DNA from: Kiloniellales bacterium
Lineage (GTDB): Bacteria > Pseudomonadota > Alphaproteobacteria > Kiloniellales > JAKSBE01
NCBI GenBank assembly: GCA_030066685.1
Contig: JASJBF010000054.1
Location: 1-64,000, forward strand
DNA length: 64,000 nucleotides
Direction: 5' to 3'
In this document: one piece after another, positions 1-64,000 of the stretch
Position numbering within the stretch: the first letter of the stretch is position 1
Layout of the letters: each line of letters opens with the position of its first letter
Notes under the pieces: generated by a model
Told to the model about the DNA's origin: nothing
The model's input: only the letters and a program-made list of their open reading frames with translations
Database searches by the model: none
Translations under genes and position numbers: made by a program

Positions 1-453
1 GGGTGATCCCGGCTCGGACCCAGACCTTGAGAGCCGATTTCTGCGGCCTCATGGCCGTCACCCCCTCCTGTATCCTCCCCCATCAAGGGGGAGGAGGCGC
101 ATGACCCGGCCTGCTCCGATTTGAACCGGACAGCCATGGATCAAGTCCGGCCATGACAGCTGGGAAGAAGGTTGTCGAGCGGGCGATATTCGGTCCAGAC
201 GTCCTCCTGAGGCTGTTCGGGGCCCCGCCGGGTGGGCTTCCGGGGCGGCCGGCAGGATCGGAAGGCCGTTCGCGCCTATGCCCCAGGGCGCAGCACAAAC
301 GCCCTTATGGGCCATGAGAAGTATTGTAACTAAGCTGTTTAGGTTAACTTCTTAATCATATATTCGTCCGATACTCCCACCGCAGTTTCACGGCGCAGGC
401 GCGCTCGCAGGTAGCGCTCCGCCGGCTACACGATGAAACCTAGGTGGCCTCGG
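1..453. other. Intergenic region with palindromic elements
   Basis: No convincing gene is seen here. The stretch holds a perfect 8-bp hairpin (positions 74-81 pairing with 87-94) and a separate palindromic stretch at 128-158. The latter resembles the short GGCCGGACTTGATCC-type palindromes scattered between genes in many alphaproteobacteria; that resemblance is from memory, not from a search. From about 315 the DNA becomes AT-rich and probably carries the promoter of the following membrane-protein gene. Two overlapping minus-strand reading frames of 71-85 codons at 58-315 are arginine/proline/glycine-rich and look like GC-driven chance frames. Confidence 0.5.
74..94. repeat. Perfect 8-bp intergenic hairpin
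   Basis: CCTCCCCC at 74-81 pairs perfectly with GGGGGAGG at 87-94 around a 5-nt loop. A near relative with the same CTCCCCC/GGGGGAG arms is found at 52555-52572 between two transporter genes, so this is probably one member of a dispersed hairpin class. There is no T-tract, so a terminator role is not supported. Confidence 0.55.
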
Positions 454-1530
454 ATGACCGACATTCAGACAATCCTCCTGAGCCAGCTGAACCGGCACCT
501 GGTCGGTAGCGAGCTGGCCAAGGACATCGACGATGTCCTTGTCGACCGCTTCGGCGCGGCGAAGCAGGAGTACCGCAGCATCCCGAAGGAAGAGCTCGAC
601 GGCGACGTCGAGGAGAAGCGCGTCGAGCTCCTGAACAGGATCTCGATGCTGCAGAGCCAGACCTTCTTCAAGGTCAGCAAGGACGACGCGCTGACCCGGA
701 TGATCCCCAACCTCCTGATCCCCTACCTGATCGATCAGGGGGCGGCGGCCTACGAGGCGCGCAGCCTCCAGGACCTGACCATGCTGGACCACAACCTCCA
801 GCAGTTCCAGAAGGTCCTGGACCAGGCGATCAAGCGCAGCCACGGCCGCCAGTCGTCGCGGCGCTACGGCGTGCTGGGCACGACCCTGGGCCTGATCGGC
901 ACGGTCGCCCTGGTGATCTGGGCGCATCGCGCCGGCCTCGACATGAACTGGACCATTCCGATCTTCTCGGTGCCGGTGCCGATCGTGCTGTGGAGCCTGG
1001 TCGGCTCCCTGGCGGCGATGTTCTACCGCTTCAACACCTCCTCCGAGACCGAGGATCCGCTGCGCCTGCTGCTGACCCGGCCGGTCTTCGGCGTCGGCAT
1101 GGGCATGATCGTCTACTTCCTGATCGCCAGCTTCCTGGTGCCCGAGATCGCCGCGCTCAGCCTGGGCACCCACAAGGCCATGTGGGTGGTCGCCTTCCTG
1201 GCCGGCTTCAGCGACCGCTTCATCGACTTCACCTTCAAGCTGATCGTCGGCTCGCTCGGCCGCCTGACCAAGACCGACGCCGACCAGGCCGCCGAGGGCC
1301 TGGGTGGCGACAGCGCGCGCCGGACCATGGAGCTCCTGGAGGAGATGTCCTGGGGCCGCCATTCGATTCCCGACCGCGCCGGCATGCCGGAGCGCCGCCG
1401 GGCCCCCTCGGAGCGCGCTGCCCACGGCGCCGGACCGCGCGCCGCCGGCGACGGCGACGCTGCGGCCGGGGTCACGCCGCCGGTCGACGACGCCCGCACG
1501 AGGGGCGGTAAGGACGCGCCCCGGAACTGA
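454..1530 (+). CDS. Conserved-type multi-pass membrane protein, function unknown
   Basis: I do not recognise a named family. An ATG at 433 is also in frame; the internal ATG at 454 is preferred because the protein then opens with a plausible cytoplasmic sequence. The N-terminal ~130 residues are soluble, charged and probably helical. Three to four hydrophobic segments follow, at roughly residues 140-158, 168-190, 210-234 and 240-256 of the 358-residue product. The loop GSLAAMFYRF and the segment ending FLAGFSDRF are the most motif-like parts. After about residue 275 the tail is Arg/Ala/Pro-rich and looks disordered. A strong terminator lies 64 bp downstream, so the gene is probably monocistronic. 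Confidence 0.75.
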   Translation: MTDIQTILLSQLNRHLVGSELAKDIDDVLVDRFGAAKQEYRSIPKEELDGDVEEKRVELLNRISMLQSQTFFKVSKDDALTRMIPNLLIPYLIDQGAAAYEARSLQDLTMLDHNLQQFQKVLDQAIKRSHGRQSSRRYGVLGTTLGLIGTVALVIWAHRAGLDMNWTIPIFSVPVPIVLWSLVGSLAAMFYRFNTSSETEDPLRLLLTRPVFGVGMGMIVYFLIASFLVPEIAALSLGTHKAMWVVAFLAGFSDRFIDFTFKLIVGSLGRLTKTDADQAAEGLGGDSARRTMELLEEMSWGRHSIPDRAGMPERRRAPSERAAHGAGPRAAGDGDAAAGVTPPVDDARTRGGKDAPRN

Positions 1531-1593
1531 GGAGCAGGTACCGAGGCCGCGGTCCTCGATCGAGATCCGCACGACCCTCCCGCCACCGAAGCT

Positions 1594-1625
1594 GGCCCCC
1601 GTCACGAAGCGGGGGCCTCTTTTTT
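1594..1625 (+). terminator. Rho-independent terminator
   Basis: GGCCCCCG (1594-1601) pairs with CGGGGGCC (1610-1617) around an 8-nt loop and is followed by TCTTTTTT. It sits just past the end of the membrane-protein gene and separates it from the convergent zinc-peptidase gene. Confidence 0.9.
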
Positions 1626-1653
1626 GCGTTCGGGCCGAACCGGGCCCGCCACC

Positions 1654-2334
1654 TCACCGCAGGTAGCGGATCCACTGCCAGAGGTTGAGCAACGAGGCCA
1701 GGGAGCCGGCGACGTAGGTCAGGGCGGCGGCGCGCAGGATGCGTCGGGCCGCCGGCAGGTCGCGCTTGGGCAGGTAGCCGCCCCGGTCAAGGATTGGCAG
1801 GGCGCGTGCAAAGGAGGCGTTGAACTCGACCGGCAGGGTCGCCAGGTGGACCACGACCGCGCTGGCCATGGACAGGACCCCGATGCCGATGACGCCCAGG
1901 GTCAGCAGGGGCGAGCGGCTGATCAGGCCCCAGAAGGGCGAGGTCAGGGCGATCACCGAGCCCAGTCGCTGGAACAGGGCGGTCGCCTTGACCAGGCGGT
2001 GGCGGTTGACCAGCGGGGCGTAGGCGTCGCGGTGCTGCAGGGCGTGGCCGACCTCGTGGGCGGCCACGACCACCGCGGTCAGCGAGCGGCCGTTATGGTT
2101 CGGCTCGGTCAGGCGCACGACGCGGTCCGAGGGGTCGTAGTGGTCGCCGAGGGCGGTGACCTCGACCCCGACCCCCTGCAGGCCGGCCTCGTCCAGCAGG
2201 TGGCGCGCCAGCTCGCCGCCGGTGCCCGGAAAGTCCTTGCGGTCGTGGGCGTGGCGCGCCATGACCGCCTTGGCCCAGAGGCTGGGCCCGAAGACCACGG
2301 CCAGCACCAGCAGTATGAGCAACAGGTAAGGCAC
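1654..2334 (-). CDS. YugP-type zinc metallopeptidase
   Basis: Membrane-bound putative zinc protease of the neutral zinc metallopeptidase 2 (YugP) family. The 226-residue product starts with a hydrophobic segment (residues ~2-17). It carries the zinc-binding HEVGH motif at residues 93-97 in the context AAHEVGHALQ, and has further membrane segments around 120-165 and at the C-terminus. Length and order (N-terminal anchor, HExxH, C-terminal helices) match the family. The start is GTG at 2334 with an AAGGA stretch about 10 nt upstream. It lies downstream of the cyclase gene and pckA on the same strand, which may be a loose operon. Its substrate is unknown. Confidence 0.88.
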   Translation of the reverse strand: MPYLLLILLVLAVVFGPSLWAKAVMARHAHDRKDFPGTGGELARHLLDEAGLQGVGVEVTALGDHYDPSDRVVRLTEPNHNGRSLTAVVVAAHEVGHALQHRDAYAPLVNRHRLVKATALFQRLGSVIALTSPFWGLISRSPLLTLGVIGIGVLSMASAVVVHLATLPVEFNASFARALPILDRGGYLPKRDLPAARRILRAAALTYVAGSLASLLNLWQWIRYLR

Positions 2335-2420
2335 CCGGCAGAATCCTTAAGGGACGAGGCTGCTTCCGTCCTCTGAGATTGGAAGCCGATACCGGGATTG
2401 GAAGAGCGCCAGGGGCTCTA

Positions 2421-3650
2421 TCAGCGCTCGGCCTGCTCGGTCAGCAGGGTGAAGAGCTCCTGGGGCTGGCGGACGCCGCGCAGGGCGTAGCGGCCGAGCG
2501 AGACCAGGCGGCTGGCGTCGCCGCAGCCGGCCGCCGCCGCGAAGGCGGCGGAGACCACGACGGTCTGGTCCAGGGCCCGCGACATGGCTTCGATCCGGGC
2601 GACCTCGTTGACGGCGGGCCCGACCACCGTGAAGTCCAGGCGGTCGCGTGAACCGATGTTGCCGAACTCGACCTCGCCCAGGTGCAAGCCGAGGCCGAAG
2701 TCGGCCCAGGGCAGGCCCTGGCGCTCCCGGCCCTCGCGCAGGGCCTCGCAGCGCTCGGCCGTGGCCGCGGCGGCGTTGAGGGCCGCGCAGCAGTTGGCCT
2801 CGTCGTCCGCGGCCTCCGAGAACATCGCCAGGAAGCCGTCGCCGGTGAACTTCAGGACCTCGCCGCCGAACTCGTGGACCGTGTTGACCATGCACTCGAA
2901 GTAGTCGTGCATCATGCCGAGCAGGCGGTCGCGTGGCTGGCTGTCCGAGATCTTGGTGAAGCCGCGCAGGTCGCAGTACCAGAGCACCGCGCGCAGGGTC
3001 TCGCCGCCGCCGCGCTTGACGCTGCCGGTCAGCACCCGGCGCCCGGCGGCGCGGCCCAGGTAGGCGGTCACCACGCTCTCGAAGGCGCGCTGGGTGGCAC
3101 CGCGGTTGATCGCCAGGGCCAGGGCCGGGAAGAGCGCGTCCAGGGCGGCGATCTCGGCGTCGCGGAAGCCCTCGGGCCGGTCGGTGACCCAGGAGGAGAT
3201 CAGCCGGTTTGTCGGCCCCGGACGGGCCTCTTCGCCGAAGCGGATCTGAAGGGCGTAGTAGTCGCTGGCGCCCTGCTCGCGGAAGCCGTCCAGGAGGGGA
3301 AAGCGGGTCGGCTGGTTGCTCTCCCAGAGCCGCTCGCGCAGGCGCATCACGTCGTGCCGCCACATGTAGGCGAAGGGAATGGCGTCGAGCTCTTCCTCTG
3401 TCGCGCCCGACTCCCCGCGCAGCCAGCCGTCTTCCTCCACTTCCTCGGCGTCCTTGCGCCAGATGTAGAGGTAGCCCTCGATGATCGGATGCAGGGTCGG
3501 CTGAGAGATGTTGACCCGCCAGAGCTGGAAGCCGGTCTCCGTCAGTCGGCGGCAAAAGCCCTCGAGCAGCATCTGAGCGCTGCGGCCGCCGAGGGCCTCG
3601 CCGATGATCCAGTCTTCGATCTCCAGGCGTTGCTCCGCCTGCATGGGCAT
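2421..3650 (-). CDS. Class III adenylate cyclase with N-terminal sensor region
   Basis: Makes cyclic AMP from ATP (family inference). The N-terminal ~200 residues have no transmembrane segment and resemble a GAF-like sensory region. The catalytic domain starts near residue 220. The two metal-binding aspartates are visible as D227 (YCDLRG) and D271 (GDGF). The adenine-selecting pair is Lys267 (VLKFTG) and the Asp of LDFTVVG. NEVAR supplies the transition-state Asn and Arg. All canonical residues are present, so activity is expected. The start at 3650 has GGAAGG about 5 nt upstream; a second ATG two codons in is possible. It lies 52 bp downstream of pckA on the same strand. Confidence 0.9.
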   Translation of the reverse strand: MPMQAEQRLEIEDWIIGEALGGRSAQMLLEGFCRRLTETGFQLWRVNISQPTLHPIIEGYLYIWRKDAEEVEEDGWLRGESGATEEELDAIPFAYMWRHDVMRLRERLWESNQPTRFPLLDGFREQGASDYYALQIRFGEEARPGPTNRLISSWVTDRPEGFRDAEIAALDALFPALALAINRGATQRAFESVVTAYLGRAAGRRVLTGSVKRGGGETLRAVLWYCDLRGFTKISDSQPRDRLLGMMHDYFECMVNTVHEFGGEVLKFTGDGFLAMFSEAADDEANCCAALNAAAATAERCEALREGRERQGLPWADFGLGLHLGEVEFGNIGSRDRLDFTVVGPAVNEVARIEAMSRALDQTVVVSAAFAAAAGCGDASRLVSLGRYALRGVRQPQELFTLLTEQAER

Positions 3651-3702
3651 CGGCCTTCCGTGTTCTCGGCCGTGCGGCGGGCTCCGCCCCTTGGGCTGAA
3701 AG

Positions 3703-5313
<1,611 letters not shown>

Positions 5314-5734
5314 GGCGGTCTACTCCCTAGTTGGCCCTGCCGGCCGGCCCTCGGCGCCTTGCGCGCTCTCGGCGGCCGCGTTCCCCTGGCGCAGTTCTAG
5401 GCGCCCAGCCGGGGCGGCGCAAGCCGTTGCGGCGGCCTTTCGGAGGCCAGAGCGAACTGGGGTGTCGGGGGCTTGGAGTCCATGATAATAGGATAAAAAT
5501 CTTACGGCGTCGCCGCTGCCGGCGCGGCCAGGGCGCGGCGCCTCGAAAGGAAAAAGCTCGCTTCCCGCCTGGACGAACAAAATATAACTTAGTATATATG
5601 CCGATATTATTTGTATTCAATTTCACCCTGTCTTAACGACATAAGATTACATTGAGTGAAATACCTCACAGATAAGCCGGATAGTTGAGGTTGCGGTTTC
5701 TTTCCTAGCATGGATCAGTCAAGCGGAGGATAGG
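5314..5734. promoter_or_regulatory. Divergent promoter region between pckA and a PDC-protein gene
   Basis: No gene is supported here. The pckA-proximal half is GC-rich; the part at about 5575-5700 is strikingly AT-rich for this genome and probably holds the promoter of the downstream secreted PDC protein. CTTAACGAC at 5632-5640 recurs exactly at 6472-6480 upstream of the paralogous gene. A ribosome binding site, GGAGGATAGG, immediately precedes the ATG at 5735. Confidence 0.5.
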
Positions 5735-6334
5735 ATGAAGAAATCACGGAACGCCGCCATCGTTGCCGCCTTTGCCTGCGGGCTTCTGGCCGCTCCGGCC
5801 CTGGCAGTGGACCCCCACCTCGTGCCGGCCCGCGATTTCGCCGCGGCCTCGGTGGCGAACTGGCTGAACGATCCGGTGATCCTGCGCAGCATCAAGGCGC
5901 ACAACGCCCGCCATGCCGAGCTGTCCCGTGGTGAAATCGAGGCGCTCGACATCCAGTGGCGCCTGGAGACCGCCGCCGCCGATCGGCCCCTGATCGACAG
6001 TGTCCTGCAGAGCCAGCTGTCGAAGTGCCTGATGTACCTCAGGAAGGCGGCCGGCGGCCGGGTGACCGAGATTCTGGTCATGGATGCCTACGGCATGATC
6101 GTGGGCGTGGACCATGCCAATTCCGACTACTGGCAGGGCGACGAGGACAAGTGGCGCAAGACCTATCTCGCCGGCCCCGGCGCGGTCTTCGTGGACGATG
6201 TCGAGCACGACCCCTCCACCGACGCCTTCCAGTCGGAGGTCAGCTTTGCGATCACCGACCCGGAAAGCGGCGAGGTGATCGGTTCGATCACCCTGGGCAT
6301 CGACGTCGACAGTCTGACGCAGAACGAAACTTGA
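5735..6334 (+). CDS. Secreted stand-alone PDC (Cache-like) sensor domain protein
   Basis: The 199-residue product has a signal peptide (basic start, hydrophobic core, AxA-type cleavage after about residue 24). The rest is a single extracytoplasmic PDC-like domain. It resembles the periplasmic ligand-binding part of histidine kinases and chemoreceptors, but there is no transmembrane anchor after the signal and no output domain. Blocks shared with its downstream paralogue include DIQWR, SDYWQGDEDKW, VFVD-VEHD-STD-FQS and GEVIGSIT. The start has GGAGG 6 nt upstream. A strong hairpin follows the gene. It probably acts in the periplasm as a ligand-binding protein; partner and ligand are not evident. 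Confidence 0.82.
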   Translation: MKKSRNAAIVAAFACGLLAAPALAVDPHLVPARDFAAASVANWLNDPVILRSIKAHNARHAELSRGEIEALDIQWRLETAAADRPLIDSVLQSQLSKCLMYLRKAAGGRVTEILVMDAYGMIVGVDHANSDYWQGDEDKWRKTYLAGPGAVFVDDVEHDPSTDAFQSEVSFAITDPESGEVIGSITLGIDVDSLTQNET

Positions 6335-6341
6335 GGGAGGT

Positions 6342-6387
6342 GGCGCGGGCGGCTCGGCCGGTCCAAACCGCCGGAGCCGCCCGCGCC
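6342..6387. terminator. 14-bp GC-rich hairpin after the first PDC gene
   Basis: The arms 6342-6355 and 6374-6387 are perfect 14-bp inverted repeats with a loop that can itself pair. It lies 8 nt past the stop codon. There is no T-tract, so it may act as an mRNA 3' stabiliser or a weak terminator separating the two PDC genes. Confidence 0.55.
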
Positions 6388-6472
6388 GACCAGCCCTGCC
6401 CTCCGGTGGGCCATGGGCCCCGATTTGCTCGGCAGATCGCGTGGGTGGAATGTGTTCACAGATGGATACAAC

Positions 6473-6487
6473 TTAACGACTCCTTAA
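6473..6487. promoter_or_regulatory. Candidate CtrA-type box TTAA-N7-TTAA
   Basis: TTAA at 6473-6476 and TTAA at 6484-6487 are separated by exactly 7 nt, matching the alphaproteobacterial CtrA consensus TTAA-N7-TTAA. It lies about 100 bp upstream of the second PDC gene. One such match in 64 kb is weak evidence by itself, but GC-rich DNA makes chance TTAA pairs less common. Confidence 0.35.
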
Positions 6488-6526
6488 TAATACTTCGATT
6501 GACTATCGGGAACCAATCCAATTACA

Positions 6527-6548
6527 GGCCATCATTGGTTTGATGGCC
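6527..6548. promoter_or_regulatory. Hairpin in the leader of the second PDC gene
   Basis: GGCCATCA (6527-6534) and TGATGGCC (6541-6548) form a perfect 8-bp stem with a 6-nt loop, ending about 40 nt before the start codon. It could be a leader structure or an operator. Confidence 0.4.
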
Positions 6549-6589
6549 TTCGTCACTTGGAGACTTCCGCGTTCACTGGGGGATTCCCG

Positions 6590-7189
6590 ATGACCCATCC
6601 AATCCGCGGCCTGGTGCTGGCAGGCTGCTTTCTCGGCTTCCTGGCCGGTGCGGCGCAGGCGGCCGAGCAACACGTCGAGCCGATGAAGAACTTCGCCAAG
6701 AACACGGTGCAGCAGTGGATCGGCGAGCCGGTCATGATCAGCGCGATCAAGGCGCAAAACGACCGCTACGCCGACCTCACCCAGTCGCAGATCGACAGCA
6801 TGGACATTCAGTGGCGCACAGAGACGGTGCTGAGCCGCAAGCCGCTGATCAAGCAGGTGTCCGGCAACCCGTTGTCGGCCCGCTTGAAGGAGCTGAAGGC
6901 CGCGACCAAGGGCGTGGTCACCGAGATCTTCGTCATGGACAACCGGGGCATGAACGTCGCGATCAGCGACGTCACCTCGGACTACTGGCAGGGTGACGAG
7001 GACAAGTGGCAGAAGACCTTCCTGGCCGGTGCTGGCACCGTCTTCGTCGACGCGGTCGAGCACGATGCCTCGACCGACAGCTTCCAGTCCCAGCTCAGCA
7101 TGTCGATCGCCGACCCGGCGACCGGAGAGGTGATCGGCGCGATCACCGTCGGCATCAACGTCGACCGCCTGAACGCCGTCGGGCTCTGA
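6590..7189 (+). CDS. Secreted stand-alone PDC sensor domain protein, paralogue
   Basis: Tandem paralogue of the preceding gene, roughly half identical over the mature region. The ATG at 6590 is chosen over an in-frame ATG at 6557 because it gives a clean signal peptide (about 23 residues, ending AQA before AEQHVEP) and has GGGG about 8 nt upstream. The mature part is a single PDC-like domain without membrane anchor or output domain. The most conserved segment is SDYWQGDEDKW followed by VFVDAVEHD. It has its own leader with a hairpin and a TTAA-N7-TTAA box, so it is probably transcribed separately. It converges with the HugZ-like gene. Confidence 0.82.
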   Translation: MTHPIRGLVLAGCFLGFLAGAAQAAEQHVEPMKNFAKNTVQQWIGEPVMISAIKAQNDRYADLTQSQIDSMDIQWRTETVLSRKPLIKQVSGNPLSARLKELKAATKGVVTEIFVMDNRGMNVAISDVTSDYWQGDEDKWQKTFLAGAGTVFVDAVEHDASTDSFQSQLSMSIADPATGEVIGAITVGINVDRLNAVGL

Positions 7190-7211
7190 CGCGTCGGCCG
7201 ATTGTTTCGCG

Positions 7212-7237
7212 GGGCCGCCGCCGAGCCGCGGCGGCCC
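7212..7237. terminator. Hairpin between convergent genes
   Basis: A perfect 10-bp stem (7212-7221 with 7228-7237) with a 6-nt loop sits between the ends of the second PDC gene and the HugZ-like gene. No clear T-tract is seen on either strand; bidirectional transcript-end function is inferred from position. Confidence 0.5.
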
Positions 7238-7260
7238 TGCGGCCCGTCGCCGGCCCGGGC

Positions 7261-7998
7261 TCAGCCCCCGCGCCGCCGGGCCGCCTTGGTCAGGCGAACC
7301 AGCTCGACCCGGCAAGATTCAGCATCGCGCACCGACTTCTCAAAGCGTCCTCGGTCGAGCTTGCGGCCGCGCCTGAGGTCGAAGCCCTCGGGGTCGACCC
7401 CGACCAGCTGCCAGCCTTCGCCGTCCAGCCCCAGGACGCGCCCGGCGATCAGGTCCAGGGCATCCGCGTGGTCCTGGTTCATGTGGGCGATGATGTCGCC
7501 CTCGGCGGCAGCCAGCGCGGCCGGTCCCGCCTCGATCTCCAGCTCCCCGCCCTCCAGCCAGTGGATCCGGCCGAAGCCGGCGACCAGGTGGGCCGCCTCG
7601 GGCTCCACCCTGTAGAGCCGGAAGTCCCCGAAGCCGGCATAGGTCGCCGCAGTGGGGTGCCGGGCCACGAAGCGGTCGAGCAGCGCCGCATCGCGGACCA
7701 CGGCCGCGCGGCCCTGAACCGAGGCGCGTGCCCCGGTCAGCGGCTCCTCCTCCGGCCCGTGGCCGTCGAGCAGAAGCGACACCCGGGGGTCGGCGGCGAT
7801 GTTCTTGCTGTGGTCCGCGAGGTCCGAGAGCAGCAGCAGGGGCGCGCCGCCCTGGTCGCAGGCCATCAGGACCAGCGAGGCGTAGGGCGCCTGCGCGCCG
7901 CCCCGCTGCAGCGTGGTCGCCAGGGCCGCGGTCTCGGCGCGGCGCAGCAGGTCCTTGACGATGGCCCCTGGCCGGGCCTTTGGTTTCGGCTGCTCCAT
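7261..7998 (-). CDS. HugZ-family pyridoxamine 5'-phosphate oxidase-like protein
   Basis: The 245-residue cytoplasmic protein has an N-terminal split-barrel FMN/heme-binding fold (residues ~10-150, including the LLSDLADHSKNI and DPRVSLLL segments). A C-terminal DUF2470-type domain begins at about residue 165, with the segment IAHMNQDHADAL. This two-domain order is typical of HugZ-type heme-utilisation/heme-oxygenase-like proteins. Enzymatic heme degradation is not proven by sequence; general flavin or heme binding is equally possible. It stands alone, convergent with the PDC gene and divergent from chvI, with no other iron-acquisition gene nearby. Confidence 0.85.
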   Translation of the reverse strand: MEQPKPKARPGAIVKDLLRRAETAALATTLQRGGAQAPYASLVLMACDQGGAPLLLLSDLADHSKNIAADPRVSLLLDGHGPEEEPLTGARASVQGRAAVVRDAALLDRFVARHPTAATYAGFGDFRLYRVEPEAAHLVAGFGRIHWLEGGELEIEAGPAALAAAEGDIIAHMNQDHADALDLIAGRVLGLDGEGWQLVGVDPEGFDLRRGRKLDRGRFEKSVRDAESCRVELVRLTKAARRRGG

Positions 7999-8187
7999 AA
8001 GGTTAACAACTGCGCCCGGTCCGGACCGGGGTCAAGGGCCGCCGTCGCCCGGGGGAGGGTCACGCCGGAAAGAGCGCGACAATGCCCCGGGTTTGCCCCA
8101 AAGCGGCCACAGTGCCCGGGCAAGAAGGCCGCTCTGGCAATTCCACCTCGTTCTGCCTACATGCTTTAGCAATAAGAAAGGGCAGCC

Positions 8188-8889
8188 ATGCAGCCAACCA
8201 TCGCCCTGGTCGACGACGACCGCAATATCCTAGCGTCGGTGTCCATCGCCCTGGAAGCGGAGGGCTTCAAGGTGCGGACCTACACCGATGGCTCGGAGGC
8301 CCTGCGGGCCTTTCAGGCGAGCCCTGTGGACCTGGCCATCCTCGACATCAAGATGCCCCGCATGGACGGCATGGAGCTGCTCGGCCATCTGAGGAAGTCC
8401 TCGACCCTGCCGGTGATCTTCCTGACCTCCAAGGACGACGAGGTGGACGAGGTCCTGGGTCTCAGGATGGGCGCCGACGACTACATCACCAAGCCCTTCT
8501 CCCAGCGCCTGCTGATCGAGCGGATCCGCGCCCTGCTGCGGCGCGAGAAGCTCTCGCAGGACGACGGGGCCGAGGTCACCGCGGAAAAGCCCCTGACCCG
8601 CGGCGACCTGATGCTGGACCCGGCGCGCCACCTTTGCACTTGGAAGGCGGAAGCGGTTAATCTCACCGTCACCGAGTTCCTGATTCTCAAGGCGTTGGCC
8701 CAGCGCCCTGGGCACGTCAAGAACCGCGATCAGCTGATGGACGCGGCCTACGGTGAGCACATCTACGTTGACGACCGGACGATCGACAGCCACATCAAAC
8801 GCCTGCGAAAGAAGTTCAAGGTCGTCGACGACGGGTTCTCGCAGATCGAGACGCTCTACGGCGTTGGCTACCGCTACAAGGACGCCTGA
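8188..8889 (+). CDS. chvI: OmpR-family response regulator ChvI
   Basis: Two-component response regulator. The receiver domain (residues 1-120) has the phospho-acceptor D53 in ILDIKMP, the acidic pocket VDDD near the start, and the conserved Lys in ITKPFS. A winged-helix DNA-binding domain occupies the C-terminal ~100 residues, with the [16 protein letters not shown] recognition segment. The product is 233 residues. It is followed 48 bp later by the partner kinase gene. In rhizobia and relatives, ChvI with ChvG controls envelope, acid-stress and carbon-metabolism genes; the neighbouring pckA and PTS genes fit this. AAAGGG precedes the ATG. Confidence 0.96.
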
Positions 8890-8937
8890 CCCACAGACGC
8901 CTAAGCCGGGGGCGGCGGCGCGCCGCCTGGAAGGGGG

Positions 8938-10626
8938 ATGACGGCCGAAAGCGAGATCAAGCCGCTGCTCGCGCCGCGGGCGGGGGTGGAAGACGTCAGC
9001 GACGTCGCCGAGCAATCTCAGGCGCGACGGGGTGGGCGTTTGCCGATTCTGGGCTCGCCCCTGACCCGCCGGATCCTCACCCTCAACGTCCTGGTCCTGC
9101 TGATCCCGGTCCTCGGCCTGCTGCATCTCGAGCAGTTCCGCGACAGCCTGATCGAAGCCGAACTCGAGGCCCTAAATGTGCAGGGCCGGGCCTTCTCGCT
9201 CTCCCTCGCCGGCGGCGCCGTCGTGGTCAGCCCGAGCGGCGAGGAATCGATCCTTCCCGAGGCGACCCGCAACATCATGCGCATCCTGCTGCCCGGCTCC
9301 GGGGTCCGGGCCCGGCTCTTCGACCGGGGCGGCAACCTGGTGGCGGACTCCTTCCGGCTCACGGGCAAGGGCGGCCAGGTGCACGTGGTCGAGCTGGCGC
9401 CCCTTGACGGCGGCACGGCGGTGTCGCGAACCCTGAGCCGGATGCTCGACCGGGCCATCGACTGGCTTCCCGGGGTCGATCACCTGCCGGTCTACTACGA
9501 GGCCCCGGTGCAGCGCGCGACCGACTACGACGAGGTCGCCATGGTCCTGCGAGTCGGCCGCGGCGGTGGCATGGCCCGGGTCGGCCGGCGCGGCGGCCTG
9601 GTGCTTTCGGCCGCGGTTCCAGTGCAGCGCTACCGGCAGGTGCTGGGCGCCCTGATGCTGTCCAAGGACGGCAGCGTCATCGAGTCGGCGGTGCGCAACC
9701 GGCGCCGGGACATCCTGCTGGTCTTCGCCATCGCGCTTGGGGTGACGATTCTGCTCTCGATCTATCTGGCCAGCACCATCGCCCGGCCGGTGCAGCGGCT
9801 CGCCGAGGCCGCCGATCGGGTCCGGCACGCCAAGGGCCGCCAGGTCGAGATCCCCGACATGTCGCATCGCCGCGACGAGGTCGGCGAGCTCTCCGCCGCC
9901 CTGATCGACATGACCGAGTCGCTCTGGACCCGCCTGGACGCGATCGAGCGCTTCGCCGCCGACGTGGCGCACGAGATCAAGAACCCGCTCACCTCGGTGC
10001 GCAGCGCGGTCGAAACCGTGGCCCGGGTCGACGACCCGGAGCAGCAAAAGAAGCTGATGAGCATCATCCTCGACGACGTGCAACGCCTGGACCGGCTGAT
10101 CAGCGACATCTCCGACGCCTCGCGGCTGGATGCCGAGCTGTCCCGGGCGCAGACCGAATCCGTCGACCTGAGTCAGCTCCTCGGCGCCCTGTCCGAGACC
10201 TACGACGCCGTGATCGAGCAGAAGGAGCTCAAGTTCGAGCTCAGCCTGCCGACCCGCGACGTCGTGGTCCAGGGGATCGAGGGCCGGCTGGGCCAGGTCT
10301 TCCGGAACCTGATCAGCAACGCCATTTCCTTCAGCCCGCCGGGCGGCGCGATCCGGCTGCTGGTGCGCCCGCAGGCCGGCGCCGTCGACATCCTGGTCGA
10401 GGACGACGGGCCGGGCATTCCGGAGACCAAGCTCGCCGCCATCTTCGACCGCTTCTACAGCGAGCGGCCGAGCGACGAAAAGTTCGGCACGCACTCGGGG
10501 CTCGGACTGTCGATCTCGAAGCAGATCGTCGAGGCCCTTGGCGGCCAGGTCACCGCCGAGAACCGGCGGGACTCGGACGGCGCGATCATCGGTGCCCGCT
10601 TTCGCGTGCGCCTGCCGCTCGATTGA
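8938..10626 (+). CDS. chvG: Sensor histidine kinase ChvG
   Basis: Membrane histidine kinase paired with ChvI. Residues ~1-40 are cytoplasmic. TM1 is at about 42-62 (ILTLNVLVLLIPVLGLL), followed by a periplasmic sensor domain to about 258 and TM2 at about 259-280. HAMP comes next, then the HisKA domain with phospho-acceptor His345 in FAADVAHEIKNPL. The HATPase domain shows the N-box (FRNLISNAISFSPPGG), DDGPGIP and GLGLSIS. All catalytic motifs are intact. The stop overlaps the start region of the HprK-RapZ frame, so the two-component genes and the regulatory PTS genes are probably co-transcribed. Confidence 0.96.
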   Translation: MTAESEIKPLLAPRAGVEDVSDVAEQSQARRGGRLPILGSPLTRRILTLNVLVLLIPVLGLLHLEQFRDSLIEAELEALNVQGRAFSLSLAGGAVVVSPSGEESILPEATRNIMRILLPGSGVRARLFDRGGNLVADSFRLTGKGGQVHVVELAPLDGGTAVSRTLSRMLDRAIDWLPGVDHLPVYYEAPVQRATDYDEVAMVLRVGRGGGMARVGRRGGLVLSAAVPVQRYRQVLGALMLSKDGSVIESAVRNRRRDILLVFAIALGVTILLSIYLASTIARPVQRLAEAADRVRHAKGRQVEIPDMSHRRDEVGELSAALIDMTESLWTRLDAIERFAADVAHEIKNPLTSVRSAVETVARVDDPEQQKKLMSIILDDVQRLDRLISDISDASRLDAELSRAQTESVDLSQLLGALSETYDAVIEQKELKFELSLPTRDVVVQGIEGRLGQVFRNLISNAISFSPPGGAIRLLVRPQAGAVDILVEDDGPGIPETKLAAIFDRFYSERPSDEKFGTHSGLGLSISKQIVEALGGQVTAENRRDSDGAIIGARFRVRLPLD

Positions 10627-10637
10627 CCCCAGCCTCC

Positions 10638-12128
10638 ATGGCAGAGGCCCTCGTCCACGCCACCTGCGTCGTGGTCAAGGGCGTCGGCCTTCTGCTGCGC
10701 GGCCCCTCGGGGTCCGGCAAGTCGGACCTGGCGCTGCGTCTGATCGACGCCGGCGCGGCCCTGGTCGCAGACGATCAGACCGCCTTGCGGACCCGCCGAG
10801 GCCGTCTCGTCGCGCGGTCGCCCGATACGCTGGCGGGCAAGCTGGAAGTCCGCGGCCTGGGGATCCTCGAGCTGGCCCACAGCGCGGAGGCGGAGGTCGG
10901 ACTGGTCGTCGACCTGCGACCGGGACAGGAACCGGAGCGACTGCCGGAGGCGGCCGAGGCGGAGATCCTTGGGGTCTGCCTGCCGCGGCTGCAGCTCGAT
11001 GCCTTCGGCCCTTCGGCCGCCGCCAAGCTGCGCCTTGCCGCTCGGAGCCTCGGGACGCTACAACAGCCCGGTCCAGGGACCTGGAGCGGGCTGGGGCCCG
11101 AGACCATGACGACCGCAAGCGTGACCACCAGCAACGACGCCGCCGCCCGCGGATCCGCCGATCCCGAAGCCGGGACCTTTGAGCGGCCGGAGGTCCCTGC
11201 GGATCGCCGCCTGGTCCTCGTCACGGGCCTTTCGGGGGCGGGCCGCTCCTCGGCCCTGAAGGCGCTCGAGGACCAGGGCTACGAGGCGATCGACAACCTG
11301 CCCCTGGGCTTTCTCGCCGCGGTGACTCGCGAAACCTCTGTGCCGCCGGCGGACCGAACCGAACCTGCAACCGAGCTCGGAGAGCGTCCGGTCGCGATCG
11401 GCATCGATACGCGGACGCGGCACTTCGCGGTGGAGACCTTCCTGGCCCAGCTGGAGACCATGGCCGAGCGGCCGGGCCCGGATCCCCTGCTTCTCTTCAT
11501 CGACTGCGACGACGACGTGCTGGTCCGCCGTTACGCCGAGACCCGGCGCCGCCATCCCCTGGCGCTGGACCGCCCGGTGGCGGACGGCATCCAGGCCGAG
11601 CGTCGCCTGGTGACTCCCTTGCGGGCGCGGGCCGATCTGGTCATCGACACCTCGGAGCTGACGCTGGGCGGACTGAGGACCCAACTCGCCGAGCGGCTGG
11701 GGCTGGGCGCGGGTGGCGGCATGCTGGTGTCGGTGCTGTCCTTCTCCTACCGTTTCGGCCTGCCGAGGCACGCCGATCTGGTCTTCGACGTCCGCTTCCT
11801 GGCCAATCCGCATTACGAACCCCTGCTGAGGCCACTTACCGGGCGCGACGAGCCGGTCGCGGCCTACGTACAGGAAGATCCCGGATTTTCCATTTTTTTC
11901 AATCATCTGACGGAGCTTCTCGAGCCGCTTCTGCCGCGCTATCGCAAGGAGGGCAAGAGCTATCTGACCTTGGCCGTGGGCTGCACCGGCGGCCGGCACC
12001 GCTCCGTTGCGGTCGCTGAGCGCCTGGCGGCCTGGCTCGCCGACAAGGTGCCGCAGGTCAAGCTCCACCACCGCGATGTCGGGCGCAGCCACGGCGCCGG
12101 GCCGAGACCGGAAGAGGAAAAACCATGA
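10638..12128 (+). CDS. HPr kinase/phosphorylase fused in frame to RapZ
   Basis: One uninterrupted frame of 496 codons from the ATG at 10638 (TTG at 10623 also possible). Residues ~1-145 are a short alphaproteobacterial HprK catalytic domain: H7, P-loop GPSGSGKS at 22-29, LVADD at 42-46 and LEVRGLGI near 70. Residues ~185-496 are RapZ: Walker A GLSGAGRS at 197-204 and the C-terminal GCTGGRHRSVAVAERL and HRDVGRSHG signatures. A ~40-residue low-complexity linker joins them. HprK would phosphorylate HPr on serine; RapZ family members bind sugar phosphates or small RNAs and control cell-wall sugar synthesis. An internal ATG at 11106 (Met157) could give a separate RapZ. The stop overlaps the EIIA start by 4 nt. 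Confidence 0.9.
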   Translation: MAEALVHATCVVVKGVGLLLRGPSGSGKSDLALRLIDAGAALVADDQTALRTRRGRLVARSPDTLAGKLEVRGLGILELAHSAEAEVGLVVDLRPGQEPERLPEAAEAEILGVCLPRLQLDAFGPSAAAKLRLAARSLGTLQQPGPGTWSGLGPETMTTASVTTSNDAAARGSADPEAGTFERPEVPADRRLVLVTGLSGAGRSSALKALEDQGYEAIDNLPLGFLAAVTRETSVPPADRTEPATELGERPVAIGIDTRTRHFAVETFLAQLETMAERPGPDPLLLFIDCDDDVLVRRYAETRRRHPLALDRPVADGIQAERRLVTPLRARADLVIDTSELTLGGLRTQLAERLGLGAGGGMLVSVLSFSYRFGLPRHADLVFDVRFLANPHYEPLLRPLTGRDEPVAAYVQEDPGFSIFFNHLTELLEPLLPRYRKEGKSYLTLAVGCTGGRHRSVAVAERLAAWLADKVPQVKLHHRDVGRSHGAGPRPEEEKP

Positions 12129-12547
12129 TCGGACTGGTTTTGGTTACCCATGGCGGCCTTGCCCGCGAGTTCCTGGCCGCCGTCGAGCATGTCGTCGGCC
12201 CGCAGGAGCAGGTGGCGCTGGTCTGCATCGGCCCCGAGGACGACATGGAGGAGCGCCGCCAGCAGATCATCGACGGCGTCGACCGGGTCAACGGGGGCGA
12301 CGGCGTGGTGGTGGTCACTGACATGTTCGGCGGTACGCCATCGAACCTGGCGATTTCGGTCTTGGATCAGGGCCACGTCGAGGTGATCGCCGGCATGAAC
12401 CTGCCGATGCTGATCAAGCTGGCCAGCCTGCGGAGCGAAAAGCCGATCGGGGTCGTGGTCGCCGAGGCCCGGGAAGCCGGTCGCAAATACATCAATGTCG
12501 CGTCCGAACTGCTGGCCGGGGAGGCCGCGGCGAAGGTCAAGAAATGA
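12125..12547 (+). CDS. PTS EIIA component, mannose family
   Basis: The 140-residue cytoplasmic EIIA-Man-type protein has phospho-acceptor His9 in the motif VTHGGLA and the family core DMFGGTPSN. It would receive phosphate from HPr. No EIIB or membrane EIIC gene is present in the window, which fits the regulatory, non-transporting PTS typical of alphaproteobacteria. The start ATG overlaps the RapZ stop (ATGA), and the stop overlaps the HPr start in the same way, indicating translational coupling. Confidence 0.95.
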   Translation: MIGLVLVTHGGLAREFLAAVEHVVGPQEQVALVCIGPEDDMEERRQQIIDGVDRVNGGDGVVVVTDMFGGTPSNLAISVLDQGHVEVIAGMNLPMLIKLASLRSEKPIGVVVAEAREAGRKYINVASELLAGEAAAKVKK

Positions 12548-12834
12548 ACCGGGATCAGGTCTTGGTCGCCAGGCGTCGCGTGACCATCGTCAATCAGCGC
12601 GGGCTGCATGCCAGGGCGGCGGCCAAGTTCGTCAAGCTGGCCGGCAGCTACGAGGCCGAGATCCTGGTCCGCAAGGACGGCACCGAAGTCTCCGGCCTCT
12701 CGATCATGGGGCTGATGATGCTGGCCGCAGGGCTGGGCGCGGAGATCGAGCTGCAGGCGAAAGGCCCGGCGCGGGAACCCGCGCTGGCCGCGCTGGCGGG
12801 CCTGGTCGCCGCCGGCTTTCACGAGGAGGCCTGA
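12544..12834 (+). CDS. ptsH: Phosphocarrier protein HPr
   Basis: The 96-residue HPr has phospho-acceptor His22 in RGLHARAA. The HprK target serine, Ser53, lies in GLSIMGLMML, matching the context of Ser46 in Gram-positive HPr. Presence of this serine with an HprK domain encoded just upstream supports a functional HPr(Ser-P) branch. The start overlaps the EIIA stop by 4 nt. About 170 bp without a convincing gene separates it from ptsI. Confidence 0.96.
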   Translation: MNRDQVLVARRRVTIVNQRGLHARAAAKFVKLAGSYEAEILVRKDGTEVSGLSIMGLMMLAAGLGAEIELQAKGPAREPALAALAGLVAAGFHEEA

Positions 12835-13003
12835 TGAGCGGCGTCCGGATTCCGCCGCTGAAGCGGAACAGCCTTCGGGCCTCCGGCCGCCTTGGGGACG
12901 TCGGGCGGTGGCGCCGCCTGCGCCTGCAGGCAGGGCCATGAACCGCGCGATCCGGATCCCGGTACCCGGGCGGCGGCGGCACAGGCGATAGACGACAGGC
13001 AAG

Positions 13004-14800
13004 ATGGCGGCAAAGCGGGAAAAGAAGGGCAAGGGGGGCCGAAAGCGGCCCGGCGGCGAGCGCGTGCTGCAGGGCCTGGCGGTCTCCCCCGGCGTTGCGG
13101 TCGGCCAGACCTTTTTGCGCGAAGCCGGCGAGATCCAGATCAACGAGTACACGGTATCGCGGCGCCAGGTTCCGGTCGAGGCGGAGCGCTTCGAGAAGGC
13201 GGTGGCCAGGGCGCATGGCCAGCTGGACAAGATCCGGGCCCACGCCGACAACTTGCACGGCACGGCGGCCGAGGAACTGGGCTACCTGCTGGATGCCCAC
13301 GAGCAGATGTTGTCCTCGGCGCGCCTGACCAAGGGCGTCGTCCGCCGCATCGAGCAGGGGCGGATCAACGCCGAGGCGGCGGTCATGGCCGAGATCACCG
13401 AGATCGCCGCCAACTTCGAGGGCATGAACGACCCCTACCTGGCGGCCCGGGCCGACGAGATCCGGGAGGTCGGCCTGCGTCTGCTGCGCAGCCTCTCGGA
13501 CCGTCCCTACCAGGGCTTCAAGGAGGTCCCGGCCGGCTCCGTCATCCTGGCCGAGGAGATCACCCCGGCGGACACGGCGCTCATGGACCCCCGGCGGGTC
13601 GGGGGCTTCGCCTGCGTGCTCGGCGGTGCCGAGAGCCACACCGCGATCATGGCCCGCTCCCTGGGCCTGCCGGCGGTGCTCGGGGTCGGCGGGCTGCTGG
13701 AGGACGTGGTTCCGGGCGAGACGGTGATCGTCGACGGCTCCGACGGCCTGGTCATCCTGCGGCCGACCGCCAAGCGCCTGGCCGACTACAAGCGCCGCCA
13801 GCAGGCCATGGAGCGCGAGGCACGGGCCCTGGTGCGCCTGAGGACGCGGCCTGCGGTCACCCGGGACGGGGTGACGGTGGCGCTGCAGGCCAACCTGGAG
13901 CTGCCGCGGGAGGTCTCCCAGGCGCGCTCGGCGGGGGCCGAGGGCATCGGCCTTCTGCGCACCGAGTTCCTCTACATGAACCGGGACACTTTGCCCGACG
14001 AGGAGGAGCAGACCGCGGCGCTGCGCGAGATCGTCCGCGCCATGGGCGGCCGCCCGGTCACGGTGCGTACGCTCGACGTCGGCGGGGACAAGCTGGCCCC
14101 CTCCCTGCGGCCGCGCTTTTACGGTACCGCCAACCCGGCGCTCGGCCTGCGGGCGATCCGGCTGTCGCTGAAGGAGCCGGAACTGCTGGATACCCAGCTG
14201 GCGGCGATGCTCCGCGCCGGGGCCGAAGGGCCGATCCGGATCCTCCTGCCGATGATATCGACGGTCGCCGAGGTCGTGGAGGTCCGGAAGGCGCTCGCCG
14301 CCACCGCCCGGCGCCTCGAGCGAAAGGGAGAAAAGATCGCCGATCCGCGACCGCCGGTCGGGGTGATGATCGAGATCCCCGGCGCGGCGCTGGCCGCCGA
14401 CGCCATCGCCTCGGTGGCGGATTTCTTCGCCATCGGCAGCAACGACCTGACGATGTACACGCTGGCGATCGACCGCGGCGAGGAATCCGTCGCGCACCTC
14501 TACAACCCGCTGCATCCGGCGGTGCTGCGGCTGATCCAGTTCTCCGTCGAAGCGGCGCTGCGGGCCCGCCTGCCGGTCAGCGTCTGCGGCGAGATTGCCG
14601 GCGACCCGCGCTTCACTCCGCTGCTGCTCGGTCTCGGCGTACGCGATCTTTCGATGTCGGCCAACTCCCTGCTCCGGGTCAAGCAGCAGATCCGTGGCCT
14701 CGACATGCAGGCCGCCGCCCGCCGCGCCCAGGTCATCATGGATCAGACCGACAGCGCCCGGATCGCGGCGCTGCTGGATGACTTCAGCGAATCCCTGTGA
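13004..14800 (+). CDS. ptsI: Phosphoenolpyruvate-protein phosphotransferase (enzyme I)
   Basis: Transfers phosphate from phosphoenolpyruvate to HPr. The 598-residue product has a basic N-terminal extension of ~20 residues (Lys/Arg/Gly-rich), an EI N-terminal domain, and the phospho-His domain with His212 in GGAESHTAIMAR. The PEP-binding TIM barrel carries TEFLYM, RTLDVGGDK, GSNDLTMYTLAIDR and CGEIAGD. It lacks any GAF domain, so it is ordinary EI and not the PtsP (EI-Ntr) type. It is the last gene of the run. A strong inverted repeat 44 bp downstream lies between it and the pilin gene. Confidence 0.97.
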   Translation: MAAKREKKGKGGRKRPGGERVLQGLAVSPGVAVGQTFLREAGEIQINEYTVSRRQVPVEAERFEKAVARAHGQLDKIRAHADNLHGTAAEELGYLLDAHEQMLSSARLTKGVVRRIEQGRINAEAAVMAEITEIAANFEGMNDPYLAARADEIREVGLRLLRSLSDRPYQGFKEVPAGSVILAEEITPADTALMDPRRVGGFACVLGGAESHTAIMARSLGLPAVLGVGGLLEDVVPGETVIVDGSDGLVILRPTAKRLADYKRRQQAMEREARALVRLRTRPAVTRDGVTVALQANLELPREVSQARSAGAEGIGLLRTEFLYMNRDTLPDEEEQTAALREIVRAMGGRPVTVRTLDVGGDKLAPSLRPRFYGTANPALGLRAIRLSLKEPELLDTQLAAMLRAGAEGPIRILLPMISTVAEVVEVRKALAATARRLERKGEKIADPRPPVGVMIEIPGAALAADAIASVADFFAIGSNDLTMYTLAIDRGEESVAHLYNPLHPAVLRLIQFSVEAALRARLPVSVCGEIAGDPRFTPLLLGLGVRDLSMSANSLLRVKQQIRGLDMQAAARRAQVIMDQTDSARIAALLDDFSESL

Positions 14801-14843
14801 CCGATCGGCCGAACGTCCGGGATCCGTCCGCCCGGAAAAGCTA

Positions 14844-14874
14844 GAGGGGCACCCCGTTTGCCGGGATGCCCCTC
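14844..14874 (-). terminator. Strong hairpin between ptsI and the pilin gene
   Basis: GAGGGGCA (14844-14851) pairs with TGCCCCTC (14867-14874), and the interior CCCG/CGGG extends the stem. On the minus strand the stem is followed by TAGCTTTTCC, so it fits a terminator for the minus-strand pilin gene better than one for ptsI, although it may serve both. Confidence 0.6.
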
Positions 14875-15025
14875 GAACTGACCAGTCTTGCCCTTAGTCA
14901 AGTCACCGCTGACAGCGGCCTTCTTGCCGTCTGGGACGGCCTTGAGAATTCCTGTCCTCCCGGTGTTCCGTTCCTTGAGGTGTTCAGGCTTTCCCCTCTG
15001 CTTGACTGGGCGTCGTGCTAGGCCA

Positions 15026-15199
15026 TTAAGAGGCCGCGTCCAGCTTCGAAGCCACACCGTCGAACAGCGTGTCCAGCGAGCTGCCGACGGAGGTCAGGGC
15101 GCCGATGGCGGCGACTGCGATCAGAGCGGCGATCAGGCCGTATTCGATGGCCGTCGCGCCGGACTCGTCCTTCGCGAAGGAATGCAGGGACTTGAACAT
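15026..15199 (-). CDS. Flp/Fap-type type IVb pilin
   Basis: The 57-residue pilin precursor has a short basic leader, then a hydrophobic segment beginning around ATAIEYGLIAALIAVAAIGAL. The conserved Gly-Ala/Glu-Tyr region (SGATAIEYG) is the processing and assembly motif of Flp pilins. GGAGG lies about 9 nt before the ATG. Upstream in-frame codons to 15316 lack coding character. No tad/cpa secretion genes are in the window, so assembly proteins must be encoded elsewhere. A terminator-like hairpin lies downstream. Confidence 0.93.
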   Translation of the reverse strand: MFKSLHSFAKDESGATAIEYGLIAALIAVAAIGALTSVGSSLDTLFDGVASKLDAAS

Positions 15200-15499
15200 A
15201 GGGGTATCCTCCAATGAACAAACAAGCGCGATCGCGCGATTTGGTGTAGTTTGTCTACACCCGGATCTTGGACTTGAAATATTAATATTAGGTAACGCCC
15301 ACCACAGAAATGCCACATCAAAATAATGAAAATATATAGCGCGTTTTATGTTTCATATTTACTGCGAAATTAACCTTAGAACGCCAAGTAATTCCCTGTG
15401 CGGCGCCGCGGCGCCCGGCGCTTGTCGCTGTCGCCGCTGGCTGTTAAACCCTCCGCGATTCGGCCGCTATCGGCGACCCTGAACACGGAGAACGGAAAA
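15200..15499. promoter_or_regulatory. Divergent pilin/ahcY intergenic region
   Basis: No gene is seen. The stretch at 15270-15380 is AT-rich and probably holds both promoters. It contains a perfect 7-bp inverted repeat (GGTGTAG 15243-15249, CTACACC 15255-15261) in the pilin leader and a palindromic GCGCGATCGCGC at 15226-15237. TTAC-N7-TTAAC at 15359-15374 is one base away from the CtrA consensus. I looked for a recognisable SAH-type riboswitch before ahcY and saw none. Confidence 0.45.
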
Positions 15500-16795
15500 A
15501 TGGCGCAATTCGACGACTACAAGGTGGCCGATATCGGCCTCGCCGACTGGGGTCGCCGGGAGATCGCGATCGCGGAGACCGAGATGCCGGGCCTCATGGC
15601 CCTGCGCGAGGAGTTCGGCAAGGCCCGGCCGCTCGAGGGCGCGCGGATCACCGGCTGCCTGCACATGACCATCCAGACCGCGGTCCTGATCGAAACCCTG
15701 CGGGCTCTGGGCGCCGAGATTCGCTGGTCCTCCTGCAACATCTTCTCCACCCAGGATCACGCGGCGGCGGCGATCGCCGCCAGCGGCGTGCCGGTCTTCG
15801 CCTGGAAGGGCGAGACCGAGGAGGAGTACTGGTGGTGCATCGAGCAGACCATCGAGGGCCCGGACGGCTGGCGGCCGAACATGCTGCTCGACGACGGCGG
15901 CGACCTGACCGTGGTCATGCACGACAAGTATCCCGAGCTCATGACCGAGGTCCGCGGCGTTTCGGAGGAAACCACCACCGGCGTCCACCGCCTCTACGAG
16001 ATGGCCAAGGCCGGAAAGCTCGCGGTGCCGGCCTTCAACGTGAACGATTCGGTGACCAAGTCGAAGTTCGACAACATCTACGGCTGCCGGGAATCCCTGG
16101 TCGACGGCATCCGCCGGGCGACCGATGTGATGATGGCCGGCAAGGTCGCGGTGGTCTGCGGCTACGGCGACGTCGGCAAGGGCTCTGTGCGCTCCCTGGC
16201 CGGCGCCGGCGCCCGGGTCATGGTCACCGAGATCGACCCGATCTGCGCCCTGCAGGCGGCGATGGACGGCTTCCAGGTCGTGACCCTGGACGAGGCCGCC
16301 TCCCAGGGCGACATCTTCGTCTCGGCGACCGGCAATGCCGACGTCATCACCATCGACCACCTGCGTGCCATGAAGGACCGGGCGATCGTCTGCAACATCG
16401 GCCACTTCGACAACGAGATCCAGGTCGAGTCCCTGCGCAACATGAAATGGCACAACATCAAGCCGCAGGTCGACGAGATCGAGTTTCCCGACGGCAAGCG
16501 GGTGATCCTCCTGGCCGAGGGCCGCCTGGTGAACCTCGGCTGCGCGACCGGGCACCCCAGCTTCGTGATGAGCGCCTCCTTCACCAACCAGGTGCTGGCG
16601 CAGATCGAGCTTTGGACCAACCCCGGCAAGTACGACAAGCAGGTCTACGTCCTGCCGCGGCACCTCGACGAGAAGGTCGCCGCCCTGCACCTCGAGAAGG
16701 TCGGAGCGAAGCTGACCAAGCTGACCCAGGCGCAGGCCGACTACATCGGGGTCCCGGTGAAGGGGCCCTTCAAGTCCGAGGCCTACCGCTATTGA
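15500..16795 (+). CDS. ahcY: Adenosylhomocysteinase
   Basis: Hydrolyses S-adenosylhomocysteine to homocysteine and adenosine, closing the methylation cycle. The start at 15500 (MAQFDDYKV) is chosen from the family N-terminus and a GGAG upstream; the in-frame ATG at 15398 would add 34 atypical residues. The 431-residue product shows [32 protein letters not shown], the NAD-binding GYGDVGKGS and the conserved C-terminal KSEAYRY. Everything expected for a functional cytoplasmic enzyme is present. It is transcribed away from the pilin gene and precedes divL on the same strand after 227 bp. Confidence 0.98.
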
Positions 16796-17022
16796 GGATG
16801 CCGCTCTTCGCGTCCCCGACGCCGCGGTCCAGGCCCCTGCTCGGAGCGCCTGGTCCGGCTCGGCTTGTTCGCACCCGGCAAAGGAACTAGACTCGCGTAT
16901 TACTAGGGTCTTCTAGGTATATCGACCTTGGCGGCACCCTACCGAATGTACGTGCGGCGAATTGACCCGATCGACCGGCGGGTTCGGCTAAGCGGCCTTC
17001 AACGGCAAGGGGCAATCGGCTC

Positions 17023-19386
17023 GTGCTGCCCACCGCTCTGATCGCGCTGCTGGTCGCTGCCGGCGCCTGCCTCTACCTGGGCCGCCGGCTGGCCAGCCTT
17101 CAGGAGGAAAGCGGCGCGATCAGGCGTCAGGCCGCCATCGCCGAGGCTCGTCTCGCGGCGGCCACCCTGGGCAGCTTCGATCTCTCGGACAAGGCGGCCG
17201 GCGCCTCTCCCGGCCTGATCGCTGGTCTCGGCCTGGAGGGCGCTCCGGCGGACGGCCACGGACCGGACAGCCTGGAAGCCGTCCTGGCGATACTCGCAGA
17301 CTCCGAGCGGCAGTCTCTAACGGCGGCGATCGAGGCCCTCGAGCGCGCGGGCGACGGCTTTCGGCTCGTGCTGAAACCGGAGCGGGGCCCGGCGGCCGTC
17401 TCGGTATCCGGCGTCCGCTTCGACGGTCCGGACGGGGACGCCGAGCGTTCCGCCTTTCTCTGGTTCCAGGACGTCGGCGAGGACGTTACCCGCCTCGAGC
17501 GGGCCGAGGCCGAACGGTCGCTGCGCGAGGCCCTGCTCGACAGCTTGCCGGTGCCGGTCTGGCTGCGCGACGATTCGCTCGAACTCAGCTACTGCAACGC
17601 GGCCTACGCCGGGGCCGTCGACCGGGAGCGGGAGTCGGCGGTCGCGGACAGCGTCGAACTGCTCGACCAGGCGCAGGGTGCGCCGGGCCTGGCGCTGGCC
17701 CGTCGGGCGCGCGAGGGCGGTGCCGCAGTGAGCGAATCCCACCACGCGGTGGTCGGCGGCGAACGCCGGCTCATGGCGGTCGAAGAGCGGCCCTTCGGCG
17801 ACCAGGGCCTGGTCGGCCTGGCCATCGACCGGACCGATGTCGAAGAGCTGCAGTCCGAGCTCAGCCGGCACATCGATGCACATTCCGAGGTCCTCGACAA
17901 TCTGGCAAGCGGCATCGCGATCTTCGGCCAGGACATGCGGCTCAAGTTCTACAACGGCGCCTACGCGCGCATGTTCCACCTGGACGAAGACTTCCTGGCG
18001 AGCGAACCTCATCTCAACGACGTTCACGAGGCGCTGCGGGAGCGTCGGCAGATTCCCGAGTCCGCCGACTTTCCCAAGTTCAAGAAGGAACGGCTGCGCG
18101 CCTTCCAGACCTTGATCGAGCCCCTGGAGGAACTGCAGCACCTGCCCGACGGCAGTACCATCCGCACGGTGGTCGCGCCGCATCCCTTCGGCGGCGTGCT
18201 CTCGATCTGCGAGGACGTGACCGATCGCCTGGCACTCGAGCGCTCCTACAACACCCTGATCGCGGTCCGCCAGGAGACCCTGGACAACCTCTTCGAGGGG
18301 GTTGCGGTCTTCGGCAGCGACGGGCGCCTCAAGCTCCACAACCCGGCTTTCGCGCGGATCTGGGAGCTTTCGGCCGAGAGCCTGCAGAACGAGCCCCACG
18401 TCCGCGACCTGCTGCCGCAGCTCCGCCGCTTCTATCCGATCAGGGACGACTCCTGGCCGGAGGCCGAGGAGCGCATGGCCGTCCAGGTCACCGAGGCGGA
18501 GCCGCGCAGCGGCCGCCTCGAACGTAGCGACGGCATGGTCCTCGACTGGTCCCAGGTGCCGCTGCCCGACGGGGCCAGCCTCTTCACCTATTTCGACGTC
18601 ACCGATTCGACCCGGGTCGAACGTGCGCTGCGCGAGCGGGCCGAGGCGCTGGAGACCACCGACCGCCTGAAGTCCGAGTTCATCGCCAACGTCTCCTACG
18701 AGCTGCGCACGCCGCTCAACGCGATCATCGGCTTCGCGGAGATCCTCGAGAAGCAGCTCTTCGGCGAGCTCAACGACCGCCAGCTGGACTATGCCCGGGC
18801 GATCGTCGAATCCTCGGAGCGCCTGATCAGTCTGATCAACGACATCCTCGACCTGGCCACGATCGAGGCCGGCTACCTGCAGCTGGAGCTGGAGTCGATC
18901 GACATACGCGAGCTGCTGAACAGCATCTTCACCCTGGGCCACGAGCGCGCCCGCAGCCGCGGTCTCGAGCTGGCCCTCGACTGCGAGGAGGATGTCGGCG
19001 CGGTGGTCGCCGATCCGCGGCGGCTCAAGCAGGCGCTCTTCAACCTGCTGTCGAACGCCTTCAAGTTCACCCCGGAAGGCGGCAGCGTCACCGTGTCCGC
19101 GGTCCGCGACAACGGCGAGCTGCTGCTTTCGGTCGCCGACACCGGGGTCGGGATCCCGGTGGAGGAGCACGGCCGGGTCTTCGACAAGTTCATCCGCGGG
19201 CCCGGCAACCCGCGCCAGGCCGGTGCCGGCCTGGGGCTGTCGCTGGTGCGCAGCCTGATCGAGCTTCACGGCGGCCGGATCGAGCTCGCCTCGGAGCTGG
19301 ATCGCGGCACCAAGGTGACCTGCCGGATCCCGGTCGAGCCGCCGCTGTTGGCCGTCGAGGCGCCGGCCGACGTCCGTCAGGCCTGA
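17023..19386 (+). CDS. divL: DivL-type PAS pseudokinase, tyrosine in place of H-box histidine
   Basis: The 787-residue protein has an N-terminal membrane anchor (residues ~1-20), a coiled region, three PAS-like repeats between about 150 and 530, a DHp domain and an HATPase domain. The DHp phospho-acceptor position reads IANVSYELRTPLN: it is Tyr559 instead of His (codon 18697-18699). This Tyr is the hallmark of DivL, the CckA-associated pseudokinase that tunes CtrA in Caulobacter. The HATPase motifs (NLLSNAFKFTPEGG, DTGVGIP, GAGLGLS) are intact. The start is GTG at 17023 with AAGGGG upstream. Membrane anchoring and cell-cycle role are inferred from the family. Its stop overlaps the convergent reductase gene by 10 bp. 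Confidence 0.88.
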   Translation: MLPTALIALLVAAGACLYLGRRLASLQEESGAIRRQAAIAEARLAAATLGSFDLSDKAAGASPGLIAGLGLEGAPADGHGPDSLEAVLAILADSERQSLTAAIEALERAGDGFRLVLKPERGPAAVSVSGVRFDGPDGDAERSAFLWFQDVGEDVTRLERAEAERSLREALLDSLPVPVWLRDDSLELSYCNAAYAGAVDRERESAVADSVELLDQAQGAPGLALARRAREGGAAVSESHHAVVGGERRLMAVEERPFGDQGLVGLAIDRTDVEELQSELSRHIDAHSEVLDNLASGIAIFGQDMRLKFYNGAYARMFHLDEDFLASEPHLNDVHEALRERRQIPESADFPKFKKERLRAFQTLIEPLEELQHLPDGSTIRTVVAPHPFGGVLSICEDVTDRLALERSYNTLIAVRQETLDNLFEGVAVFGSDGRLKLHNPAFARIWELSAESLQNEPHVRDLLPQLRRFYPIRDDSWPEAEERMAVQVTEAEPRSGRLERSDGMVLDWSQVPLPDGASLFTYFDVTDSTRVERALRERAEALETTDRLKSEFIANVSYELRTPLNAIIGFAEILEKQLFGELNDRQLDYARAIVESSERLISLINDILDLATIEAGYLQLELESIDIRELLNSIFTLGHERARSRGLELALDCEEDVGAVVADPRRLKQALFNLLSNAFKFTPEGGSVTVSAVRDNGELLLSVADTGVGIPVEEHGRVFDKFIRGPGNPRQAGAGLGLSLVRSLIELHGGRIELASELDRGTKVTCRIPVEPPLLAVEAPADVRQA

Positions 19387-20441
19387 CCGGGGACGCCCTT
19401 GGTGGTCGAGTATTCCCAGTGCAGGGTCTCATCCGGACGGACCCGGGCGTGGATCGCGTGCGCCGCCATGGCCGCCTCCGAGAAGCCGCAGAGGATCAGC
19501 TTCAGCTTGCCCGGATAGCTGTTGATGTCGCCGATGGCATAGATGCCCTCGGCACTGGTCATGCAGGTCTCCGGGTCGACTGCGATCTGACCGCGATCCA
19601 GGTCCAGGCCCCAGGACGCGATCGGGCCGAGGTTCATCGACAGCCCGAAGAAGGGCAGCAGGATGTCGGCCTCCAGGCGCCGCTCCTCGCCCGAGATCTT
19701 GCGCACGATGACGGCTTCCAGCTGGCCGTCTCGGCCTTCCAGGCCGTGCAGCTGATAGGGCACGACCAGGCGGACGACGTCGCCGGCGCTGGCCAGCTCC
19801 TGCAGGCGAGCCACGTTCTCCGGTGCGCCGCGGAACTTGGCGCGCCGGTGCACGACGTGGATCTGCGCGGCCAGCTCGGCCAGGGACAGGGTCCAATCGA
19901 GGGCCGAGTCGCCGCCGCCGGCGATGACGATGCGCTTGCCGCGAAGGTCTTCGCGCCGGCGGACCATGTAGAAGACGCTCTTGCCCTCGTAGTCGCGGAT
20001 GCCCTCCAGCGGCGGGCGGTTCGGACCGAAGGCGCCGCCGCCGGCCGCGATCACCACCGCCTTGGCGTCGAGGCGCAGGCCGCCGTCGGTCTCGAGCGAC
20101 CAACGTCCCCCGGTGGTGGCTTCGATGCGCTCGACCCTCTGGCCTAGGTGATAGACAGGCTCGAAGGGTGCGGCCTGCTCGCCCAGCCGCTCGACCAGCT
20201 CCGAGGCCTGGATCCGCAGGTAGCCGGGGATGTCGTAGATCGGCTTCTCGGGGTAGAGCGCGGCGCATTGGCCGCCCAGGGAGTCCAACGCGTCGATGAC
20301 ATGGCAGCGGATTTTCAGCATGCCCAGCTCGAAGACCGCGAAGAGGCCGACAGGGCCGGCGCCGATGATCGCGACATCGGTGGTCGCTGTGGTCTTCGTC
20401 TCTGTCGTCTGGGACTTGGACTCGCCGGAGGATTCTAGCAT
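19377..20441 (-). CDS. Thioredoxin-reductase-like ferredoxin-NADP reductase
   Basis: The 354-residue FAD/NADPH flavoprotein has FAD motif GAGPVGLF near residue 27, SLGGQCAALYPEKPIYDIPG, NAD(P)-binding GGGDSALDW and C-terminal GDINSYPGKLKLI. It lacks the CxxC redox pair of thioredoxin reductase, which places it with the YumC-type ferredoxin-NADP reductases. These move electrons between NADPH and ferredoxin or flavodoxin. The N-terminal ~20 residues are Ser/Thr/Lys-rich and look like a disordered extension. It is convergent with divL with stop codons overlapping, and divergent from tsaE with a 168-bp spacer. Confidence 0.92.
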   Translation of the reverse strand: MLESSGESKSQTTETKTTATTDVAIIGAGPVGLFAVFELGMLKIRCHVIDALDSLGGQCAALYPEKPIYDIPGYLRIQASELVERLGEQAAPFEPVYHLGQRVERIEATTGGRWSLETDGGLRLDAKAVVIAAGGGAFGPNRPPLEGIRDYEGKSVFYMVRRREDLRGKRIVIAGGGDSALDWTLSLAELAAQIHVVHRRAKFRGAPENVARLQELASAGDVVRLVVPYQLHGLEGRDGQLEAVIVRKISGEERRLEADILLPFFGLSMNLGPIASWGLDLDRGQIAVDPETCMTSAEGIYAIGDINSYPGKLKLILCGFSEAAMAAHAIHARVRPDETLHWEYSTTKGVPGQA

Positions 20442-20609
20442 CGGGACTGTGCGGATGGTGGTCGGGGCCGGTCGGGTTTCGGGTCGTCTGAGCGCGCCCT
20501 ACGATGGCCGCCGGCCCCTGCCTTGGCAAGCCTTGCATCCTCGCCGGATCGCCGCTAAGTCGCTTCCGCCGTTGCCCGACTCGGGGCCGCCCGCTAAGAA
20601 GAGCCCGTC

Positions 20610-21128
20610 ATGGCCGTCGCCCTCCGAACTCCGCCAAAGCGACAGCTCCGCCTGGACGACCGGGCCGCGACCGAGGCCCTCGCCCGGCGGGTCGCACCCC
20701 TGCTGCGCGCCGGCGACCTGGTCGCGCTCTGGGGCGACCTCGGCTCTGGCAAGACCAGCTTCGCGCGCGCCCTGATCGGCGCCTTGCCGGCCGCCGACCC
20801 GGCCGCCGAGCCCGAGGAGGTGCCGAGCCCGACCTTCACCCTGGTGCAGATCTACGACCGCCGGCCGGCACCGGTTTGGCACTTCGACCTCTACCGGATC
20901 CGGGACCCCGAGGAGGTTCTCGAGCTGGGCTTCGAGCAGGCCCTGGCCGAGGCCGTGAGCCTGGTCGAATGGCCGGAGCGGCTCGGCGCCCTGCTGCCGG
21001 AGGACCGGCTCGACCTGCGCCTCGACTTCGGGCCGGCGCCCGAGGCCCGCGTCGCGCGGCTGGAAGGCCACGGTGCCTGGGCGGCGCGGCTGGCCGATCT
21101 CGAACTCGACGGAGAGCCGTGGACTTGA
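20610..21128 (+). CDS. tsaE: tRNA threonylcarbamoyladenosine biosynthesis ATPase TsaE
   Basis: ATPase partner of TsaB/TsaD in making t6A at tRNA position 37. The 172-residue product has Walker A GDLGSGKT at residues 42-49, the family signature SPTFTLVQIY, and HFDLYRI followed by EWPERLG. It is the first gene of a tightly packed run (tsaE-amgK-murU-addB-addA) joined by short overlaps. The linkage to cell-wall recycling genes is a conserved alphaproteobacterial order, not a functional argument. Confidence 0.96.
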   Translation: MAVALRTPPKRQLRLDDRAATEALARRVAPLLRAGDLVALWGDLGSGKTSFARALIGALPAADPAAEPEEVPSPTFTLVQIYDRRPAPVWHFDLYRIRDPEEVLELGFEQALAEAVSLVEWPERLGALLPEDRLDLRLDFGPAPEARVARLEGHGAWAARLADLELDGEPWT

Positions 21129-22138
21129 GCGCGCGCGAGGACGTCATCCAGGCTTTTCTCGATGCCCAGGGCTGGGGCGGCGCCGCGCGGCGGGTCCTGG
21201 CCGCGGACGCCTCCTTCCGCCGCTATCTGCGGCTGGAGCGAGACGGCGAGCAAGCCGTGTTGATGGATGCCCCGCCCCCCGAGGACGTCCGGCCCTTCGC
21301 GCAGGTCGCCAGCCTGCTGCTGAGCTTCGGCCTCTCCGCGCCGCGGCCGCTGGCGGTCGACGAGGCCGCGGGCCTGATGCTGCTGGAGGACCTGGGGGAC
21401 GCGACCTTCACCCGGGTCCTGGCGCGGGGCGGCGACGAAGCCGCGCTTTACCGCCTCGCGGTCGATACCCTGATCGCCCTCCACCGGGGCTGGTCGCCGG
21501 ACCTGCCGTGCGCCGCCGGGCTGCCGGCCTACGACGAAAAGCGACTGCTGGACGAGGCGCTGCTGCTGACCGACTGGTTCCTGCCGGCTGTGCGCGGCGG
21601 GCCGACGCCGGCGCCGCTGCGGGAGTCCTACATCGCGGCCTGGCGCGCGGTCTTCCCGGTTGCCCAGGCCCTGCCGGAGACCCTGGTCCTGCGCGACTAT
21701 CACGTCGACAACCTCATGGTCCTGGAGGGCCGCGCCGGCGTGGCCGCCTGCGGCCTGCTGGATTTCCAGGACGCGGTGCGCGGCTCGCCGGCCTACGACC
21801 TGGTCTCATTGCTGGAGGACGCCCGGCGCGACATCGACCCGAAGCTGGCGGAGGAGATGTTCCGGCGCTATCTCGCCGCCTTCGAGGGCCTCGACGGCGC
21901 AAAGCTGCGCGCCGCCATGAGCGTGCTCGGCGCCCAGCGCAACGCCAAGATCATCGGCATCTTCACCCGCCTGGACCGCCGCGACCGCAAGCCCGACTAT
22001 CTGAAGCACATCCCGCGGGTTTGGCGCCTGCTGGAGGGCGACCTGGCCGATCCCGCCCTGGCGCCGGTGCGGGCTTGGTTCGACCGCGAGATTCCGGCGG
22101 CCGAGCGGATTGCGCCGCCCAGGGAGACCGCGGCATGA
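21119..22138 (+). CDS. amgK: AmgK-type N-acetylmuramate/N-acetylglucosamine kinase
   Basis: Aminoglycoside-phosphotransferase-fold kinase; AmgK family members phosphorylate MurNAc/GlcNAc at the anomeric carbon in peptidoglycan recycling. The 339-residue product begins with GTG at 21119 (GGAG just upstream), overlapping the tsaE stop by 10 bp; TTG at 21125 is possible. Visible motifs are the glycine-poor N-lobe ASFRRYLRL, the catalytic LRDYHVDNLMV and the metal-binding LLDFQDAVRG. The neighbouring nucleotidyltransferase is the expected next enzyme, which supports the specific call over a generic phosphotransferase. Confidence 0.9.
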   Translation: MDLSAREDVIQAFLDAQGWGGAARRVLAADASFRRYLRLERDGEQAVLMDAPPPEDVRPFAQVASLLLSFGLSAPRPLAVDEAAGLMLLEDLGDATFTRVLARGGDEAALYRLAVDTLIALHRGWSPDLPCAAGLPAYDEKRLLDEALLLTDWFLPAVRGGPTPAPLRESYIAAWRAVFPVAQALPETLVLRDYHVDNLMVLEGRAGVAACGLLDFQDAVRGSPAYDLVSLLEDARRDIDPKLAEEMFRRYLAAFEGLDGAKLRAAMSVLGAQRNAKIIGIFTRLDRRDRKPDYLKHIPRVWRLLEGDLADPALAPVRAWFDREIPAAERIAPPRETAA

Positions 22139-22878
22139 GCCGCCGCCGCCGCGGCCCGAAGGTGGCCATGGTCCTGGCCGCCGGTTTCGGCAAGCGGATG
22201 CGGCCGATCACCGAGACCCTGCCCAAGCCCCTGGTCCGGGTGAACGGCGAAGCCCTGCTCGACCGCATCCTCGACCGCCTGGCCGAGGCCGGGGTGAGGA
22301 AGGCGGCGGTCAACCTGCACCACCTGGGCGAGGTCATCGAGGTCCATCTCAAGGACCGCAAGGCGCCCGAGGTCGTGTTCTCGCCCGAGGCCGAGATCCT
22401 GGAGACCGGCGGCGGGGTCAAGAAGGCGCTGCCCCTCCTCGGCAAGGAACCCTTCTTCGTCGTCAACGGCGACGTGCTCTGGGTCGACGGCCGCAGCGCC
22501 GCGCTGCGCCGCCTGGCGGAGGTCTGGGACGGCCGCAGGATGGACTGCCTGCTGCTGCTGCACCAGTGCGTCTTCGCCTACGGCTACGAAGGCCTGGGCG
22601 ACTTCTTCCTGGACCCCGTCGGGGTGGTGCGCCGGCGCCGCGAGCGCGAGGTTGCGCCCTTCGTCTTCGGCGGCATGCAGATCATCGATCCCAAGCTCTT
22701 CGACGCCATGCCGGACGGCCCCTTCTCGCTGAACCGGATCTACGACCTGGCGGCGGAACGGGGCCGGCTCCACGGCATCTGCCACGACGGCGAGTGGTTC
22801 CACGTCGGGACGCCCGAGGACCTCAAGTTCGCCGAGGATGCCATGCATCACATGAGCGTCCCGGCGATCCACCGATGA
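22135..22878 (+). CDS. murU: MurU-type N-acetylmuramate 1-phosphate uridylyltransferase
   Basis: Nucleotidyltransferase converting sugar 1-phosphate to UDP-sugar; with AmgK it makes UDP-MurNAc by salvage. The 247-residue product has the signature LAAGFGKRMRP followed by LPKPLVRVNG, then ETGGGVKKAL and VVNGDVLW, and the C-terminal GEWFHVGTPEDL. It starts with an ATGA overlap with amgK and ends with an ATGA overlap with addB. A bypass of this kind is typical of fosfomycin-tolerant salvage in proteobacteria lacking the MurQ route; whether murQ is present elsewhere cannot be seen. Confidence 0.9.
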   Translation: MSRRRRGPKVAMVLAAGFGKRMRPITETLPKPLVRVNGEALLDRILDRLAEAGVRKAAVNLHHLGEVIEVHLKDRKAPEVVFSPEAEILETGGGVKKALPLLGKEPFFVVNGDVLWVDGRSAALRRLAEVWDGRRMDCLLLLHQCVFAYGYEGLGDFFLDPVGVVRRRREREVAPFVFGGMQIIDPKLFDAMPDGPFSLNRIYDLAAERGRLHGICHDGEWFHVGTPEDLKFAEDAMHHMSVPAIHR

Positions 22879-25877
22879 CCCCGGGGGCGCCCGCGGTCAG
22901 CTCGATAGCCGCCGGCGTCTCCTTCGTCGACGCCCTGGCCGCCGGCCTGCTCGCGCGCCATGGCGAAGATCCCCTGGAACTGGCCGACCTCACCTTGCTG
23001 CTGCCGACCCGGCGCGCCTGCCGGGCCATCCAGGATGCCTTCCTGAGGGCCTCCGGCGGCCGCCCGCTGGTCTTGCCGCGCTGCCTGCCCCTGGGCGACC
23101 TCGACCCCGAGGAGCTCGTCCTGGCCGAGGCAGACGGCCTGGGCGGGGCCCTGGACCCCGAGCTGCCGCCAGCGATCCCGCCGCTGCGCCGGGATCTCCT
23201 GTTGTCCCGGCTGATCCTGAAGCTGGGCACCACGGCTGCAGGTCCGGGCGGTCCCCTCAACGAGGAGCAGGCGCTGCGGCTCGCCCAGGAGCTCGGGCGC
23301 TTCCTCGACCAGGTCGAGACCGAGGGCCTCGGCCTGGAGCGGCTGCGCGACCTGGTGCCCGAGGCCTACGCTGCCCATTGGCAGATCACCCTGCGCTTCC
23401 TCGGCATCCTGGAGGAGTCCTGGCCGGAGATCCTGGCCGCGGAAGGCGCGATCGGTGGCGCCGAGCGCCGCCGTCGGCTGCTCGAGGCCCAGGCGGCGCT
23501 CTGGGAACGGGAGCCGCCCGCGCGGCCGGTCATCGCCGCCGGCTCGACCGGCAGCATCCCGGCGACTGCGGCCCTGCTTGCCAGGGTCGCACGCCTGCCC
23601 CGGGGCGAGGTCGTGCTGCCCGGCCTGGACCGGGAGGCGGAGCCGGAGACCTGGGCGCAGATCCGCGAGGACCCGGCACATCCCCAGCACGGCCTGGCCC
23701 GCCTGCTCGAGTGTCTCGGTGTGACCCGCGACGAGGTGACCGACTGGCCGGCCGCGATCGCTCCCGGCCTGGAGCCGCGCCGCCGCCTGGCGGACTGGGC
23801 GCTGCGCCCGGCGCCGGCAACCGCGGCCTGGCGCGACCTCGCGGCCGGCCTGTCCGAGGCGGAGCGGAACGCGGCCCTGGACGGGGTCGCCCGCATCGAC
23901 TGCGCGGACCCCGGCGAGGAGGCCTTGGTCATCGCCCTGGTCCTGCGCCAGGCGCTCGAGACCGAGGGCCGGACGGCGGCCCTAGTGACCCCGGACCGCG
24001 ACCTGGCGCGGCGGGTCGGGGCCGAGCTGCGGCGCTGGGAGATCCTGGTCGACGATTCGGCCGGCCGACCCCTGGCGGAGACCTCGCCGGGCGTGTTCCT
24101 GCGCCTGCTGGCCGCCCTGGCGGCGAGCGGGCTGGCGCCAGTGCCTCTGCTGGCGGCTCTCAAGCATCCCCTGGCTGCCGGCGGCCAGGCGCCCGGCGCC
24201 TTTCGCGCCCGGGTCCGGGAGCTCGAGCGGGCGGTCCTGCGCGGTCCGCGCCCGGCGCCGGGCTTCGCAGGCCTCCGCCGGGCCCTGCGCTCCGCCAAGG
24301 ATGGGGCGAGCCTGTCGGGCTTCCTGAAGGACCTGGAGGCGCGCCTTGAGCCCCTGATCAAGGCTTTCGGCGGCCGGCGCCGCCGGCTGGCGGAGCTGGT
24401 CGAGGCGCAGCTGGCCGCGGCGGAGGCCCTGGCGGCCAGCGACGAGCTGGGGGGCGCGACGCGGCTCTGGACCGGGGAAGCCGGCGAGGCGGCGGGCGAG
24501 TTCCTCGCCGACCTGCTGGCCGCGGCGGACGATGGCGTGACCCTGGACCCCGGCGGTTTCCCCGGGTTTTTCGATAGCCTGCTGACCGGGCGGGTGGTCC
24601 GGCCCCGCTTCGGCCGGCACCCGCGCCTGCACATCTGGGGGCCGCTGGAGGCCCGCCTGCAGCATGCCGAGGTGGTTGTGCTCGGGGGCCTCAACGAGGG
24701 CACCTGGCCGGCCGAAGTCGAGGCCGGGCCCTGGCTCAGCCGGCCGATGCGGCGGGACTTCGGCTTGCCGGCGCCGGAACGGCGCATCGGCTTGGCGGCC
24801 CAGGATTTCGTCCAGGCCTTCACCGCGCCGCAGCTCTACCTGACCCGCGCGCAGCGGGTCGAGGGCACGCCGACCGTGCCGTCGCGCTGGCTGCTGCGCC
24901 TGGAGGCGCTGCTGCAGAGCTTCGAGCGGGGCGAGGCCTGGCGGGACGAGGCATCGCGGTGGCGCGCCTGGGCCGAGGCGCTGGACCGGCCGACGGCACC
25001 GGTCGCGGTCAAGCCGCCGGCGCCCCGTCCGCCGCTGGCGGCGCGGCCGCGCAAGCTCTCGGTCACCAGGATCGAGACCTGGCGGCGCGATCCCTATGCG
25101 CTCTACGCTGCGGAAATCCTGCGCCTCAGGGCCCTGGAGCCGCTGGACGCCGATCCCGGTGCCGCCGAGCGGGGGATCCTGATCCACGAGGCCTTGGAGC
25201 GCTTCCTCAAGGCTTGGCCGAACGCCCTGCCCGAGGATCCCGAGTCGGTCCTGCGCGCGCACGGCCGCGAGGTCTTCAAGGCCATCGAGGCCAAACCGGG
25301 TGCCTATGCCTTCTGGTGGCCGCGCTTCTGCCGGATCGCCCGCCACGTCGCCGAGATGGAGGCCGAGCGCCGGGTCGGGCTGCGGCAGGCCCTGGCCGAG
25401 ATCCGCGGCAGCTTGATCCTCGATGCGCCGGGCGGGCCCTTCGCCCTGACGGCCAAGGCAGACCGCATCGAGGCCTATGCGGACGGCCGGCTGGCGATCC
25501 TCGACTACAAGACCGGCGGGCTGCCGCTGGTCAGGGACGTCAAGGACGGCTACGCGCCGCAGCTGCCCCTCGAAGCGGCGATCGCCGCGGCCGGCGGGTT
25601 TCCGGGGCTCGAAGCGGCCGAGGCGAGCGAGCTGGCCTACTGGAAGCTGAGCGGCGGCGAGCCGGCCGGGCAGATCCAGACGGTCAAGGCCGCGCCGGCC
25701 GAGCTCGCGGCGGCCGCGCTCGAGGGCCTCGCCGCCCTGGTCGCCCGCTTCGACGATCCGGCCACGCCCTACCACGCCGTGCCGCGGCCCGAGCGGGCGC
25801 CGACCTACACCGACTACGCCCACCTGGCGCGGGTCAAGGAGTGGTCGGCGGGTGTCCTCGGGGAGGGTGCGGAATGA
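22875..25877 (+). CDS. addB: Double-strand break repair protein AddB
   Basis: Subunit of the AddAB helicase-nuclease that processes DNA ends for RecA recombination. The 1000-residue product starts at ATG 22875 (family-like LLLPTRRACRAIQDAFL follows). I see no Walker A motif in the N-terminal region, as in other alphaproteobacterial AddB proteins. The C-terminal PD-(D/E)XK nuclease is visible: GILIHEALERFL and, about residue 870-880, LAILDYKTG with the catalytic Asp and Lys. Few cysteines occur around the nuclease, so an iron-sulfur cluster of the Firmicutes type looks absent. It overlaps both neighbours by ATGA junctions. Confidence 0.95.
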   Translation: MTPGAPAVSSIAAGVSFVDALAAGLLARHGEDPLELADLTLLLPTRRACRAIQDAFLRASGGRPLVLPRCLPLGDLDPEELVLAEADGLGGALDPELPPAIPPLRRDLLLSRLILKLGTTAAGPGGPLNEEQALRLAQELGRFLDQVETEGLGLERLRDLVPEAYAAHWQITLRFLGILEESWPEILAAEGAIGGAERRRRLLEAQAALWEREPPARPVIAAGSTGSIPATAALLARVARLPRGEVVLPGLDREAEPETWAQIREDPAHPQHGLARLLECLGVTRDEVTDWPAAIAPGLEPRRRLADWALRPAPATAAWRDLAAGLSEAERNAALDGVARIDCADPGEEALVIALVLRQALETEGRTAALVTPDRDLARRVGAELRRWEILVDDSAGRPLAETSPGVFLRLLAALAASGLAPVPLLAALKHPLAAGGQAPGAFRARVRELERAVLRGPRPAPGFAGLRRALRSAKDGASLSGFLKDLEARLEPLIKAFGGRRRRLAELVEAQLAAAEALAASDELGGATRLWTGEAGEAAGEFLADLLAAADDGVTLDPGGFPGFFDSLLTGRVVRPRFGRHPRLHIWGPLEARLQHAEVVVLGGLNEGTWPAEVEAGPWLSRPMRRDFGLPAPERRIGLAAQDFVQAFTAPQLYLTRAQRVEGTPTVPSRWLLRLEALLQSFERGEAWRDEASRWRAWAEALDRPTAPVAVKPPAPRPPLAARPRKLSVTRIETWRRDPYALYAAEILRLRALEPLDADPGAAERGILIHEALERFLKAWPNALPEDPESVLRAHGREVFKAIEAKPGAYAFWWPRFCRIARHVAEMEAERRVGLRQALAEIRGSLILDAPGGPFALTAKADRIEAYADGRLAILDYKTGGLPLVRDVKDGYAPQLPLEAAIAAAGGFPGLEAAEASELAYWKLSGGEPAGQIQTVKAAPAELAAAALEGLAALVARFDDPATPYHAVPRPERAPTYTDYAHLARVKEWSAGVLGEGAE

Positions 25878-28800
25878 GCGGCGCGTCGGCCGAGGCCATG
25901 ATCGCCCGCGCCTCGGCGCTGCAGGTCCGGGCCGCCGACCCGGAGCGCTCTATCTGGGTCGCGGCCTCGGCCGGCACCGGCAAGACCAAGGTGCTGACCG
26001 ACCGGGTGCTCAGCCTGATGCTGGCCGGGACCCCGCCCGAGCGCCTGCTTTGCCTGACTTTCACCAAGGCCGCGGCTGCCGAGATGGCGACCCGCATCGC
26101 CCGGCGACTGGCCGACTGGACCACAGTCGGCGAGGACACCCTGGCCGCGGCCCTGACCGGTCTGCTGGGCCGGATGCCGGAGGACGGCGAGATCGCCCTG
26201 GCGCGCCAGCTCTTCGCCCGGGTCCTCGACGCCGAGGGCGGCCTCAAGATCCAGACCATTCACGCCTTCTGCCAGTCCCTGCTCGGCCGCTTCCCCCTGG
26301 AGAGCCGGGTCGCACCGCATTTCCAGGTCCTCGACGAGCGCTCCGCCGCGGAGCTGCTTGCGGCGGCCCGCGAGGCGGTCCTGGCGCGCAGCGCCGCGGA
26401 GCCCGGCGGGGCCGTCGCCAATGCCCTCGAGTGGCTCGCCGGCCTGCTCGACGAGACCCGCTTTACCGAGGTGCTGGCCGAGCTGACCCGCGAGCGGGGC
26501 CGCTTCACCCGCCAGGTCGAGCGCCTCGGGTCGGCCGGCCTGGCGGCGGCGATCAACGCCCGGCTCGGCATCGGCCGCGAGGAGACCCCCGAAGTGGTCT
26601 TGGCCGAGGCTGTGGCGGACTCCGCCCTCGACCTCATGGGACTGCAGCTGGTCGTCTCGGCACTGGAGGCCGGCACGGACAAGGAGCGGACGGAAGGAGC
26701 CACGCTCAAGCTCTGGCTGGCCTTGCCGGCGGCGGCGCGTGCCGACGCCTTCGAAGACTACGCAGCGCTCTTTCTGACCGCCAAGGGGGAGCTGCGGAAG
26801 CGCCTGCTGACCAAGGCCGCGCAGGCCGCCGTGCCGGGTGCGGAGGCGATCATGGCGGCTGAGGGCGCCCGTCTCCAGGCCGTGCTGCTGCGGCGCAACA
26901 AGGTGGTGACGGCGCGCGCGACCCAGGCCCTGGCGACCCTGGGCGCGGCGGTCCTGGAGGGCTACGAGCACCACAAGGCCTGGGGCGCCTTCCTCGACTA
27001 CGACGACCTGATCCTGAAGACCCGCGACCTGCTGCAGAGCCAGGGCATGACCGGCTGGGTGCTGTTCAAGCTGGACGGCGGCCTCGACCACGTCCTGATC
27101 GACGAGGCCCAGGACACCAATCCGGAGCAATGGCAGATCGTCGAGGCCCTGACCCGCGAGTTCTTCGCCGGCGAGGGCGCGCGCGAGGGCCCGCGCACCG
27201 TCTTCGCGGTGGGCGATGCCAAGCAGTCGATCTTCGGCTTCCAGCGCGCCAAGCCCGAGGAGTTCCTTCGCCTGCGCGGGGTGATGGCGGCGCGCACGGC
27301 GGCTGCGGGCCAGCGCTGGGACGACGTCGACCTGGACGTCTCCTTCCGCTCGACTGAGGCCGTGCTGGCCGCGGTCGATGCCGTCTTCGCCGGTGCCGCG
27401 GCGCGCGATGGCGTCCTGCCCGACGCGCGGCCTTTGCGCCACGAGGCCAGCCGTCGGGGCCAAGCCGGCGTGGTCGAGCTCTGGCCGCCGGCGCCCCTGG
27501 TCGAGAGCGAGTCCGAAGCGCCCTGGAGCGCGCCGCTGGAGCGCCGGGGCACGACTCCGCCGCGGCGGCGCTTGGCGCGGCTCATCGCCTGCAGGATCCA
27601 CCACTGGACCCTCGACCCCAAGGGGGCGGAAGACCCGGAATCGCAGCTGCCGTCCAAGGGCCGGCGCCTGCGGCCGGAGGATTTCCTGATCCTGGTTCGT
27701 CGGCGCAACGAATTTGTCGAGGAGGTGGTGCGCGAGCTCAAGCTGCTGCGCGTCCCGGTAGCCGGCGTCGACCGCATGGTCCTGACCGACCAGCTTGCGG
27801 TCATGGATCTGATCGCCCTGGGCCGCTTCCTGCTGATGCCGGAGGACGACCTGACCCTGGCGACGGTCCTCAAGGGTCCCTTCATCGGCTTCGACGAGGA
27901 GCAGCTCTTCGCCCTGGCCCACGGCCGTCCCGGCACGCTCTGGCAGGCGCTGCGGGACGGCCGGGGCGAGACGCTGCACGCCCGGATGGCCTTGGACCTC
28001 TTGTCCGAGCTGCTGGCCCAGGTCGATACCCTGCCGCCCTATGAGCTCTACGCCGAGATGCTCGGCCGGCGGCGCGGTCGGGAGAGCCTGCTGGCCCGAC
28101 TCGGCCGCGAGGCCGCCGACCCGATCGAGGAGTTCATGGGCCTGGCCCTGGCCTACGAGCGTGAGCATCCGCCCTCTCTGGAGGGCTTCCTGCACTGGCT
28201 CGAGGCCGGTCAGCAGGAGGTCAAGCGCGACCTGGAGCACGGCGGCCGGGCGGTCCGGGTGATGACCGTGCACGGCGCCAAGGGCCTGCAGGCGCCGGTG
28301 GTCTTCCTGCCCGACACCCTGCAGCTGCCGCAGAGCAGCGACAGCCTGTTCTGGCTCGACGACGAGGACTTGCTGCTCTGGCCGCCGCGCCGGGCCTGGG
28401 ACGACGAGGTCGCCGAGGCGGCGCGCGCCCGGCAGCGCGAGGCCCAGCTCCAGGAATACCGCCGCCTGCTCTACGTCGCCATGACCCGGGCCGAGGACCG
28501 GCTCTACGTCTGCGGCTGGGCCGGCCGAAACGATCCGCCGGAGGGCTGCTGGTACGACCTGGTGCGCCAGGGCCTGGCGGCGCGGGCCGAGGCGGTCGAC
28601 TTCGATTTCTCCGGGGCGGCGGCGGAGGGCTGGGCCGGGCCCGGCCAGCGCCTCGCGACCGCGCAGGCGGCGGCGCCGGAGCCCGCCGAGGCCGGGCCGC
28701 CGCCGCTTGCCCCTGGGAAGCTGCCGGACTGGGCGAGCCGCCCGCCGGTCCCGGAGCGCCTGCCGCCGCAGCCCCTGGCGCCTTCGCGGCCGCGCCTGCC

Positions 28801-29347
28801 GGAGCCGCCGCTGCGCAGCCCCCTGGGCGCCGAGGAGGGCGCCGCGCTGCGCCGCGGCCGCCTGGTCCATCGCCTGCTCGAGCTGTTGCCGGAGCTTCCC
28901 GCGCAGGCCTGGGCCGCGGCCGGCGCCCGGCTGCTCGCCCTGCCTCAGCAGGGCCTGACGCCCGAGGAGGCGGAGGCCCTGCTGACGTCGACCCTGGCGC
29001 TGCTGGACCATCCCGATTTCGTCAGGTTCCTCGGTCCGGGCAGCCGGGCCGAGGTGCCGCTCGCCGGGGTGATCGAGGGGCGCGGCGGGCCCCAGGTCGT
29101 CGCCGGTCAGATCGACCGCCTGGTGGTCGAGGCGGAGTCGGTGGCCGTGGTCGACTACAAGTCGAACCGTCGCCCGCCCGACGACCCGGCCGGGGTGCCG
29201 GAGGTCTATCTCAAGCAGATGGCGGCCTACCGGGCGCTGCTGGCGGAGATCTATCCCAAGCGGCGGATCGACTGCTACCTGCTGTGGACGGAGGGGCCGC
29301 GGCTGATGCAACTCCGCTCCGCTCAGCTCGCCGATCACGCGCCTTGA
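25874..29347 (+). CDS. addA: Double-strand break repair helicase AddA
   Basis: UvrD-family helicase-nuclease subunit partnered with AddB. The 1157-residue product has Walker A ASAGTGKT at residues 31-38, motif Ia LTFTKAAAAEM, motif II IDEAQDTNPEQW, motif III VGDAKQSIFGFQRA, motif V VMTVHGAKGLQAPVV and motif VI LLYVAMTRAEDRLYV. A C-terminal RecB-type nuclease contains GRLVHRLLE and VAVVDYKSNR. All motifs are intact. The start ATG overlaps the addB stop by 4 nt, so the two subunits are translationally coupled. The trxA gene follows after 87 bp. Confidence 0.97.
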   Translation: MSGASAEAMIARASALQVRAADPERSIWVAASAGTGKTKVLTDRVLSLMLAGTPPERLLCLTFTKAAAAEMATRIARRLADWTTVGEDTLAAALTGLLGRMPEDGEIALARQLFARVLDAEGGLKIQTIHAFCQSLLGRFPLESRVAPHFQVLDERSAAELLAAAREAVLARSAAEPGGAVANALEWLAGLLDETRFTEVLAELTRERGRFTRQVERLGSAGLAAAINARLGIGREETPEVVLAEAVADSALDLMGLQLVVSALEAGTDKERTEGATLKLWLALPAAARADAFEDYAALFLTAKGELRKRLLTKAAQAAVPGAEAIMAAEGARLQAVLLRRNKVVTARATQALATLGAAVLEGYEHHKAWGAFLDYDDLILKTRDLLQSQGMTGWVLFKLDGGLDHVLIDEAQDTNPEQWQIVEALTREFFAGEGAREGPRTVFAVGDAKQSIFGFQRAKPEEFLRLRGVMAARTAAAGQRWDDVDLDVSFRSTEAVLAAVDAVFAGAAARDGVLPDARPLRHEASRRGQAGVVELWPPAPLVESESEAPWSAPLERRGTTPPRRRLARLIACRIHHWTLDPKGAEDPESQLPSKGRRLRPEDFLILVRRRNEFVEEVVRELKLLRVPVAGVDRMVLTDQLAVMDLIALGRFLLMPEDDLTLATVLKGPFIGFDEEQLFALAHGRPGTLWQALRDGRGETLHARMALDLLSELLAQVDTLPPYELYAEMLGRRRGRESLLARLGREAADPIEEFMGLALAYEREHPPSLEGFLHWLEAGQQEVKRDLEHGGRAVRVMTVHGAKGLQAPVVFLPDTLQLPQSSDSLFWLDDEDLLLWPPRRAWDDEVAEAARARQREAQLQEYRRLLYVAMTRAEDRLYVCGWAGRNDPPEGCWYDLVRQGLAARAEAVDFDFSGAAAEGWAGPGQRLATAQAAAPEPAEAGPPPLAPGKLPDWASRPPVPERLPPQPLAPSRPRLPEPPLRSPLGAEEGAALRRGRLVHRLLELLPELPAQAWAAAGARLLALPQQGLTPEEAEALLTSTLALLDHPDFVRFLGPGSRAEVPLAGVIEGRGGPQVVAGQIDRLVVEAESVAVVDYKSNRRPPDDPAGVPEVYLKQMAAYRALLAEIYPKRRIDCYLLWTEGPRLMQLRSAQLADHAP

Positions 29348-29434
29348 CCTTGGCAGCGCCCGGCCCCAGATTCCCGTGATCCCGAGTCGCGCCCGACCCC
29401 GGCGCCTCCAAGAAACAGGTCACAGGAGTGGGTA

Positions 29435-29770
29435 ATGACGACGACCGCAGTCAGCGACGCCAGCTTCGAAAGCGACGTTCTCAAGGCCGACGCACCGGTT
29501 CTGGTTGACTTCTGGGCCGAGTGGTGTGCGCCCTGCAAGGCGATCGCACCGGCGCTGGAGCAGCTCGCCCAGGACATGCAGGGCCAGCTCACGGTCGCCA
29601 AGATGAACATCGACGACAACCCGCTGACCCCGCAGAAATACGGCGTGCGCGGCATCCCGACCCTGATGCTGTTCAAGGACGGCCAGGTCGCCGGCACCAA
29701 GATCGGCGGGAACCTGACCCGCAACGAGCTTGCCGACTGGGTCGGCGGCGTCATCGGCATCGCCGCCTGA
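29435..29770 (+). CDS. trxA: Thioredoxin
   Basis: The 111-residue cytoplasmic thioredoxin has its active site at residues 30-35, WCAPCK, in the context [16 protein letters not shown]. The usual CGPC dipeptide is CAPC here, which in model thioredoxins can shift redox potential. The cis-proline segment [11 protein letters not shown] is conserved. A strong terminator follows, closing the tsaE-to-trxA cluster. Position after addA is common in alphaproteobacteria. Confidence 0.97.
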
Positions 29771-29795
29771 CGACAGAGGCCGAATCCGGTTTTCG

Positions 29796-29826
29796 AGCCC
29801 CGCCCTCGTGGCGGGGCTTTTGCTTT
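29796..29826 (+). terminator. Rho-independent terminator after trxA
   Basis: AGCCCCGCC (29796-29804) pairs with GGCGGGGCT (29810-29818) around a 5-nt loop and is followed by TTTGCTTTT. It ends the trxA transcript 25 nt after the stop codon. Confidence 0.9.
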
Positions 29827-29833
29827 TCGCGTG

Positions 29834-29947
29834 CCCCTCACCCTCCCACAGCGCCGCCGCGCTGCGGGTCCCTCCGTATCCCTTGGGAGAGGGATGCGGA
29901 GGCTTGGCGAGGCCTCGGCCGAGCCCTAGCCGGAGCTGGGTGAGGGG
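29834..29947. repeat. Intergenic inverted-repeat element
   Basis: CCCCTCACCC at 29834-29843 and GGGTGAGGGG at 29938-29947 are perfect 10-bp terminal inverted repeats enclosing about 94 bp. The interior has its own stem (29871 region CCTCCGTATCCCT with AGGGATGCGGAGG ending near 29902). There is no reading frame. The shape resembles dispersed, non-autonomous palindromic elements found between genes in high-GC proteobacteria; only one copy is in this window. Confidence 0.55.
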
Positions 29948-29952
29948 TGGCT

Positions 29953-31281
29953 TTACCCCGGCGGCGTGCCGTTCTCGGCCAGCACGCGGCCGGCGAGGTA
30001 GAGGGAGCCGCAGATCAGGACCCGGGCAGGCCCGTCGGCGTCTCTGTGTACGATGGCCGCCAAGGCGTCCGAAACGCTCGCGAAGGGCGAGGCTGCGAAG
30101 CCGACGGCCCGGGCCGCCTCTGCGGCTTCGGCAGCGCTGAGCGCCCCGGCCTCGCCGGGGATCGGGACCGCGGAGAGCGAGGCGGCGCCGGGCCCGAGCA
30201 GGCGGAGGAAGGTCGCCACCGCCTTGGTCCGCATCATCGCGTAGACGATGTGCAGGGGCCGGTCGCGCCAGCCCGCCGCCATGCGGGCCAGGCTCTCCGC
30301 CGCGGCGACGTTGTGGCCGCCGTCCAGCCAAAGCTCCCAGCCTTCCGGCAGGGCGTCGAGCAACGCGCCCTCGGTCAGCTCTTGCAGGCGGCCCGGCCAG
30401 CTGGCTTCGGCCAGGCCCCGGCGCCGCGCCGTCGCGTCCAGGCCGAAGCCCTCGAGCCTCTCCGCGCAGGCCAGCGCGATGGCGGCATTGGCGACCTGAT
30501 GGCCGCCCGGCAGGGCCGGCGCGGGCACCTGCAGATGCCGCTCGCCCAGCCGGAGGGTCCAGGCGCCGCCGTCCTCGGCGGCCGTGAAGTCCCAGTCCCG
30601 GCCGTGCAGGAAGAGCGGCGCGCCGATCCGCACCGCCTGGGCCTCGATCGCGGCCCGGGCGGCCGGCGCCTGGGGTCCGACCACGGCCGGCATCCCGGGC
30701 TTGAGGATTCCGGCCTTCTCGAAGGCGATGGCCTCCAGGCTCTCGCCCAGGAACTGGGTGTGGTCGATCGAGACCGGGGTGATCACCGAGAGCGCCGGCC
30801 GTTCGATCACGTTGGTCGCGTCGAGACGCCCGCCGAGGCCGACCTCCAGCAGCAGGACGTCCGCCGGGTGCCGGGCGAAGGCCAGGAAGGCGGCGACCGT
30901 GGTGATCTCGAAGTAGGTGATGGGCTCGGCGCCGTTGGCGGCCTCGCAGTCCTCGAGCAGCGCGGCCAGCTCGGCCTCGGGGATCAGGCCCTCGGCCAGG
31001 CGGATCCGCTCGTGGAAGCTTACCAGGTGTGGGGAAGTGTAGGCCTGGACCCGCTTGCCGGCTGCCTCCAGCATGGCGCGCAGGTAGGCGATGACCGAGC
31101 CCTTGCCGTTGGTGCCGGCGACGTGGACCACCGGCGGCAGCTGCGCCTCCGGACGGCCGAGCCGGGCCAGCAGCCGCTCGACGCGGCCGAGGGAAAGGTC
31201 GATGATCTTGGGGTGGAGGCGGCTCAGCCGCTCCAGGATCGCGTCACTCGGCGGCTTTGCGATCGATCGTCCCGGCGCCAT
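29953..31281 (-). CDS. folC: Bifunctional folylpolyglutamate/dihydrofolate synthase
   Basis: Adds glutamate to dihydropteroate and to reduced folates in the cytoplasm. The 442-residue product shows the ATP-binding [11 protein letters not shown] (about residue 52), [14 protein letters not shown] and the C-terminal Mur-ligase-like domain. It starts inside the 3' end of accD with a 38-bp overlap in a different frame, so it is probably translated from the accD transcript. The order accD-folC downstream of trpFBA is the standard proteobacterial arrangement. Confidence 0.96.
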
Positions 31282-32212
31282 GCTTGGGGTCGTTCGTGTT
31301 GCTGGCCTTGCCCTTGGCCCGGGCGGTCGTCGTCGCCACCGGCAGGGCGATGGCCTCGGGCGGCGCCGGCTGCCGGATCAGGGTCAGGAGGCGGATCAGG
31401 GTGCCGCGCAGTTCGCGCCGGTCGACGACCATGTCGACCATGCCGTGCTCCAGCAGGTATTCCGAGCGCTGGAAGCCGTCCGGCAGGGTCTCGCGGATCG
31501 TCTCTTCGATCACCCTCGGGCCGGCGAAGCCGATGATGGCGCCCGGCTCGGCGATCGCAATGTCGCCCAGCATGGCGAAGGAGGCGGTGACGCCGCCGGT
31601 GGTCGGATCAGTGATCAGCACCAGGTAAGGCAGCCCGGCTTCCCGGACCATCTCGACCGCGATCACGCTGCGCGGCATTTGCATCAGGGAGAGGATGCCC
31701 TCCTGCATCCGCGCGCCGCCCGAGGCGGGCACGACCAGCAGGGGCGCCTTGGCCTTGATTGCCGCCTCGGCGGCGGTGACCAGGCCTTGGCCGACGGCGA
31801 TCCCCATTGAGCCGCCCATGAAGCTGAAGTCGAAGACCGCGACCACGATGGGATGGCCGCCCATGTGGCCGCTTGCGACCATGATGGCGTCGGTCTCGCC
31901 GGTCTTGTTCTGGGCGTCGCGCAGGCGGTCGGTGTAGCGCTTGTTGTCGCGGAACTTGAGCGGATCGCTCAGCGGCTTGGGCAGTGCGACCCGGTCGTAG
32001 GCGCCGTCGTCCAGCAGCATCTCCAGGCGCCGCTTGGCCGAGATGCGCAGGTGGTGGCTGCAGTGCGGACAGACCCGCTGGTTGTTCTCAAGCTCGCGGT
32101 GGAAGACCATCGCGCTGCAACTCGGGCACTTCTCCCAGAGGTTCTCCGGGACGTCCTTGCTCTGGACCAGCGCCCTGATCTTGGGCCGGACGAAGTTCGT
32201 CAACCAGTTCAT
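31244..32212 (-). CDS. accD: Acetyl-CoA carboxylase carboxyltransferase subunit beta
   Basis: Beta subunit of the carboxyltransferase that makes malonyl-CoA. The N-terminal zinc ribbon is visible as CPSC and CPHC pairs (residues ~29-50). It is followed by the crotonase-fold domain with [21 protein letters not shown] and [17 protein letters not shown]. The C-terminal ~40 residues are Ala/Lys-rich and poorly conserved in type, and overlap the folC start. It lies 25 bp downstream of trpA in the same direction. Confidence 0.97.
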
Positions 32213-32237
32213 GGCTCGCTATCCAATCCTGTCCGCC

Positions 32238-33091
32238 TCAGCCACGCGCCCCGCGGACGCCTTGGGCCAGCTCGGCGACCAGTCCGAGGACAGTCGCCGC
32301 CAGCCCGTCCCGGGCGCGGCCGTCGTCGTCGAGCCCGGCCTTGACCGCGTCGACGATGGCGGAACCGACCACGGCGGCCTCGGCCACCTTGGCGATTTCC
32401 GCCGCCTGCTCGGGAGTCTTGATGCCAAATCCGACGGCGATCGGCAAATCCGTATGCCGCTTCAGCCGGGCCACCGCCTGCTCGACCGCGGCGGCGTCAA
32501 CGGCCCGGGTGCCGGTGATGCCCATGATCGAGACATAATAGAGGAAGCCGCCGGTGCGTGTCAGCACGGCCGGCAGGCGCGCGTCGTCGGTGGTCGGCGT
32601 CGCCAGTCGGATGAAGTGCAGCCCGGCCTGAATCGCCGGGATGCAGAACTCCTCGTCCTCCTCGGGCGGCAGGTCGACCACGATCAGACCGTCGACGCCG
32701 GCGGCGACCGCGGCCTCCAGGAAGGCATCGACGCCGAAATGATAGATCGGATTGTAATAGCCCATGAGGACGATCGGCGTGTCCGGATCCCCGGCGCGGA
32801 AGCCGCGCACCATGCCAAGCACGCCCTTCAGGGTCATGCCAGACTTCAGCGCGCGCAGGCTGGAGGCCTGGATCGCCGGTCCGTCAGCCATGGGGTCGGA
32901 GAAGGGCATGCCCAGCTCTATGACGTCGGCGCCGGCGGCCGGCAGGCCGCGCAGGATCTCGGTCGAGGTCTCGCGGTCGGGGTCGCCGGCGGTAACGAAG
33001 GCGACCAGACCTGCCCGGCCCTCCGCCCGCAAGGCGGCGAAGCGCCGGTCGATCCGGCTCTCGGCGCCGGCGACCGCGGGCGCGGCCTCGC

Positions 33092-33095
<4 letters not shown>
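32238..33095 (-). CDS. trpA: Tryptophan synthase alpha chain
   Basis: Cleaves indole-3-glycerol phosphate to indole. The start at 33095 ([10 protein letters not shown]) is chosen because it overlaps the trpB stop as ATGA; an upstream in-frame start would sit inside trpB. The 285-residue TIM barrel shows [14 protein letters not shown] with the catalytic Glu, GYYNPI, and the second catalytic Asp in [10 protein letters not shown]. The C-terminal glycine loops are present ([11 protein letters not shown]). It functions as a complex with TrpB encoded immediately upstream. Confidence 0.97.
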
Positions 33096-34303
<1,208 letters not shown>

Positions 34304-34453
34304 GGGTGGCGCGATCGCCTTGCAGAAAGCCTCAGGGCGCGGACTTTGCCCCATTGCGCCCGCGCTCGCAATGCCTTCGGCGTTGGCCGATCCGGGCGAA
34401 GGCGGCGCAGACTCTGGCGTTGTACGAGTTAAGTCCAGCCTAAGGCCGGACCA

Positions 34454-35101
34454 TCAGACCGCCGAGAGGGCCTGCAGAAAGGCCGCGATCTTTTCCGGGT
34501 TCTTCCGGCCCGGCTTGTCCTCGACCCCGGAGGACACGTCGACCGCGGGCGCGCGGGTGATGCGCAGTGCCTCGGCCAGGTTGGCGGCGTCGAGGCCGCC
34601 CGAGAGGAACCAGGGCTTCGGCCAGTCCTTTCCGGCCAGCAGGGTCCAGTCGAAGCTCAGCGCGTTGCCGCCGGGCAGGGCGCCCGTCATGTCCTTGGGC
34701 GGCTTGGCGTCGAAGAGCAGCCGGTCGACCACCGGCAGGTAGTCGCGCACGCGCCCGAGATCCGCGGCGCCGGCGACCGGGATCGCCTTCATCACCGGCC
34801 GTCCGAAGCGCTTGCGCAGCTCGGCGACACGGGCCGGGCTCTCCTTGCCGTGGAGCTGCAGCAGATCGAAGTCGTAGGCCTTGAGGATCGCGCCCAGGGC
34901 CGCGTCCTCGGCGTCGACCGTGACCGCGACCTTGCCCAGGCCGGGCGGCAGGCCGGCGGCAATCCGGGCCGCGGCCTCCGGCGCTACCGCCCGCGGGCTG
35001 GGCGGATAGAAGATGAAGCCGACGAAGGCCGCGCCGCCGTCGACCGCAGCGCGCGCGGCCGCGTCGTCCCGGATGCCACAGATCTTCGCCTCGACCGACA
35101 T
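34454..35101 (-). CDS. trpF: Phosphoribosylanthranilate isomerase
   Basis: Third committed step of tryptophan synthesis. The start at 35101 (MSVEAKICGIRD) matches the family start and overlaps the stop of the upstream membrane-protein gene by an ATGA-type junction. The 215-residue TIM barrel contains KICGIRD with the catalytic Cys, LLQLHGKES, and the C-terminal DVSSGVEDKPGRKNPEKI with the catalytic Asp. It is the first trp gene in the minus-strand trpF-trpB-trpA-accD-folC run. Confidence 0.97.
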   Translation of the reverse strand: MSVEAKICGIRDDAAARAAVDGGAAFVGFIFYPPSPRAVAPEAAARIAAGLPPGLGKVAVTVDAEDAALGAILKAYDFDLLQLHGKESPARVAELRKRFGRPVMKAIPVAGAADLGRVRDYLPVVDRLLFDAKPPKDMTGALPGGNALSFDWTLLAGKDWPKPWFLSGGLDAANLAEALRITRAPAVDVSSGVEDKPGRKNPEKIAAFLQALSAV

Positions 35102-35937
35102 CAGGTCTCCTGGTTCTCTCCGCCGACGCGGTCGGGCGGCCCGGCCTGCGCAGCGGGTATCCAGCCGGTGCATTCGCGAAAGGCGATGGAAATGAAGGCG
35201 AGGCCCAGCCCCATGCCGACGTAGAGAAACACCAGGACCGCCATGATCGCGATCGGGCCCGGCGCGCCCTCCGTGCCGCTGGCAAGGGCCGCGCCCACTA
35301 TATTGGTCACGAGCAGCCAAGGCACGACCAGGAGCAACAAGCCCGAGAACAGACGCAACGCCTGGCCACGGGTGTGCCGCCAGGAATCCGACAAACCGTA
35401 GCTCTCATCGACGGCGACCGCCGGGAAGACGAACAACAACCTCAAGGTCAGCACCACGGCGACGACCAAGAGCGCGATGACAAGCAGCATAGCGCCCGCA
35501 GCTTCGGCAGCGAGCTCGGGCGAGGGCTGGCCGTCAAGGCCGCGAAACGATTCCACAACGGAGAACCCGCCGACGATTGGCAGAGCGGAGATCATCAGCA
35601 TGACGATGGCATAGGCCAGGAAACGCCAGTGTCGAGGCGCGAGCGGAGGCAGCAGGCTCGGTGCCGCGCGCTTTGGGCCCAGCAGCGTGAAACGATGCCA
35701 GGCGACGGCAAAATAGGTTTCGGGGATCAGTCCGAGCAAGATGAGTATCAGGCTCCAGGCCAGCGAACCGGTCCCGCCTTGCTGCATAAAGTTGATCCCC
35801 AACGAAAGGGCGTAGGGCAGGGCCGCGGCCTTGGCCAAGTTCGGCAAGTTGCGGAAAACCATAGCGTTGGCCTCCGCGACCGTCTGAAAGACGGGCAGTT
35901 TGCGCAGGGCCTCCTGCGGCGGTCCTTGCTGGCTCAT
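35101..35937 (-). CDS. Multi-pass membrane protein, paralogue A, function unknown
   Basis: The 278-residue integral membrane protein has about six hydrophobic segments. The start at 35937 (MSQQGPPQEAL) is chosen because upstream codons are not protein-like. A conserved cytoplasmic-type stretch, LLFVFPAVAVDESYGLSDSWRHTRG, is nearly identical to one in the next gene, and both start with a short polar head leading to KLPVFQTV/KLPVFKVV. These blocks mark the two as paralogues. Its stop is coupled to the trpF start, but this probably reflects packing more than a role in tryptophan synthesis. I do not recognise an assigned function. Confidence 0.8.
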   Translation of the reverse strand: MSQQGPPQEALRKLPVFQTVAEANAMVFRNLPNLAKAAALPYALSLGINFMQQGGTGSLAWSLILILLGLIPETYFAVAWHRFTLLGPKRAAPSLLPPLAPRHWRFLAYAIVMLMISALPIVGGFSVVESFRGLDGQPSPELAAEAAGAMLLVIALLVVAVVLTLRLLFVFPAVAVDESYGLSDSWRHTRGQALRLFSGLLLLVVPWLLVTNIVGAALASGTEGAPGPIAIMAVLVFLYVGMGLGLAFISIAFRECTGWIPAAQAGPPDRVGGENQET

Positions 35938-36077
35938 GCGCGCTTCGTCCCACTGCGGAACCTGGCACCGCTCCCGTTCTCCGGTCCCGGCAGCCGTCAT
36001 CTCTAGCAGAGGTGGGCCCTGCTGCCACGCCAATCAATCGCCTGAAGGCGCAGCGGGTGGGTTTGGAACCACCACAC

Positions 36078-36190
36078 TAGGGCACGGCGATATGCGGTCG
36101 AATCGACCTCACATCTGAATCGTGCTCTCAACCGCTCAAGGAAAGCGGGCTTCAGATTTGAAGCCGGTTCAGCTTCGGATCGTCCCGCTT
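36078..36190 (-). repeat. Dispersed ~113-bp repeat, copy 1
   Basis: This stretch aligns without gaps to 47504-47618, with about 83 of 110 positions identical, including an unbroken run spanning ATCTGAATCGTGCTCT. Each copy ends exactly at the stop codon of a minus-strand gene. The first half can fold as a long stem; copy 2 shows it more clearly. It contains no reading frame. Confidence 0.8.
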
Positions 36191-37128
36191 CAGGTGGTCA
36201 AGGAATCCGCAGGAACCGTCGGTGCGGCGGACTCGGGCTCCGGATACCATCCCGTCAGGCCCTTGAAGGCGGCGACCACGGCGCCGATGACGATCGCCCA
36301 GTAGCACAGCCCCAGCACGTAGCCGACGGATATGGAATAGAGGAAGTAGTCTTCCATCTCCGCGATGACCTGCTCCGGAGACATTCCCGCCGGACCCTCG
36401 GGCGACATCATGAAGTCCGGGGTCGTCGCCAGGGAGAAGACCATGATCACCACGACCGGCGGGATCGAGACCAGGAACAGCGCGGCGAAGAAGCGCAGCG
36501 CCTGCCCCTTGGTGTGGCGCCAGGAGTCGGACAGCGAATAGGCCTCGTCGACCGAGACCGCGGGAAAGACGAAGGACAGCCGCAGCATGATGAAGAGGAT
36601 CACGCAGAAGAGGACCAGCCACCAGATGGACAGCAGCAGGCTCACGCTCGCCGCGGCCGCGGGGTCTAGGGCGGCGCCTTCCGGACCGATCTCGGGGGCA
36701 AGGGCGGCCATGGGCAAGACCCCGAAGACGAGCGCGATCGCGAAATAGATCAGGAAGATCAGCAGGGTGTAGCCGAGAAACCGCCAGTGCCGGCGCCTCG
36801 GCAGCGGGAACAACGGCGGCCGCCCTCGGTCGGGCCCCAGCAGCTCCAGGCGGTACCAGGCTACGCAGAAGATGATGAAGGTAAAGATCAGGACGAGGTA
36901 GATCAAAACCAGCAGGAGTCCCCGCGAGAATGAGCCGGGCGCACCCAGGATCATCGGCTTCACGATCTGCCAGTAGGCCCAGTAAAGGGGTGCGCCAAGC
37001 AGGATCGGCAGCAGGGCGGCCTGAGGCAGGTAAAGGAGGTGTCGAAAGAAGCTCCCGTAGGCCTCCCCGACGACCTTGAAGACCGGCAGCTTCTGGCGTG
37101 GCTGGCCGGCCGGCGTTGCCTCTGTCAT
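36190..37128 (-). CDS. Multi-pass membrane protein, paralogue B, function unknown
   Basis: The 312-residue integral membrane protein has about six transmembrane helices, at roughly residues 35-55, 70-95, 118-142, 160-185, 215-240 and 265-285. The signature between helices 4 and 5, SFVFPAVSVDEAYSLSDSW, is shared with the neighbouring paralogue. The polar loop after helix 5 differs in length. The ~113-bp repeat abuts its stop codon and separates it from paralogue A. Tandem duplication is the simplest origin. No catalytic or transport motif is evident, so function is left open. Confidence 0.8.
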   Translation of the reverse strand: MTEATPAGQPRQKLPVFKVVGEAYGSFFRHLLYLPQAALLPILLGAPLYWAYWQIVKPMILGAPGSFSRGLLLVLIYLVLIFTFIIFCVAWYRLELLGPDRGRPPLFPLPRRRHWRFLGYTLLIFLIYFAIALVFGVLPMAALAPEIGPEGAALDPAAAASVSLLLSIWWLVLFCVILFIMLRLSFVFPAVSVDEAYSLSDSWRHTKGQALRFFAALFLVSIPPVVVIMVFSLATTPDFMMSPEGPAGMSPEQVIAEMEDYFLYSISVGYVLGLCYWAIVIGAVVAAFKGLTGWYPEPESAAPTVPADSLTT

Positions 37129-37336
37129 GCCTCGGATCCCTCCCCTGGCGTCCTGTAAAGTCTGTCAGCCCGTGCAACGACCCGTAGCATTTCTAGCAAA
37201 AGTGGCTCTGCTCGCCATCCCTGGTATGTGGGGCTGCGGCTGCAGCTCGCTCCGCAAGCTTGGGTCTGGCGGGACCGCCGCGAGGGACTGGTGGCCGGAG
37301 TTCTGGGAATTCTCGAGCTTCGGGGCCGAACCCTGG

Positions 37337-38056
37337 TTAGGCCGCGGCGGCCGCCAGTTCCTCGGCGATCCGGCGGGCGGCGGCGGCGGGATCCTCGGCA
37401 CCGGTGATCGGCCGGCCGATGACCAGGTAATCGGCCCCGGCGGCCAGGGCCTGGGCCGGGGTGGTGACCCGCTTCTGGTCCCCCTTGGCGGCCCAGTCCG
37501 GCCGGATCCCGGGCACCACCAGCAGGAACTCCGGGCCAAGGGCCTCGCGCAGCATAGCGATCTCGCGCGGGCTGCAGACCACGCCGTCCAGGCCCGAGTC
37601 CCGGGCCAGGGTCGCCAGGCGCAGGACCTGCTCGGCCGCCGGGCCGCGCTGGCCGAGCGCCTCCAGGTCGGCGTCGTCCAGGCTCGTCAGCACGGTGACG
37701 GCAATCAGCTGGGGCCGGGCGATGCCCCGCGCGGCGGCCGCGTCACGGACCGCGTCTGCCGCCGCGGTCATCATGGCAGCGCCGCCGCTGGCATGGACGT
37801 TGATGATCAGCGGCTCGAGTCCGACGGCGGCGCGCAGGGCACTGGCGACCGTGTTGGGGATGTCATGGAACTTTAGGTCGAGGAACAGCGGCTGCCCGCC
37901 GGCCAGCGCGCGGACGCCCTGCGGGCCGTGGGCGGTGAAGAACTCCTTGCCGATCTTCAGGCCACCGACCACGCCGGCCAGCGCCGACGCCAGGGCCTTG
38001 GCCCGTTCCAGGTCCGGGGTGTCGAGGGCGACGAGGACGCGGTCTTGCGGCGACAT
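37337..38056 (-). CDS. pyrF: Orotidine 5'-phosphate decarboxylase
   Basis: Last step of UMP synthesis. The 239-residue TIM barrel shows ALDTPD at the N-terminus, the catalytic FLDLKFHDIPNTV with its Asp-Lys-Asp set, VVPGIRPDW and the phosphate-binding VIGRPITGAEDP. It sits within the alphaproteobacterial trpF...pyrF-lapA-ihfB neighbourhood. Spacing to its neighbours (45 and 208 bp) suggests an independent transcript. Confidence 0.97.
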   Translation of the reverse strand: MSPQDRVLVALDTPDLERAKALASALAGVVGGLKIGKEFFTAHGPQGVRALAGGQPLFLDLKFHDIPNTVASALRAAVGLEPLIINVHASGGAAMMTAAADAVRDAAAARGIARPQLIAVTVLTSLDDADLEALGQRGPAAEQVLRLATLARDSGLDGVVCSPREIAMLREALGPEFLLVVPGIRPDWAAKGDQKRVTTPAQALAAGADYLVIGRPITGAEDPAAAARRIAEELAAAAA

Positions 38057-38101
38057 GGCGGCCTTCTACCAGCCGCCGCTTTGCCTGTCACCTGGCGCCT
38101 G

Positions 38102-39226
38102 TCACGCGGCGGTGACCTCCCGATCGCCGGCGGCCCAGCGGGCGAAAGCCTGGAACGCCAGGGCGCCGGTCGCGGCCAGGGCCAGTTGCTCGCCGAGCAC
38201 TGCGCCGAACTTGAACATATGGCCCGAGCAGTTGCTGATCACGATGCAGCGGCCCTGGCGCTCGGCCAGGAAGCTGTCGTCGCTGCGCGGCGTGCTGGCC
38301 GTGGTGTAGTAGCAGATCCGCGCCTCCTTGATCCGGTAGTCCTCGGGTTCCTTGAGGAAGGGCGCCAGCTGGGCGAAGAGACCCTCAGGCTCTCCCGCCT
38401 CCGGCTCCCGCGAGGCGTCGGGATCGCCCGGGCGCAGGTGCGGGCCGAGGCCGAACTTGAGGCCGGTGCCGTCGACCGGCGGCAGGATGTAGGGCGCGTC
38501 CTCGGCGCCCAGATCGCACGCCGGCCCGTCGCGCCAGGCCGTGGCGTAGCGTTGCGGCGGCTCCAGGTAGCAGACGGCCTGACGCTGGGCGACTAGGCCG
38601 CCGGCGTAGTGGGGCAGCAGCTTGCCGATCCAGGCCCCGACGCAGACCACGACCGCGTCGCCGCCGTCCCGGCCGCCGCCTTCGAGCTCGATCTCCCCGG
38701 CCATGGGATCCAGGGCGACCACCCTGCGCTCCTCGTTCAGCACCACGCCCCGGCTTTCCAGGTGCGCCGCGAGGCCGGTGACGATGCGATCGGCGAAGAG
38801 CGGTCCGCTCGGCCGCACCATCAGGCCCCAGGCGGATTCTGGCAGGGCGAAGTAGGGGCAGAGCGTCTCGATCTGCTGCCGGTCGAGAATCTCGTAGGCC
38901 TGGCCCATCTCGTTCAGGACCTCGCGCGCGCCGTTGGCCAGGTCGCCGCCCATACCGCCCAGGGCGAGAACGCCGGTGTCGAAGAAATGCCGCGCGCCGA
39001 GGTCGGCCCAAAGCCGCTCCCAGGCCTCGAAGGCCTCCAGTACCATGCGGGCATAGCCGGGATTGCCCGGGTAGAGCAGGCGGATCATGCGGTGCTGGTC
39101 GAAGGACGCCGCGCGCGGGTTGGGGATCAGGCCCTGGTCGTAGACCACCGCCTCGTGGCCCAGTCGGGTCAGGGCCCAGGCGGTCGAGAGGCCGACCACG
39201 CCGGCGCCGACGATCACGACCTTCAT
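38102..39226 (-). CDS. FAD-dependent amine oxidoreductase (monomeric sarcosine oxidase-like)
   Basis: The 374-residue DAO-fold flavoenzyme starts with the FAD motif VGAGVVGLSTAWAL. It carries R/H residues in HRMIRLLYP and a cysteine in RICYYTTASTPRSDDSF, which aligns with the Cys that covalently holds FAD in monomeric sarcosine oxidase and N-methyltryptophan oxidase. The C-terminal SNCSGHMFKFG is also typical. Probable reaction is oxidative demethylation or oxidation of an N-methyl amino acid; the substrate is not fixed by sequence. It lies 41 bp from the ornithine-cyclodeaminase-family gene, suggesting a common amino-acid catabolic role. Confidence 0.85.
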   Translation of the reverse strand: MKVVIVGAGVVGLSTAWALTRLGHEAVVYDQGLIPNPRAASFDQHRMIRLLYPGNPGYARMVLEAFEAWERLWADLGARHFFDTGVLALGGMGGDLANGAREVLNEMGQAYEILDRQQIETLCPYFALPESAWGLMVRPSGPLFADRIVTGLAAHLESRGVVLNEERRVVALDPMAGEIELEGGGRDGGDAVVVCVGAWIGKLLPHYAGGLVAQRQAVCYLEPPQRYATAWRDGPACDLGAEDAPYILPPVDGTGLKFGLGPHLRPGDPDASREPEAGEPEGLFAQLAPFLKEPEDYRIKEARICYYTTASTPRSDDSFLAERQGRCIVISNCSGHMFKFGAVLGEQLALAATGALAFQAFARWAAGDREVTAA

Positions 39227-39267
39227 GCTTTCCCGGCTCTCATGCCTGCGCGCGCCCCGATCCGCCG

Positions 39268-40197
39268 TCAGGCGCGCTCGTAGGTCAGCTGCGCTGCGCC
39301 GAGGTCCTCCAGGGCGGAGCCCACCGACTTGAACAGGGTGATCTGGTCGTAGTAACGCCGGCCGGCCCGCTCGCCCCGGGTCAGGTCGAAGAGGTCGGCG
39401 GCGATATCGTCCTCGGTCAGGACCCCGGATTCCAGTGGTTGCACGATGTCTCCAGCCTCGCTGCAGGCGCCGTCGCGGGTGTCGACGAAGACCCGGGCGC
39501 GCGCCACAGCGTCGTCGTCGGCCTCGCGCATGTCGGGCCGGAACCCGCCGACCAGATCCAGGTGCTGACCCGGCTGCAGCCAGGCGCCCCGGATCAGCGG
39601 CTCCAGCGTCATGGTCGCGGCAGAGATGATGTGGGCGCCGCGCACCGCCGCCTCAAGATCGGTCGTCGCCGCGACCTTGAAGTCACGCCGGTTCAGGCGG
39701 CGGGCAAGCCGCTCGGCCTTGTCCGGGTTGCGGCCCCAGATCAGTACGTTGCAGATCGGCCGGACCTCGGCATGGGCCCGGACCAGGTAGGGCGCCAGCG
39801 CGCCGGTGCCGATCATCAGTAGCCGCTCGGAGTCCTGCCGCGCCAGGTAGCCGGCGGCCAGCGCCGAGGCGGCCGCGGTGCGTTTCACGGTCAGGGTCGG
39901 TCCGTCGATCATCGCCAGCGGCTCGCCGGTGATGCCGCTCAACAACAGATAAGCGCCCATCACCGAGGGCAGGCTGCGCTCGCCGTTGTGTGGAAAGACC
40001 GTGACCAGCTTGATCCCGATGTGGCGGCCGGACTGCCAGGCCGGCATGAGCAGGAGGGTCGCGTCGCTGCCGCCGCCGATCTCATGGTGGTGGCGGACGG
40101 GCACCTCGGCGCCCTTGCGGAATGTCTCGCGCAGGCGCTCGATGAGGTCCTTGAATTCCAGTGCGGCCTCGACCTCGGCGGCGGTGATGATACGCAT
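39268..40197 (-). CDS. Ornithine cyclodeaminase/mu-crystallin family protein
   Basis: The 309-residue NAD(P)-dependent enzyme family includes ornithine cyclodeaminase, alanine dehydrogenase and ketimine reductases. The start at 40197 (MRIITAAEV) is chosen because upstream in-frame codons are not protein-like. The Rossmann motif IGTGALAPYLVRAH is visible. The substrate-lysine region GIKLVTVFPHN and the segment VDTRDGACSEAGD are also present. Together with the downstream FAD oxidoreductase it may handle an N-substituted or cyclic amino acid; this pairing is inference. Confidence 0.85.
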   Translation of the reverse strand: MRIITAAEVEAALEFKDLIERLRETFRKGAEVPVRHHHEIGGGSDATLLLMPAWQSGRHIGIKLVTVFPHNGERSLPSVMGAYLLLSGITGEPLAMIDGPTLTVKRTAAASALAAGYLARQDSERLLMIGTGALAPYLVRAHAEVRPICNVLIWGRNPDKAERLARRLNRRDFKVAATTDLEAAVRGAHIISAATMTLEPLIRGAWLQPGQHLDLVGGFRPDMREADDDAVARARVFVDTRDGACSEAGDIVQPLESGVLTEDDIAADLFDLTRGERAGRRYYDQITLFKSVGSALEDLGAAQLTYERA

Positions 40198-40259
40198 CGT
40201 GCCCCAGGCTAGGCGTTTGTCCGAGAGATGCAAATTGCAAGCATGTCTCGGACCTCGCC

Positions 40260-40613
40260 CTAGTTCCCGTTGGCAACCATCGGCAACCGTTCGTCGCTGG
40301 CCTTGCCGCCCGCCGCGCGCTGCTGGAGCTCGGCGGTCTGCCGTTCCAGGCGGGCCGCCTTGCGCCGTGCCTCCCGGGCCTGCCGCCGGGCGGCGGCGCC
40401 GGAGAGCCACATGACGCAACCGCCGGCCAGAAAGCCGATCACGAAGCTGACCAATACCATCAGGAAGAGTGGCAGCTCCACGCCGATCTCGAAGGGCCAG
40501 AGGTCGAGCGTGACCCGCTGGCGATTGGACAAGGCGAAGGACACGACCACGATGGCCAGGATCACGCCGATGAAGGTGATGAGGATACGTGGGAACCAGG
40601 CCAGGAACTTCAC
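40260..40613 (-). CDS. lapA: LapA-domain inner-membrane protein
   Basis: Small inner-membrane protein of the LapA (DUF1049) family, 117 residues, starting GTG at 40613. Two membrane helices (residues ~8-28 and 48-70) flank the family motif ALSNRQRVTLDLWPF. A basic Lys/Arg/Gln-rich cytoplasmic tail, probably a coiled coil, follows. In enterobacteria LapA/LapB act on lipopolysaccharide assembly and LpxC turnover; LapB is not adjacent here, so that role is only inferred. It follows ihfB on the same strand after a 75-bp gap, a conserved alphaproteobacterial order. Confidence 0.88.
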   Translation of the reverse strand: MKFLAWFPRILITFIGVILAIVVVSFALSNRQRVTLDLWPFEIGVELPLFLMVLVSFVIGFLAGGCVMWLSGAAARRQAREARRKAARLERQTAELQQRAAGGKASDERLPMVANGN

Positions 40614-40688
40614 CGCCGCCTCTCGAGCTTAGACCCGCCGTGCCGCACGCGCCGAGCCCGAGCCCAGGGCGCCGCGGCCGTGATAAGG

Positions 40689-40970
40689 TCAGCCTTGGTT
40701 CAAGCGTTCGCGCAGCTGCTTTCCCGTCTTGAAGAAGGGAATCGACTTTTCCTTGACCATGACCGCATCGCCGGTCCGCGGATTGCGTCCGACCCGGGCG
40801 CCGCGCTGCCGCACCGAGAAGGCCCCGAAGCCGCGCAGTTCGACCCGATTGCCGCGGGCCAAGGATTCCGCGATCTCGTCGAATATCGTGGTCACGATCC
40901 GTTCCACGTCGCGATGGAAGAGATGCGGATTCTGCTCGGAGATTCGCTGAATCAGTTCAGATTTCGTCAT
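40689..40970 (-). CDS. ihfB: Integration host factor subunit beta
   Basis: The 93-residue DNA-bending HU/IHF-family protein starts at ATG 40970 ([10 protein letters not shown]) with GGGAGGGGGGC-like sequence upstream. It shows the family core [15 protein letters not shown] and the beta-arm RNPRTGDAV with its intercalating Pro. Position downstream of rpsA is the classic rpsA-ihfB order and supports the beta subunit call. A terminator for rpsA lies in the 259-bp gap, so it probably has its own promoter. Confidence 0.96.
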
Positions 40971-41149
40971 GCCCCCCTCCCACGGGGAACGCCCCCGGCA
41001 CAAGCGGTCGTGAAGTGCACCTAGGTTTTTCAGGCGGATTTCTTGGGTGCCTTCTGACCGAGTCCCTTCAAGCTGCCAGAGCCTTTCCTCGACGTCAAGG
41101 ATAAGCCGTTCAGATAGCGACGTTTTTTAGAATCTTCCTGGACAAGTGC

Positions 41150-41187
41150 AAAAAAAGAAAAGGCCCGGCAGCGCGGGGCTGCCGGGC
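41150..41187 (-). terminator. Rho-independent terminator of rpsA
   Basis: On the minus strand GCCCGGCAG pairs with CTGCCGGGC (41163-41171 with 41179-41187), followed by CTTTTCTTTTTTT. It lies just after a second hairpin (41200-41220) that directly follows the rpsA stop codon. Confidence 0.92.
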
Positions 41188-41229
41188 TTGATTTCTCACG
41201 GGCGAGCCGTCGGCTCGCCCGGGCTCGGC

Positions 41230-43152
41230 TCAGTCCTTGGATTCGGCCTGCTTTGCTTCGGCCTCGTCCGTCGCTTCGTCTTCGGCGTCGTCCTTTGCCT
41301 TGGCTTTGGGCTTTGCCTTGGCGTCTTCAGCCGGCGCATCTGCGGCCTCCTCGGCGTCCGCTTCGGCGGCCTCGGCCGCGTCTTCCTTCTTTGCTTTGGC
41401 CTTCTTGGCCGGCTTGGCCGGCTCGGCTTCCTCGGACTTGGTCTTCTGCTGGGCCTTGGAGATTGCGGCACCCAGGATGTCGCCGAGGGTCGCGCCGGAC
41501 TCCGCGGAGCCGTACTCGGCCATGACCTGCTTCTCTTCCTCGACCTCGCGCTGCTTGATCGAGAGAGTGACCTTGCGGGTCTTCTTGTCGATGGTAGTCA
41601 CCTTGGCGTCGACCTTCTCGCCGACTGCAAAGCGGTCGGGCCGCTGCTCGCTGCGGTCGCGCGAAAGCTCGGCCTTGCGGATGAAGCCGACCAGACCGTC
41701 GGACAGGGTGACCTCGATGCCGTTGTCCTGGACGCGGCTGACCGTGCCGGTCACGATCGCGCCGCGGCGCAGGCCGTCGGCCCCGGCTTGGAAGGGATCC
41801 TCGGCCAGCTGCTTGATGCCGAGGCTGATCCGCTCCTTCTCGGTGTCGACGTCCAGCACCTTGCAGCGCACGGTGTCGCCCTTCTTGTAGTCCTTGACCG
41901 CCTCGTCGCCCGAGCGCGACCAGTCCAGGTCCGAAAGGTGGACCATGCCGTCGATCTCGCCGGGCAGGCCGACGAAGAGGCCGAACTCGGTGATGTTGCG
42001 GATCTCGCCCTCGAGCTCGGTGCCGACCGGATGGCTCTCGGCGAAGTCCTGCCAGGGATTGGACAGGCACTGCTTGAGGCCGAGGCTGATGCGGCGCTTC
42101 TGCTCGTCGACGTCCAGGACCATGACCTCGACCTCCTGGCTGGTCGAGACGATCTTGCCGGGGTGCACGTTCTTCTTGGTCCAGCTCATCTCCGAGACGT
42201 GGACCAGGCCCTCGATACCGGCCTCCAGCTCCACGAAAGCGCCGTAGTCGGTGATGTTGGTGACCCGGCCGGTGAACTTGGTGCCGATCGGGTACTTGGC
42301 GCCGACGCCTTCCCAGGGATCGGCCTCGAGCTGCTTCATGCCGAGGCTGATGCGCTGGGTCTCCGGGTTGAAGCGGATGACCTGGACGTCGACGTTCTGG
42401 CCGATCGACAGCGCCTCTGTCGGATGGTTGATTCGCTTCCAGGAGATGTCGGTGACGTGGAGCAGGCCGTCGACGCCGCCGAGGTCCACGAAGGCGCCGT
42501 AGTCGGTGATGTTCTTGACCACGCCCTGCAGGACCTGGCCTTCCTTCAGGTTGGCGACCAGCTCCGAGCGCTGCTCGGCGCGGGTCTCCTCCAGGACGGC
42601 CCGGCGCGAGACCACGATGTTGCCGCGCGAGCGGTCCATCTTGAGGATCTGGAAGGGCTGCGGCGTGCCCATCAGGGGCGTGACGTCGCGCACCGGGCGG
42701 ATGTCGACCTGGCTGCCGGGCAGGAAGGCCACGGCGCCCGAAAGGTCGACGGTGAAGCCGCCCTTGACCCGGCCGAAAATGACCCCCGAGACCCGCTCGT
42801 TGGCCTGGAAGGCCTTCTCGAGCTGGGTCCAGGCCTCTTCGCGCTTGGCCTTCTCGCGCGACAGCATGGCCTCGCCGTGCTTGTTCTCGATGCGCTCGAG
42901 GTAGACCTCGACGTCGTCGCCGACCTTCATCTCGGGAATCTGCCCGGCCTGGGCGAACTCCTTCAGGGCGACCCGGCCTTCGGACTTGAGGCCGACGTCG
43001 ACCACGGCGGTGTCGCCCTCGATGGCGACGATCTGGCCCTTGAGGACGGTGCCCTCCAGGCTGTCGACGTCGCCCAGGGATTCCTCCAGCAGGGCGGCAA
43101 AGTTCTCTTTTTTCGGGGCGCTATCGGCGGCGGTCTCGGTGGCTTGAGCCAT
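41230..43152 (-). CDS. rpsA: 30S ribosomal protein S1
   Basis: RNA-binding ribosomal protein that recruits mRNA to the 30S subunit. The ATG at 43152 is preferred to one three codons upstream because AAGGA lies 9 nt before it. The 640-residue product has six S1 repeats, recognisable by recurring VTNITDYGAFVEL and LVHVSEMSW-type segments. After about residue 570 comes an unusual 70-residue tail made almost only of Ala, Lys, Glu and Asp, giving a length above the common ~560-570 of the group. It is downstream of cmk, as in most proteobacteria, and ends at a strong terminator. Confidence 0.97.
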   Translation of the reverse strand: MAQATETAADSAPKKENFAALLEESLGDVDSLEGTVLKGQIVAIEGDTAVVDVGLKSEGRVALKEFAQAGQIPEMKVGDDVEVYLERIENKHGEAMLSREKAKREEAWTQLEKAFQANERVSGVIFGRVKGGFTVDLSGAVAFLPGSQVDIRPVRDVTPLMGTPQPFQILKMDRSRGNIVVSRRAVLEETRAEQRSELVANLKEGQVLQGVVKNITDYGAFVDLGGVDGLLHVTDISWKRINHPTEALSIGQNVDVQVIRFNPETQRISLGMKQLEADPWEGVGAKYPIGTKFTGRVTNITDYGAFVELEAGIEGLVHVSEMSWTKKNVHPGKIVSTSQEVEVMVLDVDEQKRRISLGLKQCLSNPWQDFAESHPVGTELEGEIRNITEFGLFVGLPGEIDGMVHLSDLDWSRSGDEAVKDYKKGDTVRCKVLDVDTEKERISLGIKQLAEDPFQAGADGLRRGAIVTGTVSRVQDNGIEVTLSDGLVGFIRKAELSRDRSEQRPDRFAVGEKVDAKVTTIDKKTRKVTLSIKQREVEEEKQVMAEYGSAESGATLGDILGAAISKAQQKTKSEEAEPAKPAKKAKAKKEDAAEAAEADAEEAADAPAEDAKAKPKAKAKDDAEDEATDEAEAKQAESKD

Positions 43153-43242
43153 GGATGTCATTCCTTTGCTTGAGTGTACGGGCCTGCCGGTTGACTCCGG
43201 CGGTCTTCCCGGTCCTCCGGGCTTCGTTGTCGGCCTTGCGGG

Positions 43243-43884
43243 TCAGTCCCTGCGCCCTCGCGCGGCGACGATGTCCATCGCGGCCGCCAGGGCCGCTTCG
43301 CTGTCCAACTCCGTCGTATCCAGGACGATGGCATCCTCGGCCGCTCGAAGCGGCGCCACGGCCCGCTGGCTGTCGCGGGCATCGCGGGTCTGCAAATCCT
43401 GCAAGACGCGGGCGTATATAGACTCCTCGCCGCGTTCCCGCAACTCCTTGTGTCGGCGCCGGGCCCGCTCCTCGGTGCTGGCGGTGACGAAGAGCTTGAG
43501 GTCGGCCTCGGGGCAGACCACGGTGCCGATGTCGCGGCCGTCCAGCACCGCCCCCGGGGCGCCGGCCGGCGGATTCTCGGCGAAATTGCGCTGGAAGGCC
43601 AGCAGGGCGGTCCTCACCTCCGGAATCGCCGCCACCCTCGAGGCCAGGTGGCTGATCCGCTCGTCGCGCAGCCCGGGGCGCGCCAGGTCGGCCGGGGTCA
43701 GCGCCTCGGCGGCGCGTCGGGCCGCGGCGGCGAAGCCGGGATCGTCCTCCGCCAGGTCGATCGCGGCGGCTACGGCCCGATAAATCATGCCAGAATCCAG
43801 GTGGGCGAAGCCGAGGCGGGCGGCCAGGGCCCGGGCCAGGGTCCCCTTGCCGGCCGCCGAGGGACCGTCGACCGCGATGATCAT
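43243..43884 (-). CDS. cmk: Cytidylate kinase
   Basis: Phosphorylates CMP/dCMP with ATP. The 213-residue product has P-loop [11 protein letters not shown] at about residues 8-18, [12 protein letters not shown], and the CMP-binding DGRDIGTVV. The start is coupled to aroA by an ATGA overlap, and rpsA follows after 90 bp; aroA-cmk-rpsA is a widespread conserved order. The minus-strand transcript probably begins upstream of aroA, with a separate rpsA promoter possible. Confidence 0.97.
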
Positions 43885-45263
43885 GGCGCGGCCTCCTCCA
43901 GGCGCGCGCCGAGACCCGCCATCAAGGACGCGAAGCCCGGAAAGCTGGTATCGATGGGCCGGCCGTCGTCGATGATGACCGGCCGTTCGGCGGCGAGGCC
44001 GAGGACCAGGAAGCTCATGGCGATGCGGTGGTCCAGGCGGGTCGCGATCGGCGCGGGATTGCCGCCGGGCACCCGGCCGCCGCGGCCTTTGACAACCAGG
44101 CGGTCCGCGCCCTCCTCGACCTCGACGCCGCAGGCCGCAAGGCCCGCGGCCATGCTGGCCAGGCGGTCGCTCTCCTTGACCCTCAGCTCGCCCAGGCCCT
44201 CCATCACCGTCGCGCCTTCGGCACAGGCCGCGGCCACCGCCAGGATGGGATACTCGTCGATCATCCGCGGCGCCCGCGCGGCCGGCACGCTCACGCCGGA
44301 CAGGCTAGAGGCGCGGACCACCAGGTCGGCGACCGGCTCGCCGCCGAGCTCGCGCCGGTTCTCCTCGCGGATCTCGGCACCCATCTCGCGCAGGGTCTCG
44401 TAAAGCCCGCTGCGCAGGAGGTTCAGGCCGACTCCCTCGATCGTCACCTCGGCGCCGGGCAGCAGCAGTGCGGCGACCGCCGGAAAGGCGGCCGAGGAGG
44501 GATCGCCCGGCACCTGCAGCTCTGCCGCCTGCAGCTCCGGCTGGCCGGTCAGGCGGATCTCTCGAACCTCGGCGTCATCCTCTTGCCGATCCTCGACCGC
44601 GACCTCGGCGCCGAAGTGGCGCAGCATGCGCTCGCTGTGGTCCCGGGTCGGCGCGGGCTCGATCACCGAGGTCTGGCCCGGGGCGGTGAGACCGGCGAGC
44701 AGCACCGCCGACTTGACCTGCGCCGAGGCGACCGGCAGGCGGTAGCGGATCGGCAGCGGCTCGGCGCTGCCGGTAAGGGTCAGGGGCAGACGGCAGCCCT
44801 CGCGCGCGGTGATCATGGCGCCCATCTGCTGCAGGGGCGCCGCGACCCGCCGCATGGGCCGACTGCGCAGCGAGGCGTCGCCGGTCAGGACCGCGGTCAA
44901 GGGATGACCGGCCAGGATGCCCATCATCAGACGGGCGCCGGTCCCCGAGTTGCCCAGGTCCAGCACGTCTTCCGGTGCGACCAGGCCTCCGAGGCCGCGG
45001 CCCCAGACCCGCCAGAGACCGTCGTCGTCGCGCCCCACCTCGGCGCCCAACCGGCCGAGCGCACGGGCGGTCGCGAGCACGTCCTCGGCCTCCAGCAGGC
45101 CGGCGATGCGGGTCTCGCCGACCGCGAGGGCGCCCAGCATCAGGGCGCGATGCGAGATCGACTTGTCCCCCGGCACGCGGATGCGGCCGAGCAGGCCCTC
45201 GCAGGGATGTGCGGTGATGGCAACCAAGGCTTCGGAATCACGCTTTCTGGGCTTAACCGCCAC
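43881..45263 (-). CDS. aroA: 3-phosphoshikimate 1-carboxyvinyltransferase (EPSP synthase)
   Basis: Sixth step of the shikimate pathway. GTG at 45263 gives a 460-residue product with a ~20-residue lead into [15 protein letters not shown]; further upstream codons lack coding character. A later TTG cannot be excluded. Other motifs are [35 protein letters not shown] and [13 protein letters not shown]. The phosphoenolpyruvate loop reads [10 protein letters not shown], with Ala where class I enzymes usually have Thr-Ala-Met-Arg context. That is the pattern of class II (glyphosate-tolerant type) enzymes; tolerance itself is not shown. Confidence 0.94.
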
Positions 45264-45405
45264 AGCTGTACCACAGGACGTCGGCGCGGCAAGGGGGCGC
45301 TGGAAACGGCGCCGATTTACCTTTGACAGCGCACCGCGATCATGGCAATTGGCGGCCGCACGCCGTGCCGGAACGACGACGCCGGGACTACCAGCGGAGG
45401 GACAC

Positions 45406-45798
45406 GTGGCCAAGCCCGAATGGGGAACGAAGCGGATCTGCCAGGCCTGTGGTGCCAAGTTCTACGACCTGCGCCGCTCGCCGATCGTCTGTCCCGCCTG
45501 CGGGGTCGAGTTCGATCCCGAGGCCCTGCTGCGTTCGCGCCGGTCACGCGCGCCGGGTGCTAAGGAGGACGAGGCCAAGAAGGCGGCTGCCAAGAAACCG
45601 GCCGTCGAAGAGGCAGCGCCCGACAAGGACGAGGAGGCTTTCGACGCCGATCTGGAAGACGAGGAGTTGGACGACACCGAAGATCTGCCGGACGAGGATG
45701 GCGACGACGCCCTGATCGAGGACGCCTCGGAACTCGGCGAGGACGAGGAAGACCTCTCCGACGTCAAGGTCAAGGACGGCGACGGCGAAGAGCGCTGA
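45406..45798 (+). CDS. TIGR02300-family protein with acidic tail
   Basis: The 130-residue protein of a small alphaproteobacterial family has unknown function. The N-terminal ~50 residues hold two CxxC pairs ([12 protein letters not shown] and [10 protein letters not shown]), a likely zinc ribbon with the family motif KFYDL. The remaining ~80 residues are Lys/Ala- then Asp/Glu-rich and probably disordered. The GTG at 45406 is chosen because GGAGGG lies about 7 nt upstream and [10 protein letters not shown]-like starts are the family norm. It is divergent from aroA. Confidence 0.92.
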
Positions 45799-45913
45799 GC
45801 GCCTCCAAGCGGTCCGGCCCCATTTTGCTCTTGTCAGGGCCGCCCGCCGGTCCTAGGTTCCGCTCGTTTTCCCAGGTGCGGGCCCGGCCGCTGCGCGGCG
45901 CCTTCGCACCTCC

Positions 45914-45989
<76 letters not shown>

Positions 45990-45997
45990 GTTACTTC

Positions 45998-46041
45998 AAG
46001 GGCCTGGTCGCTGCGCTGGCGACCAGGCCCTTAAAGTTTTT
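45998..46041 (+). terminator. Terminator after tRNA-Ala
   Basis: A 14-bp inverted repeat (45998-46011 with 46019-46032) is followed by AAAGTTTTT. It begins 9 nt after the tRNA CCA end. Confidence 0.88.
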
Positions 46042-46394
46042 GAACCTAACCTGAACGCAAAAGCTTGAAGTAGGGATCGACCTCCCGGCTTAGGCGCGCA
46101 AGTCGTCCGGGGAGTAGGCGGGCAAGATCCTCGGCATCTTCGGCGCGCTTCTCGAACCGGCGGCTATTGGCAAGTCCCGCTCCGCTTTCTCGTCGACTAT
46201 GGGGCACTGGCCCTGGCGGTGGCCCTGTGTCGTCGTCGGAGCAGCACTCAGTTCAAGCGGCCTGCTCGCGAACCTTCGGCGCGGCCGCGGCGATCGTCCC
46301 GCCATGCACCGGGGCGGCCCGCAGCTCTAGCAGATCCCCTGCTGCGGAGACCGGTGCCTCACGCCGTGATGGCGTTGAGCCTCCCCTAACTCAC

Positions 46395-46449
46395 CCCGGC
46401 GTGGGCCGCCTTCCCCCTTTCCCCTTTGGTCCACGCCGGGGCTTTGTTA
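46395..46449 (+). terminator. Orphan terminator-like inverted repeat
   Basis: CCCCGGCGTGG (46395-46405) and CCACGCCGGGG (46432-46442) enclose a 26-nt pyrimidine-rich loop and are followed by CTTTGTT. No gene ends here, so it may be the remnant of a deleted gene's terminator. Confidence 0.4.
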
Positions 46450-46552
46450 CAAGGCCGGGTCACGTCGCTCTCGCCGTCGGCCTCGAGCCACGGAACCGGC
46501 GCCGCAACCTCGTCGAGTGGACTCGCCGGGAGGCTGCTCTATCTATATGGAA

Positions 46553-46604
46553 TAGATCAAATTATCTGCGCTCAATTGATTCCAATTGAGCGCAGTTTGA
46601 TCTA
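46553..46604. promoter_or_regulatory. Long palindrome abutting the dehalogenase start
   Basis: Inner arms CTGCGCTCAATTG (46566-46578) and CAATTGAGCGCAG (46583-46595) are perfect 13-bp inverted repeats with a 4-nt spacer. Outer arms TAGATCAAA (46553-46561) and TTTGATCTA (46596-46604) add 9 bp after a 4-nt bulge. It ends 9 nt before the ATG at 46614, so it would overlay the promoter or ribosome binding site of the hydrolase gene. It may be an operator or a leader stem-loop. Confidence 0.6.
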
Positions 46605-46613
46605 GACAGGGCT

Positions 46614-47492
46614 ATGTTCGAAGGCTTCGAGCGATTCGACCTGCCCGGCGAGGGGGCGACGATCCACGGCGTGACGGGCGGCGCCGGCCCACCGCTGCTC
46701 CTGCTGCACGGCAATCCCCAGACCCATGCGATGTGGCACAAGGTGGCGCCGCGCCTCGCCGCGGACTTCACCGTGGTGGCCTGCGACCTGCGTGGCTACG
46801 GGCGCTCCTCGAAGCCGCCCAGCGACCCGGAGCATGCGGCCTATTCCAAGCGGGCCATGGCGGCCGACTTGGTGCGGGTCATGGAGCGGCTGGGCCACGG
46901 GCGCTTCCTGGTCGGGGCGCACGATCGCGGCGCCCGGGTCGCGCACCGCATGGCCCTGGACTGGCCGGAGCGGGTCGTGCGCCTGGCGCTTCTGGACATC
47001 GCGCCGACCCGCGAGATGTATCGCGAAACCACCGATCGCTTCGCGCGCGACTACTGGCACTGGTTCTTCATGATCCAGAAGGCACCCCTGCCCGAGCGGA
47101 TGATGGCCGCCGACCCCGAGGCCTTCTGGCTGTGGAAGTGCGGAGGCGGCTCGGCCGGCCTGACGCCCTTCACCGAAGCGGCGCTCGACGATTATCTCAC
47201 CGCCTTCCGCGATCCGCGCACCATCGAGGCGAGCTGCGAGGACTATCGGGCCGCGGCCACGATCGATATCCGCCACGACGACGCGGACCAGGGCCGCAAG
47301 GTCGACTGTCCGCTGCTGGCACTCTGGGGCGCCCAAGGCGCGGTGGCGCGCAACTTCGACGTCCTGGCGCTCTGGCGGGAGCGGGCCGCCCGGGTGACCG
47401 GTTGGCCCTTGCCCGGCGGCCACTATCTCGCGGAGGAATGCCCCGACGAGGTCTACGCCGCCTTTTTCGAGTTCTTCAGCCAAGCGGGATAG
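46614..47492 (+). CDS. Haloacetate (fluoroacetate-type) dehalogenase, alpha/beta hydrolase
   Basis: The 292-residue alpha/beta hydrolase has the full residue set of fluoroacetate dehalogenases: nucleophile Asp104 with carboxylate-binding Arg105 and Arg108 (HDRGAR), acid Asp128 (LLDIAPT), halide pocket His149-Trp150 and Tyr211 (EDYRA), and base His270 (PGGHYL). The 104-128 and 104-149 spacings equal those of the characterised enzyme (24 and 45). The oxyanion segment is HGNPQTHAMW. It would hydrolyse a carbon-halogen bond of a 2-haloacid; an ordinary esterase or epoxide hydrolase would lack this pocket. It is monocistronic, preceded by a long palindrome. Low-lying ribosome binding site (AGGG 2 nt from ATG) is weak. 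Confidence 0.85.
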   Translation: MFEGFERFDLPGEGATIHGVTGGAGPPLLLLHGNPQTHAMWHKVAPRLAADFTVVACDLRGYGRSSKPPSDPEHAAYSKRAMAADLVRVMERLGHGRFLVGAHDRGARVAHRMALDWPERVVRLALLDIAPTREMYRETTDRFARDYWHWFFMIQKAPLPERMMAADPEAFWLWKCGGGSAGLTPFTEAALDDYLTAFRDPRTIEASCEDYRAAATIDIRHDDADQGRKVDCPLLALWGAQGAVARNFDVLALWRERAARVTGWPLPGGHYLAEECPDEVYAAFFEFFSQAG

Positions 47493-47503
47493 CGGCGCGT
47501 TGC

Positions 47504-47618
47504 TAGAGCACGATGATATGAGGTTGAAGCAACCTCATATCTGAATCGTGCTCTAAACTGTTGAAGTAGAGCGAGATTCAGACATGAAGCCGGATTGGTT
47601 TAATGTCATCCCGCTCTA
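47504..47618 (-). repeat. Dispersed ~113-bp repeat, copy 2
   Basis: Second copy of the element at 36078-36190, in the same orientation. Its left half is a long imperfect palindrome: TAGAGCACGAT...ATATGAGGTT, a 5-nt loop, then AACCTCATAT...ATCGTGCTCTA. The right half has AGAGCG/CGCTCT ends. Its last three bases (CTA, minus-strand TAG) are the stop codon of the ROK regulator gene. Confidence 0.82.
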
Positions 47619-48854
47619 GCCCGTCCGCCGTTCCGCGAGCGGCGGCAGGTGCAGCTCGTGGAGCGCCAGGGCGGCGGCGCCCCAGGCCCAGACCTCGTCG
47701 CCCCAGCGGTTGACCCGGATCGGCGTCTTGTCGCGGTGGACCGAGAGCACGTTGTCCCGCGCCGCCTGCAGCATCGCCGCCTCGTAGAACTCGTGGAGCT
47801 GCATGCGCTCGCCGGAGAGGATGACCAGGGCCGGATCGAAGAGGTTGATCAGGTTTGCAAGGCCCAGGCCGAGCATCTCGCCCGCCCGCTCGTGAATCCG
47901 GCGCACCTCGGGGTCCCCGGCACGGGCCATCTCGGCCAGGCGGTCCAGGCCGCGCTGAACCTCGAAGGGGTCGTCCAGGTCGCCCAGGGACAGCAGGCCC
48001 CCGGCCTCGCGCAGGATCGCAAAGTCGGCGACGTAGGCCTCCAGGCAGCCGCGCTGGCCACAGCGGCAGAGCGCCCCGCCGCGCTCGATCTTGGTGTGGC
48101 CGAACTCCGAGCCGAAGCCCTTGGAGCCGCGGTAGAGCTGCCCGCCGACCACGGCGCCCATGCCGACGCCGTGCTCGACCGTCACCACGATGAAGTCGTC
48201 GTGGCCCCGGCCGGCGCCGCGCCAGAGCTCGGCATAGGTCGCAAGGTTGGCGTCGTTGTCGACGAAGACGGGACGGCCGAGGCGCTCGGTCATCAGGGCG
48301 CGCAGGGCGACCGGCCCCTCGCCGAAGACCGGGCTCCAGTGGCAGATCCCAGCCGAGAAGTCGATGAAGCCAGGGACCCCCAGTCCGATGCCGGCGATCT
48401 CCGCCAGCGTCAGACCCGCGCCGGCGCAGGCCTGGCGCAGGGCGTCCTCGACCAGGTCGGCGACGACCTCCGGCGGCTGGCGGTTGGCGCGGACGGGGAC
48501 CATGGTGCTGCGCACCAGGTTGCCGGCGAAGTCCGCGACCCAGACCGAGACCTGGTGCATGGCGATCTTGACCCCGGCGACGTGGCAGGCGCTCGGGTTG
48601 AGCCGCAGCAGGACACGGGGCCGGCCGCGGACGGAAAGTGCGGTCGCCTCCGGCCTTGGCCGCTCGTCCTCCTGGGCGATCTCGATCAGCCCGGCGTCGA
48701 GCAGCTCGCCGGTCACCGCAGTCACGGTCGCCGGGCTGAGGGCGGTCGCCGCGGCGATGTCGACCCGGGCGACCGTGCCGCGCCGGCGGATCTCGGTCAG
48801 CACCCGGTGCCGGTTGATCCGGCGGATCAGGTCGCCGTCGGCGGCGGTCTTCAT
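47616..48854 (-). CDS. ROK-family transcriptional repressor (XylR/NagC type)
   Basis: The 412-residue regulator has an N-terminal winged helix-turn-helix (residues ~10-70, with LSPATVTAVTGELLDAGLI) and a ROK sugar-binding domain. The latter shows VDNDANLATYAE, and the zinc/ROK signature GHTKIERGGALCRCGQRGC with its His and three Cys. It probably represses the adjacent sugar uptake and oxidation genes and is released by the sugar. It is last in a minus-strand run (CRTAC1-SDR-ROK, gaps 26 and 19 bp), divergent from the transporter genes. Its stop codon lies within the right end of a dispersed repeat. Confidence 0.93.
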   Translation of the reverse strand: MKTAADGDLIRRINRHRVLTEIRRRGTVARVDIAAATALSPATVTAVTGELLDAGLIEIAQEDERPRPEATALSVRGRPRVLLRLNPSACHVAGVKIAMHQVSVWVADFAGNLVRSTMVPVRANRQPPEVVADLVEDALRQACAGAGLTLAEIAGIGLGVPGFIDFSAGICHWSPVFGEGPVALRALMTERLGRPVFVDNDANLATYAELWRGAGRGHDDFIVVTVEHGVGMGAVVGGQLYRGSKGFGSEFGHTKIERGGALCRCGQRGCLEAYVADFAILREAGGLLSLGDLDDPFEVQRGLDRLAEMARAGDPEVRRIHERAGEMLGLGLANLINLFDPALVILSGERMQLHEFYEAAMLQAARDNVLSVHRDKTPIRVNRWGDEVWAWGAAALALHELHLPPLAERRTG

Positions 48855-48873
48855 CGGCCTGGGCGCGGCGGAA

Positions 48874-49647
48874 TCATGCCAGGCCGCCGTCGACGATGAA
48901 CTCCTGGCTGCTGCAGGCGGAGGAGACCTCCGAGGCCAGAAAGAGGACCATCTGCGCCACGTCGCGCCCGACCAGGCGGCGGTGCAGGCATTGCTCGGCC
49001 AGGATCCGCCGCTCGTCCTCGGGGCTGATCCAGAGGCGCAGCTGCCTCTCGGTCAGGATGCAGCCCGGGACGATCGAGTTGACCCGGATGCCGTGGTCGC
49101 CGAACTCCCGGGCCAGGCTGCGGGTCAGGCCGCGCACCGCCGACTTGCAGGTCGAATAGACCGTCAGGTCGCGGACCCTCAAGGTCGGCGCCACGGAGCC
49201 GAAGTTGATGACCGAGCCGCGGCCGCGGGCCTTCATCAGGCCGAAGGCGTGCCGGGCGGCGACGAACTGATGGCGCAGGTTGACCGCTACGCAGCGCTCC
49301 CAGAAGGCCGGGTCGACCTCGGCCACCTCGTGGCGCCGGTCGTTGGCGGCGTTGTTGACCAGGACCGTCAGGCCTTCGCCTTGGGACTCCGCGGCGTCGA
49401 TGGCGGCGCAGAGGGCTGCGTCGTCGGTGACGTCGGCGGCGATGAAGCGCGGCCGTGTTCCGGTCTCGGTCGCCAGCCGCGCGCTCAGGGCCTCGCCGGC
49501 CTCGGCGTCCAGGTCGACGAAGACCGTCGCCGCGCCCTGGCGGCAGAAGCCCTCGACGATGTCGGCGCCGATCCCTGTCGCGCCGCCGGAGACGAAGACG
49601 GCGGCCCCCTCCAGGTCGGCGTAGCGCGCGGTGTCCAGTTCGCTCAT
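48874..49647 (-). CDS. SDR-family dehydrogenase, probable aldose 1-dehydrogenase
   Basis: The 257-residue short-chain dehydrogenase has the NAD(P) motif GGATGIG at residues 21-27, NNAAN near 98-102, Asn123, and the catalytic set Ser151, Tyr164 and Lys168 (YSTCK). A sugar-oxidising role is inferred from context: it lies between a ROK repressor and a divergent xylose-type importer, and an SMP-30 lactonase is encoded at the end of the importer operon. That set matches oxidative pentose pathways in Caulobacter-like bacteria. The substrate (xylose, arabinose, galactose or other) cannot be told from sequence. Confidence 0.88.
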   Translation of the reverse strand: MSELDTARYADLEGAAVFVSGGATGIGADIVEGFCRQGAATVFVDLDAEAGEALSARLATETGTRPRFIAADVTDDAALCAAIDAAESQGEGLTVLVNNAANDRRHEVAEVDPAFWERCVAVNLRHQFVAARHAFGLMKARGRGSVINFGSVAPTLRVRDLTVYSTCKSAVRGLTRSLAREFGDHGIRVNSIVPGCILTERQLRLWISPEDERRILAEQCLHRRLVGRDVAQMVLFLASEVSSACSSQEFIVDGGLA

Positions 49648-49673
49648 GTCTCGCGGTCTCCCCGTTCCGGCTC

Positions 49674-51266
49674 TCAGCGCTCGAAGTCGATGCGCTCGCC
49701 GGCGACGACCCGGCGCCAGTCCGAGCTTTGACCGTCCGGCCAGGTCACCCGGACCTCGGCTTCCCGGGCGCTGCCGAGCCCGAAGTGCAGCGGCAGGCAG
49801 GCGCCGCTCGCATGGCCGCCGCCGACGGCCCGGCGCCGGCTGACCAGTCGGCCGTCGATGCGCGCCTCGACCAGGGCGCCGACGGCGAAGGCGTTGACGC
49901 CTCTCTGGCGGACCTCGACCTCGATCCAGCCGGCGGTCCCCGTCGAGACGTTGTGCAGCACCGTCGCCGGCTGGTCGCGGTTGACGGTGACCAGGTCGAG
50001 CCGGCCGTCGCCGTCGAGGTCGGCCGCGACGCCGCCGCGCCCGCGCCGGTCCAGGGCGATTCCCGCCGGGCCGCCGGCTTCGGTGAAGGCTTGCCCCGGC
50101 GTGCCCAGCAGCAGGGAGTCCGGGTCGAAGGCGGCGAACTCCGGCATGGCGTCGACGTTGCCCTTGACGATCCAGAGGTCGTCGGTGCCGTCGTTGTTGA
50201 AATCCGCGAAGTCGGCATGCCAGGAGGTCGAAGGCCGGCGGTCGCCGCCGCTGTGCGGGCGCTGGGCCATGGTGCCCAGCTCCAGCGCCCGATTCTCGAA
50301 CTCGGGACGGCCGCCGGTCGGGTCGCGCAGCGCCTGGAGGTGGTTGTCCGCCATGTTGGTGACGGCGACCTCGGGCCGGCCGTCGCCGTCCAGGTCGCTG
50401 GCAGCCAGGCCCATGCCCCAGATCACCGGGCCGCTCCAGCCCTCGGCGGCGGTCAGGGACCGCGGTCCCTCGGGCTCGAGCCGGAAGAGCTGCTCGGAGA
50501 GCCCGCGATCGTAGTACTGCCGGTCGTTGGCCAGGCGCAGGTCCGGTCGGCCGCTGCCGGCCCAGTCGAGGAAGAGAGCCGAGAGGGTGCAGGCGGTGGG
50601 CTCCAGCGGCTGCGGCGGCCCGTAGCGCTTTCGGCCGGGCAGCGGTCGGAGGATGTATGACGGGTCGCAGTTGCCGGTCTTGGCCAGGGGCCGGCTGCGG
50701 TCGACGTAGTTGCCGACCGCCAGGGTCGGCAGCGCCGCCCCGAGCTCCCAGTGGGCGGCGAAGGCGGTGGTCCAGTCGGCCCGCGCCGGCAGGCCGAAGG
50801 CAGCACCGGCCTCCTCGAAGCGGCAGTCGCCCAGGCCGCGCAGCAGGAGGTTGCGCCCGAAGCGCAGCAGAAAGACGTCCATGACGCCGTCGGAGTCCAG
50901 GTCCAGGGGGTAGGCGCCGGTCACGCGGCGCGCGGATTCGGCGTCGAGGCCCGGCGCCTCGGACGCGGCCTCGAAGGCGACGGCGCCCTCCGCCGCGCTG
51001 CGATTCAGGTAGAGCCGGGCCGGATGGGCGCCGCCGGCGAGCAGCAGCTCGGGCCGCCCGTCGCCGTTGCAGTCGAAGGCGGCCGCGCCGCCGCCGACCA
51101 TGAAATCGGAATCGCCGCCGTAGACGTGGTCCAGCCCGGACTTGGCGGTCACGTCGCGGAAGCGCGGGATCTCAGGCGTTTCCGACGTCGCGCAGGCGCC
51201 GGCCAGCCCGAGGAGCAACAGCACGGCGCCCGATTTAATTCCGAGCCTGAAGTTAATCTCTCGCAC
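49674..51266 (-). CDS. CRTAC1-like FG-GAP/ASPIC repeat protein, secreted
   Basis: The 530-residue extracytoplasmic protein has a hydrophobic leader, then a cysteine in LAGAC about residue 24 that may be a lipid attachment site. Several FG-GAP/VCBS repeats follow, each with a calcium-loop of the DxDxDG type (DCNGDGRPE, DLDSDGVMD, DLDGDGRPE, DFNNDGTDD, DLDGDGRLD). A C-terminal ASPIC/UnbV-like domain ends WPDGQSSDWR. The GTG at 51266 is chosen for its upstream AAGGGGAG; 25 more codons upstream are open but not protein-like. It is first in the CRTAC1-SDR-ROK run. Possible role is a beta-propeller periplasmic binding protein; its connection to sugar use is only positional. Confidence 0.85.
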   Translation of the reverse strand: MREINFRLGIKSGAVLLLLGLAGACATSETPEIPRFRDVTAKSGLDHVYGGDSDFMVGGGAAAFDCNGDGRPELLLAGGAHPARLYLNRSAAEGAVAFEAASEAPGLDAESARRVTGAYPLDLDSDGVMDVFLLRFGRNLLLRGLGDCRFEEAGAAFGLPARADWTTAFAAHWELGAALPTLAVGNYVDRSRPLAKTGNCDPSYILRPLPGRKRYGPPQPLEPTACTLSALFLDWAGSGRPDLRLANDRQYYDRGLSEQLFRLEPEGPRSLTAAEGWSGPVIWGMGLAASDLDGDGRPEVAVTNMADNHLQALRDPTGGRPEFENRALELGTMAQRPHSGGDRRPSTSWHADFADFNNDGTDDLWIVKGNVDAMPEFAAFDPDSLLLGTPGQAFTEAGGPAGIALDRRGRGGVAADLDGDGRLDLVTVNRDQPATVLHNVSTGTAGWIEVEVRQRGVNAFAVGALVEARIDGRLVSRRRAVGGGHASGACLPLHFGLGSAREAEVRVTWPDGQSSDWRRVVAGERIDFER

Positions 51267-51390
51267 GCCCAGCTCCCCTTCTCCTCGCCGCCCCGACCTT
51301 CCGACCGGAACGCTACAAACTAGGCCGGCCGGACCGCGCACTGTCGATCCCGGAGACAGTATCGCCCAGCTTTGGCGGCTTGTGGAGTCA

Positions 51391-51429
51391 AAATAAATTT
51401 GACAATCGAATTTAATTGGTCGACCTTAT
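51391..51429 (+). promoter_or_regulatory. Candidate promoter/operator of the sugar importer operon
   Basis: An AT-rich stretch contains TTGACA (51399-51404) as a good -35-like hexamer; the -10 candidate (CCTTAT, 51424-51429) is weak with a 19-nt spacer. AATAAATT and AATTTAATT flank TGACAATCG as an imperfect inverted repeat, a plausible ROK-repressor operator. The region lies in the 219-bp gap between divergent gene runs. Confidence 0.3.
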
Positions 51430-51485
51430 GGTGGTTTTCGCAAGGGACCACTCAACGAATAAGAAAGCGATCTAGGGAGGAAGTC

Positions 51486-52520
51486 ATGAAGGCCGTGCTC
51501 AAGCTCATCGCGCTCGCCGCCCTGGCCCTCGGCGGCCTGACGCCGGCCCAGGCCCAGGAGCTCATCGTCGGCGTCAGCTGGTCGAATTTCCAGGAAGAGC
51601 GCTGGAAGACCGACGAGGCGGCGATCAAGGCCGCCCTCGAGGCCGCAGGCGCGACCTACATCTCCGCCGACGCACAGAGCTCCTCCGCCAAGCAGCTCTC
51701 CGACGTCGAGAGCCTGATCGCCCGCAATGCCAATGCGCTGATCATTCTGGCCCAGGACGCCGATGCCATCACCCCGGCCGTGGTGGCCGCCGCCAACGAG
51801 GGCATCCCGGTGGTCGGCTACGACCGCCTGATCGAGCATCCCGACGCCTTCTACCTGACCTTCGACAACGTCGAGGTCGGTCGCATGCAGGCCCGTGCGG
51901 TGCTCGAGGCGCAGCCCAAGGGCAACTACGTATTCATCAAGGGCTCGCCGACCGATCCCAACGCCGACTTCCTGCACGGCGGACAGCTCGAGGTCCTGAA
52001 GTCGGCCGTCGACTCCGGCGACATCAAGGTCGTCGGCGAGCAGTACACCGACGGCTGGCTGCCGGCCAACGCCCAGCGCAACATGGAGCAGATCCTGACC
52101 GCCAACGACAACAAGGTCGACGCGGTGGTCGCTTCCAACGACGGCACCGCTGGCGGCGTGGTCGCGGCCCTGACCGCCCAGGGCATGGAAGGCATCCCGG
52201 TCTCCGGCCAGGACGGCGACCACGCGGCGCTCAATAGGGTCGCGCTCGGCACTCAGACCGTCTCGGTCTGGAAGGACGCCCGGGACCTCGGCAAGGCCGC
52301 CGGCGAGATCGCCGTGGCCCTGGCGAAGGGCGCCAAGATGTCCGAGATCGAGGGCGGAGAACTCTGGACCAGCCCGGGCGGCAAGAAGCTCAACTCCCGC
52401 TTCCTCGAGCCGGTGCCGATCACCCGCGACAATCTCAAGGTCGTCATCGATGCCGGCTGGGTGCCGCAGGAGGTGGTCTGCAAGGGCGTCGCCCCCGGCA
52501 GCGTCCCGGCCTGCAAGTGA
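51486..52520 (+). CDS. xylF: XylF-type sugar ABC transporter substrate-binding protein
   Basis: The 344-residue periplasmic binding protein has a clear signal peptide (cleavage after TPAQA, residue 23). The mature protein is a two-lobe ribose/xylose-type binding protein: [51 protein letters not shown] and VSGQDGD. These segments match xylose-binding proteins more closely than ribose- or galactose-binding ones. The start has AGGGAGG about 7 nt upstream. Next come a hairpin, the permease and the ATPase. The operon faces away from the SDR/ROK run. Confidence 0.92.
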
Positions 52521-52554
52521 GCCGCCTCGCCTAGAGCGACGGCCTCTGGGAGTC

Positions 52555-52572
52555 CTCCCCCGCTAGGGGGAG
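52555..52572 (+). promoter_or_regulatory. Intercistronic hairpin between xylF and xylH
   Basis: CTCCCCC (52555-52561) pairs perfectly with GGGGGAG (52566-52572) around GCTA. In binding-protein operons such stems often stabilise the upstream message or attenuate read-through so that more binding protein than permease is made. No T-tract is present. The arms resemble those of the hairpin at 74-94. Confidence 0.5.
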
Positions 52573-52674
52573 AACGGGGGAACCTGCCGATGTCGGCGCG
52601 ATCGCAAAGCCCCGAACGTCAATCCGAATTCTCGGCCCGGACCTCCTCGGGACCGGCCGCGGGGAGGGCCGGCC

Positions 52675-53943
52675 ATGCCCGATGACCTGAAGCGGCGCCT
52701 GGCCGCGCTAGAGATCGACACCCGCCTGCTCGGCATGGTCGGGGCCCTGCTGGTGGTCTGGGTCGGTTTCGACCTCCTGACCGAGGGCCGCTTCCTCACC
52801 TCGCGCAACCTCTTCAACCTCTCGGTCCAGACCGCCTCGGTCGCGGTCATGGCGACCGGCATGGTCTTCGTCATCGTGACCCGGCACATCGACCTCTCGG
52901 TCGGCTCCCTGCTCGGCGTGCTGGCCATGGTGATGGGCGTGATCCAGGCCGAGATCCTGCCCGACTTCCTGGGCTTCAACCATCCGGCGAACTGGGTCGT
53001 AACCGTGGGCGTCGGCGTGATCCTGGGCGCCGCGATCGGCGCCGCCCAGGGCTACGTGATCGGCTACCTGGCCGTGCCCGCCTTCATCGTCACCCTCGGC
53101 GGCCTGCTGATCTGGCGCGGCGCCGCGTGGTGGGTGACCCAGGGCCGGACCGTGGCGCCCCTGGACCGCAACTTCACCCTGATGGGCGGCGGTGCCGAGG
53201 GCACCCTGGGCGCCAGCCTGTCCTGGGGCCTGGGCGTCCTCGCCGTGGCCGCGACCCTGGCGCTTCTGGCCTGGGCCCGCCGCCGTCGCCGGACCCATGG
53301 CTTCGCGGTCAAGCCGCTCTGGGCGGAGTTGACCCTGGGCGGCCTGCTCACGGTCATGATCCTCGGCTTCGTCGCGGTCATGAACGCCTATCAGGTGCCG
53401 GCCCGGGCGGCGGAGCGAATCCTCAAGGCCCGGGGCCTGGAGGTGCCGCCCGAAGGCATCGCGCTGGCCCACGGCATCGCGATCCCGGTGGTCATCTTGC
53501 TGGTGGTCGCGATCGTGATGACCGTGATCGCCCGGCGCACCCGCTTCGGCCGCTACGTCTTCGCGACCGGCGGCAATCCCGACGCGGCCGAGCTCTCGGG
53601 CGTCGACACCCGCTGGCTGACGGTGAAGATCTTCGCCCTGATGGGCGTGCTCTGCGCCATCGCCGCGGTGATCGCCTCGGCCCGGCTGCGCTCGGCCGCC
53701 AACGACCTCGGCACCCTCGACGAGCTGCGGGTGATCGCCGCCGCGGTGATCGGCGGCACTTCCCTGGCCGGCGGTGTCGGGACGATCTACGGCGCGATCC
53801 TGGGCGCCCTGGTGATGCAGAGCCTGCAGTCGGGCATGGCGCTGGTCGGCATCAACACCTCGCTGCAGTCGATCATCATCGGCCTGGTCCTGGTCCTCGC
53901 CGTCTGGGCCGACCACGTCTATCGCCGGAGGACCGCGACATGA
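52675..53943 (+). CDS. xylH: XylH-type sugar ABC transporter permease
   Basis: The 422-residue inner-membrane permease of the BPD transporter 2 family has about ten hydrophobic segments. The family signatures are visible: [13 protein letters not shown] in the first half, and [15 protein letters not shown] followed by [20 protein letters not shown] in the second. An extra polar/amphipathic stretch (residues ~195-250, with the basic ARRRRRTH) lies in the middle, as in XylH proteins that are longer than RbsC. The stop overlaps the ATPase start by 4 nt. Confidence 0.92.
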
Positions 53944-54722
53944 CCGAAGCGGCCACGACGGCCCCGGCCGCTGCGGCGCCCTTGGTCGAGATGCGCAACA
54001 TCGAGGTCGCCTTCGGCGGCGTGAAGGCGGTCGACGACGTGACCATCGACCTCTACCCCGGCGAGGTGGTCGGCCTGCTGGGCCACAACGGTGCCGGCAA
54101 GTCGACCCTGATCAAGGTGCTCTCGGGGGCCTACCAGGCCCGGGCCGGCGAGATCCGGATCAATGGCGAGGTCGCCGAGATCCAAAACCCCCGGGACGCG
54201 CGCGGCTACAACATCGAGACCATATACCAGACCCTGGCCCTGGCCGATAACCTGGACGCGCCGGCGAACCTCTTCCTCGGCCGCGAGCTGCTGACCGGCG
54301 CCGGCTTCCTCGACGACGACCAGATGGAGGCGGAGACGCGCAAGATCATGGCGCGGCTCAACCCCAACTTCCAGAAGTTCAAGGCCCCGGTGAAGGCGCT
54401 CTCGGGCGGCCAGAGGCAGTCGGTCGCCATCGCCCGGGCGGTCTACTTCAACGCCAGGATCCTGATCATGGACGAGCCGACGGCCGCCCTCGGCGTGCAG
54501 GAGACCCAGATGGTCGCCGAGCTGATCCAGCAGCTCAAGGCCGAGGGCTTGGGCATCTTCCTGATCAGCCACGACATCCACGATGTCTTCGACCTCGCCG
54601 ACCGGGTCACCGTGCTCAAGAACGGCAAGCTGGTCGGCACCGAGCGGGTCGAGGACGTCACCAAGGACGACGTGCTTTCGATGATCATCCTCGGCGAGAA
54701 CCCGAAGCGCCGGCCGCGATGA
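53940..54722 (+). CDS. xylG: Sugar ABC transporter ATP-binding protein, single-domain
   Basis: The 260-residue ATPase has Walker [10 protein letters not shown], signature [14 protein letters not shown], Walker [13 protein letters not shown], and the H-loop SHD. It has only one ATP-binding cassette, whereas enteric XylG and RbsA carry two in tandem (~500 residues). The single-cassette form is known in alphaproteobacterial FrcA-type importers and presumably works as a homodimer. It overlaps the permease stop and the lactonase start by ATGA junctions. Confidence 0.92.
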
Positions 54723-55621
54723 CCCAGGACCTCGACGCCGACCTGCTGCTCGACTGCCGCTGCGAGCTGGGCGAGGGCATCCAGTGGCGCAGCGACACCC
54801 AGCGGCTCTACTGGACCGACATCCACGGCAAGCGCTTCTGGAGCTGTGACGCCGAGGGCGGCGCGGTCGAGACCGTCGACCTGCCCGAGCGGCTCGGCTC
54901 CTTTGCCTTCGACCCGGCCGGGGCGATCCTGGCCGCCTTCGAAAGCGGGCTCTTCCGCGTCGACCCGGCGACCTGGGCGCGCGAACGGCTGAGCGACTTC
55001 GAGCCCGAGCAGCCGAGCACGCGCTACAACGACGGCCGCTGCGACCGGCAGGGACGCTTCCTCGCCGGCGGCGTGAACGAGGACGGCTTGAAGCCGGCCT
55101 CCAGCCTGACCCGCTACGGCGCGGCCGGCGGGGTCGAGACCCTGGCGGCCGGCATCGGCTGCAGCAATTCCATCGCCTTCTCGCCCGACGGCCGGCGGCT
55201 CTACTTCGCCGACACGCCGACCCGGACGATCTGGGCCTACGACTACGACCCGGCCGGCGGCCCGCTTGGCCTGCGGGCGATCTTCGCGGTGCTGGCCGAG
55301 GACGAGGGCCTCCCGGACGGCTCCTGCGTCGACGCCGAGGGCCGGCTCTGGAACGCTCGCTTCAACGGCGCCAGCGTCCAGTGCTTCACCCCCGACGGCG
55401 AGCGCCGCACCCGGATCCGCCTCCCGGTGCCCCAGGTCACCTGCTGCTGCTTCGGCGGTCCGGGCCTCGAACGCCTCTACATCACCACCGCCCGCGAGAA
55501 CATGGCCGCGGAAGAGGTCGCCGCCGCCCCACTCTCCGGCGGCCTCTTCGTCGCCGAGTCCGGCGCGACCGGTCTGGAGGAGGTCCGCTTCGGGTCGCCG
55601 CTGTTCGCTCAGGCGGGTTGA
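54719..55621 (+). CDS. SMP-30/gluconolactonase-family lactonase
   Basis: The 300-residue six-bladed beta-propeller hydrolase is likely to open sugar-acid lactones. Family residues visible include the N-terminal metal Glu in LGEGIQW, the substrate/metal Asn-Asp in [15 protein letters not shown], and the second metal set [18 protein letters not shown] and [18 protein letters not shown]. Translational coupling to the importer ATPase and proximity to the SDR dehydrogenase suggest it acts on the lactone that dehydrogenase would produce. The sugar-acid dehydratase expected next is not in the window. Confidence 0.9.
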
Positions 55622-55625
55622 AGCC

Positions 55626-56006
55626 GTGTCCGACGGACGGGAGTCTTCTAGCGGCGACCGTGGCTCTTACAAGGAATCGATCGCGCCTTTCACCGACACC
55701 GACGTTGCGAACCTCCGTACCGCGTTGAATGAGATCGGTGGCTTCGCCGGTGCGGAGATCTCCGCGGCGCTCGCCGAGCTGGGAGTCCACGCAGAGGAGC
55801 TGAAGGCACTCCTTGATGGCCTTGAGTCGCCCGAAAGCCTTCGCACCGCGCCACGGCAGTGCCTGCTGGGCTTCTTCCTTCTGACGAGCCTGGTCTGTGC
55901 CGCCCTTGGCGACGAAGAGCTGGCGACGATAACGGGGCAGAGTCGCGATGCGCACGTCCTGACCGCGCGCCGCCTCTATCACGCCTTCGCACGGCGCAGC
56001 GGCTGA
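55626..56006 (+). CDS. Small hypothetical protein
   Basis: The GTG-started frame of 126 codons begins 4 bp after the lactonase stop. The product has no signal peptide; it is mostly helical in character, with acidic and Leu-rich segments ([26 protein letters not shown]) and one hydrophobic stretch ([16 protein letters not shown]) near residue 80. I do not recognise a family. Composition is protein-like and continues the reading direction of the operon, but the start is uncertain and the gene could be spurious. Long minus-strand frames over the same DNA are richer in Arg/Gly and look less likely. Confidence 0.5.
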
Positions 56007-56097
56007 AACCGCTTGGGCTTCCGGCCGGCCCGGGTAGAATGTCGTCGCGTTCTTCGCCCTTCCGCAATCTGCCGCACATACCTCCGACATCGCCGCC

Positions 56098-56829
56098 ATG
56101 ACTCCCGCCCACACGCGCTATTGCCTGGTCCTCGCCGGCCTCTTCGCCGTTTGGTGGATCTGGCTCGCCATCGCGCCGCTGCACCGCGCCGATTGGCTGC
56201 TGGAGAACGTGCTGGTCATCCTTTTCGCAGTTCTGCTGGTCTGGTCCTACCGGCGGTTGCCGCTGTCGCGCGTGTCCTACACCCTGATCTTCGTCTTCCT
56301 CTGCCTGCACGTGGTCGGCTCGCACTACACCTATTCCGAGGTGCCCTACGACGACTGGATCCGCGGCCTGACCGGCGGCTCGCTCAACGAGGCCATGGGC
56401 TGGGAGCGCAATCACTTCGACCGGGCGATCCACTTCACCTACGGGCTGCTGCTGGCCTACCCGATCCGCGAGGTCTTCCTGCGGGTCGCCGAGGTGCGCG
56501 GCTTCTGGGGCTACTTCCTGCCGCTGGAGTTCACCATGGCGACCTCGATGCTCTACGAGCTGATCGAGTGGGGCGCGGCCATGGTCTTCGGCGGCGAACT
56601 CGGCATGGCCTACCTGGGCACCCAGGGCGACATCTGGGACGCCCACAAGGACATGCTGCTGGCCAGCCTCGGCGCCGCCCTCGCCATGGCCCTGACCGCG
56701 GCGCTCAACGCCCGCCTGCAGCGCGACTTCGCCCGCGAGTGGGCCGACAGCCTGCGGGTCAAGGGCCGCGAGCCCCTGGGCGAGGTCGAGATAGCCCGCA
56801 TGCTCGAAGAGGACGAACGCCCGGGCTGA
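56098..56829 (+). CDS. YjdF/DUF2238-family inner-membrane protein
   Basis: The 243-residue integral membrane protein has about six to seven helices. Its characteristic segments are LHVVGSHYTYSEVPY, NHFDRAIHFTYGLLLAYP and YELIEWGAAMVFG, followed by GDIWDAHKDMLLASLGA. These His/Asp/Glu-containing membrane motifs define the YjdF family. Function is unknown; the conserved acidic and His residues within helices could bind metal. It stands alone between the small orphan gene and a convergent CBS-domain gene 24 bp away. Confidence 0.88.
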   Translation: MTPAHTRYCLVLAGLFAVWWIWLAIAPLHRADWLLENVLVILFAVLLVWSYRRLPLSRVSYTLIFVFLCLHVVGSHYTYSEVPYDDWIRGLTGGSLNEAMGWERNHFDRAIHFTYGLLLAYPIREVFLRVAEVRGFWGYFLPLEFTMATSMLYELIEWGAAMVFGGELGMAYLGTQGDIWDAHKDMLLASLGAALAMALTAALNARLQRDFAREWADSLRVKGREPLGEVEIARMLEEDERPG

Positions 56830-56853
56830 CGCTCGGCCCGCCGCGCCTTCGCC

Positions 56854-57285
56854 TCAGTGCCCCGCCATGTAGGCGTCGCGCAGCACGGCGGCTTCAAGCT
56901 CCAGCTCGTCCAGCCGGTGCTTCACGGCATCGCCGATGCTGACCAGGCCGACCAGCCGGTTGTCCTCGAAGACCGGCAGGTGACGGACTCGGTGCCGGGT
57001 CATTAGGCCCAGGACGTGGGTCAGCTTGTGCTCGGGCTTGCAGGAGATGACGTTGCGGGTCATCACCTCGGCGACCTTGATCTCGCCCGCCTCGCCGCCG
57101 TGCTGGGCGAAGCAGTTGACGACGTCGCGCTCCGAGACGATGCCGATGACCTGCTGGTCCTCCATCACGACCAGCGCGCCGATGCCCTCCAGCCGAAGCT
57201 TCTTCGCGACGGTGCCGAGCGTTGCCCAGGGGTCCGTGGTGGCGACTTCGTGGCCCTTGGCGGCCAATACGGCTTCAACTTTCAT
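56854..57285 (-). CDS. Two-CBS-domain protein
   Basis: The 143-residue protein is made of a pair of CBS motifs (residues ~10-65 and ~75-130), with VIGIVSERDVV and LVGLVSIGDAVK as the repeat ends. Such Bateman modules bind adenosine nucleotides and usually act as cytoplasmic energy sensors for a partner. The start at 57285 (MKVEAVLAA) has GGAGGAA about 10 nt upstream and is preferred over an in-frame ATG at 57351. It lies 84 bp downstream of pbpC's stop region on the same DNA but reads in the same minus direction after it, with no evident partner. Confidence 0.9.
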   Translation of the reverse strand: MKVEAVLAAKGHEVATTDPWATLGTVAKKLRLEGIGALVVMEDQQVIGIVSERDVVNCFAQHGGEAGEIKVAEVMTRNVISCKPEHKLTHVLGLMTRHRVRHLPVFEDNRLVGLVSIGDAVKHRLDELELEAAVLRDAYMAGH

Positions 57286-57369
57286 GGCCAAGTTCCTCCG
57301 GACCCTCGATTCTACGCCGTCCAGAATCGCGGTCAACGATGCTGCCGGCACGGCGACGCGGGGCGCCGC

Positions 57370-59469
57370 TCACTCCGCCGCCGCCCGGACCCGGACCAGG
57401 GTCTGGTCGCGCCGGCCGTGGGAATCGATCAGGGTAATCTCGGCGAACCCGGGGCCGCCGGGCCGCCAGCCGGCGGTGCTGCGGCGCGACATCGGGCCGA
57501 GCGGCCGGCCGTCGATCAGCCAGGCGTAGGGTCGGGCGCCGCCGGCCGCTTGCAGCTGGACCGCGCCCTCCGGCGGCAGGACCAGCAGGCTGTCGTCCAG
57601 CGGGAAGACGATCCGCGGCGCCGAGGGCGCGCGGGCGTCGGCCTGCAGCGCCCCGCGCGGGCGCAGGCGACGCAGCCCGGGCGGCAGGTCGCCGGTCGCG
57701 GTCTCGCGCGCTGCGCCGGCGCGTCCCGGCCGGGCCGAAGGGTCCGGTTGCGGCAGCTGGCCGAAGACCTCGAAGAGCAGCGGCGCCGCGGTGTTGAGGC
57801 CGAAGCGGCCGGGGCTCGGCGTGCCGTCCGGGCGGCCGAGCCAGACCGCGACCGTGTAGCGGGCATCGAAGCCCAGCGCCCAGGCGTCGCGGAAGCCGTA
57901 GGATGTGCCGGTCTTGAAGGCGATCTCGCGCCGGTCGCCCGGCGTCCGGCGGAAGCCCGGCGGTCGCGGCGCCTCGGCCAGGATCGCGGCGACCTCTTCG
58001 CGGGCGCCAGGACCCAACAGAGGCGCCACGCGGCCGTCGGGCTTCGCATTCCGGGTGAGCCGCAGGGGCCGGACACGGCCGTCGGTGCCCAGGGCGGCGT
58101 AAAGTCGCGCCAGGTCTTCCAGCCGGGTGCCGACCCCGCCCAGCGCCAGCGGCAGGCCGGGCCGGTCGCCGCCGGGAAAGCGCAGGGTGACGCCGCAGCG
58201 GCGCAGGGCCTCGGCGAAGGCGACCGGCCCCAGGCTGTCGAGCACCGCCACCGCCGGCACGTTGAGCGAAAGCTGCAGGGCCCGGGAAAGGCTCACCAGG
58301 CCGTGGTGGGTCTTGCCGAAGTTGCGCGGCGCGTAGCCGCCGAAGACCCGCGGCGCGTCCTCGACCAGGGTCCGGGGATGGGCGAGGCCGCGCTCGAAGG
58401 CCAGGCCGTAGATAAAGGGCTTCAGGGTCGAGCCCGGCGAGCGCAGGGCGCTCACCATGTCGACCTGGCCGGCGCGCGCCGCGTCGTGGAAGTCGGCCGA
58501 GCCGAGGTAGGCCAGGACCGCGCGGTCCCTGCCGTCCACCACAAGGACCGCGGCGCTGGCCGCAGGGCCGAGGCCGCGGGCGCGCCGCTTGACCAGGGCT
58601 TCCAGGCGGCGCTGCAGGCCGCCGTCGATGGTCGTCCCGATCACCGCCGCCCCGGGCTGCACCCGACGCAGGCGCTCGGCCAGGTGCGGCGCCGCGAAGG
58701 GCAGCGGCCGCCGTGCGGCGGACAACGGTGCGGCCTTGGCCGCCGCCAGCTCCGCCGGGGTCAAGGCGAGGGCCGCGGCGGTCCGGTCCAGGACCCGGTT
58801 GCGGGCCTGCCGCGCGGCTTCGGGGAAGCGGTCCGGCCGCAGGCGGCTGGGTGCCTGGGGCAGGGCGACCAGCAGCGCCGCCTCCGCCAGGGTCAGGTGC
58901 AGGGGCGCACGTCCAAGGTAGGCGAGGCCGGCGGCGCGGACGCCCTCGACGTTGCCGCCGAAGGGCGCCAGGGTCAGGTAGAGGCCGAGGATCTCCGCCT
59001 TGTCGTAGCGCCATTCGAGCTGCAGGGCGCGGGCCATCTCGATCAGCTTGGCGGAGAAGGTCCGCGGCCGCGGCGCCAGCAGGCGCGCGGCCTGCATGGT
59101 CAGGGTCGAGGCGCCGGAGATCACGCGGCCGTGGCGGACCAGCTGCCAGACGGCGCGCAGCAGGGCCAGGGGATCGACTCCGGGGTGGTCGTGGAAGCGC
59201 TTGTCCTCGTAAGCCACCAGCATCCGGAGGTAACGCGGGTCGACGTCACCGATCGCCGCCGGCAGCCGCAGGGCCTGGTCCGGGCTGAGGAAGATCCGCA
59301 GCGGCCGGCCCTCGCGGTCGGCGACGACCTGGGCGGCGAGGCGATAGCGCGCGAGGTCCGGCGGATGGGTCCGGTCCAGGGCCCAGAGCCCGCCCAGGCC
59401 CGCCGCCGGCAGCAGTAGCGCCAGCGCGGCGGCGAGGAACAGCCAGCGGTGGCCGGGTCGGCGGCTCAC
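57370..59469 (-). CDS. pbpC: Penicillin-binding protein 1C
   Basis: The 699-residue membrane-anchored peptidoglycan synthase starts GTG at 59469, overlapping the macroglobulin stop by 4 nt. Order: N-terminal TM (residues ~9-30); glycosyltransferase domain with EDKRFHDHPGVDP and GASTLTMQAARLL; transpeptidase domain with the SxxK serine in SPGSTLKPFIYGLA, SLNV as the SxN-like motif, and KTGTS. A C-terminal BiPBP_C domain ends near the stop. Catalytic motifs look complete. Coupling to the alpha-2-macroglobulin gene is the classic yfhM-pbpC pair, thought to repair the wall and trap proteases after envelope damage. Confidence 0.96.
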   Translation of the reverse strand: MSRRPGHRWLFLAAALALLLPAAGLGGLWALDRTHPPDLARYRLAAQVVADREGRPLRIFLSPDQALRLPAAIGDVDPRYLRMLVAYEDKRFHDHPGVDPLALLRAVWQLVRHGRVISGASTLTMQAARLLAPRPRTFSAKLIEMARALQLEWRYDKAEILGLYLTLAPFGGNVEGVRAAGLAYLGRAPLHLTLAEAALLVALPQAPSRLRPDRFPEAARQARNRVLDRTAAALALTPAELAAAKAAPLSAARRPLPFAAPHLAERLRRVQPGAAVIGTTIDGGLQRRLEALVKRRARGLGPAASAAVLVVDGRDRAVLAYLGSADFHDAARAGQVDMVSALRSPGSTLKPFIYGLAFERGLAHPRTLVEDAPRVFGGYAPRNFGKTHHGLVSLSRALQLSLNVPAVAVLDSLGPVAFAEALRRCGVTLRFPGGDRPGLPLALGGVGTRLEDLARLYAALGTDGRVRPLRLTRNAKPDGRVAPLLGPGAREEVAAILAEAPRPPGFRRTPGDRREIAFKTGTSYGFRDAWALGFDARYTVAVWLGRPDGTPSPGRFGLNTAAPLLFEVFGQLPQPDPSARPGRAGAARETATGDLPPGLRRLRPRGALQADARAPSAPRIVFPLDDSLLVLPPEGAVQLQAAGGARPYAWLIDGRPLGPMSRRSTAGWRPGGPGFAEITLIDSHGRRDQTLVRVRAAAE

Positions 59470-62400
59470 TCCGCCGCCACCACGTCGATCCGGCCCGCCG
59501 GACCTAGGGCCCGGTACCGGCGCTTGTACATATCCTCCAGGAAGACGCCCGGCAGGGTGTAGCGGCCCGGGATCACGGCGCGCACGAGGTAGGCCAGGGT
59601 GAAGCTGCGGCGGCGCGGGCCCAGGTCGACCGCGGCGACGTAGCGGTCGTCGCGGGCCGCCGCGAAACGGGTCTCGCTCAGCTCCGGCAGGAAGCCGAAG
59701 CGTTCCGTCGCCTCTCCGCCCAGCTTGGCGTTCTCGATCTCGAAGCCGGCCGGCAGCAGATCGACCACCAGGGCCTCGTGGTCGAGCCGGCCGAGGGCTT
59801 CCCCCTCGAGCAGCACGACCAGCAGCTGGTTCTGCCGCACCGTCTCCGGGGCCATGACCGCGCCGTCTTGGCCGTAGTAGCGCCGCGTGACCAGAAGGCC
59901 CTGGGACTCCGGCGGCAGGGGCTCGACCGGCACCCCGCTGACGCTGCGGACCAGGCGGACCGGGGCCGTCCCGTCGTTGCGCACCTCGCTGCCCTCGCTC
60001 CCGACCTTCAGGTAGAGCGCGTCGCGCCGGGGCGGCAGCGCCGCGCCGTCGACGATCAGGGCCATCTCCTCGGCGTCGGCGCGGATCAGCGCGTGGGTGG
60101 CCAGCAGGAGCCAGGCCTGCTCCTGGGTGCTGAGATGGCGCCGCCCTTTGAAGCGGTCCTCCAAGGCCTCGATGAGCCCGCCGAGGTCCTCCCGGCCGCC
60201 GGCCGTCTCGGCCAGGATCGCCAGCAGGGCGGCATCGTCCCGCAGGTCGGAGCCGTAGTCCCACCACCAGCGCTCCGGGTTCCGCTCGCGCGCCGGCGCG
60301 GCCAGGGCCAGGACCAGGAGGTCGTCGCCCGTCTGGGCCTCCCCGAGGCTGTGCAGGGCGGCGGCGAGCTGGCCGAGGCCCAGGCGGGTGGGGATGTTCC
60401 GGCCGTGGCGCCGGGCGAAGTAGCGCAGCTCGCCGGCCCGCAGGGCGCCGGTCCGGGCCAGGACGTAGGCCGCGTAGGCGCGGGCGACCAGGTCGCGGTC
60501 GTCGCCCCGGGTCACGACCGCCCTCAGCCAGGCCTGGGCCTGGGCATAGGACGCCTCCGGCACGTGATAGCCCTGCTCCTGGGCCCGGGTCAGGAAGTCG
60601 AAGGCATAGGCGCTCAGCCAGGCCTGCGCCGTGCCGCCGGCGTACCAGACCGCGAAGGAGCCGTCGCTGCGCTGGCGGTCCAGGGTCCGCCGGATCGCGC
60701 CCTCGATCCGGTCGCGCAGGGTGGCCTCCCGGATCTGGTGGTCCCAGGCCTTGGCGACCTCGGCCAGGTAGAGCAGCGGCAGGGCCCGGCTGATGGTCTG
60801 CTCGGTGCAGCCGTAGGGATAGCGGTCGAGGGCGCTCAGCAGGGCCGGGGCGTCGAACTCCGGCCGCATCGCGACCGTCAGCCCGAGCTCGCGGGTGCCA
60901 GGCAGGAAGCCCTCGGCGTCGGCGGGCGACATGCGGGCCGTCTGGCCGGGCGCCAGCCAGGCGGTGACGCGCTCGGTCACCCGCGGCTGGGTCGGCCGGA
61001 CGGCGATCTCCCAGTCGCGGCGGATCGGGTCGAGTCCCTCGGACTCGACGGCCAACGCGAGGCGCGCCGCGCCCACCCTTCCGGCTTCGAGCGCGAGGGG
61101 AAGCTCGCGGCGTTCGCCGTCGGCCAGGGTCACCTCGGCCGGCAGTTCGCCCCGCTGGGCCAGCCCGCCGGACAGCGCCAGATCAATGCTCAGCCTCCGC
61201 TGGCGGCCCGAGAGGTTCTGCAGCGCGATCTTGGCCTCCGCCCGGTCGCCCGGCGCCAGGAAGCGCGGCAGCAGCACTTCGGCGACCACGGGATCGCGGA
61301 CCACCAGCGGCGCCGTGGCGGAACCCAGGGCGGTCTCGCCGTAGGCCACCGCCATGATGCGCAGGCGTCCGGCGAAGTCCGGGATCTCCAGACGGACCAC
61401 GGCCCGTCCCTCTTCGTCGGCGACGATGTCGCGTTGGAACACTGCGACCGTGCGACGGGTCCTGGTGGTGATTCCTTGCGCATTGGAGGTCGTTGTCGAT
61501 GCAGTCGTGACGATGGTGTCGCCGCCGGAGCGCTCCCGGCCGCCGGAGGCCGCGGGGATCAGGCGGCCGTAGAGGTCGCGCAGGTCCATGGCCAGACGGC
61601 GCTGGCCCAGGAAGTGGGACTGGGGCGCCGGGCTGGCGAAGCCGGTCAGCGAGAGGATGCCTTCGTCGACCGCGGCCAGGGTCAGCCGCAGCGGCTCGCC
61701 GCCGACCGCCGGGCCGTCCAATCGGATCGGCACCTCGATCTCCCGGCGCGGGGTCACGCTCTCGGGCAGCTCCAGCGCCACTTCGAGCTCGCGCTCGGCC
61801 CGGTCGATGGCGAACCAGCCGAGCCCCAGGGCGCGCACCGGCAGGTAGGAGGGCGCCCCGGCCTTGGGCCGGAAGGCGGTGACCAGCAGGTAGGCGCCCG
61901 GGCCCCAGTCGCCGTCGACCTTCAGAGCGATCTCGGCGCCCGCCTTGGGCAGCGCCAGCGTCTCGCTGTGGCGGATGCGGTCGTTGACCACCTGGACCAG
62001 GGCCAGGCCGGCGAAGGGCGCCTTGACCTGGGCGGTCAGGGTCTCGCCGTCGCGGTAGTCCCGGCGCTGCAAGGTCAACTCCAGGGCGTCGGGGGTGTCC
62101 GGCGACGTGCCGGCGAACCACCAGCCGCTGTGGAAGCGGTAGCTCGTCGCGCCACTGCCACCCAGGTCGTAGACCTCAAGGCGGAAGCGGCCGTAGTCCG
62201 GCGCCCGGGCGAGCCGCGCCCGGCCCTGGGAATCCGTCTCGATCTCGCCGCTGTCCAGTAGCTCGTCGCGGACCACGTAGCGGGACCGCCAGCGGCCGTT
62301 GTGGCGGTACCAGTTGTAGTCGTAGATCTCGCGCAGCCATTCATAGGCCAGGCGCCGTCCGGCGACCGGCCGGCCCTCCGGGTCGAGGGCCACCACGTCG

Positions 62401-64000
62401 AAGCCGGCGGTCTCGCCGCGCCGCAGCCGGTCGCCCCGGAACCGCGGCCGCAGGCCGACCTCGATCGCCCGGCTGCGGACCGGCAGCCGCAGGCTCGCGT
62501 TGACCGGCCGCCCGTCGACGTCGAAAAGCGCGACCCGTAGCCGGGCCGCGAGGGGGGCGCTCGCCTTGGGCAGGTCGCGCAGGCGCAGTGGCAGCGCTGC
62601 CCTGCCCTGCTCGTCGGTCTGGAAGCTCTGGCCTTGACCGCTGCCTTGCAGAGGGTCCTCCTGCACCAGCCCGAAGCGATAGTCTTCGTAGCCCTCGAAG
62701 GGCCGCGGATCCCGCTCCAGGGAAAGCCGCCATTCGCCGCGCAGCCCGGCGGCCGCCGGGCCGTAGAAGTACTTCGCGGCGACCTGCGCGCTGGCCCCTC
62801 GCTCCGGATCCAGGTGCCCGGCCTCGCTGCTCAGCTCGACGCCGATCCGCTGTGGCACGAAGTCCTCGACCAGGAAGGTCGTCTCGCCGACGCTCTCCGC
62901 TTCCGGGTCCAAGTGGGCGGTGACCGTCCATTTCCCGGCCCGCGCTGAGGGGCTCAAGGGGATCTCGAAGCCGAAGCCGCCCAGCGAGTCGCCCGGCGCG
63001 GTGTCGCGATGGATCTCGCTGCCGTCGGGCCGCAGGACCTTGACGGTCAAGGGCACGCCGGCGATGGCCGTCGCCCGGGCGTCGCGCAGCAGGGCCGAGA
63101 GCTGAACCGTCTCGCCGGGCCGGTAGACGCCGCGATCGCCGTAGAGGAAGGCGTCGACCTCGCCGGGCAGGTGCCGGCCGGCGACGCCGCGCGCGCTGAG
63201 ATCGAAGGCCGGGCCGGTCAGGGCCAGGAAGTTGAAATCGCCGCCCCGGCGCCGGGCCGCCAGGTAGGCCGGCTGGTCGCCGCCGCGACCGCGGAGCAGT
63301 CCGGGCGCGAAGCGGGCCATGCCCCGGGAGTCGGTCCGGGCGGTGGCGAGCACGGCGTTGTTGCGGGCGATCAGCTCCAGGCGGACGCTGGACAGGGGCT
63401 CCGCCGTTTCCAGAGAGCGCGCGAAGACGCTCAGCCCGTCGCCGCCCTGCAGGGTCATCAGGCCCAGGTCCGAGACCAGCAGCCACTGGGTCGCCAGGCT
63501 CTTCCAGCGGCGGTCCTCCTTCTCCTGCTCGGGCGTGCGCGCGACCAGCACGTAGAGGCCTTCGCCGCGGGTATCCAACGCTTCCTCCAGGGAGACCTGC
63601 GTGATGACCTCGGCGTTCTTTTCCGACTGGACCCCGACGCGGCCTTCCCAGACCAGGGCGCCCAGGGTGGTCTCGATCTGGTCGGCGCCGTAGCCGGAAA
63701 GATCCTGGCGCATCAGGTTCGACAGCAGGGGCCCGACCAGGCCCCGCTCGTGGATGTGGTAGAGCCGGAGGCCGACCTCGTCGACGTTCACCGACTTGAG
63801 CGGCAGCCGCTTGCCGCGCGACTTCGGCAGGACGTAGCGCTTGCCGGCGAAGCCGATCCACGCCCTCCGGTCGGCGATGGCCAGGCTTCGCCGCTGCGTC
63901 TTCTCCAACACCATTCCGGTCGCCGAAGGCAGGCCCGCCTTGACCTGGAGACGGTAGCTCCGGCCGTGGCGCAGGCCGCGGAGGCAGAGCCGCTCGCCCC
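59466..64000 (-). CDS. Bacterial alpha-2-macroglobulin (YfhM-type), 5' end cut by window
   Basis: At least 1510 residues of a periplasmic protease-trapping protein are present. The frame continues to the window edge past the first Met at 63914 (reading LCLRGLRHGRSYRLQVKAGL), so the N-terminus, including any signal or lipobox, is missing. Macroglobulin-like MG domains are recognisable (for example VYRPGETVQLSALLRD). The thioester motif reads CTEQ (60798-60809) in PYGCTEQTISRALP, so the thioester-forming Cys and Gln are intact. The bait-region neighbourhood contains a Thr-rich variable stretch (around 61440-61510). It is coupled with pbpC by a GTGA overlap. Confidence 0.94.
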   Translation of the reverse strand, partial: GERLCLRGLRHGRSYRLQVKAGLPSATGMVLEKTQRRSLAIADRRAWIGFAGKRYVLPKSRGKRLPLKSVNVDEVGLRLYHIHERGLVGPLLSNLMRQDLSGYGADQIETTLGALVWEGRVGVQSEKNAEVITQVSLEEALDTRGEGLYVLVARTPEQEKEDRRWKSLATQWLLVSDLGLMTLQGGDGLSVFARSLETAEPLSSVRLELIARNNAVLATARTDSRGMARFAPGLLRGRGGDQPAYLAARRRGGDFNFLALTGPAFDLSARGVAGRHLPGEVDAFLYGDRGVYRPGETVQLSALLRDARATAIAGVPLTVKVLRPDGSEIHRDTAPGDSLGGFGFEIPLSPSARAGKWTVTAHLDPEAESVGETTFLVEDFVPQRIGVELSSEAGHLDPERGASAQVAAKYFYGPAAAGLRGEWRLSLERDPRPFEGYEDYRFGLVQEDPLQGSGQGQSFQTDEQGRAALPLRLRDLPKASAPLAARLRVALFDVDGRPVNASLRLPVRSRAIEVGLRPRFRGDRLRRGETAGFDVVALDPEGRPVAGRRLAYEWLREIYDYNWYRHNGRWRSRYVVRDELLDSGEIETDSQGRARLARAPDYGRFRLEVYDLGGSGATSYRFHSGWWFAGTSPDTPDALELTLQRRDYRDGETLTAQVKAPFAGLALVQVVNDRIRHSETLALPKAGAEIALKVDGDWGPGAYLLVTAFRPKAGAPSYLPVRALGLGWFAIDRAERELEVALELPESVTPRREIEVPIRLDGPAVGGEPLRLTLAAVDEGILSLTGFASPAPQSHFLGQRRLAMDLRDLYGRLIPAASGGRERSGGDTIVTTASTTTSNAQGITTRTRRTVAVFQRDIVADEEGRAVVRLEIPDFAGRLRIMAVAYGETALGSATAPLVVRDPVVAEVLLPRFLAPGDRAEAKIALQNLSGRQRRLSIDLALSGGLAQRGELPAEVTLADGERRELPLALEAGRVGAARLALAVESEGLDPIRRDWEIAVRPTQPRVTERVTAWLAPGQTARMSPADAEGFLPGTRELGLTVAMRPEFDAPALLSALDRYPYGCTEQTISRALPLLYLAEVAKAWDHQIREATLRDRIEGAIRRTLDRQRSDGSFAVWYAGGTAQAWLSAYAFDFLTRAQEQGYHVPEASYAQAQAWLRAVVTRGDDRDLVARAYAAYVLARTGALRAGELRYFARRHGRNIPTRLGLGQLAAALHSLGEAQTGDDLLVLALAAPARERNPERWWWDYGSDLRDDAALLAILAETAGGREDLGGLIEALEDRFKGRRHLSTQEQAWLLLATHALIRADAEEMALIVDGAALPPRRDALYLKVGSEGSEVRNDGTAPVRLVRSVSGVPVEPLPPESQGLLVTRRYYGQDGAVMAPETVRQNQLLVVLLEGEALGRLDHEALVVDLLPAGFEIENAKLGGEATERFGFLPELSETRFAAARDDRYVAAVDLGPRRRSFTLAYLVRAVIPGRYTLPGVFLEDMYKRRYRALGPAGRIDVVAAE

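Follow-up and report, generated by a model that had tools for sequence, protein, structure and literature searches.

HprK and RapZ are encoded as one continuous protein by a single fused gene (positions 10638–12128, + strand, of the window, i.e., the whole stretch of 64,000 nucleotides analysed from a Kiloniellales bacterium), and this fusion is a real, clade-wide architecture shared by the majority of the GTDB order as sampled here. The frame spans 496 codons without an internal stop and yields a product of 496 amino acids in the order HprK kinase domain, linker, and complete RapZ; an alternative TTG start at 10623, overlapping the stop codon of chvG, would give 501 amino acids. A continuous 496-residue frame had been proposed in a first-pass annotation made from the sequence alone, and it was borne out by the open frame and by Pfam matches that were all over their cut-offs. 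The motifs quoted in that annotation (GPSGSGKS, VADD, GLSGAGRS, and GCTGGRHRS) were all present in the translation.

The fusion was the sole match when the whole genome was searched for HprK and RapZ, and a second stand-alone copy of either gene was rejected on this basis. Draft assemblies are common among the relatives, and a sequencing or assembly artefact could in principle hide a stop codon between the halves. Such an artefact is refuted by independent genomes and was given virtually no credence, since both congeners share the same open frame across hprK-rapZ and fused loci were recovered in 42 of the 59 classifiable genomes of the order, one of them a single-contig genome. A lost base or chance was dismissed on the same grounds, and the fusion was considered genuine.

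Domain content of the fused protein

The HprK kinase domain (residues 1–141; 10638–11060, + strand) was identified via Pfam Hpr_kinase_C at residues 4–93 (E 3.1e-20) and by alignment to the solved HprK structures 1ko7, 1jb1, and 2qmh, with matches ending at residues 79–81. The predicted model showed the HprK fold (1kkl_B, E 1.5e-13; 1jb1 was also matched), and its HprK part matched L. casei HprK/P in Foldseek with a TM-score of about 0.7 by target length. This half contains the Walker A motif GPSGSGKS (residues 22–29), VADD, and the signature EVRGLGI (residues 70–76), i.e., the Walker A, VADD, and ERGxGI set by which membership in the short alphaproteobacterial HPr(Ser) kinases was judged. The C-terminal dephosphorylation region of the full-type HPr(Ser) kinase/phosphorylase was absent, the Pfam match ending at profile position 104 of 171. 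The fusion scored 80.5 bits in a partial match to the NCBIfam equivalog model TIGR00679 (cut-off 240 bits); as all four separate alphaproteobacterial HprK proteins tested also stayed below the cut-off (57–87 bits), the low score was attributed to the short form and not to the fusion. Among the 43 fused rows of the tree set (42 from the order plus locus L040), the Walker A lysine and both aspartates of VADD were kept wherever the positions were filled (41 filled, 2 gaps); the exceptions elsewhere in the HprK motifs were a missing histidine in one row and a change of the signature glutamate to alanine in two. Based on these features, the HprK half is predicted to be an HPr-serine kinase of the short alphaproteobacterial type, which would phosphorylate HPr on serine.

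The RapZ half consists of an N-terminal P-loop domain (Pfam PF03668, RapZ-like_N; residues 192–354, E 2.6e-40; 11211–11699, + strand) and a C-terminal domain with the GCTGGRHRS motif (PF22740; residues 363–481, E 3.2e-45; 11724–12080, + strand), and it exceeded the 244-bit cut-off of the RapZ model NF003828 with 319 bits over the full profile (1–278). The canonical Walker A lysine of RapZ is replaced by arginine in the fusion (residue 203, 11244–11246). This position held arginine in 51 and histidine in 8 of the 59 order rows, fused or separate, and lysine was present in no more than 20 of the 54 separate rows from other orders or unplaced lineages of the sample; across these rows the change did not track with the fusion state. 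Because the lysine is arginine or histidine throughout the order, nucleotide use by RapZ is uncertain. In the same set of 43 fused rows, the cysteine and histidine of GCTGGxHRS were likewise kept at every filled position (41 filled, 2 gaps); one fused row (L010) had a degraded GCTGG motif. The C-terminal domain of the model matched 5o5s with a TM-score of 0.91 by target length in Foldseek, and the whole-chain match to E. coli RapZ gave low TM-scores (rmsd about 13 Å) because the domain arrangement differs. A RapZ protein is expected to bind glucosamine-6-phosphate (GlcN6P) and sRNA and to act together with RNase E; the conserved GCTGGRHRS motif would form a putative GlcN6P pocket.

Linker and internal start codon

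Both the HprK and the RapZ part were modelled with confidence (mean pLDDT of the model 84.7), and the linker between them (residues 143–185; 11064–11192, + strand) had a pLDDT below 50 and was predicted to be disordered. As the pTM of the model was 0.63, it offers no trustworthy contact between the two halves. The linkers of the congeners aligned over 51 codons without gaps or stops, and over the whole linker dN was lower than dS in the three congener pairs (0.22–0.26 against 0.39–0.57), corresponding to a dN/dS of roughly 0.5–0.6 compared to about 0.13–0.16 for RapZ. Past codon 157, the linker evolves fast (dN about 0.3 among congeners), and for this reason its sequence cannot matter, only the tether. 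The distance separating the two cores (HprK and RapZ) was divisible by three in the 42 fused rows for which a gap value was available, compared to 18 of the 71 separate rows of the tree set; the fused core-to-core gap varied from 42 to 198 nt.

An in-frame ATG lies within the linker at codon 157 (11106–11108, + strand), and the first-pass annotation had suggested that a separate RapZ might be made from it in addition to the fusion. The codon is in frame and kept in both congeners, and the residues that follow it (MTT...) resemble, by eye, the N-termini of separate rapZ genes. Initiation at this codon found no support in the sequence, however. The Shine-Dalgarno match was no better than at ordinary codons: 28% of the codons within the gene reached the duplex energy of −5.1 kcal/mol calculated for 11106, and the matching ATG had −2.5 in both congeners. 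Third-position divergence before the ATG was low, but a rank of 45 among 467 windows is not exceptional. Better energies were calculated for the linker ATG of other fused genes (−7.5 in L019 and −6.6 in L022), and separate rapZ genes have weak sites themselves (median −4.1, n = 118). The missing Shine-Dalgarno site does not forbid initiation at 11106, because the start of hprK itself has no match either (0.3 to 0.6). Half of the fused linkers (21/42) had no ATG at all, and eight had neither ATG, GTG, nor TTG; in six of these eight, one of the three codons occurred inside the first strand or the P-loop of RapZ, and in the other two (L112, from a single-contig genome, and L133) none was found from the end of the HprK core up to the P-loop of RapZ. 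Taken together, the production of a free RapZ alongside the fusion appears improbable, and the ATG is possibly a remnant of a separate rapZ start.

Distribution and origin of the fusion

Sixty genomes of the order were sampled, one of which (G040, broken contig) could not be judged. Loci were classified on DNA, and the reported frame length was not taken as proof of fusion, given that one locus (L027, genome G053) showed a reported length of 538 despite stops between the genes in its DNA. Among the 59 classifiable genomes, 42 were fused and 17 separate; in four of the fused loci (L024, L025, L138, and L192) a contig end clips part of a domain, with the junction covered. At the genus level, 22 of 27 genera were fused, five were separate, and none was mixed, and fused members were present in all eight families sampled. 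Outside the order, 51 genomes from 38 families were selected, for either a long reported frame or a high rank, out of 177 in the class with a match; no HprK was detected beside RapZ in four of them, and in the remaining 47 the two genes were adjacent and never fused (0/47). Of 80 named loci from GTDB genomes, ranked by likeness to the fusion, 68 were separate, five had no HprK nearby, and seven were fused; six of these seven were already counted in the order, and the seventh is L040, from an unplaced alphaproteobacterial metagenome-assembled genome (MAG) whose position is uncertain.

The statement of the first-pass annotation that both genes are normally separate in alphaproteobacteria thus agrees with the sampled class but fails for this order, where the fusion is the majority state and not a peculiarity of one genome. 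Relatives with two separate genes at the same locus, which that annotation would have read as evidence against a fusion, accounted for 17 of the 59 genomes (five genera) and not for the other 42.

The fewest changes between fused and separate states numbered four within the order in two trees and five or six overall, the trees being quick searches with weak deep support. Neither a single clade of fused genera (p-AU 0.31) nor a placement of L040 with the order (p-AU 0.77) was rejected. The trees are compatible with a single origin followed by later splits as well as with several origins. In four loci (L012, L014, and L015 of genus g12, and L017), hprK and rapZ lie in the same frame with one in-frame stop codon between them; these may represent a fusion being split or one about to form.

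The fusion might also be neutral, i.e., a stop codon lost between translationally coupled neighbours in high-GC operons, harmless and with halves that work independently. This would fit the fast-evolving linker of variable length, the two-gene state of five genera, and the higher GC content at fused loci (median 0.676) than at separate loci of the order (0.579). However, none of the 47 class genomes of similar GC content (median 0.668) was fused, and the state was uniform within each sampled genus across the eight families, which suggests long persistence, even if neutrality is still compatible with it. We regard a neutral fusion as an alternative of some weight, albeit an unlikely one, and prefer a flexible tether between two cooperating activities, as set out below.

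Gene neighbourhood

The fusion is preceded by a response regulator (8188–8889, + strand; Pfam Response_reg and Trans_reg_C) and a sensor kinase (8938–10626, + strand; Sensor_TM1, Stimulus_sens_1, HAMP, HisKA, and HATPase_c), which we take to be of the ChvI and ChvG type, respectively, judging from the domains they contain and the order of the genes. Downstream on the same strand follow a mannose-family EIIA (12125–12547; EIIA-man), whose ATG overlaps the stop codon of the fusion, HPr/NPr (12544–12834; PTS-HPr), and enzyme I (13004–14800; PEP-utilisers_N, PEP-utilizers, and PEP-utilizers_C). The Pfam matches thereby agree with the neighbours named in the first-pass annotation, i.e., ChvG and EIIA/HPr/EI. 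Judging from the motif, His22 and Ser53 (SGLSIMGLMML) are the likely phosphorylation sites of HPr. A search of the genome for an EIIC domain returned none, with 7 of 14 control genomes being positive.

Further observations were made around the cluster and elsewhere in the genome. The genome has a second HPr-domain match, located on a different contig (G000:C1:13195-13434, L194). Two paralogues of about 200 amino acids each lie in tandem ahead of the ChvI/ChvG-type genes (5735–6334 and 6557–7189, + strand); they are 52% identical over 186 amino acids, have signal-like N-termini, and had no Pfam match at 1e-5. Just past EI, a small open reading frame on the − strand (15026–15316, ATAIEYGLIAALIAV) resembles a Flp/Fap-type pilin.

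Proposed function and comparison with known systems

Natural fusions are strong hints of two proteins acting together, and as this one recurs across families, it argues more strongly for a functional link than an oddity of one genome would. A functional coupling of HprK and RapZ is plausible, and the fusion probably, although far from certainly, acts as a flexible tether that brings an HPr-serine kinase into the same oligomer as a sensor of amino sugars. Ribosomes starting at hprK would run on into RapZ; with no stop between the halves, the two activities would therefore be made 1:1 and kept tethered. RapZ probably oligomerizes here as it does in E. coli, and the oligomer would carry several HprK domains on flexible arms; the C-terminal pocket of RapZ would sense GlcN6P or a similar metabolite. 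The ligand state of RapZ may then bias the phosphorylation of HPr at Ser53 by the tethered HprK domain, which in turn would slow the passage of phosphate to the EIIA proteins. The likely substrate HPr (Ser53) and EIIA are encoded in the same gene row as the fusion. Where other members of the class have two adjacent genes, the separate products would play this role as partners and not as one chain, and the covalent link is not essential, because 17 of the 59 order genomes keep two genes.

In a more far-reaching version, which we consider doubtful, the fusion would be a single allosteric hub in which the level of amino-sugar precursors read by RapZ sets the HPr-serine kinase activity of the tethered HprK, perhaps with ChvG/ChvI as the output, similar to E. 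coli RapZ and QseE/QseF, with the separate alphaproteobacterial pairs being the same complex in two pieces. E. coli RapZ, on which the preferred tether also draws, is described in the accessible parts of two reports as a tetramer whose C-terminal domain binds GlcN6P and which stimulates the two-component pair QseE/QseF when GlcN6P is low (PMC5737377, PMC9841335). For the same tether, the available text on the truncated HprK of Brucella is informative as well: NPr is phosphorylated at Ser61 and dephosphorylated poorly, Pi inhibits, and FBP stimulates when Pi is present (PMC2937029).

A clade that carries both proteins in one chain hints at a real link between phosphate-based sugar signalling and the control of cell-wall precursors. 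As this clade coexists with two-gene sister genera, the question is directly testable, and both together provide a handle on the role of RapZ in alphaproteobacteria. No report of an HprK-RapZ fusion and no paper testing an HprK-RapZ link was found in searches of an open-access library, and databases may quite possibly have recorded the architecture before. In the accessible text of a survey of 222 genomes (2004 data), HPrK was a single polypeptide except for the tandem HPrK of Fusobacterium nucleatum, and no HprK-RapZ was mentioned there (PMC2405797). In another source, hprK was placed in the alphaproteobacterial cluster, and RapZ was mentioned, within the text available, only for the rpoN operon of gamma- and deltaproteobacteria (PMC13104625).

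The fusion is a new arrangement of known regulators. The short HprK of Brucella, Sinorhizobium, and Agrobacterium shares the gene neighbourhood of a two-component system, EIIA-Man, and HPr, according to the part of the source available (PMC2937029), whereas the HprK of the window runs on into RapZ. For B. abortus, the excerpt of the report available (PMC9491525) places BAB1_2095 ('predicted protein with unknown function') after hprK, with ptsM next in line. Both RapZ domains match E. coli RapZ (5o5o, 8b0i) along their entire length (E 1.4e-58 for 5o5o); the RapZ of the window differs from it by the kinase domain in front, the arginine in place of the Walker A lysine, and its neighbours in a PTS-HprK cluster. 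Multidomain fusions of the PTS, such as the multiphosphoryl transfer proteins and the tandem HPrK of Fusobacterium, likewise unite PTS regulators in one chain.
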